A program made the position numbers and the translations under genes. Under the pieces are notes generated by a model. It saw only the letters and a program-made list of their open reading frames with translations. It was not told where the DNA came from and ran no database searches. 64,000 nt of DNA from Oscillospiraceae bacterium. GTDB lineage: Bacteria > Bacillota > Clostridia > Oscillospirales > Ruminococcaceae. Below are positions 1-64,000 of the stretch, in pieces. The stretch lies in contig SVNC01000008.1 in NCBI GenBank assembly GCA_015067025.1, positions 1 through 64,000 on the forward strand. The letters are read 5' to 3'. Position 1 is the first letter of the stretch. Each line of letters opens with the position of its first letter.

Positions 1-330
1 AAGATTTTGCCGAAATTGTCGCAGTTCTGCGAACTGCTGGGGCTGGGAGCAGTCCGATAGGACTGCGTGACTTTATGAAAATGGAAATTTTCATAAAGTT
101 TGGGCTACCGCCCCTGCAGCAGTCCAAGGGACTGCGACGCCCTTTAGGGCAATAAACCATCGTTTATTTCGGCGTTTGAGGGCAATTTACCACCTTTTTT
201 TAATTATAATCATTTCCGTAGGGGCGACTATTAGTCGCCCGTATACAACCAACCGCCGAAGGGAGCAGTCCGTAGGACTGCGGCGGTTTTTTAAAATCTT
301 TGATTTTAAAAACAATGGGAAACTTGGATT
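1..330. repeat. Intergenic patchwork of short palindromes
   Basis: No convincing gene is present. The stretch is built of consecutive short palindromes: GCAGTTCTGCGAACTGC near 20, GCAGTCCGATAGGACTGC near 49, a long ACTTTATGAAAA/TTTTCATAAAGT stem near 70-100, CAGTCCAAGGGACTG near 121, GCCCTTTAGGGC near 141 and GCAGTCCGTAGGACTGC near 265. The segment 262-312, read on the minus strand, matches parts of 16238-16282 and 50462-50503. The short reading frame at 176-367 runs through these palindromes, has no ribosome site and looks like chance. Confidence 0.6.
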
Positions 331-374
331 GAACGCCACGCGTTCAAACAACAATTTATATTTATAATTTTAAA

Positions 375-406
375 ATAACCCGTGAAGAAAATTCTTCACG
401 GGTTAT
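375..406 (-). terminator. Terminator of metY
   Basis: A stem AACCCGTGAAGAA / TTCTTCACGGGTT with a two-base loop lies just past the metY stop on the minus strand. It is followed by a T-rich run (TTATTTTAAAATT), as expected for intrinsic termination. Confidence 0.85.
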
Positions 407-414
407 ACCTATTT

Positions 415-1692
415 TTATATAAGTGCAAGTGCCTGTTCAATATCCTTTATGATATCGTCAGCGTCTTCAAGACCGATTGAAAGTCTGATAAGATCAGGTG
501 CTACTCCTGCTTCCTTAAGCTGTTCGTCTGTCATCTGTCTGTGAGTATGGCTTGCGGGGTGTAAAAGACAGGTCTGGCTGTCTGCAACGTGGGTTGCAAT
601 TGTGCAGAGCTTTAAGCTGTCCATAAATTTGATAGACTGATCTCTGCCGCCCTTGATACCAAAGCACATTACACCGCAGGAGCCATTCGGCAGATACTTC
701 TTTGCGAGTGCGTTGTAATCGTCGCTCTCTAAATCGGGGTAGTGTACCCAAGCAACCTTTTCGTTGTTCTTAAGATAGGTTGCTACCTTTAATGCAGATT
801 CACAATGTCTCTTCATTCTCAGGTGCAGAGTTTCAAGACCGATATTGATATAGAACGCATTCTGAGGTGACTGTATGCAACCGAAATCTCTCATAAGCTG
901 GGAGGTAGCCTTTGTGATGTATGCCGCCTTGCCGAACTTTGTTGTATAAGTGATGCCGTGGTAGGATTCATCGGGAGTTGTAAGACCGGGGAACTTATCA
1001 GCATACTTATCCCAGTCAAAGTTACCGCTGTCAACGATGCAACCGCCTACGCTTATGCCGTGACCGTCGATGTACTTTGTTGTGGAGTGGGTAACGATAT
1101 CTGCACCCCATTCAAAGGGACGGCAGTTTATAGGTGTTGCAAAGGTGTTGTCGATAATAAGGGGAACACCAACCTTATGAGCAACTCTTGCAAATTTTTC
1201 GAAATCAAATACCGTTACTGTGGGGTTTGTGATGGTTTCACCGAAGATAGCCTTTGTGTTGGGGCGAACAAGCTTTAAAAGCTCTTCTTCGGAGATATTC
1301 TGATCAACGAAGGTACATTCAATGCCCATTTTCTTCATTGTAACACCGAAAAGGTTATACGTGCCGCCGTAGATTGCGGAGGAGGAAATAAAGTGATCTC
1401 CCGCTTCACAGATATTGAAGATTGCAAAGAAGTTAGCCGCCTGACCTGAAGAAGTCAGCATAGCCGCATAACCGCCCTCTAAAGCACAGATTCTTGCAGC
1501 CGCACTGTCGTTTGTGGGGTTCTGAAGACGGGTATAGAAATATCCGCTTGCTTCAAGGTCGAAAAGCTTGCCCATAGCGTCGCTTGTATCATACTTGAAG
1601 GTCGTACTCTGATAAATAGGGAGCTGTCTTGGTTCGCCCTGCTTAGGTGTCCAGCCTGTATGCAGGCATTTGGTATCAATATGTGTATCCAT
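415..1692 (-). CDS. metY: O-acetylhomoserine aminocarboxypropyltransferase/cysteine synthase (MetY)
   Basis: PLP enzyme of the Cys/Met metabolism family that makes homocysteine directly from O-acetylhomoserine and sulfide in the cytoplasm. The 425-residue length and the N-terminus (DTKCLHTGW... PIYQSTTFKYD) fit MetY. The PLP-binding lysine lies in the motif THSTTKYIDGHG, and the downstream segment GGCIVDSG is typical. The frame opens with GTG three codons earlier, but ATG at 1692 gives the usual MDTHIDTKCLHTG start and has GAGAG eight bases upstream. The gene has its own sigma-A promoter (1760-1788) and a strong terminator, and it is directly downstream of a LysR-type gene whose putative operator sits 65 bp before its start. 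Function call is firm; the exact sulfur donor specificity is inferred from family. Confidence 0.93.
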   Translation of the reverse strand: MDTHIDTKCLHTGWTPKQGEPRQLPIYQSTTFKYDTSDAMGKLFDLEASGYFYTRLQNPTNDSAAARICALEGGYAAMLTSSGQAANFFAIFNICEAGDHFISSSAIYGGTYNLFGVTMKKMGIECTFVDQNISEEELLKLVRPNTKAIFGETITNPTVTVFDFEKFARVAHKVGVPLIIDNTFATPINCRPFEWGADIVTHSTTKYIDGHGISVGGCIVDSGNFDWDKYADKFPGLTTPDESYHGITYTTKFGKAAYITKATSQLMRDFGCIQSPQNAFYINIGLETLHLRMKRHCESALKVATYLKNNEKVAWVHYPDLESDDYNALAKKYLPNGSCGVMCFGIKGGRDQSIKFMDSLKLCTIATHVADSQTCLLHPASHTHRQMTDEQLKEAGVAPDLIRLSIGLEDADDIIKDIEQALALI

Positions 1693-1759
1693 TTTTAACA
1701 CTCTCGCTCAATTTGAGCGTCCTTTCTTATTTTTACTGCTGTGCAGTTCCTTTAAACAT

Positions 1760-1788
1760 ATAATAACATAACTAAAGTCAGGTGTAAA
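1760..1788 (-). promoter_or_regulatory. Promoter of metY
   Basis: Minus-strand TTTACA (1783-1788), 17-bp spacer, TATTAT (1760-1765). The predicted start is near 1753, giving a leader of about 60 nt that contains a small CGCTCAA/TTGAGCG hairpin. Confidence 0.65.
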
Positions 1789-1801
1789 ATATATAAAAAT
1801 A

Positions 1802-1834
1802 AAGTTTGATATAGCTTTTAGCTATATCAAACTT
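1802..1834 (-). terminator. Terminator of the LysR gene, overlapping its last codons
   Basis: A 15-bp perfect stem (AAGTTTGATATAGCT / AGCTATATCAAACTT, 3-nt loop) followed on the minus strand by TTATTTTTA. Its upstream arm includes the last codons and stop of the LysR gene, and its core is also the palindrome proposed as the regulator's operator. Confidence 0.75.
1811..1825. promoter_or_regulatory. Candidate LysR-type operator upstream of metY
   Basis: ATAGCTTTTAGCTAT, a palindrome of the T-N11-A type used by LysR-family proteins. Its centre is about 65 bp upstream of the predicted metY start, the usual activator position for this family. The same palindrome with one central change occurs in the lysR leader at 2738-2752. 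Binding is an inference. Confidence 0.55.
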
Positions 1835-2718
1835 TTGAGTATCTCTGTATAGGTTTCGGCATAGATGGATAATCTGACGTTATTTCTTTTTATAATGCCT
1901 ATCTTTATCTCTTCATCGCTGATAAGCGGTTTTGAAATAATATCCTTACCGTTTAAGTCCTCGTTTATTATACCCGTGCCTACCGTATAGCCGTTAAGAC
2001 CGATAAGCAGATTTGAAAGCGTTGCTCTGTCGCTTATCTTGATGTTTTTAGGTCTTATATATTCGCTTAAGATCTCCTCTGAATAGTAAAAGGAGTTGTA
2101 ATCACCCTGTTCAAAGGAGAGGTAAGGGTATTCGGAAAGCTCCTCAAGTGTAAGTGCTTCCTTTTTTGCAAGGGGGTGCATAGAGCTTATAAACACTCTG
2201 GGGCTTAAGGTGAAAAGCTCCTCAAAGGACAGGGAATACTGCCTTAAAAGCTTATCAATGATAGCCTCATTTGCCTTTGATTTATAGAGAATACCCACTT
2301 CGCTCTTCATACGGCTGACATCGTCAATAATCTCATAGGTCTGAGTTTCTCTCAGCATAAAGTCATATCGTGCAGAGTCAAACTTCTTTATAACTTCAAC
2401 AAATGCTTTTACCGCAAAGGGATAATGCTGGGTAGATACCGAAAAGTGAGGGCTTGTACCGCTTGATTTCAAAAAGCGTTCTTCCAGCAGTCCGTATTGC
2501 TGTAGAACCTGCCTTGCGTAGCCTAAAAATTCGCTACCCTTTGCAGATACTATGACACCTTTGTTGGTACGCTCAAAAATTGCAAAGGAAAGCTCGTTTT
2601 CAAGTTCCTTGACAGAGTTTGTAAGACTGGGCTGGGACACAAAAAGCTCCTGAGCCGCTTTACTGATATTGCCTTTTTCTGCTATGGTTACCACGTATTT
2701 AAGCTGCTGTAATGTCAA
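1822..2718 (-). CDS. LysR-family transcriptional regulator
   Basis: Full-length LysR-type regulator (298 residues). The N-terminal winged helix-turn-helix (about 1-60, MTLQQLKYVVTIAEKGNISK followed by AAQELFVSQPSLTNSVKELE) is followed by the periplasmic-binding-like effector domain (about 90-295). It lies immediately upstream of metY in the same direction, but each gene has its own promoter and terminator, so they are separate units. A shared 15-bp palindrome in its own leader and before metY suggests that it represses itself and activates metY; the likely effector would be a sulfur metabolite such as O-acetylhomoserine or O-acetylserine (inference from neighbours). Start chosen at ATG 2718 with GAAAGGAAG upstream. 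Confidence 0.9.
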   Translation of the reverse strand: MTLQQLKYVVTIAEKGNISKAAQELFVSQPSLTNSVKELENELSFAIFERTNKGVIVSAKGSEFLGYARQVLQQYGLLEERFLKSSGTSPHFSVSTQHYPFAVKAFVEVIKKFDSARYDFMLRETQTYEIIDDVSRMKSEVGILYKSKANEAIIDKLLRQYSLSFEELFTLSPRVFISSMHPLAKKEALTLEELSEYPYLSFEQGDYNSFYYSEEILSEYIRPKNIKISDRATLSNLLIGLNGYTVGTGIINEDLNGKDIISKPLISDEEIKIGIIKRNNVRLSIYAETYTEILKSLI

Positions 2719-2737
2719 AGGCTCACTTCCTTTCGGT

Positions 2738-2752
2738 ATAGCGTTTAGCTAT
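2738..2752. promoter_or_regulatory. Candidate LysR-type operator in the lysR leader
   Basis: ATAGCGTTTAGCTAT differs at one base from the palindrome upstream of metY (1811-1825). It lies between the lysR -10 box and the start codon, a position suited to autorepression. Confidence 0.5.
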
Positions 2753-2765
2753 GGCGTATAATGAG

Positions 2766-2794
2766 ATTTTACCATACTTTAAGGAGAAATGCAA
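2766..2794 (-). promoter_or_regulatory. Promoter of the LysR gene
   Basis: Minus-strand TTGCAT (2789-2794), 17-bp spacer, TAAAAT (2766-2771), about 48 bp before the start codon. Confidence 0.6.
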
Positions 2795-2836
2795 GTGGGG
2801 GGATTCGAGTGTGTTTCATTTAATATGCCAATCACT

Positions 2837-3508
2837 TTATTTTGTTTCGAGTAGAATGGGTATATGATCGGATTTGTTGAGCCACTTTAAATCACGTATA
2901 ATTTGATATTCCTTGATGTTCTTTTCTGCGGTAAAGCAATGGTCTATATGATATCCTTTGTCGATATGTCGGTATAAATAAAATGTGGGTAGCGTTTCCG
3001 TCCCCTGTGCTTCTCCAGTGGTAAGATGATATGCAGAACAAATTCCGATTGCCTCGAGCTGTTGCACAACTGCACTATGTGTACGGGAATTGGATTTTTT
3101 ATCCCAGATTGCATTGCTGTTAAAGTCACCGATTATTATGGTGCTACTGTTAAAATTAGAAATATTAATGCTTTGGTATATGTAATATTCCTCAATATAA
3201 GGCTTACACGCCCATACGGCTACTAAATCGAAGTTGTCATTGATTTTTGCTGATAAGAAATTCCTTAAGCAGAATTTAGACCAATTGTTTTCTGTTAATT
3301 TTATTTCTTTTTTTGCGAATATACCAAGACCTTTATTGTTATTTTCGCCAGTCCAGATATAGTTTGTTGCAAATTTCTTATACGTAGTTGATTTTATTTC
3401 TTTTGGATTTTCGCATTCCTGAATTATATATATATCTGCATCAAGAGTAAGAATATCTTGAAACTTTTCTCTAAACTTTCCGTTGCAGTTCCAGCTTACG
3501 ATTTTCAT
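2837..3508 (-). CDS. Endonuclease/exonuclease/phosphatase-fold protein
   Basis: 223-residue protein of the EEP superfamily (exonuclease III / DNase I-like metal-dependent phosphodiesterases). Visible family motifs are the N-terminal MKIVSWNCNG, the acidic QECENP (about residue 31), GDFNSN in the middle, and the C-terminal SDHIPILLE with the catalytic histidine. The substrate (DNA, RNA, lipid or nucleotide) cannot be read from the sequence. ATG 3508 is preceded by GGAGG at good spacing. It is the last gene of a three-gene unit with 3531-3830 and 3827-4180. No secretion signal, so it should be cytoplasmic. Confidence 0.8.
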   Translation of the reverse strand: MKIVSWNCNGKFREKFQDILTLDADIYIIQECENPKEIKSTTYKKFATNYIWTGENNNKGLGIFAKKEIKLTENNWSKFCLRNFLSAKINDNFDLVAVWACKPYIEEYYIYQSINISNFNSSTIIIGDFNSNAIWDKKSNSRTHSAVVQQLEAIGICSAYHLTTGEAQGTETLPTFYLYRHIDKGYHIDHCFTAEKNIKEYQIIRDLKWLNKSDHIPILLETK

Positions 3509-3530
3509 ATTATTCCTCCATCAATTTTAA

Positions 3531-3830
3531 CTATACGTCTTCTCCAATCGCCCAAGTGTAAAATATGGCACTTAGTCCTTTTTCGCACGCTTCGTCATAA
3601 CATTCCAAAGAATCGGGCTTATCGATATATGTGCTTCTTTTTGCTACGGATATTTCTTCAGCATTTACAAATTTCCAGTTCACTTCGTCAACGTAATTTT
3701 TAGCTTTCTTTAATGCTTCGTTTTTTGTGGTAGCCTTTACCCAGAGGTTTATAAAAGCACCGCCGAATTCCTTTGATTCAGGGTTATCCTGTTTTGGTAC
3801 AGCTTCTATCATTAGATAAAATATTGTCAT
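3531..3830 (-). CDS. Hypothetical protein (99 aa)
   Basis: Unrecognised small, acidic, probably soluble protein. The reading frame extends 20 codons further upstream, but ATG 3830 (MTIFYLMIEAVPKQDN) has a clear ribosome site (AAGGA) and overlaps the stop of the preceding four-helix gene by ATGA, a sign of coupled translation, so this start is preferred. Features are an AFINLWVKATTKNEALKKAK segment and a C-terminal YTWAIGEDV. It sits 22 bp before the EEP-fold gene. No function proposed. Confidence 0.65.
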   Translation of the reverse strand: MTIFYLMIEAVPKQDNPESKEFGGAFINLWVKATTKNEALKKAKNYVDEVNWKFVNAEEISVAKRSTYIDKPDSLECYDEACEKGLSAIFYTWAIGEDV

Positions 3831-4180
3831 TTTAAATTTTCCTTTGCAGTATTGATAGAGGATATAAGCATTACACGAATGCTTGTACAAGCAGAATCGA
3901 GCATTTTGTAGTCTGCTTCAGATAAATAATCTGTTTTAAACAACAGCTCTAACCAATATCCTGTTTCGTTTGCTTCTTTAAGAGCAATTTGTAATTTGGC
4001 GATAAAGTCTGCCCTTCCGTGAGCGTATTGAGCTTCACGAATATTTGCTCCGATAGATGTACCGCTTCTTCCAATTTGATTTGAAATTATAGATTCTCGC
4101 CCTGCCTTAAGCTGTTTGACAAGATTGATAATAGATACTGCAAAATCCATAGATTGTGTTCTTAATTTACTTTCGGGCAT
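3827..4180 (-). CDS. Four-helix-bundle protein (23S rRNA intervening-sequence type)
   Basis: 117-residue all-helical protein of the small 'four helix bundle' family once annotated as S23 ribosomal protein because some members lie in 23S rRNA intervening sequences. Diagnostic segments are MDFAVSIINLVKQLK near the N-terminus, SNQIGRSGTSIGANIREAQYA in the centre (quoted in full, 21 characters shortened here to its core GRSGTSIGANIREAQ), and ALKEANETGYWLELL. Members form pentamers, and their role is unknown; many lie in mobile or defence-related DNA. Preceded by GGAGG before ATG 4180 and translationally coupled to the next gene. Confidence 0.85.
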   Translation of the reverse strand: MPESKLRTQSMDFAVSIINLVKQLKAGRESIISNQIGRSGTSIGANIREAQYAHGRADFIAKLQIALKEANETGYWLELLFKTDYLSEADYKMLDSACTSIRVMLISSINTAKENLK

Positions 4181-4234
4181 AAAGATTCCTCCAATACAAA
4201 TATATTATATCATAAACACGATTAATTGGTAATA

Positions 4235-4402
4235 TTTAGTGAAGTTTGGCTTTGCCGAGTGAAGCAGCGACGATGCCGCTGTGAAGTATTGTGCTTTGCA
4301 CAATGTGAAGTTAAGTGTGCCACTCACGCCCGCAGGCACTTCACAATGCGAAGCATTGCTTCACACACGCAGTGTGCTTCACGTGCCGCAAGGCACACTT
4401 AG
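4235..4402. repeat. Cluster of hairpins joined by GTGAAG/CTTCAC linkers
   Basis: A non-coding stretch made of small hairpins. On the left each hairpin is separated by GTGAAG or TGAAGT (for example CAGCG/CGCTG and ATTGTGC TTT GCACAAT); on the right the linkers flip to CTTCAC (AATGC GAA GCATT, ACAC GCA GTGT, GTGCC GCAA GGCAC). The whole block therefore reads as one large imperfect inverted repeat of smaller palindromes. No reading frame is supported. Confidence 0.6.
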
Positions 4403-4404
4403 TT

Positions 4405-4448
4405 CGAAAAAGGATACATTTGTCTATCTGACAAATGTATCCTTTTCG
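4405..4448 (-). terminator. Terminator of tRNA-Arg
   Basis: Long stem with AAAGGATACATTTGT / ACAAATGTATCCTTT arms, one base after the tRNA 3' CCA on the minus strand, ending in a T run. Confidence 0.85.
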
Positions 4449-4525
4449 TGGCGCGCCTAACGGGATTCGAACCCACGGCACACAGCGTCGGAGGCTGTTG
4501 CTCTATCCAGCTGAGCTACAGGCGC
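4449..4525 (-). tRNA. tRNA-Arg (anticodon CCG)
   Basis: The minus strand folds as a complete tRNA: acceptor GCGCCTG / TAGGCGC, D arm GCTC...GAGC, anticodon stem ACAGC / GCTGT with loop CTCCGAC (anticodon CCG, reading CGG), and a T arm with GTTCGAATC. The discriminator is G and the CCA end is encoded (4449-4451). A terminator follows at once. The only good promoter upstream is at 4832-4860, beyond a 238-bp mobile element and two hairpins. Confidence 0.95.
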
Positions 4526-4535
4526 ATATTATCAA

Positions 4536-4562
4536 AGCGGATAGTTTTTATCACTATCCGCT
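4536..4562. repeat. Target-site duplication (tRNA side) of the 4563-4800 element
   Basis: 27-bp hairpin with arms AGCGGATAGT / ACTATCCGCT, repeated with one mismatch at 4801-4827 on the other side of the element. The sequence is unlike the flanks of the second element copy, so it belongs to the locus and not to the element. Confidence 0.8.
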
Positions 4563-4800
4563 CAGACTGAAGACAAACTCACGCACCGCAAAAATGCATA
4601 ATTTTTTCGAATTTTATGAGCAAGTATAAAATTCATGTACAGAAGTTTAGGGGAGTCGTTTTCGGCTCCCCTAAAGCATTTTTGCTTACTTCGTCAACAG
4701 CCATCTACCGTACCATTGTACGCCGACGATGGCTATTTCCTCGTCTGCGTGCGTTTTTCACCGTCTGACAGCGTGTAGACAAGACTTTGTCTACACGCTG
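4563..4800 (-). mobile_element. Non-coding hairpin-targeting MITE-like element, copy 1 (238 bp)
   Basis: Read on the minus strand it begins with CAGCGTGTAGACAAA, part of a 15-bp perfect hairpin, and ends with a sequence whose complement is CAGACTGAAGACAAA; the two termini match at 12 of 15 positions, so they are imperfect terminal inverted repeats. Inside are a 9-bp stem around a 22-nt loop (4697-4736), an AGGGGAG/CTCCCCT hairpin (about 4647-4676), and complementary TGAA/TTCA and ACGCAC/GTGCGT blocks near the ends that could close the whole fold. It aligns along its length with 60127-60366. Both sides carry the same 27-bp hairpin. There is no transposase or other gene, so it would need an outside transposase. 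It lies between a promoter and tRNA-Arg. Confidence 0.8.
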
Positions 4801-4827
4801 AGCGGATAGTTTTTATTACTATCCGCT
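4801..4827. repeat. Target-site duplication (promoter side) of the 4563-4800 element
   Basis: Second copy of the 27-bp hairpin found at 4536-4562 (one C/T difference in the loop). Confidence 0.8.
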
Positions 4828-4831
4828 TTTT

Positions 4832-4860
4832 ATTGTAACATATTTTTATCTTTTTATCAA
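4832..4860 (-). promoter_or_regulatory. Promoter, probably the original tRNA-Arg promoter
   Basis: Minus-strand TTGATA (4855-4860), 17-bp spacer, TACAAT (4832-4837), starting two bases after the aminotransferase stop. The predicted start falls inside the hairpin at 4801-4827, with the mobile element and then tRNA-Arg downstream. Confidence 0.55.
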
Positions 4861-4862
4861 GC

Positions 4863-6122
4863 TTACTTTAAAAGCACTTCACAAGCTGCTAATTTTACAG
4901 CTACACAGAATACTTCCATAGCTGTTGCAAGCTCTTCGATCGTAGGATATGTGGGAGCAATTCTGATATTCTTATCCTCGGGGTCAATTCCGTAAGGATA
5001 GGTTGCACCTGCACCTGTAAGCACTACGCCTGCATTCTTGCAAAGCTCTACAGTTCTCTTTGCTGTGCCTGCAAGACCGTTGAAGGAGATGAAGTAACCG
5101 CCGTTGGGCTTGTGCCACTGACCAAACTCAATAGGAGCTATCTCCTTGTCAAGAGCATTAAGCACTATATCAAACTTGGGAGCGATTATTTCTCTGTGCT
5201 TTACCATATGAGTCTTGATACCATCGAAATTCTTAAAGAATCTTGCATGTCTTAACTGGTTCAGCTTATCAAAACCGATAGTCTGATACGTCATCTGGCT
5301 CTTAATAAATTCGATATTTGCCGCACTTGCACCGATTACTGCAAGACCGCCACCCGGGAAGGAGATCTTTGATGTGGATGTGAACATAAACACCATATCT
5401 TCCTTGCCTGTCTTTTTAGCTTCTTCTAAAAGATTTAAAAGTGTATCGGGGGTATCTGTAAGGTGATGTACGCAGTAAGCGTTATCCCAGAAAATTCTGA
5501 AGTCCTTAGCCTTAGGTGAAAGGTTTGCAAATCTCTTTACAACTTCATCTGAATACGTGATGCCTTCAGGGTTGCTGTACATAGGTACGCACCAGATACC
5601 CTTGATAAGTTCATCTTCTGCAACAAGCTTTTCAACTATATCCATATCAGGACCGTCTGCTTTGTAGGGAACTGTGATCATTTCAATACCCATGCTCTGG
5701 CAGATTGCAAAGTGTCTGTCATATCCGGGAGCGGGGCAGAGGAATTTAACCTTTTCATTCTTGCTCCAGGGCTTGTCGCCGTGAAGAACACCTAAGAGCA
5801 TTGCTCTTGCTATTGTATCATACATAAGCTGAAGGCTGGAGTTACCACCGATGATGATTTCATCTTCCTTAACTCCGAGCATAGGCATACAAAGTTCCTT
5901 TGCCTCTTTGATACCGTCAAGAATACCGTAGTTACGGCAGTCTGTGCCGTTTTCGGAGATGCATTCACCGTCAAGGCAGTGTGTCAGCATATCAAGTGTT
6001 AAATCAAGCTGGCTTGGTGCAGGCTTGCCTCTTGACATATCAAGCTTTAAGCCCTTGGCACACAGCTCTTTGTACTGAGCCTCAGCCTGTTCTTTTATTG
6101 CAACGATTTCGTTTCTTTCCAT
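4863..6122 (-). CDS. Aspartate aminotransferase-like class I PLP enzyme
   Basis: 419-residue fold-type I aminotransferase. The N-terminal LDMSRGKPAPSQLDL resembles the subgroup of aspartate aminotransferases represented by the corynebacterial enzyme (Pfam Asp_aminotransf), and not the common AspC/AspB group. The PLP lysine is in FTSTSKISFPGGG, the cofactor-ring contact in WDNAYCVHHL, and the substrate carboxylate arginine in the C-terminal NIRIAPTYPT. It would exchange amino groups between aspartate and 2-oxoglutarate in the cytoplasm; substrate choice is inferred from subgroup. It has its own promoter (6177-6205), and a promoter facing the same way starts two bases after its stop. Confidence 0.85.
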   Translation of the reverse strand: MERNEIVAIKEQAEAQYKELCAKGLKLDMSRGKPAPSQLDLTLDMLTHCLDGECISENGTDCRNYGILDGIKEAKELCMPMLGVKEDEIIIGGNSSLQLMYDTIARAMLLGVLHGDKPWSKNEKVKFLCPAPGYDRHFAICQSMGIEMITVPYKADGPDMDIVEKLVAEDELIKGIWCVPMYSNPEGITYSDEVVKRFANLSPKAKDFRIFWDNAYCVHHLTDTPDTLLNLLEEAKKTGKEDMVFMFTSTSKISFPGGGLAVIGASAANIEFIKSQMTYQTIGFDKLNQLRHARFFKNFDGIKTHMVKHREIIAPKFDIVLNALDKEIAPIEFGQWHKPNGGYFISFNGLAGTAKRTVELCKNAGVVLTGAGATYPYGIDPEDKNIRIAPTYPTIEELATAMEVFCVAVKLAACEVLLK

Positions 6123-6176
6123 TTTAAAAACCCCGCTTACATAAATTTTTATTTTTCTGATTTTACTCTGTGTACT

Positions 6177-6205
6177 ATTATATTACATATACGCGATTTT
6201 TGCAA
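6177..6205 (-). promoter_or_regulatory. Promoter of the aminotransferase gene
   Basis: Minus-strand TTGCAA (6200-6205), 17-bp spacer, TATAAT (6177-6182). Confidence 0.75.
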
Positions 6206-6230
6206 GTGGTTTTTTCAAATCTTGCAAAAT

Positions 6231-6944
6231 TTATGCAAATTGGGCAGAAACTACCCCGTTTTCCAGTGTAAATATGACATCAACGACCAAAGATTGTTCA
6301 TTTATTCCCGAAAGGTTTAAAGGCGCACTGTTTTTTACATCGTAAAGCCATTCAAACGTGACAACAGAAGAAGTCTTTCCGTCAAGAAATGCAAGATTTA
6401 CGTCGAAGGTCGTAGTTTTGTCACATTTAATAGTAGCTGAAAGTGCATCGTCCGCAATAACGGGGAGAGTAACCTTTACTTCTGTAAGCTCTGTGGGCAT
6501 AATGCTTCGTGCAGATAATATCTGACTGTTACCGTCTGTGTAGATATTAAGAGTGAGGTCGTGACAGAAAAAGCCTACCTGCTTCTGATCGGGGAGCTGT
6601 TCGTCGGTAGCCTCACCCATAATTCTGAAATACTCTGTTCCGTTATCCATCATATTTATAAAGAAGGTGGGATTGAATACGGGTGTGCCTTTTGCAAGTA
6701 TTGCATCATAGGCAGTCTCGGCACCTTCAACACCGTCTTCCATATCCATAAGAGCAGTATCCACTTCCTCTTTTGCAAGTCCTGCATAATACTTATTGCT
6801 CATACAGATGGACTGTCCTTCATATATGACCGCTTTTTCACTTCCTGCAAAAACGGGATTTGTTTTTGTAAACTGCATATAGAGTATCAGACCGATACCC
6901 AGCGTTACAAGTATGATAAGTAAAATAAGTACAGCCTTTTTCAT
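6231..6944 (-). CDS. Membrane-anchored extracellular protein of unknown function
   Basis: 237 residues. An N-terminal hydrophobic helix (about 4-24, AVLILLIILVTLGIGLILYM) with a positive start (MKK) and no lipobox cysteine suggests a single-pass anchor with the rest outside. The exterior part has a helical acidic stretch (VDTALMDMEDGVEGAETAYDAIL) followed by beta-rich sequence. Not recognised. It is the third gene of the glmS-fkbM unit, 23 bp after the FkbM gene, with GAAAGGAAG before ATG 6944. A role at the cell surface is likely; nothing more can be said. Confidence 0.75.
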   Translation of the reverse strand: MKKAVLILLIILVTLGIGLILYMQFTKTNPVFAGSEKAVIYEGQSICMSNKYYAGLAKEEVDTALMDMEDGVEGAETAYDAILAKGTPVFNPTFFINMMDNGTEYFRIMGEATDEQLPDQKQVGFFCHDLTLNIYTDGNSQILSARSIMPTELTEVKVTLPVIADDALSATIKCDKTTTFDVNLAFLDGKTSSVVTFEWLYDVKNSAPLNLSGINEQSLVVDVIFTLENGVVSAQFA

Positions 6945-6967
6945 TTTTTACTTCCTTTCAAGAGGCT

Positions 6968-8056
6968 TTAAATGCAGTAAAGATTCATATCCCAGGCGGG
7001 AATATAGGGGTGCTGCCTTAAGTAGAATTTATAGTCGCTTCTTATCTGCTTTATTTTAAGAGGTAAGCTGAACATATCCTCAGTTCTGTGGTAAAGGGAT
7101 ACGATAAGCTTAGGTCTATGTGCAAGTATAGCCTTTCTTGAGCCGTCAATGGCTTTATCCTCGCTGCCTTCCACATCATATTTTATGAGGGTTACAGGGT
7201 CATTTCCCAAAATGCTGTCAAGGCTTCTCATTTCTATATCACGGAGCATTGAGGGATTTATCGGCTTGCCCTTATCGTAGGGAACAAGAGAGGAGTTTCT
7301 TCCGCCCTTCTGTACAAACTGCATTACACAGTCCTCGCTCCACGCACCTGCATTGTAGGTGTAGAAATCATAAGGGCTTAATACATAGTGGGTACGCTTC
7401 ATTTTGGCGTAGTTTCTTGCATCAGGTTCTACCGCATAAATTCTGCCGAATTTATAACCTGTAACGTTTAAAAATTCCGTAACGGTATCGCCTGTATATG
7501 CACCAAGATCTGCGTATACTTCATTTTCTGTAAGTTTTAAAAGCTCATAGGCTTCACTTTTGGGAGTCTGATTTTCTAAAAGAAAATCAATCTTTCCTGT
7601 AAGTCTGTAATTGAGCCAGCCGAGAAAAACTTCCTTTGATTTATCATCCGCCAGCATTTCATAGACTTCGTTAATTTTTTCTTCGTTTTCGGTAAAATAG
7701 TCCTTGTCAAAAAGTCCGCCGCCGATAACGGGAACGTCAGGAGCATAAAGCTCATGCTTTTCGGATATGCCCTTTATACGCTCCATTACTTCAGGGATAG
7801 AAGTGCCAAAGCAGACAAGGATGGTAACGTCTCCAAACTGCTTTTCGATATCGGAAAGCTTCTTTACTTCAAATCCTGCAAAGCTATGACCTCTTACAAA
7901 TTCGTCACTTGCCATAAAGCCTGAGGGCTTTATACCCTTCTGTGCCATAACGTTCAGTATTTTCTGTGCACCGTCACCCATTCCGTAAAGAATGATCGGC
8001 TTATTTGAAATTTTGAGTCTGTCCCATAAGGGCAGATAGGGTGCAGGGTTGATCAT
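6968..8056 (-). CDS. FkbM-family methyltransferase with N-terminal Rossmann-like domain
   Basis: 362 residues in two parts. Residues about 15-110 look like a nucleotide-binding sensor domain (KPIILYGMGDGAQKILNVM, then LVCFGTSIPEV), as found in sugar- or capsule-modifying enzymes. Residues about 165-355 are an FkbM-type SAM-dependent methyltransferase: SAM loop YADLGAYTGDTVTEF, acidic VEPDARN, and the C-terminal IKYDVEGSEDKAIDGS characteristic of the family. It starts 21 bp after glmS with AAAGGAAG, so both are probably co-transcribed. Given glmS supplies glucosamine-6-phosphate, O-methylation of a surface polysaccharide is a reasonable guess, not shown by the sequence. Confidence 0.83.
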   Translation of the reverse strand: MINPAPYLPLWDRLKISNKPIILYGMGDGAQKILNVMAQKGIKPSGFMASDEFVRGHSFAGFEVKKLSDIEKQFGDVTILVCFGTSIPEVMERIKGISEKHELYAPDVPVIGGGLFDKDYFTENEEKINEVYEMLADDKSKEVFLGWLNYRLTGKIDFLLENQTPKSEAYELLKLTENEVYADLGAYTGDTVTEFLNVTGYKFGRIYAVEPDARNYAKMKRTHYVLSPYDFYTYNAGAWSEDCVMQFVQKGGRNSSLVPYDKGKPINPSMLRDIEMRSLDSILGNDPVTLIKYDVEGSEDKAIDGSRKAILAHRPKLIVSLYHRTEDMFSLPLKIKQIRSDYKFYLRQHPYIPAWDMNLYCI

Positions 8057-8077
8057 TTGAAACTTCCTTTCGGGGAT

Positions 8078-9901
8078 TTATTCTACAGTAACTGATTTAG
8101 CTAAGTTTCTGGGATGGTCTACGTCGCAGTCCTTGAGTACGGCTGTGTAGTACGCAATAAGCTGAAGCGGAACTACTGCCACAAGAGGCATAAGAAGATC
8201 TCTTGCTAAAGGCAGATATACGGGATAATCAACGCCGCAGCCGCTTACGTCCATATCCTCTCTGCAAACGAGAACGACGGTAGCACCACGGGATTTTACT
8301 TCCTTCACGTTGCTTAAGGTCTTGTCAAGAAGATCACTCTGTGTTGCAACGGCGATGACAGGCATTCCTTCATCAATAAGAGAGATCGTACCGTGCTTTA
8401 ATTCGCCTGCCGCATAGCTTTCTGAATGAATGTAGGATATTTCCTTTAACTTAAGGCTACCCTCCATACTAAGCGCATAGTCAAGACCTCTGCCTATATA
8501 AAGCAGACTGTCTGCACTGATAAGCTTTGACGCAACTCTCTGATACTGTGCCTGATCGTCAACGCAAAGCTGTACCTTAGAGGGTATCTCCAACATTTCA
8601 GTAATAAGCTGTTTGCAGGTTTCTTCATCTATCTTTTCTCTGGCATAAGCTACTCTGAAGGCAAGTAGATACATAAATGCCGCCTGAACCATATACGCCT
8701 TTGTGGAGCATACGGAAATTTCAGGACCTGCAAGAGTATACATTACCATTTTTGCTTCTCTTGCAATGGAAGAACCTACTACGTTTACTATAGCTAAAGT
8801 ATCCGAACCTATTTCATTCGCAAGCTTTAATGCCGCCTTTGTATCGGCAGTTTCACCCGACTGAGAGATAATAACCACTAGATCCTCAGCGGTAAGTAGA
8901 GGCTTTCTGTACTTGAATTCTGACGCTATATCAACGATTACGGGAGTGCGTGCAAGAGATTCTATAACGTACTTGCCTACAATACCTGCGTGCATTGCAG
9001 AGCCGCAACCTACTATATAGATGTGGTGGTAATTTCTGAGCTTTTCATCTGTAAGTCCGCATTCGGAGAAATCGGGCATACCGTCTTTGATTCTGGGGTG
9101 GATGGTGTTTTTAAGTGCTGTGGGCTGTTCGGATATCTCCTTTAACATAAAGTGAGCATAGCCGCCCTTTTCAGCGGCGGAAACGTCCCAGTCCGCTACC
9201 TGTATTTCCTTTTCGATAGGGTTTTTATGCACGTCATAGAACTTTACGCCGTTTTTTGTGATGTCGGCAATCTCGCCCTGCTCTAAAAGGTAGTATTCCT
9301 TTGTATGTTCGATAATTGCAGTAACGTCGGAGGCGATGAACATTTCACCCTCGCCCTTACCTACGATAAGGGGACTTTCCTTTCTTACTGCATAGATGTG
9401 ATCCTTGTGTTCTCTGAAGATGATACCTAAGGCATAAGCACCCTCGATATCGGCAATGGTCTTTATAATAGTATCAATGGGGTTACCGCTGTAGTTATAG
9501 TCAAGGAGCTTTGCAACGGTTTCTGTATCAGTTTCACTTTCAAAGCCGTAGCCCTTGTCTGTTAAAAATTCCTTTACCTTGCGGTAATTTTCGATAATAC
9601 CGTTATGAACGATACAAACTCTGCCGTTACCGATAGGGTGGGAGTTTATATCACTGGGTTCACCGTGGGTCGCCCATCTTGTATGACCTATACCTGTTGT
9701 GGCACTGTAAGGGCCTTCGCTCTTAAGACGCTCGATAAGACCTTCCTTTATCTTGCCCTTTGCCTTTATAGTTTTAATTCTTTCATTGCTGAAAACAGCG
9801 ATACCTGCAGAGTCATAACCTCTGTATTCAAGCTTCTGTAAAGCTCCTACAAGAATGTCTGTACACTGATTATCGCCTACGTATCCAACTATTCCGCACA
9901 T
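8078..9901 (-). CDS. glmS: Glutamine-fructose-6-phosphate aminotransferase (isomerizing)
   Basis: Makes glucosamine-6-phosphate from fructose-6-phosphate and glutamine, the first step to UDP-GlcNAc and the cell wall. 607 residues, the normal length. The frame extends eight codons upstream, but the enzyme must begin MCGIVGYVG so that Cys2 becomes the N-terminal nucleophile; ATG 9901 also has AAAGGAAA at the right distance. The glutaminase domain (1-about 240) has RGYDSAG, GHTRWATHG and HNGIIENY; two SIS sugar-isomerase domains follow (GCGSAMHAG, SQSGETADT, GELKHGTISLID) and the C-terminus DHPRNLAKSVTVE is canonical. The 5' region holds a plain promoter and no glmS ribozyme core. Confidence 0.97.
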   Translation of the reverse strand: MCGIVGYVGDNQCTDILVGALQKLEYRGYDSAGIAVFSNERIKTIKAKGKIKEGLIERLKSEGPYSATTGIGHTRWATHGEPSDINSHPIGNGRVCIVHNGIIENYRKVKEFLTDKGYGFESETDTETVAKLLDYNYSGNPIDTIIKTIADIEGAYALGIIFREHKDHIYAVRKESPLIVGKGEGEMFIASDVTAIIEHTKEYYLLEQGEIADITKNGVKFYDVHKNPIEKEIQVADWDVSAAEKGGYAHFMLKEISEQPTALKNTIHPRIKDGMPDFSECGLTDEKLRNYHHIYIVGCGSAMHAGIVGKYVIESLARTPVIVDIASEFKYRKPLLTAEDLVVIISQSGETADTKAALKLANEIGSDTLAIVNVVGSSIAREAKMVMYTLAGPEISVCSTKAYMVQAAFMYLLAFRVAYAREKIDEETCKQLITEMLEIPSKVQLCVDDQAQYQRVASKLISADSLLYIGRGLDYALSMEGSLKLKEISYIHSESYAAGELKHGTISLIDEGMPVIAVATQSDLLDKTLSNVKEVKSRGATVVLVCREDMDVSGCGVDYPVYLPLARDLLMPLVAVVPLQLIAYYTAVLKDCDVDHPRNLAKSVTVE

Positions 9902-9996
9902 AAATAAAATTTCCTTTCTTGTCATTCAGCCGTTATATCGGCAGTATATTTATTACTATTCAGATTTTTTCTGTTTAATTCAAAATACTTACTGTA

Positions 9997-10025
9997 ATTA
10001 TATCACATTTTTTGGTTTATAGCAA
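9997..10025 (-). promoter_or_regulatory. Promoter of glmS operon
   Basis: Minus-strand TTGCTA (10020-10025), 17-bp spacer, TATAAT (9997-10002), leaving a leader of about 90 nt. Confidence 0.8.
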
Positions 10026-10045
10026 TAGTTACATATAATTTTCTG

Positions 10046-10074
10046 TTGACACATCCGATTCTTTGTGATAGAAT
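10046..10074 (+). promoter_or_regulatory. Promoter of the zinc-ribbon membrane protein gene
   Basis: TTGACA (10046-10051), 17-bp spacer, TAGAAT (10069-10074), back to back with the glmS promoter. Confidence 0.8.
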
Positions 10075-10125
10075 AAAATCAGTTTTCAAAGCCTATATGT
10101 ATAACAGATGAAAGGATGACTTTTA

Positions 10126-11268
10126 ATGGATATTCAGTTTTTTGAACATTACAGCGAATATATGATTGCTCCCTTTGTGACGGCGATAGTAGGAGCGTCA
10201 ATGGTTTTATTTGCCGTTATCACGATAATTCTTGCAATATGCCTTTTTAAAAATAAGAACAGAGGACTTTACGCTGTAACAAAGACCTTTTCGATAATCG
10301 GACTTGTGGTAAGTATTCTTCTGACACTTACATACGTTGCTATAATCGCTCTTATTGCTTTAAGCACAGAGCTTTTCGGCTACACAGGCGGAGGTGTTAT
10401 AGGAGGGATCAGAGATCTTACCTGCGGCATTTTCTTAGCACCGACAAAGCTTGGCGTATCTTATGCAAGTTCAACGATAAATACGGCAGTTCCTTTTATA
10501 TTCTATACAGTAACGGTATTCGCACCTGCGGTACTTGGCTTTATTGCCTTTATAGTTTCCTGCCTTGCTGAGAGAAGCTCAAGAAAGGCAAGGAGAGCGG
10601 CATCTAATACGACTCAGAATGTTTCTCCGATCAGTAACTCTGTAAATAGCAATGTTCAGGGTATGACGCAGCCTCAGCCAGTATCTGTACCTGTTCCTGC
10701 TCCTGTACCTGTTCCTGCTCCTGTACCCGTTTCTACACCTGCTCCTGTTGCAGAAGACAATACACCCATAGATGAAGCACCTATCAAGAAGCTTGTTCCT
10801 GATAGTGCAGAAGAAGCTCCTGCAGAAAAGACAGAAGAAGCTCCTGCAGAAAAGACAGAAGAAGCTCCTGCAGAAAAGACAGAAGAAGCTCCTGCAGAAA
10901 AGGCAGAAGAAGCTCCTGCAGAAAAGGCAGAAGAAGCTCCTGCAGAAAAGGCAGAAGAAGCTCCTGCAGAAAAGGCAGAAGAAGCGCCTGCAGAAAAGAC
11001 AGAAGAAGCACCTGCTGAAAAGACAGAGGAAAAGCCCATAAACGAAGATAAGATCTTAAATCTTATGTCAGCTCCTCCGGCAGAAAACGCTGTTTCTAAT
11101 GATAAGCCCTTATTCTGTATGAATTGCGGCACAGCCTTAAACGCAGGTGCATTCTGTATAAATTGCGGTACTCCTGCGGTATCAAAGGCGAAGACCTGTA
11201 AAAGCTGTAATGCAGAGCTTGCGGATGATGCAAAGTTCTGTATGATATGCGGTGCGAAGGTAGAATAA
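10126..11268 (+). CDS. Membrane protein with Pro/Glu-Ala repeats and double zinc ribbon
   Basis: 380 residues. Three hydrophobic segments (about 15-40, 52-80, 125-148) are followed by a proline-rich stretch (PVPAPVPVPAPVP), nine copies of EEAPAEK[T/A] (about 229-300), and a C-terminal pair of zinc ribbons (FCMNCG...FCINCG, then CKSCN...FCMICG; four CxxC pairs). The repeat region is a flexible, highly charged stalk; the zinc ribbons should be cytoplasmic because zinc cysteines need a reducing setting. Such zinc-ribbon membrane proteins are common in Clostridia and have no known role. The 24-bp repeat DNA is nearly uniform, which suggests recent expansion by slippage. Start supported by GAAAGGATGA upstream. 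Confidence 0.8.
   Translation: MDIQFFEHYSEYMIAPFVTAIVGASMVLFAVITIILAICLFKNKNRGLYAVTKTFSIIGLVVSILLTLTYVAIIALIALSTELFGYTGGGVIGGIRDLTCGIFLAPTKLGVSYASSTINTAVPFIFYTVTVFAPAVLGFIAFIVSCLAERSSRKARRAASNTTQNVSPISNSVNSNVQGMTQPQPVSVPVPAPVPVPAPVPVSTPAPVAEDNTPIDEAPIKKLVPDSAEEAPAEKTEEAPAEKTEEAPAEKTEEAPAEKAEEAPAEKAEEAPAEKAEEAPAEKAEEAPAEKTEEAPAEKTEEKPINEDKILNLMSAPPAENAVSNDKPLFCMNCGTALNAGAFCINCGTPAVSKAKTCKSCNAELADDAKFCMICGAKVE
10810..11025 (+). repeat. Nine tandem 24-bp coding repeats
   Basis: Nine in-frame copies of GAAGAAGCTCCTGCAGAAAA plus four bases, differing mainly at the last codon (aca/gca). They encode the EEAPAEK[T/A] stalk and open spurious long frames on both strands. Confidence 0.95.
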
Positions 11269-11280
11269 TTAAGACAGAAA

Positions 11281-11314
11281 TGCCTGACCTTATTTAAAGT
11301 CGGGCATTATGTTT
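11281..11314 (+). terminator. Terminator after the zinc-ribbon protein gene
   Basis: TGCCTGAC / GTCGGGCA stem with an A/T-rich loop, followed by TTATGTTT. Confidence 0.7.
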
Positions 11315-11315
11315 A

Positions 11316-11344
11316 TTGACGCCGCTGTCAGTGATGTGTATAAT
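11316..11344 (+). promoter_or_regulatory. Promoter of the 11370-12278 gene
   Basis: TTGACG (11316-11321), 17-bp spacer, TATAAT (11339-11344), directly after the terminator. Confidence 0.8.
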
Positions 11345-11369
11345 ATAGCTAATCAAACGGAGGCACGGT

Positions 11370-12278
11370 ATGAAGAAAATCCTGAGCGTATTAATAATAT
11401 TTGTAATTTTCTGTACTGCTTTTTCTGTTACCGCCTTTGCGGATATGGGACCTAAACCTTCAGTCGTTGTAACCTTTAAAAATCTCGGTAACGAAAGATG
11501 CTATGCTACGCTTTTATCAGCGTTCCGCGGGTCGGGTCCATATAATTCGTGGGACAGCGACAAAGAGTATGACGGCGACCCCGAAAGCATTACGAAGGCA
11601 CTTATAGACTACAAGGATGAAGACGGGTATTATTATCTGTTGCATACCGAAAGCAGAGTTGATGGTTCAAAACGCTTTGTTATGGACTATTACCCACCTG
11701 AAAAATTCAAAATACTTCTTTATTATCCTGATTATAATCTGTATCTTGTAAGCGAGCCGTATCAGACTTATGCCTTCAGCAGTTATTACAACGTGGATAT
11801 GACGGGAATAGACCCCGATAATATTACCAATGAAAAAATAACTCTCAAAGCGACTACAGACTATAATTATATCGGAGAGTTTTTGGGTTTTGCTCTGCGT
11901 GTTATAATTACGCTTTTTATAGAATTATACTTTGCAAAAAGATTTATAAATAAAAGAAGATTTTACGTTATCCTGTTCACCAATCTTGTAACTCAGCTGG
12001 GACTTAATCTGGTGCTTAATATCGTAATGATAGACGGTAACCCGCTGTTTTATTTCATATATTACATAGGTTTAGAAATTGCTATCGGTATAATAGAAAT
12101 GATAGTTTACCTGATTGCCTTTAACAGAAAAAACGAGGAAAAGGTAAGTGCATCAGCCATTACGTTATACGCTTTGGCAGCAAATTTTCTTTCATTTACG
12201 ACAGGAATATTTATAGCTCTTATATACAGACTTATAGTAGGTCTGCTTGGCATAGAGATGATTGCACCTATAATATAA
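11370..12278 (+). CDS. Secreted-domain membrane protein of unknown function
   Basis: 302 residues. A signal peptide (about 1-24, ending SVTAFA) precedes an extracellular domain of about 140 residues rich in Tyr and Asp, with GPYNSWDSDKEYDGDP and ending near MTGIDPDNITNEK. Four transmembrane helices follow (about 166-190, 197-220, 225-251, 261-300). The layout, signal peptide plus beta-rich ectodomain plus four-helix membrane part, recurs in uncharacterised Clostridial proteins; I do not know a function. GGAGGC precedes ATG 11370. It is a single-gene unit between its own promoter and a strong terminator. Confidence 0.8.
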   Translation: MKKILSVLIIFVIFCTAFSVTAFADMGPKPSVVVTFKNLGNERCYATLLSAFRGSGPYNSWDSDKEYDGDPESITKALIDYKDEDGYYYLLHTESRVDGSKRFVMDYYPPEKFKILLYYPDYNLYLVSEPYQTYAFSSYYNVDMTGIDPDNITNEKITLKATTDYNYIGEFLGFALRVIITLFIELYFAKRFINKRRFYVILFTNLVTQLGLNLVLNIVMIDGNPLFYFIYYIGLEIAIGIIEMIVYLIAFNRKNEEKVSASAITLYALAANFLSFTTGIFIALIYRLIVGLLGIEMIAPII

Positions 12279-12316
12279 ATCAAAACACCACAACCTGAGT
12301 TGTGGTGTTTTGATTT
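12277..12316. terminator. Bidirectional terminator
   Basis: ATCAAAACACCACAAC / GTTGTGGTGTTTTGAT around a CTGA loop, with A run before and T run after, between two convergent genes. Confidence 0.9.
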
Positions 12317-12329
12317 ATTGATATAATTT

Positions 12330-13010
12330 TTAGCTCTTTACAACAAAGGTAGCAGCCGCTAAATCGAGCTGACTTAATACAAGCTTTTCCTTATCAGTGC
12401 CAACCATTGAAACGGGATAAACTACCGTAAACTGAGTATAAGAGGGAGCACCGGGGAATTTAACGCAGTAAGAAGCGTAGCGTGAATCGCTGTTGCCGTA
12501 CTTCCAGTACATCTTATAGGAGAACATACCGCTGTTTATTTTAAAAAGCTCGTTGCCGTTTTCAACTTCTCCGTTGTCCTCGTATTTGTCTATTATCTTT
12601 TCAATGGGGCGGTCAGCGTCGCCTATGTATATTTTAGGAATGCTGTCATCAATAGTCATATCTGTATCAATGGGCATAAAGGGAGAATAAAGAGCACTGT
12701 AGGAAATTTCCATAGCACCTGCATTATATTCCTTAAAGCCGTCTGCAAGAACAAAGGAGCATTTAACGTTGTTGCCCTTTAAATAAAGCTCAAATTCGGT
12801 TTCAGTACCGTTTACGTCTGTAGGTCTTACAAGGTCAATTACCTTTATATCCTGCTTTGCGGCTGCTGCTTTAGTAGTTGTTTTCTTGTCCTTATCGTTA
12901 TCGGATAAGGCTTCCGTAGCTTTTTTAAAGCCTGCATCTACAGCCTTGTTTACGGCTCTTCTTGTGGCGGTTCTTGCCGCTGATTTTAAAAGACTATCAA
13001 AAAATCCCAT
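12330..13010 (-). CDS. Hypothetical soluble protein
   Basis: 226 residues, no signal peptide or membrane helix. The N-terminus (MGFFDSLLKSAARTATRRAV) is a basic amphipathic helix reminiscent of proteins that sit on membranes or oligomerise; a Lys/Asp/Thr-rich linker (about 41-52) leads to a beta-rich domain of about 170 residues. Unrecognised. GAAAGGAAA precedes ATG 13010. It shares the bidirectional terminator with its convergent neighbour. Confidence 0.75.
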   Translation of the reverse strand: MGFFDSLLKSAARTATRRAVNKAVDAGFKKATEALSDNDKDKKTTTKAAAAKQDIKVIDLVRPTDVNGTETEFELYLKGNNVKCSFVLADGFKEYNAGAMEISYSALYSPFMPIDTDMTIDDSIPKIYIGDADRPIEKIIDKYEDNGEVENGNELFKINSGMFSYKMYWKYGNSDSRYASYCVKFPGAPSYTQFTVVYPVSMVGTDKEKLVLSQLDLAAATFVVKS

Positions 13011-13098
13011 AATAATATTTCCTTTCAGGTCTTAAATGTTTACTGATGTTATAATTATACAATTGTGACAGGGATTTGTCAATCACAAAATGAAAATA

Positions 13099-13122
13099 CA
13101 GGGCAAGCTTTCGCTTGCCCTG
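13099..13122 (-). terminator. Terminator of the sigma/LRR operon
   Basis: Perfect CAGGGCAAGC / GCTTGCCCTG stem with a TTTC loop, 30 bp past the LRR gene and followed on the minus strand by TATTTTCATTTT. Confidence 0.85.
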
Positions 13123-13152
13123 ATCTCGTATTGTTTTGTTATTCTTTTTTGT

Positions 13153-15444
13153 TTATCTTATTTCATATTTAAGCTTGTTACTGATAGCAAACTGCTCTGC
13201 GGCAGAACCCTTTTCACATATTATGAGGGGCAGTTTTTCGGGGAATAATAACGAACCGAATGCGGATTTTTCTATTGTTGTAACACTTGAAGGTACAAAG
13301 ACAGATTTCAGTGAAACACATTCATCCATCGCCCAGCTTTTTATAGTTGTTACAGTATCGGGGATAATGATTGTTTCAAGACTTTCACAATAGCCGAAAA
13401 GATATGATTGTAATGTATCTATACCCTTAGGGAGTGTTATCGTTTTAAGTGAAATACAGTGTGAAAAAGCTTCAGGGCCAAGATTTGTAATACTGTCGGG
13501 AAGATTTGTTTCTGTAAGGCTGTCGCAATACCAGAAGGCACTCTTTCCTATCGTTTCAACACCATCAGGCAGTGAGATAGATTTAAGATTTTTACAGGAA
13601 CTGAAGGCAAATTCAGATATTTCTTTAACACCTTCAGGTATAATTATACTGTTCAAACTGTTACAACTATCGAAAGCCTGCTTACCGATATGTGTCACAC
13701 TTGTCGGGATATCTATAGTCTTGAGAGAACTACATCCGCTGAAGGCTGAATCACTGATCCGAGTCAGATTGTTATGAAGCGTTACTTCTGCAAGTGATGT
13801 ACACTCTTTGAAAATTCCTGTTCCAAGCGTTGTTACTTTATCTGGTAAAGTAATGCTTGTAAGGGATGTGCAGTAGCCGAAAGCATCATCGTCTATTCTT
13901 TCAACGCTTTTTGGAAGTTCAATAGATTTTAACGCCTTGCAATATGAAAAGGCACCCACACCTATATATGTAACTGTTGATGGTATTTTAATTTTTTCCA
14001 AAGAAGAACAGCCATTTAATGAGTGGTCATCAATACAAGTAATTCCTTCAGGCAGATATACATTTTTGAGGGATGCACATTCTGATAATACACACGTAAA
14101 AAGTCGTGTGGTATTTTCAGGGAAACTGAAGGATGTAAGAGAGGAGCATCTTGCAAAAGCAAAATCACGGATATCTGTTGTGCTCTCAGGTATAGCAATT
14201 TCTTTTAAAGACGTACAGCCGTTAAAGGCGGCAACTCCTATCGTGGTAACGCTTTCAGGCAGTGTGATTTCAGAAAGTGAGGTGCAATCTGAAAAAGCAC
14301 TATCGGAAATCACTTCCAGCTTGTCAGGTAGCTTTATATTTTTTAACGAACTGCATCCTATAAACATAAGCCTGCCTAAAGTGCTCATGTTATCAGGAAG
14401 AACAACCGTTTCAAGAGAGGTACAATACGAAAAGATACTAAAGCCAAGCTTTGTAATATTACTGGGTATCTCAAAGAAAGTAAGACTCTCGCAGCCTGTA
14501 AATGCGTAGTCTCCTAAACTTGTTACACTGTCGGGAATTTCAACCCTTGTAAGTGAAGAACAAGCGTTAAACATACGTTCGCTTATTTCTGAAAGTCCAT
14601 TTGGTAAAGTTACAGATACAAGAGAAGAGGCTTCGGAAAACGCTCCCGTTCCTATTCTTGTCACACTGTCGGGGATGTTGATATTCACAAGGCTACTACA
14701 CTGTTCAAAGGCGTATTTGCCTATTGATTTTACTTCATCATGGAGTATAACAGTTTCGAGGGAGGTACATTCACTGAATACACCATCGCTAATCTGTAAA
14801 ACATGATCTGGAATTGTAAAGCTTTTAAGGGATTTGCATCCCCAAAAAGCACTTGCTCCTATATTGTTTATTGAACCTGCAAAATATACGTTTTCAAGAT
14901 TAGTGCAACCGCGAAATGCATATTGTGGAATTTCGGTTATACAGTCAGGTATTGTAACCGTCTTTACTTCTTCGCAGTGTTCAAATACACCCTGACTGAG
15001 CCCGACTACCTTTTTACCGTAAAGCACGTCAGGGACTACCACATCCTCTTCAAATCCTTTATATTGTGTGATAATTATCTCGTCAGGATTATCAATGGTG
15101 CTAAAAAAGCTGAAATACGGCGAATCCTGTATATCAAAGCTGTATTCTACCTTACTTGCATCGTTTTTTTGCGAATTATCAGACGCTGTCTGCAATAAAT
15201 TCCCGTTTGCAACAGCCACTGATACAATTGCCGTAACGCCAACAACCGCTGCAAAAGCCGCGGCAACAGGCAGAAAACGAAATCTCTTTTTCTTGTTTTC
15301 TGTTTTTTCGTTGTAGTCCTCTATAACGATAAGCTCATCAGAATCGGTATCTCTTTGGATAGCTTTGTTAAGAGCGTCAAAGGTACTTTCAATGTGCTTA
15401 TCGTCAATACCATCTGTAATGTTTTTCCATCTGTTATTGTTCAT
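13153..15444 (-). CDS. Anti-sigma-like membrane protein with BspA-type LRR ectodomain
   Basis: 763 residues. The cytoplasmic N-terminus (1-about 53, NRWKNITDGIDDKHIESTFD) resembles the N-terminus of the protein encoded beside the second sigma factor at 46168. One membrane helix follows (about 56-80, FLPVAAAFAAVVGVTAIVSV). The exterior is a long ladder of about 23-residue BspA-type (LRR_5) repeats from about 125 to 745, with the pattern L..I.IP..VT.IG..AF..C.SL. It starts 14 bp after the sigma gene. By analogy with other sigma/anti-sigma pairs it would hold the sigma factor until the LRR domain meets a surface ligand; this is inference. Closest alternative: an LRR surface adhesin merely co-transcribed with sigma. 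GGAGG precedes ATG 15444. Confidence 0.82.
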   Translation of the reverse strand: MNNNRWKNITDGIDDKHIESTFDALNKAIQRDTDSDELIVIEDYNEKTENKKKRFRFLPVAAAFAAVVGVTAIVSVAVANGNLLQTASDNSQKNDASKVEYSFDIQDSPYFSFFSTIDNPDEIIITQYKGFEEDVVVPDVLYGKKVVGLSQGVFEHCEEVKTVTIPDCITEIPQYAFRGCTNLENVYFAGSINNIGASAFWGCKSLKSFTIPDHVLQISDGVFSECTSLETVILHDEVKSIGKYAFEQCSSLVNINIPDSVTRIGTGAFSEASSLVSVTLPNGLSEISERMFNACSSLTRVEIPDSVTSLGDYAFTGCESLTFFEIPSNITKLGFSIFSYCTSLETVVLPDNMSTLGRLMFIGCSSLKNIKLPDKLEVISDSAFSDCTSLSEITLPESVTTIGVAAFNGCTSLKEIAIPESTTDIRDFAFARCSSLTSFSFPENTTRLFTCVLSECASLKNVYLPEGITCIDDHSLNGCSSLEKIKIPSTVTYIGVGAFSYCKALKSIELPKSVERIDDDAFGYCTSLTSITLPDKVTTLGTGIFKECTSLAEVTLHNNLTRISDSAFSGCSSLKTIDIPTSVTHIGKQAFDSCNSLNSIIIPEGVKEISEFAFSSCKNLKSISLPDGVETIGKSAFWYCDSLTETNLPDSITNLGPEAFSHCISLKTITLPKGIDTLQSYLFGYCESLETIIIPDTVTTIKSWAMDECVSLKSVFVPSSVTTIEKSAFGSLLFPEKLPLIICEKGSAAEQFAISNKLKYEIR

Positions 15445-15458
15445 AAAAATTCCTCCTT

Positions 15459-16004
15459 TCAGATATCAATGCCGTTTTCTTTCAAGTATGTACGAAGAGC
15501 CGTCCTTGTTCTTGACAGCTGAGAGCGTACCGCCTGATGCTCCATGCCGAAGTAGTGAGCAATAGACTTTGTGGGCATATTGAAATAATATCTTGCCACA
15601 AAAATATCCCTGTTTCGTTTTTTCTGATTATCAAGGAAACTATTCAGCAGTGAAGAAATGTTTCTGTCATCCATAAGGGTTTCAGGGTTTTCTCTGCTGC
15701 TTATTACGTCCTCCAGTTCGTCATAGATATAGTCGGTCTTATGTTTGCCAAGCTTAGCTGCAAGTGTAAGGGCGGTATTGCGTACCGTTTTAGAAAGAAA
15801 GGCTTTGAAGGAACAAGGTCTTGTCGGTGGAATACTGTTCCATATTTTAAGGTAAGAAGAATTCACGCATTCTTCGCCATCTTCGTCAGAACCGAGTATT
15901 TCCGTTGCGATCTTTTTACACAGTCTTCCGTATTTCTGATCTGTAACGGCTATAGCTTCTTCGTTGCGATCAAAATAAAGCTGTATCAGTTTATCGTCCT
16001 TCAT
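15459..16004 (-). CDS. ECF-like RNA polymerase sigma factor
   Basis: 181 residues. Region 2 (about 20-85) includes the core-binding YGRLCKKIA and an NSSYLKIWNSIPP segment; region 4 (about 120-175) has FVARYYFNMPTKSIAHYFGM followed by VRSQLSRTRTALR, a helix-turn-helix for the -35 element. ATG 16004 is chosen over the frame's first ATG because AAAGGGGGAGG lies just before it and the protein then aligns end to end with the second sigma factor (45608-46153). First gene of a two-gene operon with the LRR anti-sigma-like protein, 14 bp apart. Confidence 0.88.
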   Translation of the reverse strand: MKDDKLIQLYFDRNEEAIAVTDQKYGRLCKKIATEILGSDEDGEECVNSSYLKIWNSIPPTRPCSFKAFLSKTVRNTALTLAAKLGKHKTDYIYDELEDVISSRENPETLMDDRNISSLLNSFLDNQKKRNRDIFVARYYFNMPTKSIAHYFGMEHQAVRSQLSRTRTALRTYLKENGIDI

Positions 16005-16079
16005 GCTTTTCCTCCCCCTTTCACCCAATAAGACTAAAGAAAACAGCGTTTTGTTCTGTTTTAAGAATTTTTATTTTTA

Positions 16080-16108
16080 ATTATAGCAAAGAATATGTGA
16101 TAAGGCAA
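16080..16108 (-). promoter_or_regulatory. Promoter of the sigma/LRR operon
   Basis: Minus-strand TTGCCT (16103-16108), 17-bp spacer, TATAAT (16080-16085). This is a housekeeping-type promoter, so self-activation by the ECF factor is not obvious here. Confidence 0.65.
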
Positions 16109-16117
16109 ATTGTTTGG

Positions 16118-16395
16118 CAGTCGGTGTGACGTTGCCCTAAAGGGCACCGCAGCAGTCTGAAAGACTGCGACCATTTTCCGATTTATCGGAAAATATATGT
16201 CCTTGTTGGATTGCTCGCTGACGGTTCCTATATTTTTGAAATCAAAGATTTCAAAAATGGTCGCAGTCCTGCGGACTGCTGCCTTTAAAAATAATAGTGT
16301 AATATAAAGGTTTGCAAAACGGCAGGGGTCACACAATGATGAAAGATAAATTGTTGTTTGCGGTGGCACACCGCAACCAACAATTTATCGCTCTA
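16118..16395. repeat. Intergenic patchwork of short palindromes
   Basis: Consecutive hairpins and no gene: TGCCCTAAAGGGCA, GCAGTCTGAAAGACTGC, ATTTTCCGATTTATCGGAAAAT (stem of seven to nine pairs), ATTTTTGAAATC/GATTTCAAAAAT, GCAGTCCTGCGGACTGC, and a nested stem at about 16347-16391 with GATAAATTGTTG / CAACAATTTATC arms. The segment 16238-16282 matches pieces at 262-312 (opposite strand) and 50462-50503. The rest of the 16005-16513 gap holds the two promoters. Confidence 0.6.
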
Positions 16396-16436
16396 TCCTG
16401 AATTAACAAAAACTTTTTATTTTGTCCTTTTTATTA

Positions 16437-16465
16437 TTGCTTTTGTAACGCTTATGTGATAGAAT
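16437..16465 (+). promoter_or_regulatory. Promoter of the glycosidase genes
   Basis: TTGCTT (16437-16442), 17-bp spacer, TAGAAT (16460-16465), with GGAGGTG before the GH26 start. Confidence 0.65.
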
Positions 16466-16513
16466 GATATTATCAATTTTTAAAATTTTTTCTACTGTTA
16501 CGGAGGTGTTGTA

Positions 16514-17482
16514 ATGAGCAATAAATTATTTACTCCAAGCAATAAAAATGCACAGCAATGTGTAAAAAACGTACTGAAATATCTGTCCGATATTACCTAT
16601 AAAAAGGTGATAACAGGTCAGCATACACAGACTATGGCAATGGAAGAATTTCACCATATTGAAGAGGTGACAGGAAAGCAACCTGCATTACTCGGCTTTG
16701 AGCTTTTATCCTATTCACCTAATATAAATTATTCCGATACCGATGACGAGTGTATGACAGAGGTAATGGAAAACTACGGTACACTAAAAAGAGCATACGA
16801 ATGGGCGGATAAAAAGGGACTTATCACTATGACCTGGCACTGGTTCTCTCCGCTTCAGGGTCGTTCAAAAGCCTTTTTTACAAGAAATACGGATTTTGAT
16901 GCATCAAAGGCGGTAATAGACGGCACAGAGGAAAATAAAGCTCTTATCTCAGATATGGATATGATGGCGGGATTGCTTCGTCCCTTCTGCGATAAACAGA
17001 TACCTATTTTATGGCGACCCTTTCACGAGGCAGAGGGCGACTGGTTCTGGTGGGGCGTAAAAGGTGCTGAAGTTTACAAAAAGCTTTATAGACTTATGTA
17101 CCACCGCTTTACCGAAATTCATCATCTTGATAATCTTATATGGGTATGGAATGCTACGACTTCTGAGCTTTATCCGGGAGATGATGTAGTGGATATCATC
17201 ACAAGAGATATGTATCCGCCTGCAGGTGATCACAGCTCTCAGAGTGAGATGTATAACAATCTTATAAAGGTAACCGATACAAAGAAGATAGTCGCCATAG
17301 GCGAAACCGGTACAGCACCCTTTTCGGAAAATATCGTAAAGGAAAAGATAGGCTGGTGCTACTATATGAACTGGTCCAAGGAATTCTGCCTTAATGATGA
17401 AAATACCACAAGAGAAGACCTAAAAAAGCTTTACGACAGCGAATATTCAGTAACAAAGGAAAATTTACCTGTCTTATATTAA
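16514..17482 (+). CDS. GH26 family beta-mannanase
   Basis: 322-residue glycoside hydrolase of family 26, acting on beta-1,4-mannan or manno-oligosaccharides. The N-terminal VITGQHTQ is typical; the general acid/base is Glu172 in WRPFHEAEGDWFWW and the nucleophile Glu264 in IGETGT. TMTWHWFSP lines the substrate groove. There is no signal peptide, carbohydrate-binding module or membrane segment, so it is either cytoplasmic and works on imported oligosaccharides or leaves by another route. Followed after 24 bp by a GH2 enzyme, with which it probably forms a two-gene operon for breaking down (galacto)mannan oligosaccharides. No transporter gene is nearby. Confidence 0.9.
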   Translation: MSNKLFTPSNKNAQQCVKNVLKYLSDITYKKVITGQHTQTMAMEEFHHIEEVTGKQPALLGFELLSYSPNINYSDTDDECMTEVMENYGTLKRAYEWADKKGLITMTWHWFSPLQGRSKAFFTRNTDFDASKAVIDGTEENKALISDMDMMAGLLRPFCDKQIPILWRPFHEAEGDWFWWGVKGAEVYKKLYRLMYHRFTEIHHLDNLIWVWNATTSELYPGDDVVDIITRDMYPPAGDHSSQSEMYNNLIKVTDTKKIVAIGETGTAPFSENIVKEKIGWCYYMNWSKEFCLNDENTTREDLKKLYDSEYSVTKENLPVLY

Positions 17483-17506
17483 TTTTAACTATGGAAGGAA
17501 AGTAAT

Positions 17507-20500
17507 ATGAAAACTCTATTCAATGACGGTTGGTTGTTTGCAAAGACTGAAGCCGACCACAGCAAAGAGCATGACTGGAACGGAGAATATGCTCCCGTAC
17601 AGCTTCCCCACGACTGGCTGATACATAACACCTGTGCTTTATACGAAACAGGCTTTGGCAGATATAAGAAAAAGTATGATTTCGGCAGGGTAGAAGGGAA
17701 GAGCTTCCGTCTTTATTTTGAGGGCGTTTATATGAACTGCACAGTTTTTGTAAACGAAAAGCCTGCCTTTGACTGGAAGTACGGATATTCCACCTTTGAA
17801 GCAGACATTACCGATCATCTTCATGATGGTGAAAACGAAATTGAAGTCCTCGTCCGCCACGAAGCACCCAATACCCGTTGGTACAGCGGTGCAGGTATAT
17901 TCCGTGACGTATACCTTATCGAAACTGAAAAAAGCTATCTTGCAACAGACGGAACGTATTTCCATACCGATAAGACGGATAAGGGTTTTGATGTAAGCAT
18001 ATCCGCAGAGGTTGTAAAGCCTGACGGACTTACAGTTTCTTTTATTCTTAAGAGTGAAGATGAAATTCTTCACAGCGAAGAAATTTCTGCTACTGCTTTA
18101 TCAGAAATAAACTTCTCTCTTTGCGATATACCCGAAAAATATATTTGGGACACAAAGCACCCCAACCTCCTTACTCTTGATATTGCACTTAAGAGAAATG
18201 ATGAAGTTATAGACTTTGTAACACAGAGGGTAGGTCTTCGTGATTGCCGCTTTGATACTGACACAGGTTTTTATTTGAATGGTAGACATATAAAGCTTAA
18301 CGGCGTTTGTCTGCATCACGATTTAGGCTGTCTTGGTGCGGCATTCAATAAATCGGCGGCAAAGCGTCAGCTTTTAAAGATGATGGAGATGGGAGTAAAT
18401 TCTGTCCGTACATCTCACAACCCTCCTGCAAAGGGCTTTATGGAGCTTTGTGACGAGCTTGGTATCTTAGTAGACAGCGAAATGTACGATATGTGGGAAC
18501 GTCCCAAGACCGAGTTTGATAATGCCCGTTTCTTTATAGACTGGTACAGAAGAGACGTTGCAAGCTGGGTAAGAAGAGACAGAAACCATCCTTCCGTTAT
18601 TATGTGGAGTGTGGGTAACGAGATATATGATACTCACGTTTCTCCCCGTGGCTGTGAGGTTGCAAAAATGCTTCACGAGGCGGTAAGAGAAAATGATTAT
18701 AAGAAGAATGCACCCACTACGATAGGCTCTAACTATATGCCCTGGGAGGGTGCACAGAACTGTGCAAAGCAGGTGGATTTAGCAGGCTATAACTATCTTG
18801 AAAGATTATATGAAGAGCATCACAAAACTTATCCCGAATGGAAGATCTACGGCAGTGAAACAACGTCGGGTGTAAAAAGCCGTGGTGTATATCACTTCCC
18901 TAAGAGTGCGGCTTTCTTAACTCACGATGATTTACAGTGTTCTGCTCTCGGCAACTGCAAGGCAGGAGCTTCTGCAGAAACCGCAGAACACGTTATAGTG
19001 ATGAATCGAGATATCGACATATGTGCAGGTATGTATATCTGGACAGGTGCAGACTATATCGGCGAGCCTTCTCCTTATTCCACAAAGAATGCGTATTTCG
19101 GCAATATTGATACTGCCGGTATCGAAAAGGACAGCTTCTGGCTGTACAAGGCGGCATGGACAGATAAGCCTGTTCTTCACCTTTTCCCTTACTGGGATTT
19201 CAATGACGGTCAGCTTATAGACGTGGTAGCTTACACTAACTTAGGCGAAGCAGAGCTTTTTGTAAACGGAAAGTCCTGCGGCAAGAAAACGGCAGAGGAA
19301 TATACTCTTGACTGGCAGATCCCTTACGAAAAGGGCGAAATCAAAATTGTAGCCCATGATAAGGACGGCAACAAGTATGAATGTGTGAGAAACTCATTCG
19401 GTGACAGTAAGAAGATAATTTTAACTCCCTACGCTGATGAAATAAAGGCTGATGGTGAGGATATGGCGTTTATCCTTATTTCAACAGTTGATGAAAAGGG
19501 GAATCCCGTTGACAATGCAAGGGACAGAATTCACCTTACAGTAGAGGGTGGCAGACTTGTTGGCTTTGATAATGGTGACAGTACCGACTATGACCAGTAT
19601 AAGAGCAGTTCAAGAAGGCTATTTTCAGGTAAGGCGGTAGCCTATATTATGGCTGATACAAAGGAAGGCGATATCACAGTTACCGCAAAGGGCGAAGGTC
19701 TTGAAGCGGCAACGGTAGTTATAAAAGCTATTAAGAGTGAAGTCAGAAAGGGCATCAGCACCTTTGAAAATATCTGCGATATGGTAGATAATAAAGAAAT
19801 ACCCATAAGAAAGATTGAGCTTACACGCTCTACAGGTGCAGTGCTTACTCCCGATAACAACGAATGTGTAATAACAGCAAAGGTACTGCCTGAAAACGCA
19901 AGCTATAAGGATGATATAAAATACAGCGTTGTTACAAACAGCGGTATTGAAACAAACATCGCAGTTATTGAAGAAGTAAGCGGCAAAATGGTGTTAAAGG
20001 CACTTGGTGACGGTAGCTTCAGACTGAGAGTCGGCAGTAACAATGGCAGAAATCAGGTTGAGATCTTATCGGAATATGAGTTTACCGCTGAGGGCTTTGG
20101 TCAGGCTTCTATGAACCCTTACGAATTTATCCGTTGCTGTCATTATAACGACAGTATCTCCCTTATGGACGAGGTTCGTGACGGCGGTATAAACATAAAG
20201 CGTGACAATAATATCATCGGCTTTACAAAGACTGATTTCGGCAAATACGGCACAGACAGCTTCTTTGTAAGAATGATAAACTGGCACAGTGATGAGCCCT
20301 TTAATTTCAGAGTATGGCTTGGTTATCCCGAAAGAGAAGGCTCGCAGCTTATCGGAGAATTTACCTATCAGGCAAATTTTGAGTGGCAGACCTATAAAGA
20401 TAACAGCTACGATCTTCCTTGCCGTATCTGCGGTATGCAGGACCTCTACTTTGAATTTGACAAGAATGATTTCCGCATAGATTTCGGCGGCTTTGAGTTT

Positions 20501-20884
20501 GCAAAGAACGAAAAGGCATACGAAAGAATAAACGCAGTTGATAACGATCTGCTTCACGGCGATACTTTCGAAATTGTTGGCAATGCGGTTACAGGTATCG
20601 GTAACAACGTCTTTATGGACTTTAACGATATGGACTTTACAAAGGGTACTAAAAAGCTCATATTAAAGGGAAGAACAAGACACGACAACGATTCTGTACA
20701 CGTTCATTTTGCGACAGAAGAGGGAATTGTGGCACAGGAAATTATCGAATTTCCCTATAGCGAAGATTATATTGAGGTAGAGCATACTCTCCCTGATATA
20801 AGAGGAAACGCCACTGTAAAATTCATCTTCCTGCCCGGCTGTGATTTTGATTTTGACAGTTTTAAGATTGAGGCAAGAGAGTAA
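17507..20884 (+). CDS. GH2 family glycosidase (beta-galactosidase/beta-mannosidase type)
   Basis: 1125-residue glycoside hydrolase family 2 enzyme. Domain order: N-terminal sugar-binding jelly roll (about 1-145, FNDGWLF, LPHDW, NTRWYSGAGIFRDVYL), immunoglobulin-like domain (about 150-245), TIM barrel (about 245-560), then Ig-like and galactose-binding-like modules. The acid/base is Glu372 in MWSVGNEIYD and the nucleophile Glu451 in IYGSETTSG. LNGVCLHHDLGCLGAA is the usual barrel entry. The C-terminal 550 residues are longer than LacZ and resemble the DUF4982-type extended GH2 enzymes of gut bacteria. No signal peptide. Substrate is uncertain: beta-galactosidase is the default call, but pairing with GH26 makes mannan-derived sugars plausible. 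Confidence 0.88.
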   Translation: MKTLFNDGWLFAKTEADHSKEHDWNGEYAPVQLPHDWLIHNTCALYETGFGRYKKKYDFGRVEGKSFRLYFEGVYMNCTVFVNEKPAFDWKYGYSTFEADITDHLHDGENEIEVLVRHEAPNTRWYSGAGIFRDVYLIETEKSYLATDGTYFHTDKTDKGFDVSISAEVVKPDGLTVSFILKSEDEILHSEEISATALSEINFSLCDIPEKYIWDTKHPNLLTLDIALKRNDEVIDFVTQRVGLRDCRFDTDTGFYLNGRHIKLNGVCLHHDLGCLGAAFNKSAAKRQLLKMMEMGVNSVRTSHNPPAKGFMELCDELGILVDSEMYDMWERPKTEFDNARFFIDWYRRDVASWVRRDRNHPSVIMWSVGNEIYDTHVSPRGCEVAKMLHEAVRENDYKKNAPTTIGSNYMPWEGAQNCAKQVDLAGYNYLERLYEEHHKTYPEWKIYGSETTSGVKSRGVYHFPKSAAFLTHDDLQCSALGNCKAGASAETAEHVIVMNRDIDICAGMYIWTGADYIGEPSPYSTKNAYFGNIDTAGIEKDSFWLYKAAWTDKPVLHLFPYWDFNDGQLIDVVAYTNLGEAELFVNGKSCGKKTAEEYTLDWQIPYEKGEIKIVAHDKDGNKYECVRNSFGDSKKIILTPYADEIKADGEDMAFILISTVDEKGNPVDNARDRIHLTVEGGRLVGFDNGDSTDYDQYKSSSRRLFSGKAVAYIMADTKEGDITVTAKGEGLEAATVVIKAIKSEVRKGISTFENICDMVDNKEIPIRKIELTRSTGAVLTPDNNECVITAKVLPENASYKDDIKYSVVTNSGIETNIAVIEEVSGKMVLKALGDGSFRLRVGSNNGRNQVEILSEYEFTAEGFGQASMNPYEFIRCCHYNDSISLMDEVRDGGINIKRDNNIIGFTKTDFGKYGTDSFFVRMINWHSDEPFNFRVWLGYPEREGSQLIGEFTYQANFEWQTYKDNSYDLPCRICGMQDLYFEFDKNDFRIDFGGFEFAKNEKAYERINAVDNDLLHGDTFEIVGNAVTGIGNNVFMDFNDMDFTKGTKKLILKGRTRHDNDSVHVHFATEEGIVAQEIIEFPYSEDYIEVEHTLPDIRGNATVKFIFLPGCDFDFDSFKIEARE

Positions 20885-20894
20885 ATAATACATA

Positions 20895-20923
20895 AAAGCC
20901 ACTTCCGGTTTGGAAGTGGCTTT
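20895..20923. terminator. Bidirectional terminator
   Basis: AAAGCCACTTCC / GGAAGTGGCTTT stem with GGTTT loop between the convergent GH2 and rimI genes. Confidence 0.9.
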
Positions 20924-20938
20924 CGTTTATATTTTACT

Positions 20939-21385
20939 TCAGATCTCTGCCTTATAAATTACCGCATCTTCAGTAGGTTCGGAATAGTATTTTTTTCTTA
21001 TTCCTATCGTCTGAAAACCTGATTTTTCATAAAGGCTTCTTGCGGGGGTATTGGAGCTTCTCACTTCTAAGAATATACTTTTTACAGCTTTATTCTTACA
21101 TTCGTTTATAAAATACTCCATAAGCATATTGGCAAAGCCTTTTTTTCTGTAGGAATCAAGCACGGCTATTCTGTAAAGCTCACATTCGTCTGCTACCGTC
21201 TGACCGCAGACGTATCCTGCGATTTCTTCATCTTCATAGATGCAGGCAAAGACCGAGCCTTCGGTGAATATCTGACTTTCTATTGATCTTTCGGACCAGG
21301 GAACAGAAAAGCAGGCGTTTTCAATTTTTTTTACTCCGCTTATTATATCGGATTTTTTTATATCGTCTTTTTTAATGAGTATCAT
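20939..21385 (-). CDS. rimI: Ribosomal protein S18-alanine N-acetyltransferase (RimI-like GNAT)
   Basis: 148-residue GNAT acetyltransferase. Motif A, the acetyl-CoA loop, is RIAVLDSYRKKGFANMLM; the C-terminal VRSSNTPARSLYEKSGFQTI plus GIRKKYY is the classic RimI signature. It acetylates protein N-termini, classically ribosomal protein S18, in the cytoplasm. Its start overlaps the polA stop by 14 bp, so it is translated as the last gene of a ppk-polA-rimI operon. Other GNAT targets cannot be excluded. Confidence 0.85.
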   Translation of the reverse strand: MILIKKDDIKKSDIISGVKKIENACFSVPWSERSIESQIFTEGSVFACIYEDEEIAGYVCGQTVADECELYRIAVLDSYRKKGFANMLMEYFINECKNKAVKSIFLEVRSSNTPARSLYEKSGFQTIGIRKKYYSEPTEDAVIYKAEI

Positions 21386-23858
21386 ACCAGGTCTTACCTA
21401 TATTGACGTCTACAGTAAGCGGAATTGAGAGCTTTACTGCGTTTTCCATTTCTTCCTTTAACAATGCGGCTACCTTCATAGCATCGCTTTCACGGGCTTC
21501 TACAATAAGCTCATCGTGTACCTGTAAAATGAGCTTTGCATCAAGACCGCTTTCTTTGAGTTTTTTATAGACCTTTATCATAGCGATCTTTATGATATCT
21601 GCGGCAGTACCCTGAATGGGGGTATTCATTGCAATTCTTTTACCCAGTGCCTGAAGTATCTTGTTGCTTGATTGCAGTTCCTTGATAAATCTTTTCCTGC
21701 CGAAGATCGTAGATACGTATCCGCTTTCCTTAGCGTCGTTTACCGTCTTTTCCATAAAGGCGGCAACTCCGCTGTATTTTGAAAGATACGCCTTTATATA
21801 CGCATCCGCTTCTTTTACGGATACTCCGATATCCTTTGATAAGGAGAAAGCACCGATGCCGTAAACTATACCGAAGTTTACCGCTTTAGCTTTACTACGA
21901 AGTTCAGGGGTTACCCACGCTTCAGGCTGATTGAACACCTGTGAAGCGGTAACGGTATGGATATCCACGTCATCCATAAACGCTTTTTTCATTATTTCAT
22001 CTTCTGAAATATGAGCCAGTACTCTAAGCTCGATCTGAGAATAGTCGGCATCCACAAGGGTATAACCTTCCTTAGCTTTAAAGAATTTTCTCATATTCTT
22101 GCCAAGCTCAGTTCTTACGGGAATATTCTGTATATTAGGGTCGGCAGAGGAAATTCTGCCTGTTCTGGTTTCCGTCTGCTTGAAAGTAGAATGAATTCTT
22201 CCATCCTCACGTACAACTTTCAAAAGTCCCGTAACGTAGGTGTTAAGGAGCTTTGTAACTGCTCTGTATTCAGAGATAAGCGGAATTATCGGGTGTTTGT
22301 CCGAAAGCTCCTCAAGTACGTCCGCATTTGTTGAATAGCCGGTCTTTGTCTTTTTGCCGAAGGGTAATTTCAGCTTTTCAAAAAGAATGTTTCCAAGCTG
22401 TTTTGGTGAACCGATATTGAACTTTTCTCCTGCGTAATCATATATCTGATCTTCAATAAGAGTTATTTTTTCTGTCAGCTCTTCACCAAATTTCTTTATA
22501 CCGTCACAGTCGATTTCCACGCCTTCCTTTTCCATTGCTACAAGCACTTCGGAAAGGGGAATTTCTATATCGGTAAGCACCTTAGTGCCATCAAGTTCGG
22601 AAAGCTTTTCGTATAAAGCAATATTAAGAGCCGCAATTGTGATGGATCTCTCCTGCTCGTTACCGCCCATCGGCACGCCGTATTTTATGCACAGTCTGTC
22701 AATGCTATAATCGTTTGAGTCGGGGGCAATGAGATATTCGGCAAGGGTTGTATCAAAGGTTACGTTCTCTATTCTTTCTTTATTAAGAGCGGTAAGCGTA
22801 CCCTTTAAATCATAGAGGTGCTTTGCTTCACTGCTTTTAAGGAAGCTGTCGACCTTATCAGCGTATATTTCTTTTACCTCTCCTGCTTTACCGCAGAAGA
22901 GTCTGCCGTTGTCGATAAATACTATATCGCCTGCAGGTATTTCAGCGGTGGGTTTTGCTTTTTCAGCCTTTGCTTCTTTTGAAATTGCGGGTGCTTTTGT
23001 GGGGTGAAGACCCAGCTTCTTTATAAGAGAATACATCTCAAGCTCAGATAAAAGCTCTGACAGTTTTTCGCTGTCAACGGGCTTTTCGGTGTAGCTGTCA
23101 AGATCTTCATCTATCGGAGCGGTAAGGCATATCTCTGCAAGTTCACGGCTTAAATAACACATATCCTTGCCGTTTATAAGCTTTTCTCTTGCCGCCTTTT
23201 TTATCTTGTCAGAGTCGATATTTTCATAAACTCCGTCAACGCTGCCGAAATCTTTGATAAGTGAAAGAGCGGTCTTTTCGCCGATACCCGGAACACCTGG
23301 GATATTGTCGCTGGTATCTCCCATAAGAGCCTTTACTTCTATCATCTGCTTCGGGATAACGCCGTATTCTTCCATTATTACTTCGGGAGTATAAAGCACG
23401 TCGCCCTTTGTTTTTGCAAGTCTTACAGTTACCTTGTCGTTTACAAGCTGAAAGGAGTCTCTGTCGCCTGTTGATATGAAGCATTCCACGTCGTTTCTTG
23501 CACAGATAGCTGATACGGTACCTATGATATCGTCAGCCTCATAACCTTCCTTTTCAAGAATGGTAATGCCCATATACTGAATTATCTTCTTGATATAGGG
23601 GAGCTGTGCCGCCAGTTCCTCAGGCATACCCTTGCGGTTTGCCTTATAGCCGTCGTATCTCTTGTGGCGGAAGGTGGGTGCTTTAAGGTCAAATGATACT
23701 GCTATCCTGTCAGGGCTTATATCCTTTTTCAGCATAAGCAGGGTGTTTGTAAAACCTGTGAGAGCGTTAGTCGGTACGCCCTGACTGTTGGTCAGCACCC
23801 TTATACCGTAAAAGGCTCTGTTTAATATGCTGTTACCGTCGATTATAAGAAATTTCAT
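21372..23858 (-). CDS. polA: DNA polymerase I
   Basis: 828-residue family A polymerase for Okazaki-fragment processing and repair. Residues 1-about 290 are the 5'-3' exonuclease (IDGNSILNRAFYG, GYEADDIIG, GDTSDNIPGVPGIGEKTA). Residues about 310-460 are the 3'-5' exonuclease fold but lack the DxE metal ligands (IVFIDNGRLF), so proofreading should be absent, as in many Firmicutes. The polymerase domain (about 460-828) has motif A VDADYSQIELRVLAH, motif B RSKAKAVNFGIVYGIG and motif C LQVHDELIVE. It begins 21 bp after ppk and overlaps rimI. Confidence 0.97.
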   Translation of the reverse strand: MKFLIIDGNSILNRAFYGIRVLTNSQGVPTNALTGFTNTLLMLKKDISPDRIAVSFDLKAPTFRHKRYDGYKANRKGMPEELAAQLPYIKKIIQYMGITILEKEGYEADDIIGTVSAICARNDVECFISTGDRDSFQLVNDKVTVRLAKTKGDVLYTPEVIMEEYGVIPKQMIEVKALMGDTSDNIPGVPGIGEKTALSLIKDFGSVDGVYENIDSDKIKKAAREKLINGKDMCYLSRELAEICLTAPIDEDLDSYTEKPVDSEKLSELLSELEMYSLIKKLGLHPTKAPAISKEAKAEKAKPTAEIPAGDIVFIDNGRLFCGKAGEVKEIYADKVDSFLKSSEAKHLYDLKGTLTALNKERIENVTFDTTLAEYLIAPDSNDYSIDRLCIKYGVPMGGNEQERSITIAALNIALYEKLSELDGTKVLTDIEIPLSEVLVAMEKEGVEIDCDGIKKFGEELTEKITLIEDQIYDYAGEKFNIGSPKQLGNILFEKLKLPFGKKTKTGYSTNADVLEELSDKHPIIPLISEYRAVTKLLNTYVTGLLKVVREDGRIHSTFKQTETRTGRISSADPNIQNIPVRTELGKNMRKFFKAKEGYTLVDADYSQIELRVLAHISEDEIMKKAFMDDVDIHTVTASQVFNQPEAWVTPELRSKAKAVNFGIVYGIGAFSLSKDIGVSVKEADAYIKAYLSKYSGVAAFMEKTVNDAKESGYVSTIFGRKRFIKELQSSNKILQALGKRIAMNTPIQGTAADIIKIAMIKVYKKLKESGLDAKLILQVHDELIVEARESDAMKVAALLKEEMENAVKLSIPLTVDVNIGKTWYDTH

Positions 23859-23879
23859 CGGTGCTTTTCCTTTCGGAGT

Positions 23880-26015
23880 TTATTTTGCGAATTTTTCCTT
23901 TAATTTCTGAAGGAATGTCTTCTTAGGTGCTTTATAAAGCTTGTCGATACCTTCAGCCTCTTTATAAGCACGCTCGTAAAATACCTTGTGTACTTCAAAG
24001 GGTTCTTCGTCATTGCTACGCTTTACTTTTCTGTAGATACCATCGCTGTACTGAATTCTCGTCTTTACGTTATCCTTAAACATATCGTCAAAAATTCCTG
24101 ACACTGTATCGGCAATCTGACTATCCTTTATGGGTACGGCTACCTCTACTCTTCGTTCTGTATTTCTCGTCATAAAGTCGGCAGAGGAAATGAATATTCT
24201 TCTGCGTTCTTCCTTGCCAAAGATATAGATACGGCTGTGTTCTAAGAATCTTCCTACTATAGAATGTACGGTTATATTGTCTGTTTTGCCTTCAACACCT
24301 GCAATAAGGCAGCAGATGCCTCTTATGAGAAGTTCTATCTTCACACCTCTGCCGCCGGCTTCGATAAGTTTATCTATGATATCCTTATCTGTAAGGGAAT
24401 TGAGCTTAAGTCCGATATAGCCGTTTTCACCGTAGATTATTTCGTTGTCTATCATCTCAACAACGTGGGATTTAAGGCATTTTGGCGCTACTAAAAGACT
24501 GTTGGTGCTTTCTACCGTTGTACCGAGAGATAAGGCGTTGAATACCATACTTGCGTCTGCACCTATGCTTCTGTCGGCGGTCATAAGAGTAAAGTCGGTG
24601 TAGAGCTTTGAAGTACGCTCGTTATAGTTACCTGTGCCTATCTGGGTAAAGTATTTGAGACTGTTACCTGTTTTTCTTGTTATAAGCATCAGCTTTGAGT
24701 GTACCTTAAGCCCTTCAAGACCATAGATTATCTTGACGCCTGCCTCTTCCATCTTCTTGCTCCAGCCGATGTTGTTTTCTTCGTCAAATCTTGCTCTCAG
24801 CTCAACGAGGGCGAGTACCTGCTTGCCGTTTTCTGCGGCTCTTATCAGTGCACTTACTATTTCACTATCCCTTGCCACACGATAAAGAGTTATCTTTATC
24901 GAGGTTACGTAGGGGTCGTCAGCCGCCTCGCTCAGCAGTCGCATATAGCCCTTGAACTTATTATAAGGGTAGGACAGCAGAATATCCTTACGGCTTATCT
25001 GAGTAAACATTGATTCATAGGGGTTAATTGCAGGGGAAGGCTGGGGTGTCACAGGAGTATAGAAAAGCTCGGAATGCTTTTCTAATTTGTGTTCAAGCTC
25101 GGATAAAAAGTCCATATCAAGAGGGCAGCTCTGTCTGAAGGAATACTTTTCGTCAAGCTCTAAATATTTGAGCATTCTGCTTACAAGCTCGTGAGATGCG
25201 TCGTAACTGAATTCCGCTCTTACCGGAGTCAGCTTTTTTCTTTTTTTGCAAAGCTCTTCCATCACTGCACGGAAGTCCATATCGTGATCGTAAAGACCTT
25301 CGTTAGCGTCTATATCAGCATTTCTTGTTATTCTGAAAACGCATCTGCTTTCCACGTAGTAATTCGGGAATACGTTTTCAATAAAGTAAAGTATCATATC
25401 CTCTACCAGCATAAATCTGATCTCTTCGCCTGGGAGGAATAATAATCTCGGAAGGCTCGTGCCGAATTCTGCGGTCACAATGCCAAGCAACTGCTTTTTC
25501 TTTACGTCCTCAGATTTTTTACGAAGCAATGCACCTATATACATTACTCTGTTCTTTAAAAAAGGGAAGGGGTGATTTTTATCTATTATGCCCGGGGACA
25601 ACAGCGGCATTACTTCACGCTCAAAATAAAGCCGCATAAAGAGCTTATCGTCTCCGTGAAGATCGGAGGGTTTAACCCTTTTTGCTACAGATTCAAGATT
25701 ATTTACGATATCAATAAAGGCATAGTCCTTTACAGATAACAGATGGCCTACCCTGTGGGCAATTTCGCTGAGCTGTTCTTCAGGGGTCATATTGGTTTTG
25801 TTTTCCGCTTTGTCAGGCGCTACTAAAGTCTGGTCGTAAAGCGAGCCTACTCTCACCATAAAAAATTCGTCGAGATTACTGCTGAATATAGATACAAAAC
25901 GCAGTCTTTCAAAGAGAGGAACGTCCTTGTCCTGCGCTTCTTCTAAAACACGCTCGTTAAATTTGAGCCAGGATAACTCTCTGTTGTCATAAACATTATT
26001 TTTAATTTCTTCCAT
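23880..26015 (-). CDS. ppk: Polyphosphate kinase 1
   Basis: 711 residues, the usual PPK1 length. It reversibly transfers the ATP gamma-phosphate to inorganic polyphosphate. The N-terminal RELSWLKFNERVLEEA and SSNLDEFFMVRVG are family hallmarks; the phospho-histidine is in GLKVHSKLMLITR, the second active-site histidine in FLEHSRIYIFG, and the nucleotide-contacting segment is IGTGNYNERTSKLYTDF. First gene of the operon with polA and rimI; it is read from its own promoter at 26108-26137. Confidence 0.96.
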   Translation of the reverse strand: MEEIKNNVYDNRELSWLKFNERVLEEAQDKDVPLFERLRFVSIFSSNLDEFFMVRVGSLYDQTLVAPDKAENKTNMTPEEQLSEIAHRVGHLLSVKDYAFIDIVNNLESVAKRVKPSDLHGDDKLFMRLYFEREVMPLLSPGIIDKNHPFPFLKNRVMYIGALLRKKSEDVKKKQLLGIVTAEFGTSLPRLLFLPGEEIRFMLVEDMILYFIENVFPNYYVESRCVFRITRNADIDANEGLYDHDMDFRAVMEELCKKRKKLTPVRAEFSYDASHELVSRMLKYLELDEKYSFRQSCPLDMDFLSELEHKLEKHSELFYTPVTPQPSPAINPYESMFTQISRKDILLSYPYNKFKGYMRLLSEAADDPYVTSIKITLYRVARDSEIVSALIRAAENGKQVLALVELRARFDEENNIGWSKKMEEAGVKIIYGLEGLKVHSKLMLITRKTGNSLKYFTQIGTGNYNERTSKLYTDFTLMTADRSIGADASMVFNALSLGTTVESTNSLLVAPKCLKSHVVEMIDNEIIYGENGYIGLKLNSLTDKDIIDKLIEAGGRGVKIELLIRGICCLIAGVEGKTDNITVHSIVGRFLEHSRIYIFGKEERRRIFISSADFMTRNTERRVEVAVPIKDSQIADTVSGIFDDMFKDNVKTRIQYSDGIYRKVKRSNDEEPFEVHKVFYERAYKEAEGIDKLYKAPKKTFLQKLKEKFAK

Positions 26016-26364
26016 ATATTTCTTCCTTTCGGTAAATTTCCATAGAAATTTTATGTATTTTCAGTTTTTTAGGCGGTTTTTTTGCTAAAAAAATTTATAC
26101 ATAATTTATTATACTATAAAGTCGTGTGTTTTTTCAAGTACCTTACTGCCTTTTTGGGACTGCGTTCTGCGTTATATTGCACAAAATTTCAGGGGAAATT
26201 TTGTTTAATTCGTTTAAATTTCAAAAAGTGTAGAAAAATGATAAAAAAAATGTTAAAATTATAATAGCTGTTTTTGTACCCCAAAAACAGAATAGTAAAA
26301 CGAAATTCAGAAAACTGAAATTAAACCGAATATAACTGTTCATAAAAGAAAGGAAAATCACACA
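26016..26364. other. Divergent intergenic region, ppk / efflux-like genes
   Basis: About 350 bp, strongly A/T-rich, holding the ppk promoter on the minus strand and a TATAAT-like box near 26257-26262 without a convincing -35 partner on the plus strand. A CTGTTTTTGTACCCCAAAAACAG hairpin-like sequence lies near 26268-26290 in the leader of the plus-strand operon. No gene or repeat seen. Confidence 0.5.
26108..26137 (-). promoter_or_regulatory. Promoter of ppk operon
   Basis: Minus-strand TTGAAA (26132-26137), 18-bp spacer, TATAAT (26108-26113). Confidence 0.7.
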
Positions 26365-27342
26365 ATGAATCGTATCGTATCCCGTATCGTAGCATCCGTT
26401 GCCGCATTTTCAATGGTAATCGGTCTGTCAGGCTGTTACTTTTTCCCTGAGGAAGAAAAGCTGCTTGATCCTCCCGTACTTAAGGTAGAGGACGTTACCT
26501 ATTCAACCTACAAGGCGGTAAAGAAGACTATCGTCAACAAGGCCGCAACAACAGGCTACTGCGTATCAAAGAATCAGGTCAACTGCAGCTTCAAGGCAGA
26601 CGGTGCTATAATGACTGTACACGTAAGAGCAGGTGACACCGTAAAGGAAGGCGACCTTTTAGCAGAATACAACACAGGTGATTTAGAGTACACCCTAAGA
26701 GAACAGCAGCTTAAGGTTCAGCAGGCTCAGAATACATATAATTCAAACGGCAGTGAAAACAGCCGCTTACAGCTTGAAATTGAAAAGAATACACTTGCAA
26801 AGCTTCAAAACGAATACGACAATTCAAAGATATTCGCTCCCTGCGACGGTCTTGTAAGCTTTGCTGACAGATTAGCTCCCGGTGCTAAGGTAAAGGCTTA
26901 CGCAACTGTAGTTACTATCATTGATCCCGAAGTTATCTACGTAAAGGCTAACGTCAATGATGACAGAAAGTTCAAAAAGGGTCAGGACGTAACTATCACG
27001 ATAGACGGAGAGGACTTCAGCGGTACCGTGGTAAAGACTCCTATTGAAGCAAAGGAAGAGGGCGACGAGGATACGAGCAGTATTTACGCAGAGTTCAAGG
27101 GAACACTTCCCAGCTTTACAAAGGTAGGTACAGTAGCGGATATTACCTACATAAAGGAACAGGCTGAGGACGCTATCGTTATCCCTAAATACCTCGTTAA
27201 GACACTTTCCGGTAAGGAATACGTTCAGGTGTTCAAGGATGGTGAGAAGGTAGAAGTATTTATTGAAACAGGTATTACAAATGCAACAGAAGTACAGATC
27301 CTTTCGGGACTTGCCGAAGGCGATGAGGTAGTTGTAAAGTAA
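26365..27342 (+). CDS. Lipoprotein membrane-fusion/adaptor protein (HlyD/MacA-like)
   Basis: 325 residues. Signal peptide with lipobox LSGC (Cys24), so the protein is attached outside the membrane by lipid. A biotinyl-lipoyl-like hairpin (about 72-165) holds GAIMTVHVRAGDTVKEGDLL and, after a short coiled coil (LKVQQAQNTYN...EKNTLAKLQNEY), KIFAPCDGLVSFADRLAPGA; a beta-barrel domain follows. This is the RND/MacA-type adaptor. In Gram-positives such adaptors join MacB-type ABC exporters; here the next gene, 38 bp on, is a double FtsX permease, but no ATPase is nearby. Confidence 0.88.
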   Translation: MNRIVSRIVASVAAFSMVIGLSGCYFFPEEEKLLDPPVLKVEDVTYSTYKAVKKTIVNKAATTGYCVSKNQVNCSFKADGAIMTVHVRAGDTVKEGDLLAEYNTGDLEYTLREQQLKVQQAQNTYNSNGSENSRLQLEIEKNTLAKLQNEYDNSKIFAPCDGLVSFADRLAPGAKVKAYATVVTIIDPEVIYVKANVNDDRKFKKGQDVTITIDGEDFSGTVVKTPIEAKEEGDEDTSSIYAEFKGTLPSFTKVGTVADITYIKEQAEDAIVIPKYLVKTLSGKEYVQVFKDGEKVEVFIETGITNATEVQILSGLAEGDEVVVK

Positions 27343-27380
27343 GAAGATAAGTTACTATTTCGGACGAAAGGATTTGAAAG

Positions 27381-30146
27381 ATGTTTACACTACTCTGGCG
27401 TAAAATGCGTAATACCAAATGGATGGTACTGTGTCTGTTCTTAGGCTTCCTTATGGCGGCAGGTATGATGAGTACTATTCCTATATATATGGACGCTTCA
27501 TTACAGCGTATGCTGGTTAAGGATATGGAACAGTTCCAGCTTGATACGGGTAAATTCCCCGGTCTTTACACGGTATCAAAAACTCTTCAGCTCGGCGTTG
27601 ATGATGCCACACAGTTAAAGCTTGTAGAAGATATAAAGACAAAGGCTGACAGCAGAGTAAATGCAATAGGTATGTCCACCACAGTCAGCAAGACTACTCT
27701 TATGGATAACTGCACCTATATTGCTACCGAAGAAAAGGATGGCAAGGATATAACCTCCCGTGTAAAGCTTATCGGTATGACAGGCTATGAGGAACATATA
27801 AAGATAACAAGAGGCGAAATGCCCGCTTCTCCCGTTGTAAACGGTGTTTATCAGGGCGTAGCTTCTGAAGAAGTTCTTCAGACACTCGGTATCAATATCG
27901 GTACAAATTATAAGGTAATTTCTCTCGATACTTCCATCGAGCCTTATTACATCTGCATTACAGGTGTTTATGAACAGCTCACTGATAACGACAGCTACTG
28001 GGCTGAAACAATGGACAGTTATCTTAATGCGGTATTCTTTGACTACGATACGGTTATAAACGAGCTTATCCCCTCAGGCAGGTTCAATATAACCGAATTA
28101 TATCAGAGATACGCTCTTGATTATCAGTCACTTGATATGAACAGAATAGGCGACGTTACCGCAACTATAGATTATGATCCTACGTTCTATTCACAAAACG
28201 GCTATAGCAACAGTTTTGAAGTTTCTGATATCATACGTCAGTATACAGAAAGAGCTGATAAGCTGACAAGAATTTTATGGATATTACAGATCCCCGCCCT
28301 CGTAATGCTGGCATTCTACCTCTTTATGGTATCTCAGCTCAACGTTGACCGCGAAAGAAACGAAATTGCAGTATTCAAGAGCCGTGGTGCAAGTTCAAAG
28401 CAGGTCTTCGGACTTTATGCCGCTCAGTCGGGTATACTGGGACTTGTGACACTTATATTTGCTCCCTTCATAGGACTTATACTCTGTCAGTTCCTCGGTG
28501 TAAGCAATGGATTCTTAGAATTCGTAAACAGAACAGGTATTGCTGCAAAGATAACCTCTGTAAGTGTTATTTATGCTTTACTCGCGATAGTTGTATTTTT
28601 CCTTACAACTATGATACCTATTATTCCTGCATCAAAGCTGACCATAGTACAGTATAAGGCGAGCCGTACAAAGGTAGTAAAGATGTCCCTTTGGGAAAAG
28701 CTCTTTGTTGACGTTGTGTTACTTGCAACAGCCTTTGTGTTCTTATATTTCTATTCGCTCAACCTTACAAATACCGTAGCGGATGGTACTTTTGAGGCAA
28801 CGGGAGAAATAGACCCCTTATTATTCATATTCTCTACCCTTATGATTTTAGGCTTTGGTCTTTTATTCATAAGAGTTTATCCCTATTTATTAAGAATCGT
28901 ATACTATATCGGCAGACCCTTCTGGTCACCTTCACAGTATATGGCTATTACTACAGTATGCCGCTCTCAGGGCGGTAAGGAACGTTTCCTTATGTTGTTC
29001 CTTGTTATTACCTTCTCCTTCGGTATATTCTCTGCAAATACCGCACGAGCAATAAATAATAATATCAGTGACAGAATTTACTACGAAAACGGTGCTGCGG
29101 TAACTCTTACAGAGTTCTCTATGACATCCTCCGAAGAGGGCGGTGCCAGCGAATACGTAGAAACAGATTTTTCACGCTACGAAAATCTTGAGGGCGTTGA
29201 AATCGCCACTAAGGTGCTTGTAAACGACAAGGTAAAATTAAAGCTTGGTAAGAAAAATCACGACGTTACTTTAATGGCTATCGAGCCTGATAAGTTTGCA
29301 CAGACGGCATGGTTCAGAAATGACCTGCTTCCCGTTCACTGGTGGAACTACACCAACGCTCTCGTTGAAAACCGTACAGGTGTTATCATTTCAACGGGTC
29401 TTGCTGAGGAAGCAGGCGTAAAGCAGGGTGACGTAATTACACTCAAATGGGCAGGCAATGATAACCTTGATACAACGGTCATGGCAATCGTTGATTACTG
29501 GCCCGGCCTTAACCCCAACTCCTGCAACTTTGCGGTTATGAACTACGGCTTTGTACGTTCGAGAACAACTCCTGAGCCTTATCAGGTGTGGCTTAAGCTT
29601 AAGGACGGTGCTACAAGTGAGGCACTTTACGATAGTATAGAAAAGGCAAGACTCCCCATCGAGCAGGTCAAGGACAGCTCACAGATGCTTATTGCGGAAA
29701 AGACCGATCCTTCTCTTCAGGGTATGAACGGTGCTCTTACCTTGGGCTTTGTAATCATTATGCTTATGACTATCATAGGCTTCCTTATCTACTGGATACT
29801 GTCGATAAGAAGCAGAACGCTGCAGTTCGGTATTCTTCGTGCGATGGGTGTATCCTTTAAGGAAATTATCGGAATACTTGGATATGAGCAGATACTCGTT
29901 TCGGGTGTATCAATAGCTTGCTCCTTTATCATAGGCGGCTTTGTAAGTGATCTGTTCGTACCTTTATTCCAGTATATGTATGCTGTAAACGACCAGATAC
30001 CGCCCTTCAGAGTAGCGGCAATGCAGGCAGACTACATAAAGATGTATATAATCATCGGACTTATGCTGATAGGCGGCTTTGCAATTCTTGGTGCGCTTAT
30101 CCGTAAGATCAATATCAACAAGGCATTAAAGCTTGGTGAGGATTGA
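27381..30146 (+). CDS. FtsX-family ABC transporter permease (double)
   Basis: 921 residues. An N-terminal transmembrane helix (about 15-35) and a large extracellular MacB-like domain (about 40-290) precede three helices (about 295-415, containing the FtsX segment ERNEIAVFKSRGASSKQVFG). Further helices (about 440-530), a second extracellular domain (about 540-770) and a final FtsX block (about 780-915, SRTLQFGILRAMGVSFKEIIG) complete the two-repeat layout. Likely exports or extracts lipids, peptides or lipoproteins with the adaptor encoded just upstream. It needs an ATP-binding partner, which is not encoded next to it. Confidence 0.88.
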   Translation: MFTLLWRKMRNTKWMVLCLFLGFLMAAGMMSTIPIYMDASLQRMLVKDMEQFQLDTGKFPGLYTVSKTLQLGVDDATQLKLVEDIKTKADSRVNAIGMSTTVSKTTLMDNCTYIATEEKDGKDITSRVKLIGMTGYEEHIKITRGEMPASPVVNGVYQGVASEEVLQTLGINIGTNYKVISLDTSIEPYYICITGVYEQLTDNDSYWAETMDSYLNAVFFDYDTVINELIPSGRFNITELYQRYALDYQSLDMNRIGDVTATIDYDPTFYSQNGYSNSFEVSDIIRQYTERADKLTRILWILQIPALVMLAFYLFMVSQLNVDRERNEIAVFKSRGASSKQVFGLYAAQSGILGLVTLIFAPFIGLILCQFLGVSNGFLEFVNRTGIAAKITSVSVIYALLAIVVFFLTTMIPIIPASKLTIVQYKASRTKVVKMSLWEKLFVDVVLLATAFVFLYFYSLNLTNTVADGTFEATGEIDPLLFIFSTLMILGFGLLFIRVYPYLLRIVYYIGRPFWSPSQYMAITTVCRSQGGKERFLMLFLVITFSFGIFSANTARAINNNISDRIYYENGAAVTLTEFSMTSSEEGGASEYVETDFSRYENLEGVEIATKVLVNDKVKLKLGKKNHDVTLMAIEPDKFAQTAWFRNDLLPVHWWNYTNALVENRTGVIISTGLAEEAGVKQGDVITLKWAGNDNLDTTVMAIVDYWPGLNPNSCNFAVMNYGFVRSRTTPEPYQVWLKLKDGATSEALYDSIEKARLPIEQVKDSSQMLIAEKTDPSLQGMNGALTLGFVIIMLMTIIGFLIYWILSIRSRTLQFGILRAMGVSFKEIIGILGYEQILVSGVSIACSFIIGGFVSDLFVPLFQYMYAVNDQIPPFRVAAMQADYIKMYIIIGLMLIGGFAILGALIRKININKALKLGED

Positions 30147-30175
30147 TCCTCACCCGGCTTTGACTGGGTTTTAAA

Positions 30176-30406
30176 ATGGAACTTGCACTTAAAATATTTG
30201 ATAAGTTAAGATACTTTATAATAGTGCTGGGGGCAGGCTTTCTCGTTACTGCCATGATTACGCAGTACGACTGGGCGTATATGGGAGCAGTGATATGTAT
30301 CGCTTTATTCATCGCCTGTGACGCAACGGTTATGATAATACAGAGAAAGCTGAATATCCCCGTTAAAAAGCACGAAAATATGTTTAAACTGAAGAAACGG
30401 AAATAA
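30176..30406 (+). CDS. Small two-helix membrane protein
   Basis: 76 residues with two predicted membrane helices (about 12-30 and 35-52, RYFIIVLGAGFLVTAMI and YMGAVICIALFIACDATVMI) and a strongly basic cytoplasmic tail (KKHENMFKLKKRK). No family recognised. It lies between the permease and ttcA with tight spacing (29 and 4 bp), which supports it being real, but there is no good ribosome site before ATG 30176 and a small hairpin precedes it. It could be a transporter accessory. Confidence 0.5.
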   Translation: MELALKIFDKLRYFIIVLGAGFLVTAMITQYDWAYMGAVICIALFIACDATVMIIQRKLNIPVKKHENMFKLKKRK

Positions 30407-30410
30407 CCTT

Positions 30411-31166
30411 ATGCAAAAGATAATGGGCTTTATCAGAAAGGCCTGTCAGGAATTTGACCTTATTCAAAGCGGCGACAGAATAGCAGTCGGTGTTTCGGGA
30501 GGTAAGGACAGTCTTGCACTTCTTGCAGGGCTTGCGGGTATGCGTCGTTTCGCAGAGTTTTCCTATGAGCTGGTGGCAATCACTCTTGATCCCGGCTTTA
30601 ACGGTCAGCAAAATGATTATGAAGAGGTAGCAAGGCTTTGTGAAAAGCTGGACGTACCCTTTAAGCTGGTGCATACCAATATAGGCGAAATAGTCTTTGA
30701 TATAAGAAAAGAGCCTAATCCCTGCTCTCTTTGTGCAAAGCTCAGAAGAGGTGCATTGCACGATGCGGCGATAGAAGCAGGCTGTAACAAAATTGCACTT
30801 GGTCATCATAAGGATGACGTGATCGAGACCTTTATAATGAATCTTTTCAAGGAGGGCAGAGTCGGTTGCTTTGCACCGAAGACCTACCTTTCAAGAAAAC
30901 AGATAACTATGATAAGACCGCTTGTATTTGCTCCTGAATCTCAGATAATTTCAAGCTGTAAAAGAAACGGTCTTGAGGTGGTCAAATCCATATGTCCTGC
31001 GGATAAGAACACCACAAGAGAAACTACGAAGCAGTTTTTAAATGATATGGAGAAAAAGGACAGGGGCTTCAAGCTCCGTATATTTACCGCTCTTCGTAAA
31101 AGCGGTGTAAACGGTTGGGGATTTAAGGATGACGTTAAATCATCCGATAATGAAGAAATTAACTGA
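30411..31166 (+). CDS. ttcA: TtcA-family tRNA thiolation protein
   Basis: 251-residue PP-loop ATPase that resembles the enzyme placing sulfur on C32 of tRNA. The ATP loop is GVSGGKDSLALLA (about residue 29); the cysteine pair CSLCAKLRRGALHDAA and a later Cys in SICPADKNTTRE match the Fe-S cluster ligands of TtcA; LGHHKDDVIETFIMNLF is the second conserved motif. It is somewhat shorter than the E. coli enzyme, so 'TtcA-like' is the safe claim. Followed by a CCA-adding-type enzyme, making a small tRNA-maturation group. Confidence 0.87.
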   Translation: MQKIMGFIRKACQEFDLIQSGDRIAVGVSGGKDSLALLAGLAGMRRFAEFSYELVAITLDPGFNGQQNDYEEVARLCEKLDVPFKLVHTNIGEIVFDIRKEPNPCSLCAKLRRGALHDAAIEAGCNKIALGHHKDDVIETFIMNLFKEGRVGCFAPKTYLSRKQITMIRPLVFAPESQIISSCKRNGLEVVKSICPADKNTTRETTKQFLNDMEKKDRGFKLRIFTALRKSGVNGWGFKDDVKSSDNEEIN

Positions 31167-31182
31167 TCCGAGGTGATTGTTT

Positions 31183-32577
31183 TTGGCAAAGCAGAAGCTG
31201 AATATTCCGCAGCAGATTGCGGATATGCTGAAAACGATTGAAAGAGAAAAATGTAAGGCGTATATCGTAGGCTCCTGCGTCAGTGAGCTTCTCGCCGGCC
31301 GCACGCCGATGGATTATGATATTATCACAAATGCAGGCTTTGAAGAGATGATGTATATCTTCCGTGATATGCGTATCGTGTCACGGGACAGAAAGATGAG
31401 CAGTGTGATGGTATCTGTACCGGGTATGGTGGTGCAGGTCTCTTCCTATAAAAAGGAAGTTGTAAACGGCGAAGCGATATATACCGATAATTATCTATTC
31501 GACCTTGCAGGCAGGGACTTTTCTGCAAACGCCATTGCGTACCATCCGAGAAAGGGCTTTAAAGATCCCTTTGACGGTATGGAATGTATAGAGGGGGAAA
31601 CTATAACCTTAAAGGCTATAGGCGAATATCCCATAAAGCTATGGAAAGAGAATGACCTTGACGAAAACGAGCTTACGTTAAAGCTTGAGCCACCGTCAAG
31701 TCTTAAAACAAATCCTGAAAATATACTTAACGCACTTATATTCTTAGGAAACGGAAATTATAAAATCGACGAAGTAACGGCAAAAGCTATAAATGAAAAT
31801 GCACCGCTGCTTCGTAATATAGAAAAGGAAATACTTTTTACAAAGTTTACAAGACTGCTGCTTACAAGAAATATCAGCCTTGTGATGAGACAGTTTCCTA
31901 AGGTGTTCTGTGATATATGTCCCGATCTTAAGGCTGCTCACGAGTTTTTACCACGCGAGAATTTCGGCTGTGATCTATGGGAACATATCTGCAGAGCGGT
32001 AGAATTTTCTCCGCCGCAAGCGGCATCAAGATATACGGCACTTTTCCATAATGCAGGCAACCCCGATTGCTACAGCGATGACGGAACGGGAACAGAACAT
32101 TATTACGGGCATCAGGAGCTTGGCAGGATAATCGCATCAAGATTTTTAAACAGCGTGACCTCAGACAGGAAGCTGAAAGACGACGTGGATTTTCTTATAG
32201 AATATCACGACGTGGAGATAAAAGAAGACCGTATACATTTAAAACGTCTTATGAATGATATTGAAGCCGAGGAGCTGAAAACCATAATAAAGCTCCGTAT
32301 TGCAGACGATATGGCAAAGCCGACGGTACATGAAGGCAAGGTAGCTTCATACCGCAGATGTCTGCAGGTACTTGACGATATCGTAAAATCAGGCGAGTGC
32401 TGTAAAATGTCACAGCTTGCGATAAAGAAGACCGATCTTTTATCCCGCCACCTTGCGACAAATGAAAAGCAGGCTGCACGCATTATCGAAATGCTTTACG
32501 AAGCTGTGCTTGAGCAACCAAGACTAAATCTTGCACCAATACTCATTGATATGGTGAAGAAAACTATAAAAAAGTAA
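31183..32577 (+). CDS. cca: CCA tRNA nucleotidyltransferase-like protein
   Basis: 464-residue class II nucleotidyltransferase of the CCA-adding/poly(A) polymerase family. The head domain has YIVGSCVSELLAGRTPMDYDIIT, with the two catalytic aspartates in DYD. The usual RD of GGxVRD is replaced by SE, and the C-terminal HD-like domain reads LFHNAGNPD where HD enzymes have HD(I/V)GKP, so a phosphohydrolase activity is unlikely. Start: no ATG is available; TTG 31183 (MAKQKLNIPQQIADML) has AGGTGA six bases upstream, while TTG 31177 directly abuts that ribosome site, so 31183 is chosen. Follows ttcA by 16 bp. Confidence 0.85.
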   Translation: MAKQKLNIPQQIADMLKTIEREKCKAYIVGSCVSELLAGRTPMDYDIITNAGFEEMMYIFRDMRIVSRDRKMSSVMVSVPGMVVQVSSYKKEVVNGEAIYTDNYLFDLAGRDFSANAIAYHPRKGFKDPFDGMECIEGETITLKAIGEYPIKLWKENDLDENELTLKLEPPSSLKTNPENILNALIFLGNGNYKIDEVTAKAINENAPLLRNIEKEILFTKFTRLLLTRNISLVMRQFPKVFCDICPDLKAAHEFLPRENFGCDLWEHICRAVEFSPPQAASRYTALFHNAGNPDCYSDDGTGTEHYYGHQELGRIIASRFLNSVTSDRKLKDDVDFLIEYHDVEIKEDRIHLKRLMNDIEAEELKTIIKLRIADDMAKPTVHEGKVASYRRCLQVLDDIVKSGECCKMSQLAIKKTDLLSRHLATNEKQAARIIEMLYEAVLEQPRLNLAPILIDMVKKTIKK

Positions 32578-32621
32578 TTTTGTCGGCAAAAAAATACAGA
32601 ATTACGGAAGGAAGATACCCT

Positions 32622-33242
32622 ATGAAAAATTGCTGTCTATGGATAAATGGCAAAAAAGTAAAAGACATAAACGGCATAAAGGAAAATTTTAATATATCAG
32701 ACGTGCGTGGATATTTCTACGGTGGTAGACTTGCAGACTGGCTTTCGGCTCATGACGCTGAAAAGGAAGCAGAGCTTGTAAGAATGATACCGACAGGTAT
32801 TAACCCTGACAAGATACTGCAGGAGATATTCTGCGAAAAGAAGAAAGCCGTTCCTGCTGTTATTTATCACAGACAGACGGTAAAGCCTGATTTTATAAAG
32901 GGTAGCAGTTCCTTTACTGCGGACAGCTCTTTTAATATAGGTTCTCACAAGGCAGTAGCAGGCTCCTTTGGCTCATACAGTCATCAGTGGGAGTTTGCAA
33001 TATCCTCCTTCTTGGTTACAAGCTTTAAAATGGGCAGTTTTAGCTATGGCAGTTTTAATCTTTCCAGCTTTAATTTCGGTAGTTTTGCTTTGGGTAGCTT
33101 TTCGGTATCGGCACTTTTTAAAAACGGAAGCTTTAACTATGATGATTTTGCAAATGCTCAGAGAATAAGAGATAAGGCGTTACTCAGCTACTTTACCTCT
33201 GAACCTCTTAATAAATACGGATACGGAATACACCTGATATGA
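32622..33242 (+). CDS. Pentapeptide-repeat-like protein with phenylalanine core
   Basis: 206 residues. The frame starts earlier (TTG 32580), but ATG 32622 has AAGGAAG at good spacing. Residues 1-about 80 form a small domain (CLWINGKKVKDINGIKENFN, then VRGYFYGGRLADWLSAHDAE) seen in uncharacterised Clostridial proteins. Residues about 95-185 contain a run of seven pentads of the pattern [GST]SFxx (SSFLV TSFKM GSFSY GSFNL and so on), each with Phe at the inward position, suggesting a right-handed four-sided beta-helix like pentapeptide-repeat proteins. No signal peptide. Its stop overlaps the next gene by ATGA, so the two are coupled. Function unknown. Confidence 0.75.
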   Translation: MKNCCLWINGKKVKDINGIKENFNISDVRGYFYGGRLADWLSAHDAEKEAELVRMIPTGINPDKILQEIFCEKKKAVPAVIYHRQTVKPDFIKGSSSFTADSSFNIGSHKAVAGSFGSYSHQWEFAISSFLVTSFKMGSFSYGSFNLSSFNFGSFALGSFSVSALFKNGSFNYDDFANAQRIRDKALLSYFTSEPLNKYGYGIHLI

Positions 33243-34084
33243 ATGCATTTCACATTTTCTGCTCCTCGCCCTTCTTTGCGAAAAATAAGGGTAAGGAGCT
33301 TATTATTGATAAGACAGAAGTATATTGCACCGTTTTATCGGCACTGAGCTGGAGAGAAAAAAACGGCAGTATAGCGATGATTACCGATAAAGAAGGAGAA
33401 AATCTCTTTACAAATATCGGTATAACTGATATATGGGACAGCTTTGACAGTTCTCTCAGCTTTGACAGCGAGGAAATTGACCCTATAATGTTCTGGGCTG
33501 GCGGAAAGCTCCTTGCTTTACAGAAATTTTCTGCACCTTGCGTTATGATAGATACGGATTTTATAGTGTGGAATAAGCTTACCTTTGATAAAAAGCTTAT
33601 TGCCGCCCATGAGGAATATCTTAACCCATCGGTTTATCCCGATATAAACACCTTTGATATGGTGGATTATACTTTTCCCGACGGACTGGATTACACTCTA
33701 CCTGCACTTAATACCGCCTTTTTATATATGCCTGATGAGGATTTCAAGCAGTATTATACCTCGCAGGCTGTAACCTTTATGAAAAAGGCAAAAAGAGGCG
33801 GGGATTATCTTACGTATATGGTTTTCGCAGAGCAGAGATTACTACCTATGCTTGCAAAAAAATGCGGTATAGAGTACACTACGCTTCTTGATAAGGATGC
33901 TTTATTTTTACCTCAGAACAGCTATACTCATCTCTGGGGGGCAAAACAGGCTATGAGAGATGATAAAACAGAAAGAGAACGCTTTTTGAATAGTTGCAGG
34001 GAAAGAATAGTAAGGTCGTATCCTGACTATTCTTATCTTATAGACAGAATTGAAGATTTCTATGGGAATAATTCTGGACGATAA
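33239..34084 (+). CDS. Glycosyltransferase-like protein (DUF6734-type)
   Basis: 281 residues, soluble. The opening MNAFHIFCSSPFF and the central MIDTDFIVW, with a DxD-type metal-binding motif, resemble glycosyltransferase-A folds; the overall pattern fits the uncharacterised DUF6734 family as I remember it. A later segment PALNTAFLYMPDEDFKQYY would match an acceptor region. It is translationally coupled (ATGA) to the pentapeptide-like gene. Substrate and product are unknown; the glycosyltransferase call rests on the DxD motif and general fold impression only. Confidence 0.6.
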   Translation: MNAFHIFCSSPFFAKNKGKELIIDKTEVYCTVLSALSWREKNGSIAMITDKEGENLFTNIGITDIWDSFDSSLSFDSEEIDPIMFWAGGKLLALQKFSAPCVMIDTDFIVWNKLTFDKKLIAAHEEYLNPSVYPDINTFDMVDYTFPDGLDYTLPALNTAFLYMPDEDFKQYYTSQAVTFMKKAKRGGDYLTYMVFAEQRLLPMLAKKCGIEYTTLLDKDALFLPQNSYTHLWGAKQAMRDDKTERERFLNSCRERIVRSYPDYSYLIDRIEDFYGNNSGR

Positions 34085-34148
34085 AGGCATTTTTACTATG
34101 CAAAACCTATAAATTTGATACAGCAAATCCACTTGGCTGTAGTCATAT

Positions 34149-34187
34149 TTGACAAAAAGGTTACAAAACGGTAACAAAAAGGTTACA
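34149..34187 (-). promoter_or_regulatory. WalR-like box array
   Basis: On the minus strand four hexamers spaced by exactly five bases: TGTAAC, TGTTAC, TGTAAC, TGTCAA (plus-strand starts 34182, 34171, 34160, 34149). This fits the WalR (YycF) consensus TGTWAH-N5-TGTWAH, at an 11-bp repeat that keeps all sites on one face of the helix. It ends six bases before the -35 box of the M23 peptidase promoter. Cell-wall hydrolases are classic WalR targets; binding is inferred. Confidence 0.65.
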
Positions 34188-34192
34188 AAATG

Positions 34193-34221
34193 TTGCGAGT
34201 TTGTAACTTTTTTGATATAAT
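34193..34221 (+). promoter_or_regulatory. Promoter of the M23 peptidase gene
   Basis: TTGCGA (34193-34198), 17-bp spacer, TATAAT (34216-34221). A further TGTAAC lies within the spacer (34202-34207). Confidence 0.75.
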
Positions 34222-34242
34222 GAACAAGACGGAAATATTATC

Positions 34243-34304
34243 ACTTTTTCATGGCGGAAAAAGTAGACAGAAAGTAAAGGGTTCATTCTATGGACCCTTT
34301 GCTT
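34243..34304 (+). other. Two-hairpin leader of the M23 peptidase gene
   Basis: The 155-nt leader holds a stem ACTTTTTC / GGAAAAAGT (34243-34264) and a 15-bp stem AAGTAAAGGGTTCAT / ATGGACCCTTTGCTT with a TCT loop (34272-34304). No T run follows the second stem. Not a riboswitch class I recognise. Confidence 0.45.
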
Positions 34305-34381
34305 AAAACTGAAAGAAAACGATATCAATGAAATGTGCGGATATAAATTAAGTACAGCACATGAAAAGGATTTTATATTTT

Positions 34382-36280
34382 ATGAGTGATTCAAAAATAA
34401 AATTTTACCAAGAGGACGAGATAGAAGAAATCGTCCTTCCTGATACTGATGCAGAAGAAACTGCAAAAAAACAGGTTATTTCGACATCAACAGCTGACGA
34501 AAAAATTGATGAAGAAAATTCTGATGGTGATGAGGTAAAGTCTGAAATAACCGAAAATAAGGAAAAGAACAGCTTCTTGTTCACCCTTATAAGCAATATG
34601 GGAGAATTTTTCTGTGGGATAATTCTATCCTGTTTAAAGCTTCCGCTTATGCTGCTTATTACATTTGGAAAGTTCTTATGGGTACATACAAAGGTATTTC
34701 GTGATACGATGGTGAGAATAGGCAAGGCAATATTCACAGCCATAACCTCTCCCTTTGTAAAGACGTGGAAAGCACTCCAGAGAACAAGAAGGAAAATAAA
34801 GCAGGCGAAGGAAAACGGTGATACAAGAACCGTTATAAAGCTTTATCTGCTTATAGTAAAGGATTCCTTGTTCGGAAAACGCGGCCTTATCGTTACCCTT
34901 TTTAACTATGCAGCGCCTATAGTCGCACTTGTTTTCGTTATCAGTGTTGTAGGCTATGCCACAAATACTACATATGCTATAAAGCTTTCTGTAAACGGAA
35001 AGTTTGTGGGATATATTGAAAATGAGCAGGTGTTTATTGACGCCGAACAGATAATGCAGAACCGTATCACCTATATGGGTTCGGAAAAGACTATAGTTAT
35101 GGAGCCTGAATATTCTCTTGAGATGTTAGGCGACCAGGAGTATATCTCCCGTTATCAGCTTGTAAACAAGATGATGGAGATATCCGATCAGGCAATCGAA
35201 TATGCCTATGGAATGTATATAGGCAATAAATTCTACGGTGCTCTTGTGGATAAGACGCCGGTTGAGAAAAAGACTGAGGAACTGCTTGAAGCATACCGCA
35301 CAAACTCGTCTCCTGATGAAGAGGTAATGTTTGAAAAAGAAATATCCTATGTTCCCGGACTTTATCTTTCAAACAGTATTGTTTCAACAGATGAAATTAT
35401 AGAGCTTATAACTTCCAAAAAGGTCGAGGCAGCTTATTATACCGTCGTAGACGGCGACTCACATTATCTTATCTGTGAGAAGCTTGGTATAACAATGGAC
35501 GAGCTTGAAGCTCTTAACCCGGGTATTATGGATGAGGATTTCGTTTTAAGAGCAGGACAGAAGCTGCTTAAAAATCAGGAAGTGCCTTTCCTTTCAGTTT
35601 CTATTTCACGAACAGAAGTATATGACGTAGAAGTTCCTTACGATACCGAATATACCACGGACGACCAGCATTATCAGGGTGTAAATACTACTATGGTAGC
35701 GGGCGAGTATGGTATAAATCAGGTAACGGCAAAGGTGTACTACGTAAACGGTGAAGAAACAAAGAGAGATATCATTTCTACCGTCAGAACAAAGGATCCT
35801 GTTACAGAGGTTATTTCTCAGGGTACGTTACCGCCTCAGTCTTCTCATTATTCAGATGAAGAGATAAACGCAAACACCAAGTACATCTGGCCTGTTGAAG
35901 GCGGCGAGCTTTCGGAATGGGGCTGGTGGGACGGTGGTTATTATGGTCACAGAGGAGTAGATATCGTAGGTTATTACGGTTGTGATATCTATGCAGGCGC
36001 AAGCGGCGTCGTATCCTATGCGGGATGGCACAGCGGCGGTTTCGGATATCTTGTTGTTATCGACCATCCTGACGGTTTTCAGACCTGGTATGCACATAAC
36101 AGTGAGATCTTCGTTTATGAGGGTCAGCAGGTTATTCAGGGACAGTGTATTGCGGCCCTTGGTGCTACAGGTATAGCATATGGTGCTCATTGCCACTTTG
36201 AAGTACGCTACGGCGGCGAAAGACTTAACCCCAGATACTATGTAAATGGTCTTCCTGAGCTTTTTGCATGGGGATACTGA
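34382..36280 (+). CDS. Membrane-anchored LysM-G5-M23 peptidoglycan endopeptidase
   Basis: 632 residues. An acidic cytoplasmic N-terminus of about 60 residues, hydrophobic stretches (about 68-95 and 180-205, the latter FNYAAPIVALVFVISVVGYA), then the exterior: a mixed domain to about 340, LysM (about 350-395, YTVVDGDSHYLICEKLGITM), G5 domain (about 405-485, VSISRTEVYDVEVPYDTEY), and C-terminal M23 peptidase (about 510-625) with zinc ligands in GHRGVDIVGYY and GAHCHFEVRYG. It cuts peptide bridges in peptidoglycan. The frame's first ATG (34361) lacks a ribosome site; ATG 34382 follows AAAAGGA, so it is preferred. Likely under WalRK-type control given the box array upstream. Confidence 0.9.
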   Translation: MSDSKIKFYQEDEIEEIVLPDTDAEETAKKQVISTSTADEKIDEENSDGDEVKSEITENKEKNSFLFTLISNMGEFFCGIILSCLKLPLMLLITFGKFLWVHTKVFRDTMVRIGKAIFTAITSPFVKTWKALQRTRRKIKQAKENGDTRTVIKLYLLIVKDSLFGKRGLIVTLFNYAAPIVALVFVISVVGYATNTTYAIKLSVNGKFVGYIENEQVFIDAEQIMQNRITYMGSEKTIVMEPEYSLEMLGDQEYISRYQLVNKMMEISDQAIEYAYGMYIGNKFYGALVDKTPVEKKTEELLEAYRTNSSPDEEVMFEKEISYVPGLYLSNSIVSTDEIIELITSKKVEAAYYTVVDGDSHYLICEKLGITMDELEALNPGIMDEDFVLRAGQKLLKNQEVPFLSVSISRTEVYDVEVPYDTEYTTDDQHYQGVNTTMVAGEYGINQVTAKVYYVNGEETKRDIISTVRTKDPVTEVISQGTLPPQSSHYSDEEINANTKYIWPVEGGELSEWGWWDGGYYGHRGVDIVGYYGCDIYAGASGVVSYAGWHSGGFGYLVVIDHPDGFQTWYAHNSEIFVYEGQQVIQGQCIAALGATGIAYGAHCHFEVRYGGERLNPRYYVNGLPELFAWGY

Positions 36281-36294
36281 TAATAGATATTAAG

Positions 36295-36325
36295 CTCTCA
36301 CAGCAGTTGTGTTGTGAGAGTTTTC
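36295..36325 (+). terminator. Terminator of the M23 peptidase gene
   Basis: CTCTCACA / TGTGAGAG stem followed by TTTTCTTTAT. Confidence 0.8.
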
Positions 36326-36337
36326 TTTATATTTTAC

Positions 36338-36366
36338 TTGTAATCTGCATCAGGATATGATACAAT
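36338..36366 (+). promoter_or_regulatory. Promoter of the first TIR-domain gene
   Basis: TTGTAA (36338-36343), 17-bp spacer, TACAAT (36361-36366). It closely resembles the promoter of the second TIR gene. Confidence 0.75.
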
Positions 36367-36397
36367 GAATATGTATATTTGACGTGGAGGAAGTAAA

Positions 36398-38938
36398 ATG
36401 GCTGAAGTTTTTATAAGCTATAGCAGTATGGATGAAGATATTGCGAATATGGTCTGCAATGCTCTTGAATCAAATGGAATAAAATGCTGGATAGCCCCCC
36501 GTGATATAGCAGGGGGAGCTGATTGGCAACCGAGTATAATTGACGCTATAAGTGAATCGAGGGTTTTTATCGTTATTTATAGCGAAAACTCTTCTAAATC
36601 GTCACAGGTGGCAAGAGAGCTTGCACTCGCTGATGAAAAGTCCGATCATCCGAGAACGATAATCCCGTATAGAATAGATAATACAGAGCTTATAGCAGGC
36701 TTTAAATATTATCTTACGTCGAGCCATTGGGTAAGTGCTGACAGAAATAATAACGATCTTAAAACAGATATTCTCATTGACTCCGTAAATAAGGCACTGG
36801 GTAAGGAAACGACCAATATTACCGTGAACAATGTTACGATAAATGCCGTAATACATAACGATAACAGAACCGTAGAGCCTGAAATAAAGGTCGTGGAGGT
36901 AACACCGCCAACAAGGCAGGTAGCACCGGGTCCCATCAAGATTTCGACAAAGCCCACGGTGAATAAGCCTGTTCCTCCTGCACCGACAAACGTAACAGCT
37001 GAGAAAAAGCCGTTACCCGTTAAAACTATTGCAATAGCAGGCGGTGTTTTAGTTGCAGTTATACTTCTAATTGTGCTGATAGTATCCCTTGCGGGCAAAG
37101 AAAATGGCAGAGTATCAGAAAGCACATCGGCAGGAACAAGCTCATCCGTATCTCAGAACAGCAATGCCTCCGTATCAGAAGGTATAGTGTACTATCCTGA
37201 TATCAAGCCCTACGAAAACAGCAATGCAAAGGTGCTTGAAAACAGTTACGAAGAATTCTTCACAGTATTAGGCAAGGAATATAATACGGGTATCGTGCTT
37301 AACGCTTACGCTGAGTCTTACGTTATATTCAACTGCGATGGATACGATAAAGTCAAGTTTACCGTTGCAAGAGTTGATAACACTGCCAAAGGCGAAAACG
37401 TTATCCGTGTCTTTGCAGATGATAAGGAACTGAATGCTGTAAAAACAGATCAGTTCTCTGCACCGCAGACTGTAGAGTATGACGTTTCGGGCAAGAGTCA
37501 GCTTCGCATAGCTATTCTTCAGAGCAATGGGGTAAGAGCTGATATTGCAGTAATGGATATCTGCTTTTATAAAGATGGAGAAGTGATAGAAGAAAACAGC
37601 AGTCAGGACAGCCAGTCTGCAGATCTTGTAGCAGTTCCTTCCGAAAAGAAGCCTTATGAAAACAATAATGCGGAGATACTTGATAACAGCTATGAAAAGA
37701 GCTACTTCGTTCTCGGTAAGGAATACAATACAGGTATAAAGCTGAATGCTTATGCGGCGTCTTACGTTATTTTTGATAACAGCGATGGCTACGAAACTTT
37801 TTATCTGACAGCGGCAAAGGTAGATAATACAGACAGAGGCGAAAATTATATCAGGGTTTACGCCGATGATAAGGAGCTTGAGCCGATAAGCTTCGGACAG
37901 TTCTCCTCGCCTACTTCTATGCAATATGATATAAAGGGTGCAAAGCAGGTAAGAATAACTGTAGAGCAGAGTAATACTTCCCGTGCGGATATTCTGCTTT
38001 ATAATATGTATTTTGCAAAAAATAACGCAAAGCCTGAAGTAAAGGTTGAAGATAACAGCAATCTCCCTGACGTTATTGCTGTACCCTCTGAAAAGAAGCC
38101 CTATGAAAACTATAAATCAACAACTCTTGTAAATGACTATAACGAAAGCTGCTTTATTCTTGGTAAGGAACATAATACAGGCATAAAGCTAAATGCTTAT
38201 GCAGCTTCATACGTTATATTTGATAACAACGACGGCTATGAAAAGCTTTATCTGACAGCGGCAAAAGCCGATAATACAGACAAAGGCGATAATTATATCA
38301 GAGTGTATGCCGATGGCAAGGAGCTTCAGCCGATAGTTTTAGGCAAGTACTCTTTGCCGCAGAAAGTGGAATATACCGTAAAGGGTGTAAAGCAGATATC
38401 AATAGCTGTAGACCAGAACAATGTCTCTCGTGCAGATATTCTTCTTTATGATATGTATTTTACAAAGAATGGCAAAGAGCCTGAAAAAGTAGCAGACAAA
38501 ACCGAATATGCAGATTTAGCGGTTGTCCCGACAGATTATGAACCCTATGAAAACGTTAAATCAGGTATCTATTCAAAGGATACAAACAATAAGTTTATGG
38601 TATGCGGTAAGGAGTATAACACAGGTATAGTACTTAATGCCTATGCCGGTTCTGAGTTTGCGTTATACAATCACGGCAAATATGAAAAGTTGTGTTTTAC
38701 TATGTCAAAGGTTGATGGAACTGCCGAGGGTGGTAATGAGGTATGCATCATTATTGACGGAGTAGAAGAGTATTATACTCTGTCCTCTGATTCTGAGCCG
38801 GAAATGATAACGCTTGACCTTAAGGGTAAAAAACAGGTGATCTTCAAGGTTACTCAGAATAACCAAGTGAGAGCAGATATTCTGCTTTACGATATGTATT
38901 TCAGTAAAAACGGTGCAAAGCCTGAAAATACGCAGTAA
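36398..38938 (+). CDS. TIR-domain membrane receptor with four NPCBM-like ectodomain repeats
   Basis: 846 residues. TIR domain at 1-about 120 (MAEVFISYSSMDEDIANMVC, WIAPRDIAGG, VFIVIYSENSSKSSQVAREL); Glu74 occupies the position of the catalytic glutamate of NAD-cleaving TIR proteins. A Pro/Thr-rich linker leads to one membrane helix (about 210-232). Outside are four repeats of about 132 residues, 148 apart, starting near 265, 411, 559 and 707, with shared cores KPYEN, LGKEYNTGIKLNAYA, YIRVYADDKEL and SRADILLYDMYF. They look like NPCBM-type galactose-binding sandwiches, so the protein may sense or bind sugars or wall and signal inward through TIR. Role in defence, housekeeping or adhesion is open. 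Followed by a shorter TIR protein. Confidence 0.83.
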   Translation: MAEVFISYSSMDEDIANMVCNALESNGIKCWIAPRDIAGGADWQPSIIDAISESRVFIVIYSENSSKSSQVARELALADEKSDHPRTIIPYRIDNTELIAGFKYYLTSSHWVSADRNNNDLKTDILIDSVNKALGKETTNITVNNVTINAVIHNDNRTVEPEIKVVEVTPPTRQVAPGPIKISTKPTVNKPVPPAPTNVTAEKKPLPVKTIAIAGGVLVAVILLIVLIVSLAGKENGRVSESTSAGTSSSVSQNSNASVSEGIVYYPDIKPYENSNAKVLENSYEEFFTVLGKEYNTGIVLNAYAESYVIFNCDGYDKVKFTVARVDNTAKGENVIRVFADDKELNAVKTDQFSAPQTVEYDVSGKSQLRIAILQSNGVRADIAVMDICFYKDGEVIEENSSQDSQSADLVAVPSEKKPYENNNAEILDNSYEKSYFVLGKEYNTGIKLNAYAASYVIFDNSDGYETFYLTAAKVDNTDRGENYIRVYADDKELEPISFGQFSSPTSMQYDIKGAKQVRITVEQSNTSRADILLYNMYFAKNNAKPEVKVEDNSNLPDVIAVPSEKKPYENYKSTTLVNDYNESCFILGKEHNTGIKLNAYAASYVIFDNNDGYEKLYLTAAKADNTDKGDNYIRVYADGKELQPIVLGKYSLPQKVEYTVKGVKQISIAVDQNNVSRADILLYDMYFTKNGKEPEKVADKTEYADLAVVPTDYEPYENVKSGIYSKDTNNKFMVCGKEYNTGIVLNAYAGSEFALYNHGKYEKLCFTMSKVDGTAEGGNEVCIIIDGVEEYYTLSSDSEPEMITLDLKGKKQVIFKVTQNNQVRADILLYDMYFSKNGAKPENTQ

Positions 38939-38949
38939 TCGGGAAAATT

Positions 38950-38990
38950 ATAACGCCACAGTCTATTTTTGATTGCGGCGTTATTTTTTT
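38950..38990 (+). terminator. Terminator of the first TIR gene
   Basis: AACGCC / GGCGTT stem with an A/T-rich loop, followed by ATTTTTTTC. Confidence 0.75.
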
Positions 38991-38991
38991 C

Positions 38992-39020
38992 TTGTAAACT
39001 GTAATAAAATGTGGTAAAAT
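38992..39020 (+). promoter_or_regulatory. Promoter of the second TIR gene
   Basis: TTGTAA (38992-38997), 17-bp spacer, TAAAAT (39015-39020). Confidence 0.75.
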
Positions 39021-39050
39021 ATATTTAGTTATTCAAAAAGGAGGGGAAAT

Positions 39051-40361
39051 ATGGCGGAGGTTTTTATAAGCCACAGCAGTAAGGATAAAGAAATTGCTGA
39101 AATGGTTTGTAACGCTCTTGAAAGTAACGGTATAAAATGCTGGATAGCACCGCGTGATATTATCGGAGGAACGGGTTGGTCGGCGAGTATCACTGATGCT
39201 ATCAGTGAGTCGAAAGTATTTATAGTAATCTATAGCGAAAACTCGGCTCAGTCGACTCAGGTGGCAAGAGAGCTTTCGTTAGCGGATGATACAAGCAAGC
39301 ATCAAAGAACTATAATTCCATATAAAATTGATGATACAGAGCTGGTGGCAGATTTTAAATACTATCTTACATCGAGCCATTGGGTGACAGCGGACAGAGA
39401 TAATAATAATTTAAATACTGAACTGCTCGTTTCAGCGGTAAACAAAGCTCTTGATAACGAGGATGCTAAGGTAGTTATAAATAATGTAACTATAAATAAC
39501 GGTATGTACACCGAAAAAAATAAAACGGCAGCTGCAAAGAAAAAGTCTTCCTTTGCCAGGTATATTGCTATAGGCGGTGCAGTTTTACTTGCACTTATTA
39601 TTGCTGTCGTGGTGATAATTGCGGTCGGCAACGGAAATTCTCATAACGGTTCTTTACCCGGTAGCCTGACGTCAGGAAATACTGATACAAGAGAGCCTGT
39701 TTTAGAGCTGCCGCGTTATGTTGATGAGTTGTTTTCTCAGACCTGTGAACAGATGTATGGTGGAGATGTTCCTTACTGCGAGACTGCAGAAAAAAGTGGG
39801 TATGCGTCCTATACAATGAAAAATGAAGATTTTATTCTGTCCTATGAGCATATCAAGGGATACGGAATAGGAAAGCCCATAGCTCTCTATGCTTCGGTAA
39901 ATGAGATCTTTCCTGATTATACATATAGTTACGAGTTGCTTAAAAAGCTGATAGCTGAGGATGCGGAAAACTGCTATGCATATAGTTGGAATTATGATGG
40001 TGAGCGTTATATGTTAAGATGCGCTTATCCTCTCAATGAGAATTACACTCTGGTCTTTAATGTCTGTGACGAAAAGCATAAGGATGACACATATCAGCTT
40101 GACATTATGATAAAACAAAGGGAACAAGAAAACCTGGGAGCATATAAAAAGACTCAGGAATATATCATAAAATCACAAGGTCTTTCTATTCTCTATATAT
40201 ATGATTTACCTGAAAAAAGCGTAAATGGTAATATGATAGTAAATAAAACCAAAGCTTATGGAATTGGTTCAGAGATAAATGGCTGGCAGTATGTATGTTA
40301 TGAACAAGGTGATGATATGAAGTTCGGCTTTATATCAGCTGATAAACTGACGAAGGAATAA
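39051..40361 (+). CDS. TIR-domain membrane protein
   Basis: 436 residues. The N-terminal TIR domain is a close paralogue of the one at 36398 (MAEVFISHSSKDKEIAEMVC, WIAPRDIIGG, SENSAQSTQVARELSLADD, with Glu74 kept). A membrane helix (about 170-193, YIAIGGAVLLALIIAVVVIIAVG in part) follows. The outside region (about 215-436) is different from the first protein: a central alpha/beta segment rich in Tyr and Cys and a C-terminal part (GSEINGWQYVCYEQGDDMKF, then GFISADKLTKE) that resembles an SH3-like fold. GGAGGGG precedes ATG 39051. It has its own promoter, so the two receptors are separate units sharing the inner domain. Confidence 0.82.
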   Translation: MAEVFISHSSKDKEIAEMVCNALESNGIKCWIAPRDIIGGTGWSASITDAISESKVFIVIYSENSAQSTQVARELSLADDTSKHQRTIIPYKIDDTELVADFKYYLTSSHWVTADRDNNNLNTELLVSAVNKALDNEDAKVVINNVTINNGMYTEKNKTAAAKKKSSFARYIAIGGAVLLALIIAVVVIIAVGNGNSHNGSLPGSLTSGNTDTREPVLELPRYVDELFSQTCEQMYGGDVPYCETAEKSGYASYTMKNEDFILSYEHIKGYGIGKPIALYASVNEIFPDYTYSYELLKKLIAEDAENCYAYSWNYDGERYMLRCAYPLNENYTLVFNVCDEKHKDDTYQLDIMIKQREQENLGAYKKTQEYIIKSQGLSILYIYDLPEKSVNGNMIVNKTKAYGIGSEINGWQYVCYEQGDDMKFGFISADKLTKE

Positions 40362-40399
40362 AATAATAAAACATATATTATTTACGAAAGGAAAAAATT

Positions 40400-41656
40400 A
40401 TGACAGCATTTACAAAAGCTAATATCCTGCTTCCAAAGCTTACCGAAGCAGAAATGACAAAGTGGGCGGTAGTAGCCTGCGACCAGTATACAAGTGAACC
40501 TCAGTACTGGGAAAGGACAGCTCAGATCGCAGGGGACAATGCATCCTGCTTAAAACTTATTCTTCCTGAAGTTTATCTTGAAGAGCCTGATGCAGATGCA
40601 AGAATAGAGGCTATCAACAATGAAATGGAAAAGTACCTTAAGGAAGAGCTTTTCAATGAATATAAAGATTGTCTGATACTTACTATAAGAACTCAGGCTG
40701 ACGGAAAGAAGAGGACAGGACTTGTCGGTGCGATCGACCTTGAAATGTATGATTACAATAAGGGTAGCACGTCACAGGTAAGAGCTACTGAAGCTACGGT
40801 AGCATCCCGTATTCCTCCCCGTGTAAAGATACGCCGTGACGCATCTTTAGAGTTGCCTCACATAATGATACTTATTGACGACGTCAAAAAGACCGTTATT
40901 GAACCTCTTGAAAATAATACAGCGGCACTTACAAAGCTTTATGATTTTGAGCTTATGCAGGGTGGCGGACATCTTGAAGGTTACCTTGTAGACGGAGAAA
41001 ATGCAAAGGCAGTTTTTGATGCTCTTGATAAGCTTTCTGACAAGGCAGATTTCAATAACAGATACGGCCTTACAAATGAAGAAGTGCTTTTATACGCTAT
41101 GGGCGACGGAAACCATTCTCTTGCTACTGCAAAGGCTTGCTATGAAGAAAAGAAGGCGGCTGGCTCGTCTGACGTAGCTCTTGCAAGATACGCACTTGCA
41201 GAGGTCGTAAATCTTCACAGCCCCGCTTTAGAATTTGAAGCTATCCACAGAGTTATTACCGACGTTGATACCGATAATCTGATGGCAGAGATGACTGAAG
41301 CTTTAGGTCTTGTAAAGGGAACTGACGGTCAGACTTTTACAGTAGTGCTTGATGGTGAAGAAACTGATTACACCATCACAAAGCAGGATGCAAATCTCAC
41401 TGTAGGCAGTCTGCAGAATTTCCTTGACAAGTATCTTTCTGAAAATAACGGCGTTATTGACTACATTCATGGAGATGACGTTGTAAAGAGTCTTTGTGAA
41501 AAAGAAAACAGCATAGGCTTCTTACTCCCTTCAATGACTAAGGATGAACTTTTCCCTACAGTTATAAAGGATGGTGCATTACCCAGAAAGACCTTCTCAA
41601 TGGGTCACGCACACGATAAGAGGTTCTACTGCGAAGCAAGAAAGATAAGAAAGTAA
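40400..41656 (+). CDS. DUF1015-family protein
   Basis: 418 residues of the widespread DUF1015 family (conserved cytoplasmic proteins of unknown role, found near serine or sugar-acid metabolism genes in some genomes). Hallmarks are the N-terminal WAVVACDQYTSEPQYWE, TGLVGAIDLEMYDY, RATEATVASRIPPRVKIRRD, MGDGNHSLATAKACYEE and the C-terminal LPRKTFSMGHAHDKRFYCEAR. GAAAGGAAA precedes ATG 40400. It follows the second TIR gene by 38 bp and may be read with it, but no functional link is known. Confidence 0.92.
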   Translation: MTAFTKANILLPKLTEAEMTKWAVVACDQYTSEPQYWERTAQIAGDNASCLKLILPEVYLEEPDADARIEAINNEMEKYLKEELFNEYKDCLILTIRTQADGKKRTGLVGAIDLEMYDYNKGSTSQVRATEATVASRIPPRVKIRRDASLELPHIMILIDDVKKTVIEPLENNTAALTKLYDFELMQGGGHLEGYLVDGENAKAVFDALDKLSDKADFNNRYGLTNEEVLLYAMGDGNHSLATAKACYEEKKAAGSSDVALARYALAEVVNLHSPALEFEAIHRVITDVDTDNLMAEMTEALGLVKGTDGQTFTVVLDGEETDYTITKQDANLTVGSLQNFLDKYLSENNGVIDYIHGDDVVKSLCEKENSIGFLLPSMTKDELFPTVIKDGALPRKTFSMGHAHDKRFYCEARKIRK

Positions 41657-41671
41657 TGTAAATGAGCAAAT

Positions 41672-41705
41672 AAAACCTCCTGTGACTTATGCCACAGGAG
41701 GTTTT
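41672..41705. terminator. Bidirectional terminator
   Basis: AAAACCTCCTGTG / CACAGGAGGTTTT between the convergent DUF1015 and LRR-FN3 genes. Confidence 0.9.
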
Positions 41706-41718
41706 TATATGTCCGCTA

Positions 41719-44139
41719 TTATTTTGTCGTAGTACCGTTTACGTTCACGTAACCGCCGTATAATGCAGTCTTGCCGACCATATTGTATGTTCTTACTCTG
41801 AACTTGTAAGTTGTATCTTTCTTAAGACCTGCCTTGCGGTATGTAACTGTTGTATTAGACGTTATTTTTGCAACTCTTACCCACTTGCCGCCTGAGTACA
41901 TTTCAACGATGTAACCGTCGGCAGAAGCGTTCTTTGACCAGCCAAGTCTTAATGCTGTAGTAGCCTTGCCTGTGATCTTAAGGTCAGCCACGTTTGAGGG
42001 TTTAGTATATGCTGAAAGATTAGTGTAACTGCTGTATAATGCAGTAGAACCACTCATCTTATACGCTTTTACTCTGAATTTGTACTCGGTAGAGGGTGTA
42101 AGCCCGGCAATTCTGTACGTGGTTGTTGTATTTCCTGCGATCCTTGCAATTCTTACCCACTTACCACTCTTATACTGTTCTACAATGTAACCATCAGCAG
42201 AGATGTTTTTTGTCCAGTTAAGACGAAGGGCGTTGGAAGCTCTGCCACCGAGCTTAAGGCCTGTAACATTTGATGGATTTGTACGAGCTGCTAAGGTACT
42301 TGTGTATTTGCTGTAAAGAGCAGTCGTTCCATCCATCTTGTAAGCTTTCATTCTGAACTTATAAGCCGTACCTGCCGCAAGACCTGTTACTCTGTAAGAG
42401 TTGGTGGAATTACCTGCAATTCTTGCAATTCGTATCCACTTACCGTCTTTATACATTTCAATAATGTAGCCGTCAGCGGATGCGTTTTTAGTCCAGAATA
42501 ACTGGAAAGAATTTGATGAGCGACCGATAAGAGAAAAGTTCTTTATTTCTGATGGGATGACTGTATACTGTAGTTCATTGTCGATAGCGTATTTTTCTGC
42601 AGCTGATCCTTTGTAGCATTTTATAGTAAAATCTTCAAGCTTGTATATTGCACCTGTTGAAAAGTCCTCTGCATAACCGAATGCTCCCAGTCCGACGTAC
42701 GTAACGCTTTCGGGAATTGTTACAGTTGTAAGTAAAGGACAATCTATAAATGCAATGTCGTTAATATATTTCAGTTTATTATGGAATGTTACTGATTTAA
42801 GTGAAGTACACGAGCCGAAGACTCCATCTTTTATTCCGGTGATATTCTCAGGAATCGTGACGGATGTTAGTTTAGTGCAATGGAAAAATGCATATGAGCC
42901 TATTTCGGTGACAGTTTTCGGAATGGTCAGAGTTGCTATATTAGTGTAACCGAAAGCATCATATCCTATTGATTCAAGGTTTTGAGGAAGAACAGCAGTT
43001 CTGAGATAAATACAGTAGTAAAATGCACCGTTTCCTATGTGTGTAAGACTGTCAGGGAGGACTACAGTTTTCAGATTTTCACCACACGCAAAGGCTGAGC
43101 TATCTATTTTCTTAACCCCGTCAGGCACTATAAATTTTTCTGCCATCTTACCTACAGGATATGCAATCAGAGTGGTCTTGTCCTTGTTGAAAAGAATGCC
43201 GTTTACTGAACAGTAATACTCGTTATTTTCATCAACTGTTATTTGGTTAAGAAGTCTGCAACCGTAAAACACGTCACTACCTATTGAAGTGACCGATGCA
43301 GAAATGTTTACATTGCTTAAAGATTGGCAATTGAAAAATGCTTGATCTTCAATATCCGTTACGCTGTCAGGAATATTTACACTGTAAAGGTAAGGGCAAT
43401 ATTCAAAAGCAAGAATACCTATTTTTGTACATTTTTTTGGAATTTCAATATCATAAATTGAACAGCCGGAAAAAGCACCCTCAGGTATTTCGGTAATGCT
43501 GTCAGGCAAAGTTATATAATTCAGAAAAGGATTGCCATAAAACGCATAGCTTCCTAATTCTGTTACTGTCTGTGGTACTTCATACATATATGTATCGTTT
43601 TTGCAAGCGGGATATGCTATGAGCGTTGTTTTATCCTTGCTGAAGAGAATTCCGTCCTCGGAACAGAAATATTTATTATTGCTGTCTACAGTTATGGATC
43701 TGAGTTTTTCACATCCAACAAAATTACCATCGCCGAATGATTTCAGACTGGCAGGGATTTTGAACTTTTCAAGCTTGTAACATCCAAAGAAAACTACGTC
43801 GTCAATTCTTTCCAAAGTACTGGGGAGATTGATAACTTCAAGATTGGAACAGGTGATAAAAGCACTCTCGCCTATTGATGTGACACCATCAGGAATGGTT
43901 ACACTTTCAAGAAATTTATTGGCGGCAAACGCAAAGGGTGCTATACTTGTAACCTTTTTGCCGTCTATTTCAGCCGGTGTACGCAGATTTAAAGCACTAC
44001 CTGAATAAGAAGTGATTTCTACGGTACCGTCACTAAGCACTTCATATTCGTAATCTTTGTATACTTCTGCTCCTGCAGAAATCACACAGAGTATTGCCGT
44101 TGTAATAAATACAGCAATTCCGAGTAAAAATTTTTTCAT
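41719..44139 (-). CDS. Secreted BspA-type LRR protein with three FN3 domains
   Basis: 806 residues. Signal peptide (about 1-24, FLLGIAVFITTAILCVISAG), then BspA-type (LRR_5) repeats (about 30-530) with pattern IPDSVT.I...AF..C. Two inserts of the form NEYYCSVNGILFNKDKTTLI interrupt the ladder. Three fibronectin type III domains follow (about 535-806), each with SADGYI[IV]E.Y..GKW[IV]R and YKFR.[KR].Y. There is no sortase motif or transmembrane anchor, so the protein is released or held non-covalently. Probably an adhesin or sugar/host-binding protein. Related LRR ladder occurs in the anti-sigma-like protein at 13153. Start follows GGAGGTAAC. Confidence 0.9.
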   Translation of the reverse strand: MKKFLLGIAVFITTAILCVISAGAEVYKDYEYEVLSDGTVEITSYSGSALNLRTPAEIDGKKVTSIAPFAFAANKFLESVTIPDGVTSIGESAFITCSNLEVINLPSTLERIDDVVFFGCYKLEKFKIPASLKSFGDGNFVGCEKLRSITVDSNNKYFCSEDGILFSKDKTTLIAYPACKNDTYMYEVPQTVTELGSYAFYGNPFLNYITLPDSITEIPEGAFSGCSIYDIEIPKKCTKIGILAFEYCPYLYSVNIPDSVTDIEDQAFFNCQSLSNVNISASVTSIGSDVFYGCRLLNQITVDENNEYYCSVNGILFNKDKTTLIAYPVGKMAEKFIVPDGVKKIDSSAFACGENLKTVVLPDSLTHIGNGAFYYCIYLRTAVLPQNLESIGYDAFGYTNIATLTIPKTVTEIGSYAFFHCTKLTSVTIPENITGIKDGVFGSCTSLKSVTFHNKLKYINDIAFIDCPLLTTVTIPESVTYVGLGAFGYAEDFSTGAIYKLEDFTIKCYKGSAAEKYAIDNELQYTVIPSEIKNFSLIGRSSNSFQLFWTKNASADGYIIEMYKDGKWIRIARIAGNSTNSYRVTGLAAGTAYKFRMKAYKMDGTTALYSKYTSTLAARTNPSNVTGLKLGGRASNALRLNWTKNISADGYIVEQYKSGKWVRIARIAGNTTTTYRIAGLTPSTEYKFRVKAYKMSGSTALYSSYTNLSAYTKPSNVADLKITGKATTALRLGWSKNASADGYIVEMYSGGKWVRVAKITSNTTVTYRKAGLKKDTTYKFRVRTYNMVGKTALYGGYVNVNGTTTK

Positions 44140-44171
44140 AATGTTACCTCCGATTTTATTTTTATGGTAAC

Positions 44172-44200
44172 ATTATACTGCAAAAGATCATTACCGTCAA
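44172..44200 (-). promoter_or_regulatory. Promoter of the LRR-FN3 gene
   Basis: Minus-strand TTGACG (44195-44200), 17-bp spacer, TATAAT (44172-44177). Confidence 0.8.
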
Positions 44201-44248
44201 TTTGCAAACTATACAACATTTTATATGTATTTTTGTATATAATTAAAA

Positions 44249-44277
44249 TCAGCCCAACTATTTAATAGTTGGGCTGA
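44249..44277 (-). terminator. Terminator of the MntR-like gene
   Basis: CAGCCCAACTATT / AATAGTTGGGCTG stem with a one-base loop, followed on the minus strand by ATTTTAATT. Confidence 0.85.
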
Positions 44278-44288
44278 ACACTCATTAT

Positions 44289-44648
44289 TTACTTTTTCAG
44301 ATTTTTTATCGCTTCAAAGCTTTCTTCACTTATAACGTGCTCGATACGGCAGGCGTCCTCAGCGGCAGTCTTTTCATCGACGCCGATAGAGATAAGCCAG
44401 TCGGTCAGCAGAGTATGTCTTTCAAACATCTTTTCCGCTATTATTCTGCCTTTTTCGGTAAGGGTGATATAACCCTTGTTGTCCATTTCGATATACTGTT
44501 CTTCTCTCAGGTTTTTCATAGCAACGCTTATGCTGGGCTTTGAATAATCGAAATAGTTTACTATATCTATAGAACGCACGTTTCCGAGCTTGTTTTTCAG
44601 TATGAGTATGCTTTCGAGGTAATCCTCAGCTGATTCTTTTATCTTCAT
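44289..44648 (-). CDS. DtxR/MntR-family metal-dependent regulator
   Basis: 119 residues: N-terminal winged helix (about 1-65, ESAEDYLESILILKNKLGNV, SIDIVNYFDYSKPSISVAMK, NKGYITLTEKGR) and the dimer/metal-binding helices (about 66-115, with ERHTLLTDWL and CRIEHVISEESFEAI). Short, single-domain members of this family usually act as manganese or iron sensors that repress metal uptake. The target is unknown; no transporter is adjacent. GAAAGGACT lies upstream of ATG 44648. It faces away from the HD hydrolase gene. Confidence 0.88.
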   Translation of the reverse strand: MKIKESAEDYLESILILKNKLGNVRSIDIVNYFDYSKPSISVAMKNLREEQYIEMDNKGYITLTEKGRIIAEKMFERHTLLTDWLISIGVDEKTAAEDACRIEHVISEESFEAIKNLKK

Positions 44649-44726
44649 ATCATATCAGTCCTTTCGGTTATTTTATTTAAGTATAGCAGAAACTGAAAAA
44701 ATTTTCAAGTGGCTATCCCTTGCATA

Positions 44727-44755
44727 TTGAATAATTTGCTGTAATATGTTAAAAT
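44727..44755 (+). promoter_or_regulatory. Promoter of the HD hydrolase gene
   Basis: TTGAAT (44727-44732), 17-bp spacer, TAAAAT (44750-44755). Confidence 0.65.
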
Positions 44756-44784
44756 ATGTACAGAAACTGAAAGGAAAAGAAAAG

Positions 44785-45471
44785 ATGAGCAATCTGACTT
44801 ATGAGTACATAAAAAAAAATAAGGATATACAGACGTATATCGACCACGCCGATGCGGCACTTTACAGTATAGGATATACCGAACATTCCAACGCTCACGT
44901 TGAACGCTCAGCGTCGATAGCATATATGGTGCTTAAGGAACTGAATTTTGATGAAAGACAGTGCGAGCTTGCCCGTATAGCCGCATATATGCATGATATC
45001 GGCAACGTGGTAAACCGCAACGACCACGCCCATTCGGGAGCACTTATGGCGTTCCGTCTTCTTGATAAGCTTGGTATGCCTGCTGAGGAAATTGCAATTA
45101 TAATCTCCGCTATAGGTAATCACGACGAAAAAACTGCCGCACCTGTAAATCCCGTAGCGGCGGCAGTGATAATTGCGGATAAATCCGATGTCCGCCGTTC
45201 AAGAGTAAGACTTGCCGATACAAGAAGCAAGACTGATATGATAAATATAAACGATATCCACGACAGAGTGAATTATGCTGTGGAAAAATCCGATATTTAT
45301 TTTTCTGATGACAAAAAGACTCTTATACTTGATCTTGCAATAGATCTTGATATCTGCTCTATTATGGATTATTTCGAGATATTCCTCGGCAGAATGAGTC
45401 TTTGCAGAAATTCCGCAAGAACCTTAGGCGTGGATTTCAGCGTTGTTATAAACGGCAGTAAGATATTATAA
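44785..45471 (+). CDS. HD-domain phosphohydrolase
   Basis: 228 residues with an HD domain: His in the EHSNAHVERSASIAYMV segment, the HD pair in AAYMHDIGNVVNRNDHAHSGALM, and later ISAIGNHDEKTAAPVNPVAAAVIIADKSD. This domain hydrolyses phosphate esters of nucleotides; the substrate is unknown. ATG 44785 (MSNLTYEYIKK) is preferred over the frame's first ATG because GAAAGGAAAAG precedes it. Monocistronic, divergent from the MntR-like gene. Confidence 0.85.
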   Translation: MSNLTYEYIKKNKDIQTYIDHADAALYSIGYTEHSNAHVERSASIAYMVLKELNFDERQCELARIAAYMHDIGNVVNRNDHAHSGALMAFRLLDKLGMPAEEIAIIISAIGNHDEKTAAPVNPVAAAVIIADKSDVRRSRVRLADTRSKTDMININDIHDRVNYAVEKSDIYFSDDKKTLILDLAIDLDICSIMDYFEIFLGRMSLCRNSARTLGVDFSVVINGSKIL

Positions 45472-45500
45472 CGATATCTGCCTTAAGCTAAAAAACAGTT

Positions 45501-45536
45501 GACCCCGCAGTTTAAAAACGGCGGGGTTTAATTTTT
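45501..45536 (+). terminator. Terminator of the HD hydrolase gene
   Basis: ACCCCGC / GCGGGGT stem followed by TTAATTTTTC. Confidence 0.8.
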
Positions 45537-45607
45537 CAGAACTTTTTTATAAAAACGACACTTTTTTAAAATTAAATCTATTATATAGGGTGAAAGGGGG
45601 AGAAAGT

Positions 45608-46153
45608 ATGCAGGATAAAGAATTAATCGAACTTTATTTTGAGCGTGACGAAAGCGCGATAACCGAAACGGATATAAAATACGGCAGACTCTGCAGAAAG
45701 ATATCCTTCGGTATCCTACATAATAATGAAGACAGCGAGGAGTGTATGAACTCCTCATACCTTAAGGTGTGGAATGCCATACCACCCAAAAGACCTGATA
45801 ATCTCTGCGGATATATCTGCAAGATAGTGAAAAATACCGCTCTGGCTATTTATGAAAAAACGATGCGACGTGAAGAAAACGAGATATACACCGAGCTTGA
45901 CAGTATAATAAATTATAATTCCGACGTGGAAAAGAAACTTGAAAGCAGTATAATATCATCACTTTTAAATCAGTTTCTATTAAAGCAGTCTAAAAAGAAC
46001 AGGGCTGTGTTTGTGGCAAGGTATTATTATAATCTGCCCTGCAAGGAAATAGCTGAAATAATTGGGGTTACCGAAAATGCAGTAAAGCTAAATCTCGGTC
46101 GTACAAGGAAAAAGCTTTCCGATTTTCTTATGAAAAACGGAATAGATATATGA
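45608..46153 (+). CDS. ECF-like RNA polymerase sigma factor (second)
   Basis: 181 residues, a paralogue of the factor at 15459-16004: LIELYFERDESAITETDIKYG, ECMNSSYLKVWNAIPPKRP, and a region 4 helix-turn-helix (FVARYYYNLPCKEIAEIIGV, then VKLNLGRTRKKLSDFLMKNG). Both end in NGIDI. ATG 45608 follows AAAGGGGGAG and aligns with the other start. It is followed after 14 bp by a membrane protein, the same layout and spacing as the first pair. Probably controls genes for surface or stress response; no target promoter identified. Confidence 0.88.
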   Translation: MQDKELIELYFERDESAITETDIKYGRLCRKISFGILHNNEDSEECMNSSYLKVWNAIPPKRPDNLCGYICKIVKNTALAIYEKTMRREENEIYTELDSIINYNSDVEKKLESSIISSLLNQFLLKQSKKNRAVFVARYYYNLPCKEIAEIIGVTENAVKLNLGRTRKKLSDFLMKNGIDI

Positions 46154-46167
46154 AAGGGGGAATTGAT

Positions 46168-48198
46168 ATGAGTAACAAATATTTCTGGAACGATGTAATA
46201 AACGGACTTGACGAAAAGCTTACAGATAGAGTGGCGTATGATCTTTTTTCTTATCACAAAAGAAACGATGTGGAAGTAAGCGACTATATAGTCGAGGGAG
46301 ATGAAGCGACTAAGAAGGGCAGAAAAAACAATAATATTCTTGCTCTTGTTGCCTGCATTGCAGTTATGGTATGTCTTGCGGTGCTGACTGTTGTTATAGT
46401 TAAAAACAACATCGCCGTTCAGCCACTTGATAGTGCTGACGAATACTCCTATCTGCTTGAAAATGTCGAATACACCCACTCCACAAAGGTTTACTTTTTG
46501 GAAAAAGAACTTGGCAGGGAATTTATCAGCGACCCTGAGATAATAAAGAATAAAATGATTGCGAGCAGTATAAAGACATATCTTTTTGCAGGAAATTTTG
46601 ATAAAGAATACTATGTGTTCGGAGATATCGAAAAGGCTGACAACCTGAATAAAATCAGATTTGATGATCCCATAGGCGGTAAAACAGGTATGCTTATGGA
46701 GGGCTGGGATATAGCCTTTAATCCTGATTTACTGAGCTTTGTAGGCGGAGAAGAAAAAATCAGAGAATTCTGTGATAAAAAATATGAAAAGGGCACTATT
46801 AAAGAGAAAATAGAAGAGATAACAGATGTTTTTATAGTATGTATTCCGGAATATGCTCCTCTGATACATTTTAAAGACGGGGATAAGGTAAACTTTATAC
46901 ATCTTGATCAGGATGTTGTATATGGTGATACTACATCCTATGGTATATTCACGCACGAAGAGCTTATAGACCATTACGAGATAAAGGAAAGACCAATCAC
47001 AATAAACAAAAAAGAGGTTGTCAATGGATGTTTTGTCGGTAATTTGGCAAGAGTATGTGAGGTGAATATAACAAAGCTTTTGGAACATATAGTTGACGAT
47101 GAATTTATTGTCTGTGAGGGCAGTAAGACCTCTTATTACAGGTGGAATAAGTCAACGGGAGAAAAGGATCTGGCTGCTGTTGTTGACAGCGAGGCACAGA
47201 CAATTGAAGCATATCCAAGCTACAATACAGATCAAATTATGAGTAGTACACAAGTCTGGAACGAGAACGGATGTGTAAGCACTTTCCGTGACGGCGAACT
47301 TTTTATGAATTATAAAGCGACAGATATGTTCCTTTCTATATATTTTATCATGCTTAGCAGCAATGGTGGAACGTATGGATGTATTGATGTGTCTTACGAC
47401 GAAACGTACAATATTTTTACATCGGATACTGATTATCTTCAACGTAACAGCTTCTATTTTAAGGACATGATAGGACCTTTATACGAGGAAGACGGGAAAG
47501 CAAAGCTTCATTTATCTGCGAGATTCCCCTACGCAGATATTTACCATGGCTTGCCCATCGAGTTTGAATTTAGCCTAAAGAGTAATGGCGTTCCCGTACT
47601 GATAGATGGCAAGGAAAGATGTCTGTTTACCAGCACTTTAAATAGTAAAGAAGATAGAGTGTTTGAGAGTGATGTTTGGATTGATACAAAAGCTCTTACC
47701 TTTAATGAATATGGATATAGTACAGAACTTACAGCATATCTTACATATACCGTTGATGCATCAGAAATAATAGACGGGAAGATTGAAACCCACACGATAT
47801 CTTATGGGGTAGTTGTGAGAAATAATCCTGATAATCTTACAGAAGAGGAGCTTGCCACAACAAATCCCGTTATAAGCGGATGTAAAAAAATAAGTGATAA
47901 TGAATGGGCATTTGCAATTGATGTGGGTGTCTTTGCGGATGTAAGTGAGGAAATCAATTTTTATATGGAATTTTCGGATGAAGATGCAACGCCGATAGAG
48001 ATGACGTTACCTGATATTATTGACGATGGTAAATATCTATGCAGCGTAGGACATACGTTGAAAAAAGAGGATAAAGGTATAATCAATGTTGTCATACGTG
48101 ATGTTGAAGAAAATTCCACATTGACGCTTGATATAAACGTTAGAAGAGATGGATATGTTCAAACGCACTACAAAGAAAAGTTCCTATTAACCGATTAA
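46168..48198 (+). CDS. Anti-sigma-like membrane protein, second sigma module
   Basis: 676 residues. Cytoplasmic N-terminus (about 1-55, YFWNDVINGLDEKLTDRVAY) resembles the start of the LRR anti-sigma-like protein. One membrane helix (about 60-82, ILALVACIAVMVCLAVLTVV) leads to a large exterior region with no family I recognise. Its first part (about 100-180, YTHSTKVYFLEKELGREFIS, YLFAGNFDKEYYVFGDIEK, FDDPIGGK) is clearly related to the protein at 50649. ATG 46168 is chosen over 46150 because AAAGGGGG precedes it. Inferred to restrain the upstream sigma factor. Confidence 0.78.
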   Translation: MSNKYFWNDVINGLDEKLTDRVAYDLFSYHKRNDVEVSDYIVEGDEATKKGRKNNNILALVACIAVMVCLAVLTVVIVKNNIAVQPLDSADEYSYLLENVEYTHSTKVYFLEKELGREFISDPEIIKNKMIASSIKTYLFAGNFDKEYYVFGDIEKADNLNKIRFDDPIGGKTGMLMEGWDIAFNPDLLSFVGGEEKIREFCDKKYEKGTIKEKIEEITDVFIVCIPEYAPLIHFKDGDKVNFIHLDQDVVYGDTTSYGIFTHEELIDHYEIKERPITINKKEVVNGCFVGNLARVCEVNITKLLEHIVDDEFIVCEGSKTSYYRWNKSTGEKDLAAVVDSEAQTIEAYPSYNTDQIMSSTQVWNENGCVSTFRDGELFMNYKATDMFLSIYFIMLSSNGGTYGCIDVSYDETYNIFTSDTDYLQRNSFYFKDMIGPLYEEDGKAKLHLSARFPYADIYHGLPIEFEFSLKSNGVPVLIDGKERCLFTSTLNSKEDRVFESDVWIDTKALTFNEYGYSTELTAYLTYTVDASEIIDGKIETHTISYGVVVRNNPDNLTEEELATTNPVISGCKKISDNEWAFAIDVGVFADVSEEINFYMEFSDEDATPIEMTLPDIIDDGKYLCSVGHTLKKEDKGIINVVIRDVEENSTLTLDINVRRDGYVQTHYKEKFLLTD

Positions 48199-48226
48199 GT
48201 TTTTTATATTTCTATATAATAAGATT

Positions 48227-48250
48227 ATCCCCACGGCATGCCGTGGGGAT
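48227..48250. terminator. Terminator-like perfect palindrome
   Basis: 24-bp palindrome with arms ATCCCCACGGCA / TGCCGTGGGGAT between convergent genes; T-rich sequence lies on both sides. Confidence 0.75.
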
Positions 48251-48254
48251 TTCA

Positions 48255-49946
48255 TTATGCATTATCAAATACTTTTATAAGCTCCTGCTTACATTGTAAG
48301 AATATTTTGCCAAGCTCAGGATCAAAATGTGTTCCTAAATCTTCTTCAATTATAGAAAATGCTTTGTCGAAGCTAAAAGCGTCCTTATAGCATCTTTTGC
48401 TTACAAGAGCGTCAAATACGTCAGCTAACGCCATTATTCTCGCTTCTATCGGGATTTCCTTTCCTGCAATACCTGTGGGATAGCCCTTACCGTTCCATTT
48501 TTCGTGGTGGTATAAAGCAACGTTTCTTGCAATCTCTACAAATTCATCGTCCTCAACGCCTTTAAGGATAGAGGTTACTATCTTTTCTCCCTCAGTGGTG
48601 TGGCGTTTCATTTCCGCATATTCTTCGTCGGTAAATTTACCGGGCTTTCTCAGCACCCTGTCATCTATTGCAATCTTGCCCAGATCGTGCATAGGTGCGG
48701 CTTTTTCCACCTGCCTTAAGAACTTTTCACTGAGCCCTAAATCAATACCGTAAGAGCAGAGCTTTTCTGCAAATACCCTTACAACGGCACTGGTACGCTT
48801 TATGTGACCGCCTGTGTTATTGTCACGGCTTTCCACCATATCCGCCATGCCGAGTACCATCATATCCTTGATATGAAGAATATCGGCTGTCTTTGCTTCA
48901 ACCTCTTTTTCAAGCTGTGCATTGTAGTTTTCGATACTGTTATAATATTTCTGTTCAAGAGTTCTGTCGGTAAATTCAATTACGTAACCTGCGTGCTTTT
49001 TTCCGTGCTGGATAGGTCTTACGTTTATCTCGAAGTATTTATCATTGACGTTTATTATTTTTGAAGTACCGTTTTCCCATTCTCTTCCGAGGAAGAACTG
49101 CACTACCTCGCAGTAAAGAGCACTTTCACTTACAGGAACAGATCTGTCTACTACCCAATTTTCAACTTCAGGAAAAGTTTCCGCAATGTAATTATTAAAG
49201 CTTATGAATTTATTCTTTTTATCAAAAACTATGTAGCCGAATTCTCCTCTGTTTTCAACAAAGCTTACTATATTTGAGGTCATATCGTACACGTTGATGC
49301 GATCGAAGAAATTTATGATAAACACCATTACTACAAGATAACCCACTGACATAAGCGTGATGTTAAGGTCAATTATCTGCTCAATAATGTAAGCTGAAAT
49401 TATGGTAAAGCCGGTAGCACCTGTGCCTATTACGGTTTTTATAGAAATACGGTTTCTGTGTATTATTCCTCTTACCACGAATATGATAAGGAAAACACCA
49501 TACAGACCCATCATTATAGGATAGAGAATGTGAAGCGGTCCGTATACTTTTTCAAGATAACTGTAGCCGTTATCAATTACAAGGTGTACCTCCTTGTAAT
49601 AAATATCGCTGTAGCCTACTGTCATTACAAGTAAAAGAATGATAGTGGAATAAGCTGTCATAATTACAGTAGCTATTTTCGGGAATTTCATATTGCAGAC
49701 CTTGAACAGCACGATTGAAAGAAGTAGCGGAGCATAGCATCCGCCTACATACAGGAAAAGATTTGCCCATATTGCCGTTTCAAGATTTTGCGAAGTGGAA
49801 AGCATAAAGCGTCCAAGACAGTTTACCACTATCGAAAGACCTAGCAAAAAGAACAATGTATCCAGCTTTTTATATTTGGTAAGTATTATACCTATCATTA
49901 AAAGCGACAGGATAAACGTCAGCATATCCATAATTGTTATTGCCAT
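48255..49946 (-). CDS. 7TM-PAS-HD-GYP cyclic-di-GMP phosphodiesterase-like receptor
   Basis: 563 residues. Seven membrane helices in the first 210 residues (histidine-kinase-type 7TM sensor), a PAS-like domain (about 220-340, FGYIVFDKKNKFISFNNYIAE), a short coiled coil, and a C-terminal HD-GYP domain (about 365-555) with MHDLGKIAIDDRVL, HHEKWNGKGYPTGIAGKEIP and ARIMALADVFDALVSKR. All canonical metal and GYP residues are present, so c-di-GMP hydrolysis is likely. ATG 49946 follows GGGGTGA; the frame runs 20 codons further, across the promoter. No GGDEF or PilZ partner is seen nearby. Confidence 0.88.
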   Translation of the reverse strand: MAITIMDMLTFILSLLMIGIILTKYKKLDTLFFLLGLSIVVNCLGRFMLSTSQNLETAIWANLFLYVGGCYAPLLLSIVLFKVCNMKFPKIATVIMTAYSTIILLLVMTVGYSDIYYKEVHLVIDNGYSYLEKVYGPLHILYPIMMGLYGVFLIIFVVRGIIHRNRISIKTVIGTGATGFTIISAYIIEQIIDLNITLMSVGYLVVMVFIINFFDRINVYDMTSNIVSFVENRGEFGYIVFDKKNKFISFNNYIAETFPEVENWVVDRSVPVSESALYCEVVQFFLGREWENGTSKIINVNDKYFEINVRPIQHGKKHAGYVIEFTDRTLEQKYYNSIENYNAQLEKEVEAKTADILHIKDMMVLGMADMVESRDNNTGGHIKRTSAVVRVFAEKLCSYGIDLGLSEKFLRQVEKAAPMHDLGKIAIDDRVLRKPGKFTDEEYAEMKRHTTEGEKIVTSILKGVEDDEFVEIARNVALYHHEKWNGKGYPTGIAGKEIPIEARIMALADVFDALVSKRCYKDAFSFDKAFSIIEEDLGTHFDPELGKIFLQCKQELIKVFDNA

Positions 49947-49967
49947 TAAAATCACCCCATTATCTCT

Positions 49968-49996
49968 ATTGTAGCATAAATGTGGCAAAAATACAA
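49968..49996 (-). promoter_or_regulatory. Promoter of the HD-GYP gene
   Basis: Minus-strand TTGTAT (49991-49996), 17-bp spacer, TACAAT (49968-49973), which rules out the longer reading-frame start. Confidence 0.75.
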
Positions 49997-50008
49997 CAAA
50001 AATCAAAC

Positions 50009-50440
50009 GCGTGGCGTTTGATCCAATTACCGCCTTTTTAATCGTTGGATTTATACATAGATATCAAAACGGCGGTATCACACAGTGGATATATATCTAA
50101 TTATTGTTCTAATGCGTGGCGTTTGATCCAATTACCGCCTTTTTAATCGTTGGATTTATACATAGATATCAAAACGGCGGTATCACACAGTGGATATATA
50201 TCTAATTATTGTTCTAATGCGTGGCGTTTGATCCAATTACCGCCTTTTTAATCGTTGGATTTATACGTAGATATCAAAACGGCGGTATCACACAGTGGAT
50301 ACGCATCTAATTATTGTTCTAACGCGTGGTGTTTGATCCAATTACCGCCTTTTTAATCGTTGGATTTATACGTAGATATCAAAACGGCGGTATCACACAG
50401 TGGATATATATCTAATTATTGTTCTAACGCGTGGCGTTTG
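50009..50440. repeat. Four tandem 105-bp repeats
   Basis: The unit recurs with exact 105-bp period: the GTTTG landmark ends at 50020, 50125, 50230, 50335 and 50440, giving four full units plus the start of a fifth. Units differ at only a few positions. Each contains ACCGCC...GGCGGT arms that could pair, and a palindrome around GCGTGGCGTTTG (AAACGC/GCGTTT). No reading frame or CRISPR-like spacer variation. Confidence 0.9.
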
Positions 50441-50454
50441 AGCCAAGTTTCCTA

Positions 50455-50565
50455 TTGTTTTAAAATCAAAGATTTCAAAAATTGCCGCAGTTCTGCGAAC
50501 CGCTTCCTTCAGCGGCGGGGCGTTTGGGAGTCATTGGTCTTTAGATCATTGGCTCGCCGTCAAAC
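50455..50565. repeat. Palindrome patch next to the tandem repeats
   Basis: AAATCAAAGATTTC followed by GCCGCAGTTCTGCGAACCGC, then CCGCTTCCTTCAGCGG. The first part aligns with 16238-16282 and, on the opposite strand, with 262-312. Confidence 0.55.
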
Positions 50566-50586
50566 AAATTTCGTCCTTTTATTGCA

Positions 50587-50615
50587 TTGAAAAACATATG
50601 TATTTATAGTATAAT
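50587..50615 (+). promoter_or_regulatory. Promoter of the 50649-51821 gene
   Basis: TTGAAA (50587-50592), 17-bp spacer, TATAAT (50610-50615). Confidence 0.75.
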
Positions 50616-50648
50616 CCTTTGTGTAAGCGTCTCAGAAAGGAGGATAGT

Positions 50649-51821
50649 ATGCAGGAAAAAGATACGAATAAACTCGGGCAACAGCCTGAAGATGATAATA
50701 TTTCGGTAGATAATAATGGTTCAGGCAATATTTTTACCCTGATTCTTTGCATCGTAATTATGGCACTTATTGTGCTTATTGCTATTATTACAATCCCGTC
50801 AGATAAGGACGGGGAAAACAGTCTGTCTCAAAGTACTGACGATACTACCTCTTTTATTGAAGAAGTGGAATACACCCACTCTATGAAGGTGTACTTTTTT
50901 TCTGAAGAGCTTGGTAAGGAGTTTATTGCAAGCCCTGATATATTAAATAACAAGATGGTCGCTAAAATGGTTGAGACTTATCTCTTTGCAGGAAATTTTG
51001 ATAAAGAATATTATGTATTCGGCGATATAAAGCAACAGGAAAACCTGAAAAGGATATATTTTGATGATCCCGTTGGCGGCAAGATAGGACTTATGAAAGA
51101 CGGCTGGAACGTTACCTTTAACTATAAACTATTAAAATTTCTGTGTGATGGGATAACGCTCAGGGAATATCTTGACGATAGCTACCAAAATGACAAGACA
51201 GAAAAGATAGAAGAAACGGCCGATATGTTTATTGTCTGTGTTCCAGGTTATCCCGCATTTGTTCATTTTAAGAATAAAGAACAGGTGTATTATATGACCT
51301 TAGAATATAATGGATATATATCTTCAAAGGATTATAAGGTCTTTAAAAGGGACGAGTTTCTTGATACCTTTGATACTCAGAATGTGGATGTAGTAATAAA
51401 TGGACGGGATGGAAATATCGTAAATAATATAGCAACAGTCAATAAGTCCGGTGGATATGAAATAGATATTGTGGCACTTCTTGATATCATTTTTGATGAT
51501 GAGCATATATATCACAATGTGGGTAAGACTTCTCTTTTTGTAACCGATAAGAAGACAGGTGAAAAGCATCTGTATGCTTTTATAAATACTCAGCGCCTTT
51601 TCTTTAACGTAAAGCCGCATTATACTGATAAAGGACTGCCCGCAGAAAACTGGAAGCCCGAAAATGAAAATGCATATTACGACTTCAGGCAAGGAACGCT
51701 TTATCTTAACGAATTTGCCGCCAAAGAATTCCTTTCGCTTTTCGGTATAAGCATGGATATAGGTGATACGATAAACATTACTTATGACGAACAGAGTAAC
51801 TGCTTTACTTCTTATAAATAA
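50649..51821 (+). CDS. Membrane protein paralogous to the second anti-sigma ectodomain
   Basis: 390 residues. A polar N-terminus of about 30 residues without the anti-sigma-like motif, one membrane helix (about 34-58, FTLILCIVIMALIVLIAIIT), and an exterior region matching the 46168 protein: YTHSMKVYFFSEELGKEFIA, YLFAGNFDKEYYVFGDIKQ, FDDPVGGKIGLMKDGWNVTF. It lacks the last 250 residues of the paralogue and has no sigma gene next to it. ATG 50649 follows AAAGGAGG. Function unknown; it may be a second sensor for the same signal or a remnant of a duplicated sigma module. Confidence 0.78.
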   Translation: MQEKDTNKLGQQPEDDNISVDNNGSGNIFTLILCIVIMALIVLIAIITIPSDKDGENSLSQSTDDTTSFIEEVEYTHSMKVYFFSEELGKEFIASPDILNNKMVAKMVETYLFAGNFDKEYYVFGDIKQQENLKRIYFDDPVGGKIGLMKDGWNVTFNYKLLKFLCDGITLREYLDDSYQNDKTEKIEETADMFIVCVPGYPAFVHFKNKEQVYYMTLEYNGYISSKDYKVFKRDEFLDTFDTQNVDVVINGRDGNIVNNIATVNKSGGYEIDIVALLDIIFDDEHIYHNVGKTSLFVTDKKTGEKHLYAFINTQRLFFNVKPHYTDKGLPAENWKPENENAYYDFRQGTLYLNEFAAKEFLSLFGISMDIGDTINITYDEQSNCFTSYK

Positions 51822-51854
51822 AATGACCTTTGGTAAAAACCAAAGGTCATTTTT
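51820..51854. terminator. Bidirectional terminator
   Basis: AAAATGACCTTTGGT / ACCAAAGGTCATTTT stem between two convergent genes. Confidence 0.9.
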
Positions 51855-51871
51855 ATTATGAGCTTACTTAA

Positions 51872-54800
51872 TTATTTAAAGTAATCAACGCCGCCCTTGA
51901 ATAAGAGCTGTTCTTTGTTGCCGTCAACGTTTACGCAGGTATCTGTGCTGATACGTTCTGTGTGACCCATCTTACCGAGCACACGACCGTCGGGAGAGAT
52001 GATACCTTCGATAGCACACATAGAGCTGTTGGGGTTGTAACGAAGATCCATTGTAGGATTGCCGTTAAGATCAACGTACTGAGTAGCTACCTGACCGTTT
52101 GCGATAAGGTCGTTTATAACCTCTTCGCTTGCGACAAATCTACCTTCGCCGTGGGAGATAGGAATGTTGTGAACGTCGCCTACCTTGCAGTGCATAAGCC
52201 AGGGTGACTTATTTGTGCAGATCTTTGTCAGAGCGAGCTGTGACTGGTGACGACCGATCGTGTTGTACGTCAGTGTAGGAGATTCGCTTGTCAGAGGAAC
52301 GATCTTTCCAAATGGTACAAGACCGAGCTTGATAAGTGCCTGGAAGCCGTTACAGATACCGATCATAAGACCGTCTCTTGTATACAGCATTTCTTCAACC
52401 TCTTCCTTGATCTTAGGATTGCGGAAGAATGCATTGATGAACTTTGCAGAACCCTCGGGCTCGTCACCGCCTGAGAAACCACCGGGAACGGCGATCATCT
52501 GGCTTTCCTTTATACGTGCAACGAACTCGTTTACGCTGTCTTCCATGTTCTGAGCTGTAAGGTTTCTGATAACGAATATTTCAGCCTCGCCGCCGTAACG
52601 GTTGAATGCAGCCGCCATATCGTATTCGCAGTTTGTGCCGGGGAATACGGGGATAAGAACTCTGGGCTTTGCAATACCTCTTGCAGGCTTGTTTACGAGC
52701 AGGTCACAACCCTTATCGTAAGCCGCAGACTTGGGAGCGGGCGTTTCAGGAAGTGAATTCTTGAAGATAGGCTCTAATACTGCGTCGTACTTCTTTTCGT
52801 ATTCAGCGATATCAATAACAACGTTACCACAAGTGATCTTGTATTCGTCAGTTGTTTCACCGATAAGCTTTGCACCTTCGATCTCAGCATTTGCTTCAAT
52901 GATGAATGCACCGTAGCAGAGGTCGAATAATTCGCTGTCTGTAAGGTTACTAAGCTTTGCACCGATTCTGTTACCGAGTGACATTTTGAAGATACCTTCG
53001 GCAACACCGCCGCCTGCAAGTGACCATACGGATAATGCCTTGCCTTCAGCGATGGCCTTTTCAACTATGCCGAATACCTTCTTTACACTGTCGAACTTAG
53101 GCATCTGGTTTTCGTCGTATTCGGGAGCAATATAGTAGATACTGCTGAAAGGAAGTTTGAATTCAGCAGAAATGATCTTGTCGGACTTTGCTGTAGAAAC
53201 TGCAAAGGAAACGAGAGTAGGAGGTACGTCTATATCTTCGAACGTACCGGACATAGAGTCCTTACCGCCGATAGAGCCGCAGGAGAGAGCAAGCTGAGCC
53301 TTGTATGCACCAAGTAATGCCGCAAAAGGCTTGCCCCATCTTTCTGCCTTGCCCTGTGTACGCTCAAAATATTCCTGGAAGGTGAGCCAGCACTTATCAC
53401 TGCTACCGCCTGCCGCTACTACTTTAGCAATACTTTCTACAACTGCAAGAGCTGAAGAGTGGTAGGGGGACTGCTTACTTACAAAGGGATTGAAGCCCCA
53501 TGCCATGATAGAAGCTGTCTTTGTATTACCACCGAGTACGGGGATCTTAGCCGCCATAGCCTGAACGGGAGTCTGCTGAGTCTTACCTGAGTAGGGAAGA
53601 AGAACTGTACCTGCACCGATCGTGGAGTCAAAACGCTGTACAAGGCCTCTCTGTGAGCAGATGTTGAGGTCAGTTACAAGCTTTTCCCAATCCTCTGCTG
53701 TGTTCTTTCTGCCGGTAGAGTAGGATACGGTAGGATTACCTACGTATATATCTGTGTGCTTTTCTGCACCGTTTGAGTTTAAGAATTCTCTTGCGATATT
53801 GCAGATAGTTTTGCCGTTCCAGTTCATCTTAAGTCTGGGTTCAGCAGTAACTACCGCGACGGGAGTAGCTTCAAGGTTTTCCTTGCTTGCAAGAGCAATG
53901 AACTTTTCAACGTCGTTCTTGTCAACAACTACTGCCATTCTTTCCTGAGATTCGGAAATAGCAAGCTCTGTACCATCAAGACCGTCATACTTCTTAGGAA
54001 CTGCATTGAGGTCGATTTCAAGACCGTCAGCAAGCTCACCGATAGCAACGGATACACCGCCTGCACCGAAGTCGTTACAACGCTTGATAAGCTGAGTAGC
54101 GTTCTTATCTCTGAATAATCTCTGGAGCTTTCTTTCTTCGGGAGCATTACCCTTCTGAACTTCTGCACCACAGCTTTCGAGAGATTCGACACTATGTGAC
54201 TTTGAAGAACCTGTAGCACCACCGCAACCGTCACGACCTGTTCTGCCGCCGAGCAGAATGATTACATCGCCGGGAGCAGGACGTTCACGCTTTACGTTTT
54301 CAGCAGGAGCAGCGCCGATAACTGCACCGATCTCCATACGCTTAGCCATATAGCCCTTGTCGTAGATTTCAGCAACGTGACCTGTAGCAAGACCGATCTG
54401 GTTACCGTAGGAAGAATAACCTGCAGCTGCAGTCGTTGTAATCTTTCTGGGTGGTAACTTACCTTCGATTGTTTCATTTACAGGCAGCAGGGGATCGGAA
54501 GCACCTGTTACACGCATAGCCTGATATACGTAAGAACGGCCTGAAAGGGGATCGCGGATAGCACCACCGAGGCAGGTAGCCGCACCGCCGAAAGGCTCGA
54601 TTTCTGTAGGATGGTTATGGGTCTCGTTCTTGAACATGAGAAGCCACTGCTCGTCTTTGCCGTCAACGTCAACCGTGATCTTTACAGAACAAGCGTTGAT
54701 CTCTTCGCTTTCGTCAAGGTCAGGGAGCAGGTTGTCAGCCTTAAGCTTTCTTACTGCCGCTGTAGCAATGTCCATAAGGCAGATGGGTTTTGCACCTCTG

Positions 54801-55576
54801 CCAAGCTCTTCCTTGTGGAGCTTGTATTCCTTATACGTATCCGCAATATAGGGAGCGTCGATAACTGCATTGTCTATAATAGTACCGAATGTGGTGTGAC
54901 GGCAGTGGTCAGACCAGTAGGTATCAAGCATACGGATTTCTGTAAGAGTAGGATCTCTCTGTTCCGTGATGAAGTAATCCTGGCAGCACTTGATATCGCC
55001 GCTATCCATAGCAAGACCGTACTTCTTGATAAATTCGTCAAGCTGAGCCTGATCGTACTTTATAAAACCGTCAAGTGTAGGAACTTCACTTGGAATATCG
55101 TACTTTACTTCGAGAGTTTCATACTGCTCAAAGCCGCATTCTCTTGCTTCTACCGCATTTATAAGGAAGTGCTTTATCTTAGCAAAATCCTCATCTGTGA
55201 TCTTACCCTTTAAAATGTAGATCTTTGCATATTTTACCGTAGGACGGTCGCCCTGGCAGAGCATCTGGATGCACTGTGCGGCAGAGTCTGCTCTCTGGTC
55301 AAACTGACCGGGTAAGAATTCTGTTGCGAACATTCTTTCGTCCTCGCCGATTTCAGGGAGAGAGTAATAAACGTCGTCAACAGGAGGCTCTGAAAATACT
55401 GTAGGAGTTGCCTTTTCAAAGTTTTCCTTTGTGATACCTTCAGCATCGTAGCGGTTTACGATACGAACGTCTACAATACCCTTTATCTGAAGGGCGGTCT
55501 GAAGGTCGGAAAGAACTGCCTTGCCATCAACGGCAAACTGCGGTTTCTTTTCCACATAAATGCGATAAACTGACAT
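51872..55576 (-). CDS. purL: Phosphoribosylformylglycinamidine synthase
   Basis: 1234 residues; converts FGAR to FGAM with glutamine and ATP in purine synthesis. This is the large single-chain form in the clostridial arrangement: N-terminal PurS-like part, ATP-grasp-like halves (SDHCRHTTFGT, FKNETHNHPTEIEPFGGAATC, GGRTGRDGCGGATGSSKSH, SCGSIGGKDSMSGTF) and a C-terminal class I glutaminase (about 970-1234) with nucleophile Cys in GICNGFQALIKLG and the catalytic His in PISHGEGRF. It is alone, with no other purine genes in the window. The promoter (55663-55691) overlaps the 3' end of mtaB. Confidence 0.96.
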   Translation of the reverse strand: MSVYRIYVEKKPQFAVDGKAVLSDLQTALQIKGIVDVRIVNRYDAEGITKENFEKATPTVFSEPPVDDVYYSLPEIGEDERMFATEFLPGQFDQRADSAAQCIQMLCQGDRPTVKYAKIYILKGKITDEDFAKIKHFLINAVEARECGFEQYETLEVKYDIPSEVPTLDGFIKYDQAQLDEFIKKYGLAMDSGDIKCCQDYFITEQRDPTLTEIRMLDTYWSDHCRHTTFGTIIDNAVIDAPYIADTYKEYKLHKEELGRGAKPICLMDIATAAVRKLKADNLLPDLDESEEINACSVKITVDVDGKDEQWLLMFKNETHNHPTEIEPFGGAATCLGGAIRDPLSGRSYVYQAMRVTGASDPLLPVNETIEGKLPPRKITTTAAAGYSSYGNQIGLATGHVAEIYDKGYMAKRMEIGAVIGAAPAENVKRERPAPGDVIILLGGRTGRDGCGGATGSSKSHSVESLESCGAEVQKGNAPEERKLQRLFRDKNATQLIKRCNDFGAGGVSVAIGELADGLEIDLNAVPKKYDGLDGTELAISESQERMAVVVDKNDVEKFIALASKENLEATPVAVVTAEPRLKMNWNGKTICNIAREFLNSNGAEKHTDIYVGNPTVSYSTGRKNTAEDWEKLVTDLNICSQRGLVQRFDSTIGAGTVLLPYSGKTQQTPVQAMAAKIPVLGGNTKTASIMAWGFNPFVSKQSPYHSSALAVVESIAKVVAAGGSSDKCWLTFQEYFERTQGKAERWGKPFAALLGAYKAQLALSCGSIGGKDSMSGTFEDIDVPPTLVSFAVSTAKSDKIISAEFKLPFSSIYYIAPEYDENQMPKFDSVKKVFGIVEKAIAEGKALSVWSLAGGGVAEGIFKMSLGNRIGAKLSNLTDSELFDLCYGAFIIEANAEIEGAKLIGETTDEYKITCGNVVIDIAEYEKKYDAVLEPIFKNSLPETPAPKSAAYDKGCDLLVNKPARGIAKPRVLIPVFPGTNCEYDMAAAFNRYGGEAEIFVIRNLTAQNMEDSVNEFVARIKESQMIAVPGGFSGGDEPEGSAKFINAFFRNPKIKEEVEEMLYTRDGLMIGICNGFQALIKLGLVPFGKIVPLTSESPTLTYNTIGRHQSQLALTKICTNKSPWLMHCKVGDVHNIPISHGEGRFVASEEVINDLIANGQVATQYVDLNGNPTMDLRYNPNSSMCAIEGIISPDGRVLGKMGHTERISTDTCVNVDGNKEQLLFKGGVDYFK

Positions 55577-55662
55577 AACTTTTTACCTTTCTTTTTATGT
55601 GAGATATTTAATAGACTGTCATTGAGGCTTGTCCTTTAAAAAGCAGAACATAACCACATTAC

Positions 55663-55691
55663 ATTATACAATATTCTTAAAAGAATTACAA
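55663..55691 (-). promoter_or_regulatory. Promoter of purL
   Basis: Minus-strand TTGTAA (55686-55691), 17-bp spacer, TATAAT (55663-55668). The -35 box includes the mtaB stop codon. No purine riboswitch is seen in the 87-nt leader. Confidence 0.8.
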
Positions 55692-56987
55692 GACTTTTTG
55701 CACTTCACCGACGCAAAATTCGTTTTTTTGTGCAGATGTCACTTTTATTGTTAAAATATCGTGCTTTTTTGCGTCACAATTATAAATTCTGACGGGAACG
55801 TATTCGGGAGTGAGCCCATTTGCGTAACTCTCGCTTTCCCTTTTCTGTATAAGTACCTGCTTTATTTTGCCGACTGTTTTTTTAAAATACTCGGTTTTCA
55901 TCCTTACCGCAAGCTCTGACATTTTTTTATATCGTACAGCGGCAACGTCAGGAGAAACGAAATCCGTTCTTTCTGCCGCCTCAGTTCCGCTTCTTACAGA
56001 GTAGGTGAAAACGTGCATAGCGGCAAAGCCGACCTTTTCGCAAAAGGCAAGGGATTTTTCAAATTCTTCATCGGTCTCGCCTGCAAAGCCTACCATAATA
56101 TCTGTTGTTACAGAGCAACCGGGGAAGTATCTGCGAAGATTTTCTACTATTTTATAGTACTCGTCGGGAGTGTAATGACGGTTCATTCTTTTTAAGGTAG
56201 CCTCGCATCCGCTTTGTAGTGCAAGATGAAAATGCGGGCACAGCTTAGGTTCATTACTAAGCCTTATAACATCCTCTTCAGTTATAAGCTCAGGCTCTAA
56301 AGACGAAAGTCTTACTCTTTCGACACCTTCAACACTGCATATAGCGTGAACGGCGTCAGCAAGTCTCAGTCCGATATCTGAGCCGTAAAGGGAAAGGTTT
56401 ATACCAACTGCCACCATCTCTTTATGACCGCATTTTACCTGAAACTCAGTTTCCTTTATAATATCTTCTATCGACCTTGAACGCACCTTTCCTCTCGCAT
56501 AAGGGATTATGCAGTATGCACAATATCTGTCACAGCCATCCTCTATTTTAATAAAGGCTCTTGTCTTGCCCATATCGGATAAGGGCATATCGTTGAAGCA
56601 AAGACGGTCAGTAAGCTCTGACACGTCTGATAATACATCTTTTTGTGAGCTTTGCACATAATTATATATGATATCAGGAAGCTTGTCCTTATCCTCTGTG
56701 CCTGTTATGATGTCTGCACCTGATTTTTCCGCCTCACTTTTAAAGGCTTGCGGAAAGCATCCACAAAGGGCAATTATACAATCGGGATTACCGTTTTTAA
56801 GCTTTCTTATAAGCTGACACGCCTTCTTATCACTCTGCTCTGTGACTGAGCAGGAGTTTATGATGACAATATCCGCTTTTCTGATATCTTCAGCCTTTGT
56901 AAAGCCTTTTTTTTTCATACCCTCGGATATTACCGCACTCTCATATTGATTGACCTTGCAGCCGAAGGTCTGTATAGCATATTCCAT
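55686..56987 (-). CDS. mtaB: tRNA (t6A37) methylthiotransferase MtaB
   Basis: 433-residue radical-SAM methylthiotransferase that adds a methylthio group to t6A at tRNA position 37. The N-terminal domain holds the three auxiliary cluster cysteines (FGCKVNQYES, INSCSVTEQSDKKA, ALCGCFPQ); the radical-SAM motif is DGCDRYCAYCIIPYARG; a TRAM-like tail (about 370-433) includes LIQKRESESYANGLTPEYVP. Length and motifs match MtaB and not MiaB or RimO. Its own promoter is at 57044-57072. Confidence 0.93.
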   Translation of the reverse strand: MEYAIQTFGCKVNQYESAVISEGMKKKGFTKAEDIRKADIVIINSCSVTEQSDKKACQLIRKLKNGNPDCIIALCGCFPQAFKSEAEKSGADIITGTEDKDKLPDIIYNYVQSSQKDVLSDVSELTDRLCFNDMPLSDMGKTRAFIKIEDGCDRYCAYCIIPYARGKVRSRSIEDIIKETEFQVKCGHKEMVAVGINLSLYGSDIGLRLADAVHAICSVEGVERVRLSSLEPELITEEDVIRLSNEPKLCPHFHLALQSGCEATLKRMNRHYTPDEYYKIVENLRRYFPGCSVTTDIMVGFAGETDEEFEKSLAFCEKVGFAAMHVFTYSVRSGTEAAERTDFVSPDVAAVRYKKMSELAVRMKTEYFKKTVGKIKQVLIQKRESESYANGLTPEYVPVRIYNCDAKKHDILTIKVTSAQKNEFCVGEVQKVL

Positions 56988-57043
56988 AAAATTCTCTCTC
57001 TGATTTTGTTTAGTTTCACCAAAAGAAATTGGTCTTTAACACA

Positions 57044-57072
57044 ATTATACTTTAAAATTACGAAATTTGCAA
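57044..57072 (-). promoter_or_regulatory. Promoter of mtaB
   Basis: Minus-strand TTGCAA (57067-57072), 17-bp spacer, TATAAT (57044-57049). Confidence 0.8.
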
Positions 57073-57099
57073 GTAAATTAAAAAAATGAAAAAAAGCCC

Positions 57100-57128
57100 T
57101 TGACTTTACTTAAAAATGTTGATATTAT
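57100..57128 (+). promoter_or_regulatory. Promoter of the HPr-like gene pair
   Basis: TTGACT (57100-57105), 17-bp spacer, TATTAT (57123-57128), leaving a leader of about 100 nt. Confidence 0.8.
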
Positions 57129-57233
57129 TAGCTTACAGAAGGAGATACGCAGAACTTCTTCTATAAAATATATATAGAAAAACAGAACGAAAGATAAGAA
57201 AACAGTTAGACGGAAGAAAAGGAGAGATGCAAG

Positions 57234-57464
57234 ATGACACAGATGAAAATAAGACTCGCGGCGATCAATGATGTAAAGGAATTTGTAGACATTGCAGGAC
57301 GTTACAGCTTTGATATCGACATCACGGTAGGCAAGTACGTTGTAGACGCTAAGTCGATCATGGGACTTTTCAGCCTTGACTTATCCAAGGAACTTACAGT
57401 GAATGCTCATACAGATGACGCAAAGGATCTTGCAGAGAAGATTGAAAAGTTTATCGTAAAATAA
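57234..57464 (+). CDS. HPr-like protein lacking the active-site histidine (first of two)
   Basis: 76 residues with the HPr fold pattern. The regulatory serine region is intact (DAKSIMGLFSLDLSK, Ser41 equals HPr Ser46), but the loop that carries the phospho-histidine in true HPr (GxHARPA) reads INDVKEF, without histidine or arginine. It therefore cannot be a PTS phosphocarrier; like Crh it might act by Ser phosphorylation through HPr kinase or by binding CcpA, an inference. GGAGAG precedes the start. Sits 120 bp before a paralogue. Confidence 0.8.
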   Translation: MTQMKIRLAAINDVKEFVDIAGRYSFDIDITVGKYVVDAKSIMGLFSLDLSKELTVNAHTDDAKDLAEKIEKFIVK

Positions 57465-57584
57465 ACAGAAAAAGAAAAGACGTTAGAACAAAAGAAAGAA
57501 CAGTAACGGAAAAGAAATTAAAAAAGGTATGCACGTCTGCGGTGCTATCCTACAGATTTTAAGGTAAGAAAGGAAACAACTATT

Positions 57585-57815
57585 ATGAAAACAGCAAACA
57601 TCAGAATCAATACAATCAACGACGTAAAGGATTTTGTAACGATCGTAACAAAGTGCAACTATGATGTAGATATCGTAAGCGGCAGATATGCAATTGACGC
57701 AAAGTCTATCATGGGTATCTTCAGCCTTGATCTTTCCAAGACACTTGAACTGAGAGTTCACTCTGACGACTGCGACGAGCTTATGGCAGAGCTTGAAAAG
57801 TACATCGAAAAGTAA
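57585..57815 (+). CDS. HPr-like protein lacking the active-site histidine (second of two)
   Basis: 76 residues, paralogue of 57234-57464. KSIMGIFSLDLSK keeps the serine; the histidine loop is again replaced (INTINDVKDFV). Ribosome site AAAGGAAAC before ATG 57585. The two differ at about half their positions, so the duplication is not recent and they may have separate partners. Confidence 0.8.
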   Translation: MKTANIRINTINDVKDFVTIVTKCNYDVDIVSGRYAIDAKSIMGIFSLDLSKTLELRVHSDDCDELMAELEKYIEK

Positions 57816-57856
57816 AATTTGCTATTCCCAATTCCCAAAAATGCAGATATAAAAAG

Positions 57857-57890
57857 AAAATCTCCCAAGGATATTCCTCGGGAGATTTTT
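57857..57890. terminator. Bidirectional terminator
   Basis: AAAATCTCCC / GGGAGATTTT with an inner AGGA/TCCT stem, between convergent genes. Confidence 0.88.
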
Positions 57891-57901
57891 GATTACGTAA
57901 T

Positions 57902-58378
57902 TCAGCAACCTCTTTGATTGAAGTCAGCACAGATAAGGTTCATTGCCCTGAACATTTTATGAAGATAAACGAAAGGTCCTATAATGATCAATGAGCAAAG
58001 AACCTCCCATAGCCAGAAATCACCTGCATTAAAGGAGTAGTTTATACCGCGTCTTATAAGCTCGCTGCCTATACGATTTGATACCCTGTGATACCACACG
58101 ATAACTCCGATACCAAGCGTAAGCCAGGAGAAGATAAAAGCGAGAAGAATGAAGTGCATCGTCTTTTTGCCGTCGTATTTTGAGGCAATAAAATTAATAT
58201 CATCTGAAATATTGCACATTGCCACAAGTCCGTATATGCCGAAGGTAAGTACGGAAAGGACTATAAATTTAACCATACCTCTGTTTGTTTTCATTATAGG
58301 TGCTGTGCGGTATTGCATAGGCTGATCGTTGTAGCCGTTCGGAGTCGGCATGTCGTTTGAGTTTACAAAATTATTCAT
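57902..58378 (-). CDS. DUF4234-family membrane protein
   Basis: 158 residues. A hydrophilic N-terminus (about 1-33) is followed by three hydrophobic helices (about 36-55 VKFIVLSVLTFGIYGLVAMC, 75-100, 128-150). The TFGIYGLVAMCNISDDIN motif and WYHRVSNRIGSELIRRG match DUF4234, a small membrane family of unknown role. GGAG lies upstream of ATG 58378. Confidence 0.85.
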   Translation of the reverse strand: MNNFVNSNDMPTPNGYNDQPMQYRTAPIMKTNRGMVKFIVLSVLTFGIYGLVAMCNISDDINFIASKYDGKKTMHFILLAFIFSWLTLGIGVIVWYHRVSNRIGSELIRRGINYSFNAGDFWLWEVLCSLIIIGPFVYLHKMFRAMNLICADFNQRGC

Positions 58379-58525
58379 ACGTTTACTCCATACTTAAATA
58401 TTAAGACAAAAACTGCCTATAATTATTTTAGCATAAATGAAAATATATTTCAATGACTTTACTGCAAAGTGAAAAGAAATTTTAAAAAAAGTGACTTAAA
58501 TATGTTAAAAACCCACAAAAAATAC

Positions 58526-58554
58526 TTGACTAATAACTGAGATTATGATAAAAT
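58526..58554 (+). promoter_or_regulatory. Promoter of glnA
   Basis: TTGACT (58526-58531), 17-bp spacer, TAAAAT (58549-58554). Confidence 0.8.
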
Positions 58555-58570
58555 CTCTGTGTAGATTTTT

Positions 58571-58611
58571 GTCATTGTGAAGTGAATTAAAATCCATATG
58601 ACAACAATGAC
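58571..58611. promoter_or_regulatory. Inverted repeat in the glnA leader
   Basis: GTCATTGT (58571-58578) and ACAATGAC (58604-58611) are perfect complements 25 bases apart, between the glnA promoter and its ribosome site. Could be a leader stem or a repressor site; neither is proven. Confidence 0.45.
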
Positions 58612-58640
58612 TGCTTAAAAAACGAAAGGAAATTTTTAAA

Positions 58641-60071
58641 ATGTTCAAGACTTTTGAAGAAGCAAAAAAATTCTGTACAGAAAAAGGGGTAAAAATGATC
58701 GACTTCAAGATGGTTGATATCGATGGCCGCTGGCGTCATATTGCTATCCCTGAAAGCCGTTTCGTTCCCGATATTATGGAGTCAGGTATCGGATTTGACG
58801 GTTCTAACTACGGCTTTGCGGCAGTAGAAAAGAGCGATATGATTTTTATTCCCGACCTTTCAAGTGCGGCTCTTGACCCCTTTGCAGAGGTTACGACCCT
58901 TTCTATGATCGGTGACGTTTACGTTATCGCAAGTCCAAACTTCCGTTTCAATCAGGACCCCAGAAACGTCTCCAAGCACGCTGTTGAATATTTAAAATCA
59001 ACAGGTATTGCAGATGAAATGATCATCGGTCCTGAATTTGAATTCCATCTTTTTGACAACGTTTCCTACAGCGTAAAGCCTGAGGATATGTCCTTCAGCG
59101 TAGATACAAGACAGGCAAGCTGGAACTCAGCTTATACAGACTCTAACAACAAGGGTTATATCACACCCGGTCACAGAGGATATCACGCAGATCTTCCCAA
59201 CGATATTACCTACGATTTAAGAAGCCGTATCTGCCTTATGCTTGAAGAAAGAGATATCAAGGTTAAATATCATCACCACGAAGTAGGCGGTTCAGGTCAG
59301 GTTGAAATCGAAGTAGAACTTGGCGAGCTTACAAAGATGGCTGATAATACAATGACTATAAAGTATATGGTTAAGAACGCTGCATTACAGGACGGCAGAA
59401 CAGCAACCTTTATGCCAAAGCCCATCTACAGCGAAGCAGGTAACGGTATGCACGTTCATATGCTTTTATTCAAGGATGGCAAGCCTGTATTCTACGATCC
59501 TAACGGCTACAGCGAATTATCCGAAACAGCTCTTTACTTTATCGGCGGTCTGTTAAAGCACGCTCGTTCACTCTGCGGTTTTACAAATCCCTCTACAAAC
59601 TCCTATAAGAGACTTGTACCCGGCTTTGAAGCACCCGTTACCATCGGTTACGCTACGTCAAACAGAAGTGCGGTCATCCGTATTCCTGCATATGCAAAGG
59701 CTCCCGACAAGCGTCGTTTCGAGCTTCGTAGCCCTGACGCTACCTGCAATCCCTACTATGCTTATGCGGCTATCCTTATGGCAGGTATTGACGGCGTAAA
59801 GAACAAGATCGATCCCTCAAAGTGCGGCTGGGGTCCCTTCGACTTCAACCTTTACACACTTTCTGACGAAGAAAAGGCAAAGATTCAGTCACTTCCCAGA
59901 ACCTTAGAAGAAGCTCTTGACGCTCTTGAAGCAGACCACGATTATCTTACAGAAGGCGGAGTATTCCCTGAAAGACTTATCGAGATCTGGCTCAAGAAAA
60001 AGCGTGCAGAAGCGGCGGCTATCAGCAAAATTCCTCATCCCGCTGAATTTGCAAATTACTATGACCTTTAA
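58641..60071 (+). CDS. glnA: Glutamine synthetase type I
   Basis: 476 residues; makes glutamine from glutamate, ammonia and ATP. Beta-grasp N-terminus (about 1-105), then the catalytic domain with EFEFHLFD, HEVGGSGQVEIEVELG, NGMHVHMLLFKDG, SYKRLVPGFEAPV and RFELRSPDATCNPY. The region where adenylylated enzymes have their tyrosine reads FNLYTLSDEEK. In the N-terminal loop the family usually has GFxRIEESDM; here it is GFAAVEKSDM, so the Arg implicated in glutamine feedback in Bacillus GS is replaced by Ala61. Monocistronic, ending in a terminator that has been invaded by the element at 60127. Confidence 0.95.
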   Translation: MFKTFEEAKKFCTEKGVKMIDFKMVDIDGRWRHIAIPESRFVPDIMESGIGFDGSNYGFAAVEKSDMIFIPDLSSAALDPFAEVTTLSMIGDVYVIASPNFRFNQDPRNVSKHAVEYLKSTGIADEMIIGPEFEFHLFDNVSYSVKPEDMSFSVDTRQASWNSAYTDSNNKGYITPGHRGYHADLPNDITYDLRSRICLMLEERDIKVKYHHHEVGGSGQVEIEVELGELTKMADNTMTIKYMVKNAALQDGRTATFMPKPIYSEAGNGMHVHMLLFKDGKPVFYDPNGYSELSETALYFIGGLLKHARSLCGFTNPSTNSYKRLVPGFEAPVTIGYATSNRSAVIRIPAYAKAPDKRRFELRSPDATCNPYYAYAAILMAGIDGVKNKIDPSKCGWGPFDFNLYTLSDEEKAKIQSLPRTLEEALDALEADHDYLTEGGVFPERLIEIWLKKKRAEAAAISKIPHPAEFANYYDL

Positions 60072-60095
60072 TTCTGTAAAATAGAATAAAAAATG

Positions 60096-60126
60096 AAGGC
60101 AGATAACGGTTTTGTTATCTGCCTTT
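60096..60126. terminator. glnA terminator, left duplicate flanking the mobile element
   Basis: Hairpin AAGGCAGATAAC / GTTATCTGCCTTT with loop GGTTTT; the same sequence recurs at 60368-60398 on the other side of the element. Confidence 0.85.
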
Positions 60127-60366
60127 CAGCGTGTAGACAAAGTTTTGTCTACACGCTGTCAGACGATGAAAAACGCACGCAGACGAGGAACCTGACGCCG
60201 TCGGCGTACGATGGTACGGTAGGCGTCAGGTGACAAAGTAAGCAAAAATGCTTTAGGGAAGCCGTTTTCGGCTTTCCTAAACTTTTGTATCAACGTTTTT
60301 ATATGCTTGCAAGATAAACGCAAAATTTTACGCATTTTTGCGGTGCGTGAGTTTGTCTTCAGTCTG
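60127..60366 (+). mobile_element. Non-coding hairpin-targeting MITE-like element, copy 2 (240 bp)
   Basis: Full-length relative of 4563-4800 in the opposite orientation. It starts CAGCGTGTAGACAAA as a 15-bp hairpin (60127-60158) and ends CTTCAGTCTG, giving the same imperfect terminal inverted repeats. The internal stem CCTGACGCC / GGCGTCAGG (60191-60230) keeps pairing despite six base-pair differences from copy 1. The second hairpin is AGGGAAGCCG / CGGCTTTCCT. No protein frame. It sits inside the terminator shared by glnA and the convergent histidine kinase; both sides keep a complete hairpin, so neither gene loses termination. Confidence 0.8.
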
Positions 60367-60367
60367 A

Positions 60368-60398
60368 AAGGCAGATAACGGTTTTGTTATCTGCCTTT
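60368..60398. terminator. Shared glnA/kinase terminator, right duplicate
   Basis: Same 31-bp hairpin as 60096-60126, followed by TTTTG on the plus strand and, on the minus strand, only three bases beyond the kinase stop. Confidence 0.85.
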
Positions 60399-60400
60399 TG

Positions 60401-61396
60401 CTATACCGTAGACTTGTAAAAAATAATAGTAAACTTAACACCTTTATCTGTGTTTTCTGCTCTTATGATACCATCGTGCTCATTTACTATTTGCTTTGAT
60501 AGGGCAAGCCCTATGCCGTAGCCCTGATGATTTACGTTGTCGGTTTTATAATATCTTTCAAAAATATGAGGGAAATCCTTTTTCGATATTCTGTTACCGC
60601 CGCCCTCTACGGTTATCGTCACCGCAAGAGCGTTTTCTTCTGAGCTTATCACTATTTTACTGTCGCTGTTGCTGTGTTCTATACAGTTTTTGATTATATT
60701 CTGCAACGCCTCATTGCACCATCTGAAATCTGCAACAAGCTTTTCATTGCCTGCAACTGTCACAAGCTCTGTTTCTTTAAGCTCTGCCATAATGAGAAGC
60801 GGTTCTGTGGCACTTTTTATAAGTTCAACACACGCAAATTCCTTTTTCTCCATTGTTATAGCCTTTGCTTCGAAGGAGGATAGCTTTAAAAGCGTGTCAA
60901 TAAGCCATTCTGTTTTTAAAATAAGCATTGAAAGATCTCTTACGTATTTTTTTCTGTCGCTGTCAGAAAGCTCCTTTGTTCTCAGCATAGTCAGTATTAT
61001 AGACATAGAGGTGAGCGGAGTCTTTAACTGATGTGATATATCTGCAAGACTGTCCTTTAAAATTATCTTATCATTTTTAAGTTTATTGTTCTGCTCTCTT
61101 ATCTTTGTAGTCATCTTGCCGATTTCGGTTTTTAAGATGCTGATATCTCCCTCTTCATAGCTGTCAAAGGATATACTGTCATCGCCGCTTAAGATCTTAT
61201 CTATATCATCACAGAGCAAGCTCAGCTTATTACATCTTGCTTTAGCCGCAATAATCCCTGCTATAATGATAAGAAGTGATGAAACAGCGACAATAATACA
61301 GGCAGTTGGATTAATAAAAATGCAGATAACACAGGCTATAACAGAAATTAATATCTGTGCCGCAAGCTGAAAGCAAAGCTCCTTATTCCTGAGCAT
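60401..61396 (-). CDS. Sensor histidine kinase, intramembrane-sensing (BceS-like)
   Basis: 331 residues. Two membrane helices with almost no outside loop (about 10-28 and 33-52), the layout of intramembrane-sensing kinases that respond to antimicrobial peptides through an ABC transporter. The phospho-acceptor is in DISHQLKTPLTS, the ATP-binding N box in NIIKNCIEHS and the G box in GYGIGLALSKQI. The frame starts earlier (61429), inside the regulator gene, but ATG 61396 has GGGAG nine bases upstream and starts just after the regulator stop. Partner regulator is directly upstream. Confidence 0.87.
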   Translation of the reverse strand: MLRNKELCFQLAAQILISVIACVICIFINPTACIIVAVSSLLIIIAGIIAAKARCNKLSLLCDDIDKILSGDDSISFDSYEEGDISILKTEIGKMTTKIREQNNKLKNDKIILKDSLADISHQLKTPLTSMSIILTMLRTKELSDSDRKKYVRDLSMLILKTEWLIDTLLKLSSFEAKAITMEKKEFACVELIKSATEPLLIMAELKETELVTVAGNEKLVADFRWCNEALQNIIKNCIEHSNSDSKIVISSEENALAVTITVEGGGNRISKKDFPHIFERYYKTDNVNHQGYGIGLALSKQIVNEHDGIIRAENTDKGVKFTIIFYKSTV

Positions 61397-61397
61397 T

Positions 61398-62072
61398 TTA
61401 TTCATCTCCCATTCTGTAGCCGAGTCCACGGACGGTTACTATTATTTTCGGGTCTTTAGGGTCATCGCCTATCTTTTCTCTTACTCTTTTTATATAAACG
61501 GTGAGAGTGTTGTCGGTGATGAATTCTCCTCCTGTGGTCCATAATTCATCTATAAGCTGCTCTCTTGAAAAAAGCCTGCCCTTGTTAGAAATAAATATAA
61601 GCAGCAGTCTGTATTCAAGCGCTGATAGAAAAAGCTCCTCATTGCCCTTTGTTACACTGCCCTTTACAATATCCACCTTTATATCACCGTGGCAAAGCTC
61701 GTGAGTTTTGCCGCTATGCCTTTTAGTTACGGTTTTTATTCTTGCTACTAATTCACGGGGAGAAAAGGGCTTTTTGATATAATCATCCGCACCAAGCTCC
61801 AGTCCTGCGATAACGCTTGCTTCATCACCTGAGGCGGTGAGAAATATTATCGGCACGTCTGATTTTTCCCTGACCTTTGAGCAGACCGAAAAGCCGTTTC
61901 CGTCAGGAAGAGATATATCCAGCAGGATACAGTCAGGATCACAGCCTGATATAAGCTTTAATCCTTCTGTCTGCCCCTTTGCTCCGAATACGGTATAGCC
62001 CTCGGTCCTTAAATAGTCTGAAAGGCTGTCAAGGATATTTATATCGTCTTCTATTATAACTATTCTTTTCAC
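61398..62072 (-). CDS. OmpR-family response regulator
   Basis: 224 residues: receiver domain (VKRIVIIEDDINILDSLSDY, phospho-Asp in DCILLDISLPDG, Lys in KKPFSPRELVARI) and winged-helix DNA-binding domain (LSALEYRLLLIFISNKGRLF, RVREKIGDDPKDPKIIVTVR, ending GLGYRMGDE). GTG 62072 is chosen as start because GGTGGTGA precedes it and the product begins exactly at the receiver fold. Divergent from the ABC transporter genes; a palindrome at 62141-62156 lies in the promoter region between them. Confidence 0.9.
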   Translation of the reverse strand: MKRIVIIEDDINILDSLSDYLRTEGYTVFGAKGQTEGLKLISGCDPDCILLDISLPDGNGFSVCSKVREKSDVPIIFLTASGDEASVIAGLELGADDYIKKPFSPRELVARIKTVTKRHSGKTHELCHGDIKVDIVKGSVTKGNEELFLSALEYRLLLIFISNKGRLFSREQLIDELWTTGGEFITDNTLTVYIKRVREKIGDDPKDPKIIVTVRGLGYRMGDE

Positions 62073-62140
62073 AAAATCACCACCCGTTTCTATATTAAAT
62101 ATAGCACATTGAAATTCTGCGGTCAAGAAAATTTGCCTTT

Positions 62141-62156
62141 GTGACTAAAGAGTCAC
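62141..62156. promoter_or_regulatory. Candidate response-regulator operator
   Basis: GTGACT-AAAG-AGTCAC, a perfect inverted repeat about 50 bp upstream of the predicted ABC-operon start and between the divergent units. Confidence 0.5.
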
Positions 62157-62166
62157 CGAAAAGTCA

Positions 62167-62194
62167 TTGAAATGAAATAAAAATGTGTTACAAT
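62167..62194 (+). promoter_or_regulatory. Promoter of the ABC transporter operon
   Basis: TTGAAA (62167-62172), 16-bp spacer, TACAAT (62189-62194). Confidence 0.6.
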
Positions 62195-62223
62195 ATAATC
62201 AGAAAAAGAAAGGGGTACTTGTT

Positions 62224-62904
62224 ATGGAAATCCTTAAAATTGAAAATCTCACAAAAATATACGGTAGCGGAGAAAATGCCGTTACTGCAATTGACAACGT
62301 ATCATTTTCCGTTGATAAGGGACAGATGGTGGCGGTGATAGGTCCCAGTGGTTCGGGAAAATCTACACTGCTCCACGCTATCGGTGGAGTGGAAAAGCCT
62401 ACTTCAGGCAGTATACTTGTAAGCGGAGAAGACGTGTATAAGAAGAACGATAAAAATCTTGCGGTATTCCGTCGCCGTCAGGTAGGGCTTATATATCAGT
62501 TTTATAATCTTATCCCCGTTCTTACGGCTAAGGAGAATATCACTTTACCCGTCAGTATGGATGGCAGAAAGTCTGACGAAAAGAGACTTACCGAGCTTGC
62601 CGCTCTTACAGGAATTGAAGACAAACTGAACTGTCTTCCTTCTCAGCTTTCGGGCGGCCAGCAGCAGAGAGTTTCCGTATGCCGTGCACTTTATTCATCT
62701 CCTACGCTTCTGCTTGCCGATGAGCCAACGGGAAATCTTGACTCAAAGAACAGCAGAGAGATAGTTGCTTTACTTTGCAAAATGAATAAGGAATTAAAGC
62801 AGACGACTATTCTTATTACCCACGATGAGGATATTGCTCTGCAATGCGACAGGATAATTGCCTTAGAGGATGGCAGGATAGTTCGTGACGAGGTGATAAG
62901 ATGA
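62224..62904 (+). CDS. ABC transporter ATP-binding protein (BceA/MacB-like)
   Basis: 226 residues. Walker A GPSGSGKST, Q loop IYQFYNLIPVLTAKENI, signature LSGGQQQRVSVCRAL, Walker B LLLADEPTGNLDSKN and the H loop ILITHDEDIA. This is the ATPase class that partners FtsX permeases. ATG 62224 (MEILKIENLTKIYG) is used because AAAGGGG lies just before; the longer frame start has none. The next gene overlaps by ATGA. Together with the divergent kinase and regulator it makes a peptide-antibiotic sensing and resistance-type module. Confidence 0.93.
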   Translation: MEILKIENLTKIYGSGENAVTAIDNVSFSVDKGQMVAVIGPSGSGKSTLLHAIGGVEKPTSGSILVSGEDVYKKNDKNLAVFRRRQVGLIYQFYNLIPVLTAKENITLPVSMDGRKSDEKRLTELAALTGIEDKLNCLPSQLSGGQQQRVSVCRALYSSPTLLLADEPTGNLDSKNSREIVALLCKMNKELKQTTILITHDEDIALQCDRIIALEDGRIVRDEVIR

Positions 62905-64000
62905 GCTTTGCATCAAAAATGGCACTGAGATACATAAAGGCACAGAAAAAGCACAGTGTTTTTATAACCCTTAGTATAGTGTCGGCGCTTACCTTTGTGA
63001 CGGTTATCTTTACGCTTTTCTCATCCTTTTATTCTTCAATGCTCAGTGCTGTAAAAAGTCAGAATCCCTGGCATATGTCAATTTACGATATAACACAGGA
63101 GGAAGCTGAAAAGGTAGCATCAGGTGATATGATAAGCGAGTATGAGTATTTTCCGGGTATGAATGACGAATACAAGGGAACGCTTGAAGTTCGTTTTTCT
63201 TCTGACGTATACGATCCTGAAACCTATATAAGAGAGCGTCTGAAAGAGCACTGTGACGACAGACATTTTGATGTGGGAATAAACGACGATCTGCTGAACT
63301 ATGAGCTTATCGGCATACACGCAAAGGCAACGCTGGTGAAAATAATAGCAATTGTTTACGTCTTTGTTCTGTTTATCATTTTCTGTGCAAGATTTGTAAT
63401 TGATACCGCCTTTGAGATATCTTCAAAGGAAAGAGAGGTGCAGTTCGGAATATTAGCTTCTCTCGGTGCGTCAAAAAAGCAGATAACACGAATACTTATC
63501 TGGCAGGGTACTTTTCTCTCTGTTATAGGTATACCCTTAGGACTGCTGCTCGGTATCGGTGCGGGTTATCTTATATATTCCCTTACAGCATCAGCAGGAA
63601 TAATTCAGATACTTACAGGAGCAGAAAAGGGAGTCGAGGTATTCTCTGCATCGCCTTTATTTATAGTAATTGCCGCAGTAACGGGCTTTGTATGGGTGTT
63701 ACTTTCTGCTTACGGAACGGGTAAAAGATTTTCAAAAAGATCCCCTATCCAGTCAATTAAGCAAAGCGGAAAAAAGATCTTTAAGGTGAAAAAGTCTCTT
63801 TTCTTCGGTAAAATATTCGGCTTTTCGGGAGATCTTGCGTCAAAAAATATCCGCAGAGAAAAAAAGAGTTTTGCGGTAACTGCTCTTGCACTTTCTATCT
63901 CCTTTACCGTAGTATCGTTGTTCGGAAGTCATATTGAAAGCTATAGCAGACGTCTGGAGCTTATGAAGCAGGAGCTGATGTTATCTCAGAATATTTCGGA
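62901..64000 (+). CDS. FtsX-family ABC permease (partial, runs off the window)
   Basis: Open from ATG 62901 to the window end (at least 366 codons, no stop). Begins MSFASKMALRYIKAQKKHSV with a first membrane helix (about 20-42), an extracellular stretch of about 100 residues (about 45-145), then three helices carrying the FtsX segment EREVQFGILASLGASKKQIT. A second intracellular part starts GDLASKNIRREKKSFAVTAL. Layout fits BceB/VraG-type permeases. ATGA overlap with the ATPase gene indicates coupled translation. Confidence 0.88.
   Translation, partial: MSFASKMALRYIKAQKKHSVFITLSIVSALTFVTVIFTLFSSFYSSMLSAVKSQNPWHMSIYDITQEEAEKVASGDMISEYEYFPGMNDEYKGTLEVRFSSDVYDPETYIRERLKEHCDDRHFDVGINDDLLNYELIGIHAKATLVKIIAIVYVFVLFIIFCARFVIDTAFEISSKEREVQFGILASLGASKKQITRILIWQGTFLSVIGIPLGLLLGIGAGYLIYSLTASAGIIQILTGAEKGVEVFSASPLFIVIAAVTGFVWVLLSAYGTGKRFSKRSPIQSIKQSGKKIFKVKKSLFFGKIFGFSGDLASKNIRREKKSFAVTALALSISFTVVSLFGSHIESYSRRLELMKQELMLSQNIS

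Follow-up and report, generated by a model that had tools for sequence, protein, structure and literature searches.

A 238-bp non-coding element in the genome of an Oscillospiraceae bacterium is very probably a non-autonomous transposon (MITE) which inserts at terminator hairpins, duplicates the whole hairpin in doing so, and is served in trans by a transposase of the IS1182 family. The element has moved, since it is present in many copies and orthologous empty sites exist, and its target is the hairpin at the 3' ends of genes. The duplication is the hairpin itself, and its length therefore varies with the hairpin. Insertion sequences of the IS1182 family in the same order have similar terminal repeats and leave the same duplications. 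We hold the class of mechanism more firmly than the identity of the enzyme.

The focal element and its empty sites

The features at the two sites found in the window (the whole stretch of 64,000 nucleotides that was analysed) are collected in Table 1. Direct reading confirmed the 238-bp block and its imperfect 15-bp terminal inverted repeats, CAGACTGAAGACAAA and, reversed, CAGCGTGTAGACAAA, which agree at 12/15 positions. The block lies between direct repeats of the 27-bp hairpin AGCGGATAGTTTTTATYACTATCCGCT, the two copies being 26/27 identical. As the initial annotation had it, this hairpin is unique to the locus: with up to three mismatches allowed it has just these two occurrences in the window, where 0 were expected. 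Absent from that annotation is the left end of the element, which is a perfect hairpin by itself with a stem of 14 bp. Folded as RNA together with both flanking hairpins, the element is far more stable than shuffled sequences (z -12.6), and the element alone as DNA gave a fold z of -10.9 against shuffles. A Gut-1-like RNA (RF01706) adjoins it at 4333–4405 on the minus strand (43.4 bits, against a gathering score of 50); another, at positions 4905–4982 of locus L224, scored 56.9 bits.

Table 1. Features at the focal and second element sites of the window
Feature	Position	Strand	Remark
tRNA-Arg(ccg), flanking the focal site on one side	4449..4525	-	
Target hairpin, first copy, 27 bp	4536..4562	.	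three relatives have a single homologous copy at their empty site
238-bp non-coding element	4563..4800	-	minus strand gives the hairpin-first reading
Right terminal inverted repeat, CAGACTGAAGACAAA	4563..4577	+	
Core motif CGTCGGCGTACNNNNGTACGGTAGA, most conserved	4704..4728	-	tip of stem; lower stem hypervariable but compensated
Left-end hairpin, terminal repeat paired with its own inverted copy	4769..4800	-	
Left terminal inverted repeat, CAGCGTGTAGACAAA	4786..4800	-	
Target hairpin, second copy	4801..4827	.	T run follows; terminator-like on the + strand
Aspartate aminotransferase type Ic gene	4863..6122	-	3' end faces the focal site
Glutamine synthetase (glnA) gene	58641..60071	+	3' end faces the second site
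Hairpin at second element, first copy, 31 bp	60096..60126	.	
Second element copy, 240 bp, 83% identical	60127..60366	+	orientation opposite to the focal element
Hairpin at second element, second copy	60367..60398	.	
Histidine kinase-like gene (no model over cut-off)	60401..61429	-	convergent with glnA; 3' end faces the second site

The second copy in the window has the same kind of ends and a duplicated hairpin which differs from the focal one, again as first described. Its hairpins match exactly over 31 bp (60096–60126 and 60368–60398), or at 31/32 positions if one extra base is included. The search for further copies that had been proposed gave 27 element matches in the window's genome. Thirteen of them make up 10 two-ended copies; another 3 are one-ended, 2 are degenerate and 9 are self-complementary hits. 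All ten two-ended copies have a matching hairpin on both sides, each locus its own, the duplicated hairpins measuring 27, 29, 24, 27, 32, 26, 36, 26, 28 and 23 bp with 0–2 mismatches. The one-ended copies (L009, L012 and L015) keep the hairpin at the surviving end, imperfectly in L015. Two different hairpins flank L058, and likewise L036. At positions 1501–1533 of L036 (G000:C4:8918) there is a 33-bp hairpin which amounts to roughly the two terminal repeats only.

Relatives were then compared at these loci. The focal site was searched in six genomes and is empty in three of them (G431, G425 and G427), where the alignments of the left and right flanks overlap by exactly 24 bp and a single, homologous hairpin, AAAGCGGATAG-ATTTTA-CTATCCGCTTT, is present. 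Both focal hairpin copies resemble it. G022 and G004 have one unrelated hairpin at this site, and the match listed in G428 is tRNA-like only. Joined-flank queries for five other loci (L002, L004, L005, L006 and L008), searched in 71 genomes of the same genus, gave alignments across the joint for L004, L006 and L008; for L002 and L005 there was none among the matches listed. The site of L006 (window position 60127) holds a single hairpin of unrelated sequence in G431, G425 and G427. At that of L008, G431 has one hairpin homologous to the duplicated one and G425 has the same hairpin, matched by the left flank alone, and G427 has one unrelated hairpin, matched by the right flank alone. At the L004 site both G425 and G427 show a single hairpin, whose arms are similar in G425; in G431 the stretch ends too early for a judgement. 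Thus loci lacking the element hold one hairpin, as the initial annotation anticipated, at the focal site (three genomes) and at three of the five other loci tried, and two hairpins were found at none of the empty sites read.

Distribution and target duplication across the order

Using a covariance model of the 5' half of the element, we searched 394 genomes of the order, representing 168 genera, and found it in 37/394 genomes and 18/168 genera. Copy numbers from this survey are lower bounds, at most eight candidates per genome having been scored. Scanning named genomes for the core motif gave at least 120 stretches, nearly all of them with titles naming Clostridia, Oscillospiraceae, Ruminococcus or Eubacteriales, and many from ruminant guts. 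Copies are also carried by a cultured organism, Ructibacterium gallinarum DSM 107454. An outlier is L250, whose core motif is on a contig assigned to Muribaculaceae (Bacteroidota), a placement which may be a binning error.

Element ends were placed in two ways. A first end-finder, which ignores duplication, placed both ends in 57/134 cores, among which 42 had the same hairpin on both sides, 8 were counted as different, 6 had one hairpin and 1 lay at an edge. The second takes the best-duplication-scoring pair among the candidate ends; 132 cores yielded 73 placed elements and 58 without placeable ends, one duplicate being dropped. The score for whole-hairpin duplication was reached by 53/73 elements with ends placed in this manner, and by about 61/73 once the remaining 20 had been read by eye. 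The eight cases added by eye (L140, L159, L172, L181, L215, L219, L225 and L226) have the same hairpin twice, altered by an indel, by decay or by a flipped loop, or affected by a contig edge or a wrongly placed boundary. Two different hairpins are present in 3/73 (L081, L173 and L230), L079 is ambiguous, and the right side could not be assessed in eight (L143, L149, L155, L162, L200, L206, L223 and L235). When each left flank was mispaired with every other right flank, ends as placed, 0/5256 combinations reached the same threshold. Together with the one-hairpin empty sites, these figures support the original proposal of a MITE of a palindrome-recognising transposase that leaves a duplication as long as the hairpin, and the observation is general beyond the window.

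Among the clean cases (n=49), 34 duplications are perfect; trimmed to the palindrome they measure 15–38 bp, and 39/49 begin with A and end with T. Gene orientation was called by a simple ORF rule wherever the flank was long enough (47 cases): the genes on both sides are directed at the element in 20, a single one is in 24, and in 3 neither is. At least one gene therefore points at the element in 44/47, as expected for terminator targets. The neighbour points toward the element equally often upstream (32/47) and downstream (32/47), giving no sign of selection for read-through.

Two arrangements seen in the course of the survey deserve mention. In L151 the second hairpin copy is directly followed by another CAGTCTGTCGAAAAA end, as if one hairpin were common to two elements. 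Genome G272 contains a second short repeat of about 175 bp (L326, L327 and L328), with ends like GAGCGTGTCAAAAAA and CAGACTGTCGAAAAA.

A conserved folded interior

The interior was studied in two alignments. The first, of 13 full elements, was built without structure, and its pairs, 60 of which were used, were predicted from that same alignment; 98.1% of the cells pair, and compensatory changes occur in 22 pairs (0/500 shuffles). Further pair types were reached by 4/500 shuffles, which do not preserve relatedness. The second, model-fitted and leaning towards structure, has 83 distinct rows and shows compensatory changes in 23/29 pairs. At the left-end hairpin, changes on both sides are seen in 11/14 pairs of the model-fitted alignment and in 6/14 of the smaller one.

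Read on the hairpin-first strand, the non-Watson-Crick pairs of the first alignment include 34 G-U against 4 A-C, with 12 of the G-U coming from one conserved pair; in the second, with two pairs omitted, the counts are 50 and 17, with 10 of the 17 A-C at one loop-closing pair. Since a double-stranded cruciform should, by our reasoning, show no G-U bias, this points to selection on one single strand, RNA or single-stranded DNA, which is a better reading than a fold serving as a cruciform only.

No Rfam 15 family reached its gathering score on the focal copy, on ten other element loci or on eight loci with the core in other packaging. The hits were weak, sub-threshold and confined to the focal copy, where IMES-3 was rejected at 19.5 bits, far below its gathering score of 55. 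In several copies of the window's genome (L005/L010, L011/L014, L013/L016 and L027) the core stem has GTAC arms whose apical loop contains an additional structured insert of about 70 bp.

The core in other packaging is found at L158, L160, L167, L176, L192, L216, L224 and L237. Three of these (L160, L216 and L237, from one MAG, SIG520) constitute a type 2: near-identical repeats with the core motif and ends GGGGGTAGCTCAG...GAGCC, GGGG/CCCC pairing, and an A run on one side and a T run on the other, without hairpin duplication. A third type occurs at L158, L167, L176, L192 and, twice, L224; by eye, several of these lie just 5' of start codons. Sequence comparison thus suggests that the core is a module that can be packaged differently, and the interior may be a putative structured RNA that is carried along. 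A tentative extension is that the interior might be a structured RNA domain with a conserved single-strand fold and a function of its own, a transposon cargo and bacterial counterpart of SINEs, which borrowed transposases spread from terminator to terminator across the order; its packaging would possibly be of the IS1182 type in most lineages and of another type in a few. The label MITE given in the initial annotation is apt for a mobile, non-autonomous element; it does not do justice to the interior, which forms a folded domain and is conserved in many genera.

The proposed transposase, its mechanism and its precedents

The full-length insertion sequences with similar ends that the initial annotation suggested looking for do exist in the order, and they belong to the IS1182 family. 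The one in genome G358 (L100) is 1539 bp long, with ends CAGACTGTCGAAAAAG and CAGCCTGTCGAAAAAG, and its transposase scores 405.6 bits for IS1182 against a cut-off of 270, with Pfam matches to DDE_Tnp_1_6, DUF772 and DDE_Tnp_1. Relatives of this transposase at E 1e-30 are present in 30/394 genomes of the order. Of the 30 loci fetched, 14 have placeable ends of the L100 or a similar type, L121 running off its contig; the other 16 are distant, partial or unresolved. The full-length elements measure 1.50–1.60 kb and have ends similar to those of the MITE. The family cut-off was passed by 11/11 transposases tested (385–406 bits, the ten besides L100 scoring 385–405), a set without L120 and L122.

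Whole-hairpin duplication was found in 10/13 of the insertion sequences with both ends placed (L109, L110, L111, L113, L114, L115, L117, L118, L119 and L120), examples being 39/39, 34/34 and 30/30 bp. L112 and L122 lie between different hairpins, and L108, the same insertion as L100, has a hairpin on one side and a MITE copy on the other. Their ends vary, with CAGTTTGTCAAAAAA in L115 and CAGACCGCTGACAAA in L122, the latter as in the MITE L087 of G358. The ends in the window's genome (CAGACTGAAGACAAA) differ somewhat from those of intact IS1182 elements; the nearest IS1182 trace with ends of this type is a piece in G098 with CAGCCTGAAGACAAA (L102/L309). The core motif is missing from 11/11 full-length IS1182 elements checked. 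The 238-bp element is too short for a transposase gene, has none of its own, and is tied to IS1182 by its ends and target alone.

Searches of the window's genome with PF13751, NF033551, PF01609 and the L100 transposase all came back empty. None of 24 element-bearing genomes, this one included, has an IS1182 transposase over the cut-off. Seven of the 24 have sub-threshold matches: a full-length open frame in G231 at 263 bits, just under the cut-off, without ends like these, and six partial ones, of which those in G272 and G019 are at contig ends. PF13751 matches occur in 8/27 element-bearing genomes, intact and with matching ends in G358 alone, and PF01609 yielded just two partial genes in 16 genomes. 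Among the 394 genomes, G358 is the sole overlap between the 37 that are element-positive and the 30 that are transposase-positive. G014, a single-contig genome, contains IS1182 pieces, one of them interrupted by an internal stop, as well as two element matches. As many assemblies are in fragments and two of the partial genes are cut off at contig ends, the absence of the transposase is weak evidence: either it comes and goes, or fragmented assemblies have dropped it, or another enzyme acts. Two kinds of candidate for a larger carrier were discarded. No longer element combining core and gene was present among 59 end-less cores viewed with about 300 downstream bases (contig-end ones excepted), and where terminal repeats stand far apart in G272 and G167, with open frames in between, the regions showed repeats at element-like spacing, a second short repeat or single repeats. 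The IS1182 parentage suggested in the initial annotation therefore stands by anatomy, that is, by ends and hairpin duplication, and not by an intact transposase, which was not found in this genome; since the genome yielded no transposase of the family, it is from this anatomy that we infer mobilisation in trans.

We propose that an IS1182-family DDE transposase acts in trans on the element and that what it would recognise in the target is not the sequence but the folded form, a hairpin or cruciform. Each 3' end of the element would be joined to the 5' foot of the hairpin on one of the two strands, after which repair of the gaps would give a hairpin copy on each side. Because each flanking gene would keep its terminator, insertions should cost little, and this low cost would explain the tens of copies in some relatives. 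For copies between different hairpins (the 3/73 and L058, L036, L112 and L122), recombination between copies is an easy reading and a candidate cause. In L181, L225 and the insertion sequence L117 the loop is inverted between two hairpin copies with matching arms; perhaps this reflects cruciform flipping.

Other explanations must be set against this one. An immobile structured RNA gene or regulatory element, fixed between two terminators, would account for a conserved fold with compensatory changes and for terminator-like hairpins on both sides, but hardly for many copies per genome at unrelated loci, nor for flanking hairpins which match each other and differ between loci. It is barely credible, and because of the orthologous empty sites with one hairpin we reject it as the whole explanation. 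Replacement of the hairpin in the manner of IS1272, an IS1182-family member that targets hairpins (PMC5678879), would have to be followed by recombination or re-evolution of terminators to restore the hairpins. Copies with two different hairpins exist, which speaks for it; however, the two are usually identical, as the 34 perfect duplications among the 49 clean cases attest, and the empty focal site has a hairpin to which both copies of the filled site are similar. Such a history is very improbable overall and is refuted for most copies; it could hold for the type-2 repeats L160, L216 and L237, with their A run on one side and T run on the other.

There remains the enzyme. Hairpin-duplicating insertion might be carried out in element-rich genomes by an unrecognised transposase outside IS1182 which recognises the same kind of ends, and the failure of all 24 element-bearing genomes, several with many copies, to pass the IS1182 cut-off would be in keeping with this, as would the somewhat different ends in the window's genome and the two partial genes from PF01609. 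We nevertheless consider it unlikely, since IS1182 insertion sequences in the same order are similar in both ends and target habit, several element-bearing genomes have traces of IS1182, one of them (L102/L309) beside terminal repeats of nearly the window genome's own type, and the single contig of G014 holds elements and IS1182 pieces together. Mobilisation by an IS1182-family transposase in trans is thus the reading that we prefer.

Precedents support the statement in the initial annotation that IS1182 transposases are reported to target palindromes (PMC5678879, PMC3098183). IS1272 of this family, whose ends are about 16 bp, replaces target hairpins that vary in sequence and length (PMC5678879). 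The present element is like it in using hairpin targets of differing sequence and length, but IS1272 insertion loses the hairpin and makes no duplication, whereas here the hairpin is present twice at filled and once at empty sites, and the element has no transposase gene. Of the three pathways which Wan et al. (2017) draw in the same paper, possible pathway b, with the 3' ends joined where the stem-loop has its 5' feet, would duplicate the stem-loop in full; the present elements are what that pathway predicts. ISCbo5, an IS1182-family element of Clostridium botulinum group III, is found at gene-end hairpins at all sites but one, read by its authors as transcription stop signals (PMC3098183); it shares the target with our non-coding element and is itself an autonomous insertion sequence, in the description of which the text consulted mentions neither a MITE nor whether the hairpin becomes doubled. 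MITEPye1 of Paracoccus yeei is non-coding, has IS1182-like terminal repeats and folds into long stem-loops; unlike the present element it has 4-bp direct repeats and 1–3 copies in chromosomes, and no hairpin duplication is described in the accessible parts of that report (PMC11578231). ISPse1 (PMC3281130) and ISCaa15 (PMC3196728), assigned to IS1182 by their authors, are also listed with 4-bp direct repeats, so that hairpin duplication is not general and would be the habit of part of the family. The long, variable duplications that the initial annotation ascribed to IS1182 hold for 10/13 elements of this order and not for those other members. SPRITE, BOX and RUP are likewise small, repeated, folded intergenic elements, for which the accessible text of PMC10969869 describes no locus-specific hairpin duplication.

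Terminator-hairpin targeting by IS1182 members (PMC3098183, PMC5678879) and a MITE that combines IS1182-like ends with 4-bp repeats (PMC11578231) are therefore in print. No published description of this element, or of any hairpin-duplicating MITE, was found in literature of partial coverage, which is weak evidence. As far as that literature shows, the new findings are a hairpin-duplicating MITE family with empty sites, hairpin duplication by full-length IS1182 elements in the order, and an interior with a conserved fold.

Duplication set by a hairpin fold had previously just been drawn as a possible pathway in the work on IS1272. Here there are many natural cases, some with empty sites, in which the length of the duplication is set by the fold of the target and not by a fixed stagger. 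This suggests a route by which an element can reach high copy number without depriving either neighbouring gene of its end signal, and, in a non-coding transposon which keeps one fold by compensatory change across many genera, the role of the folded interior is directly testable.
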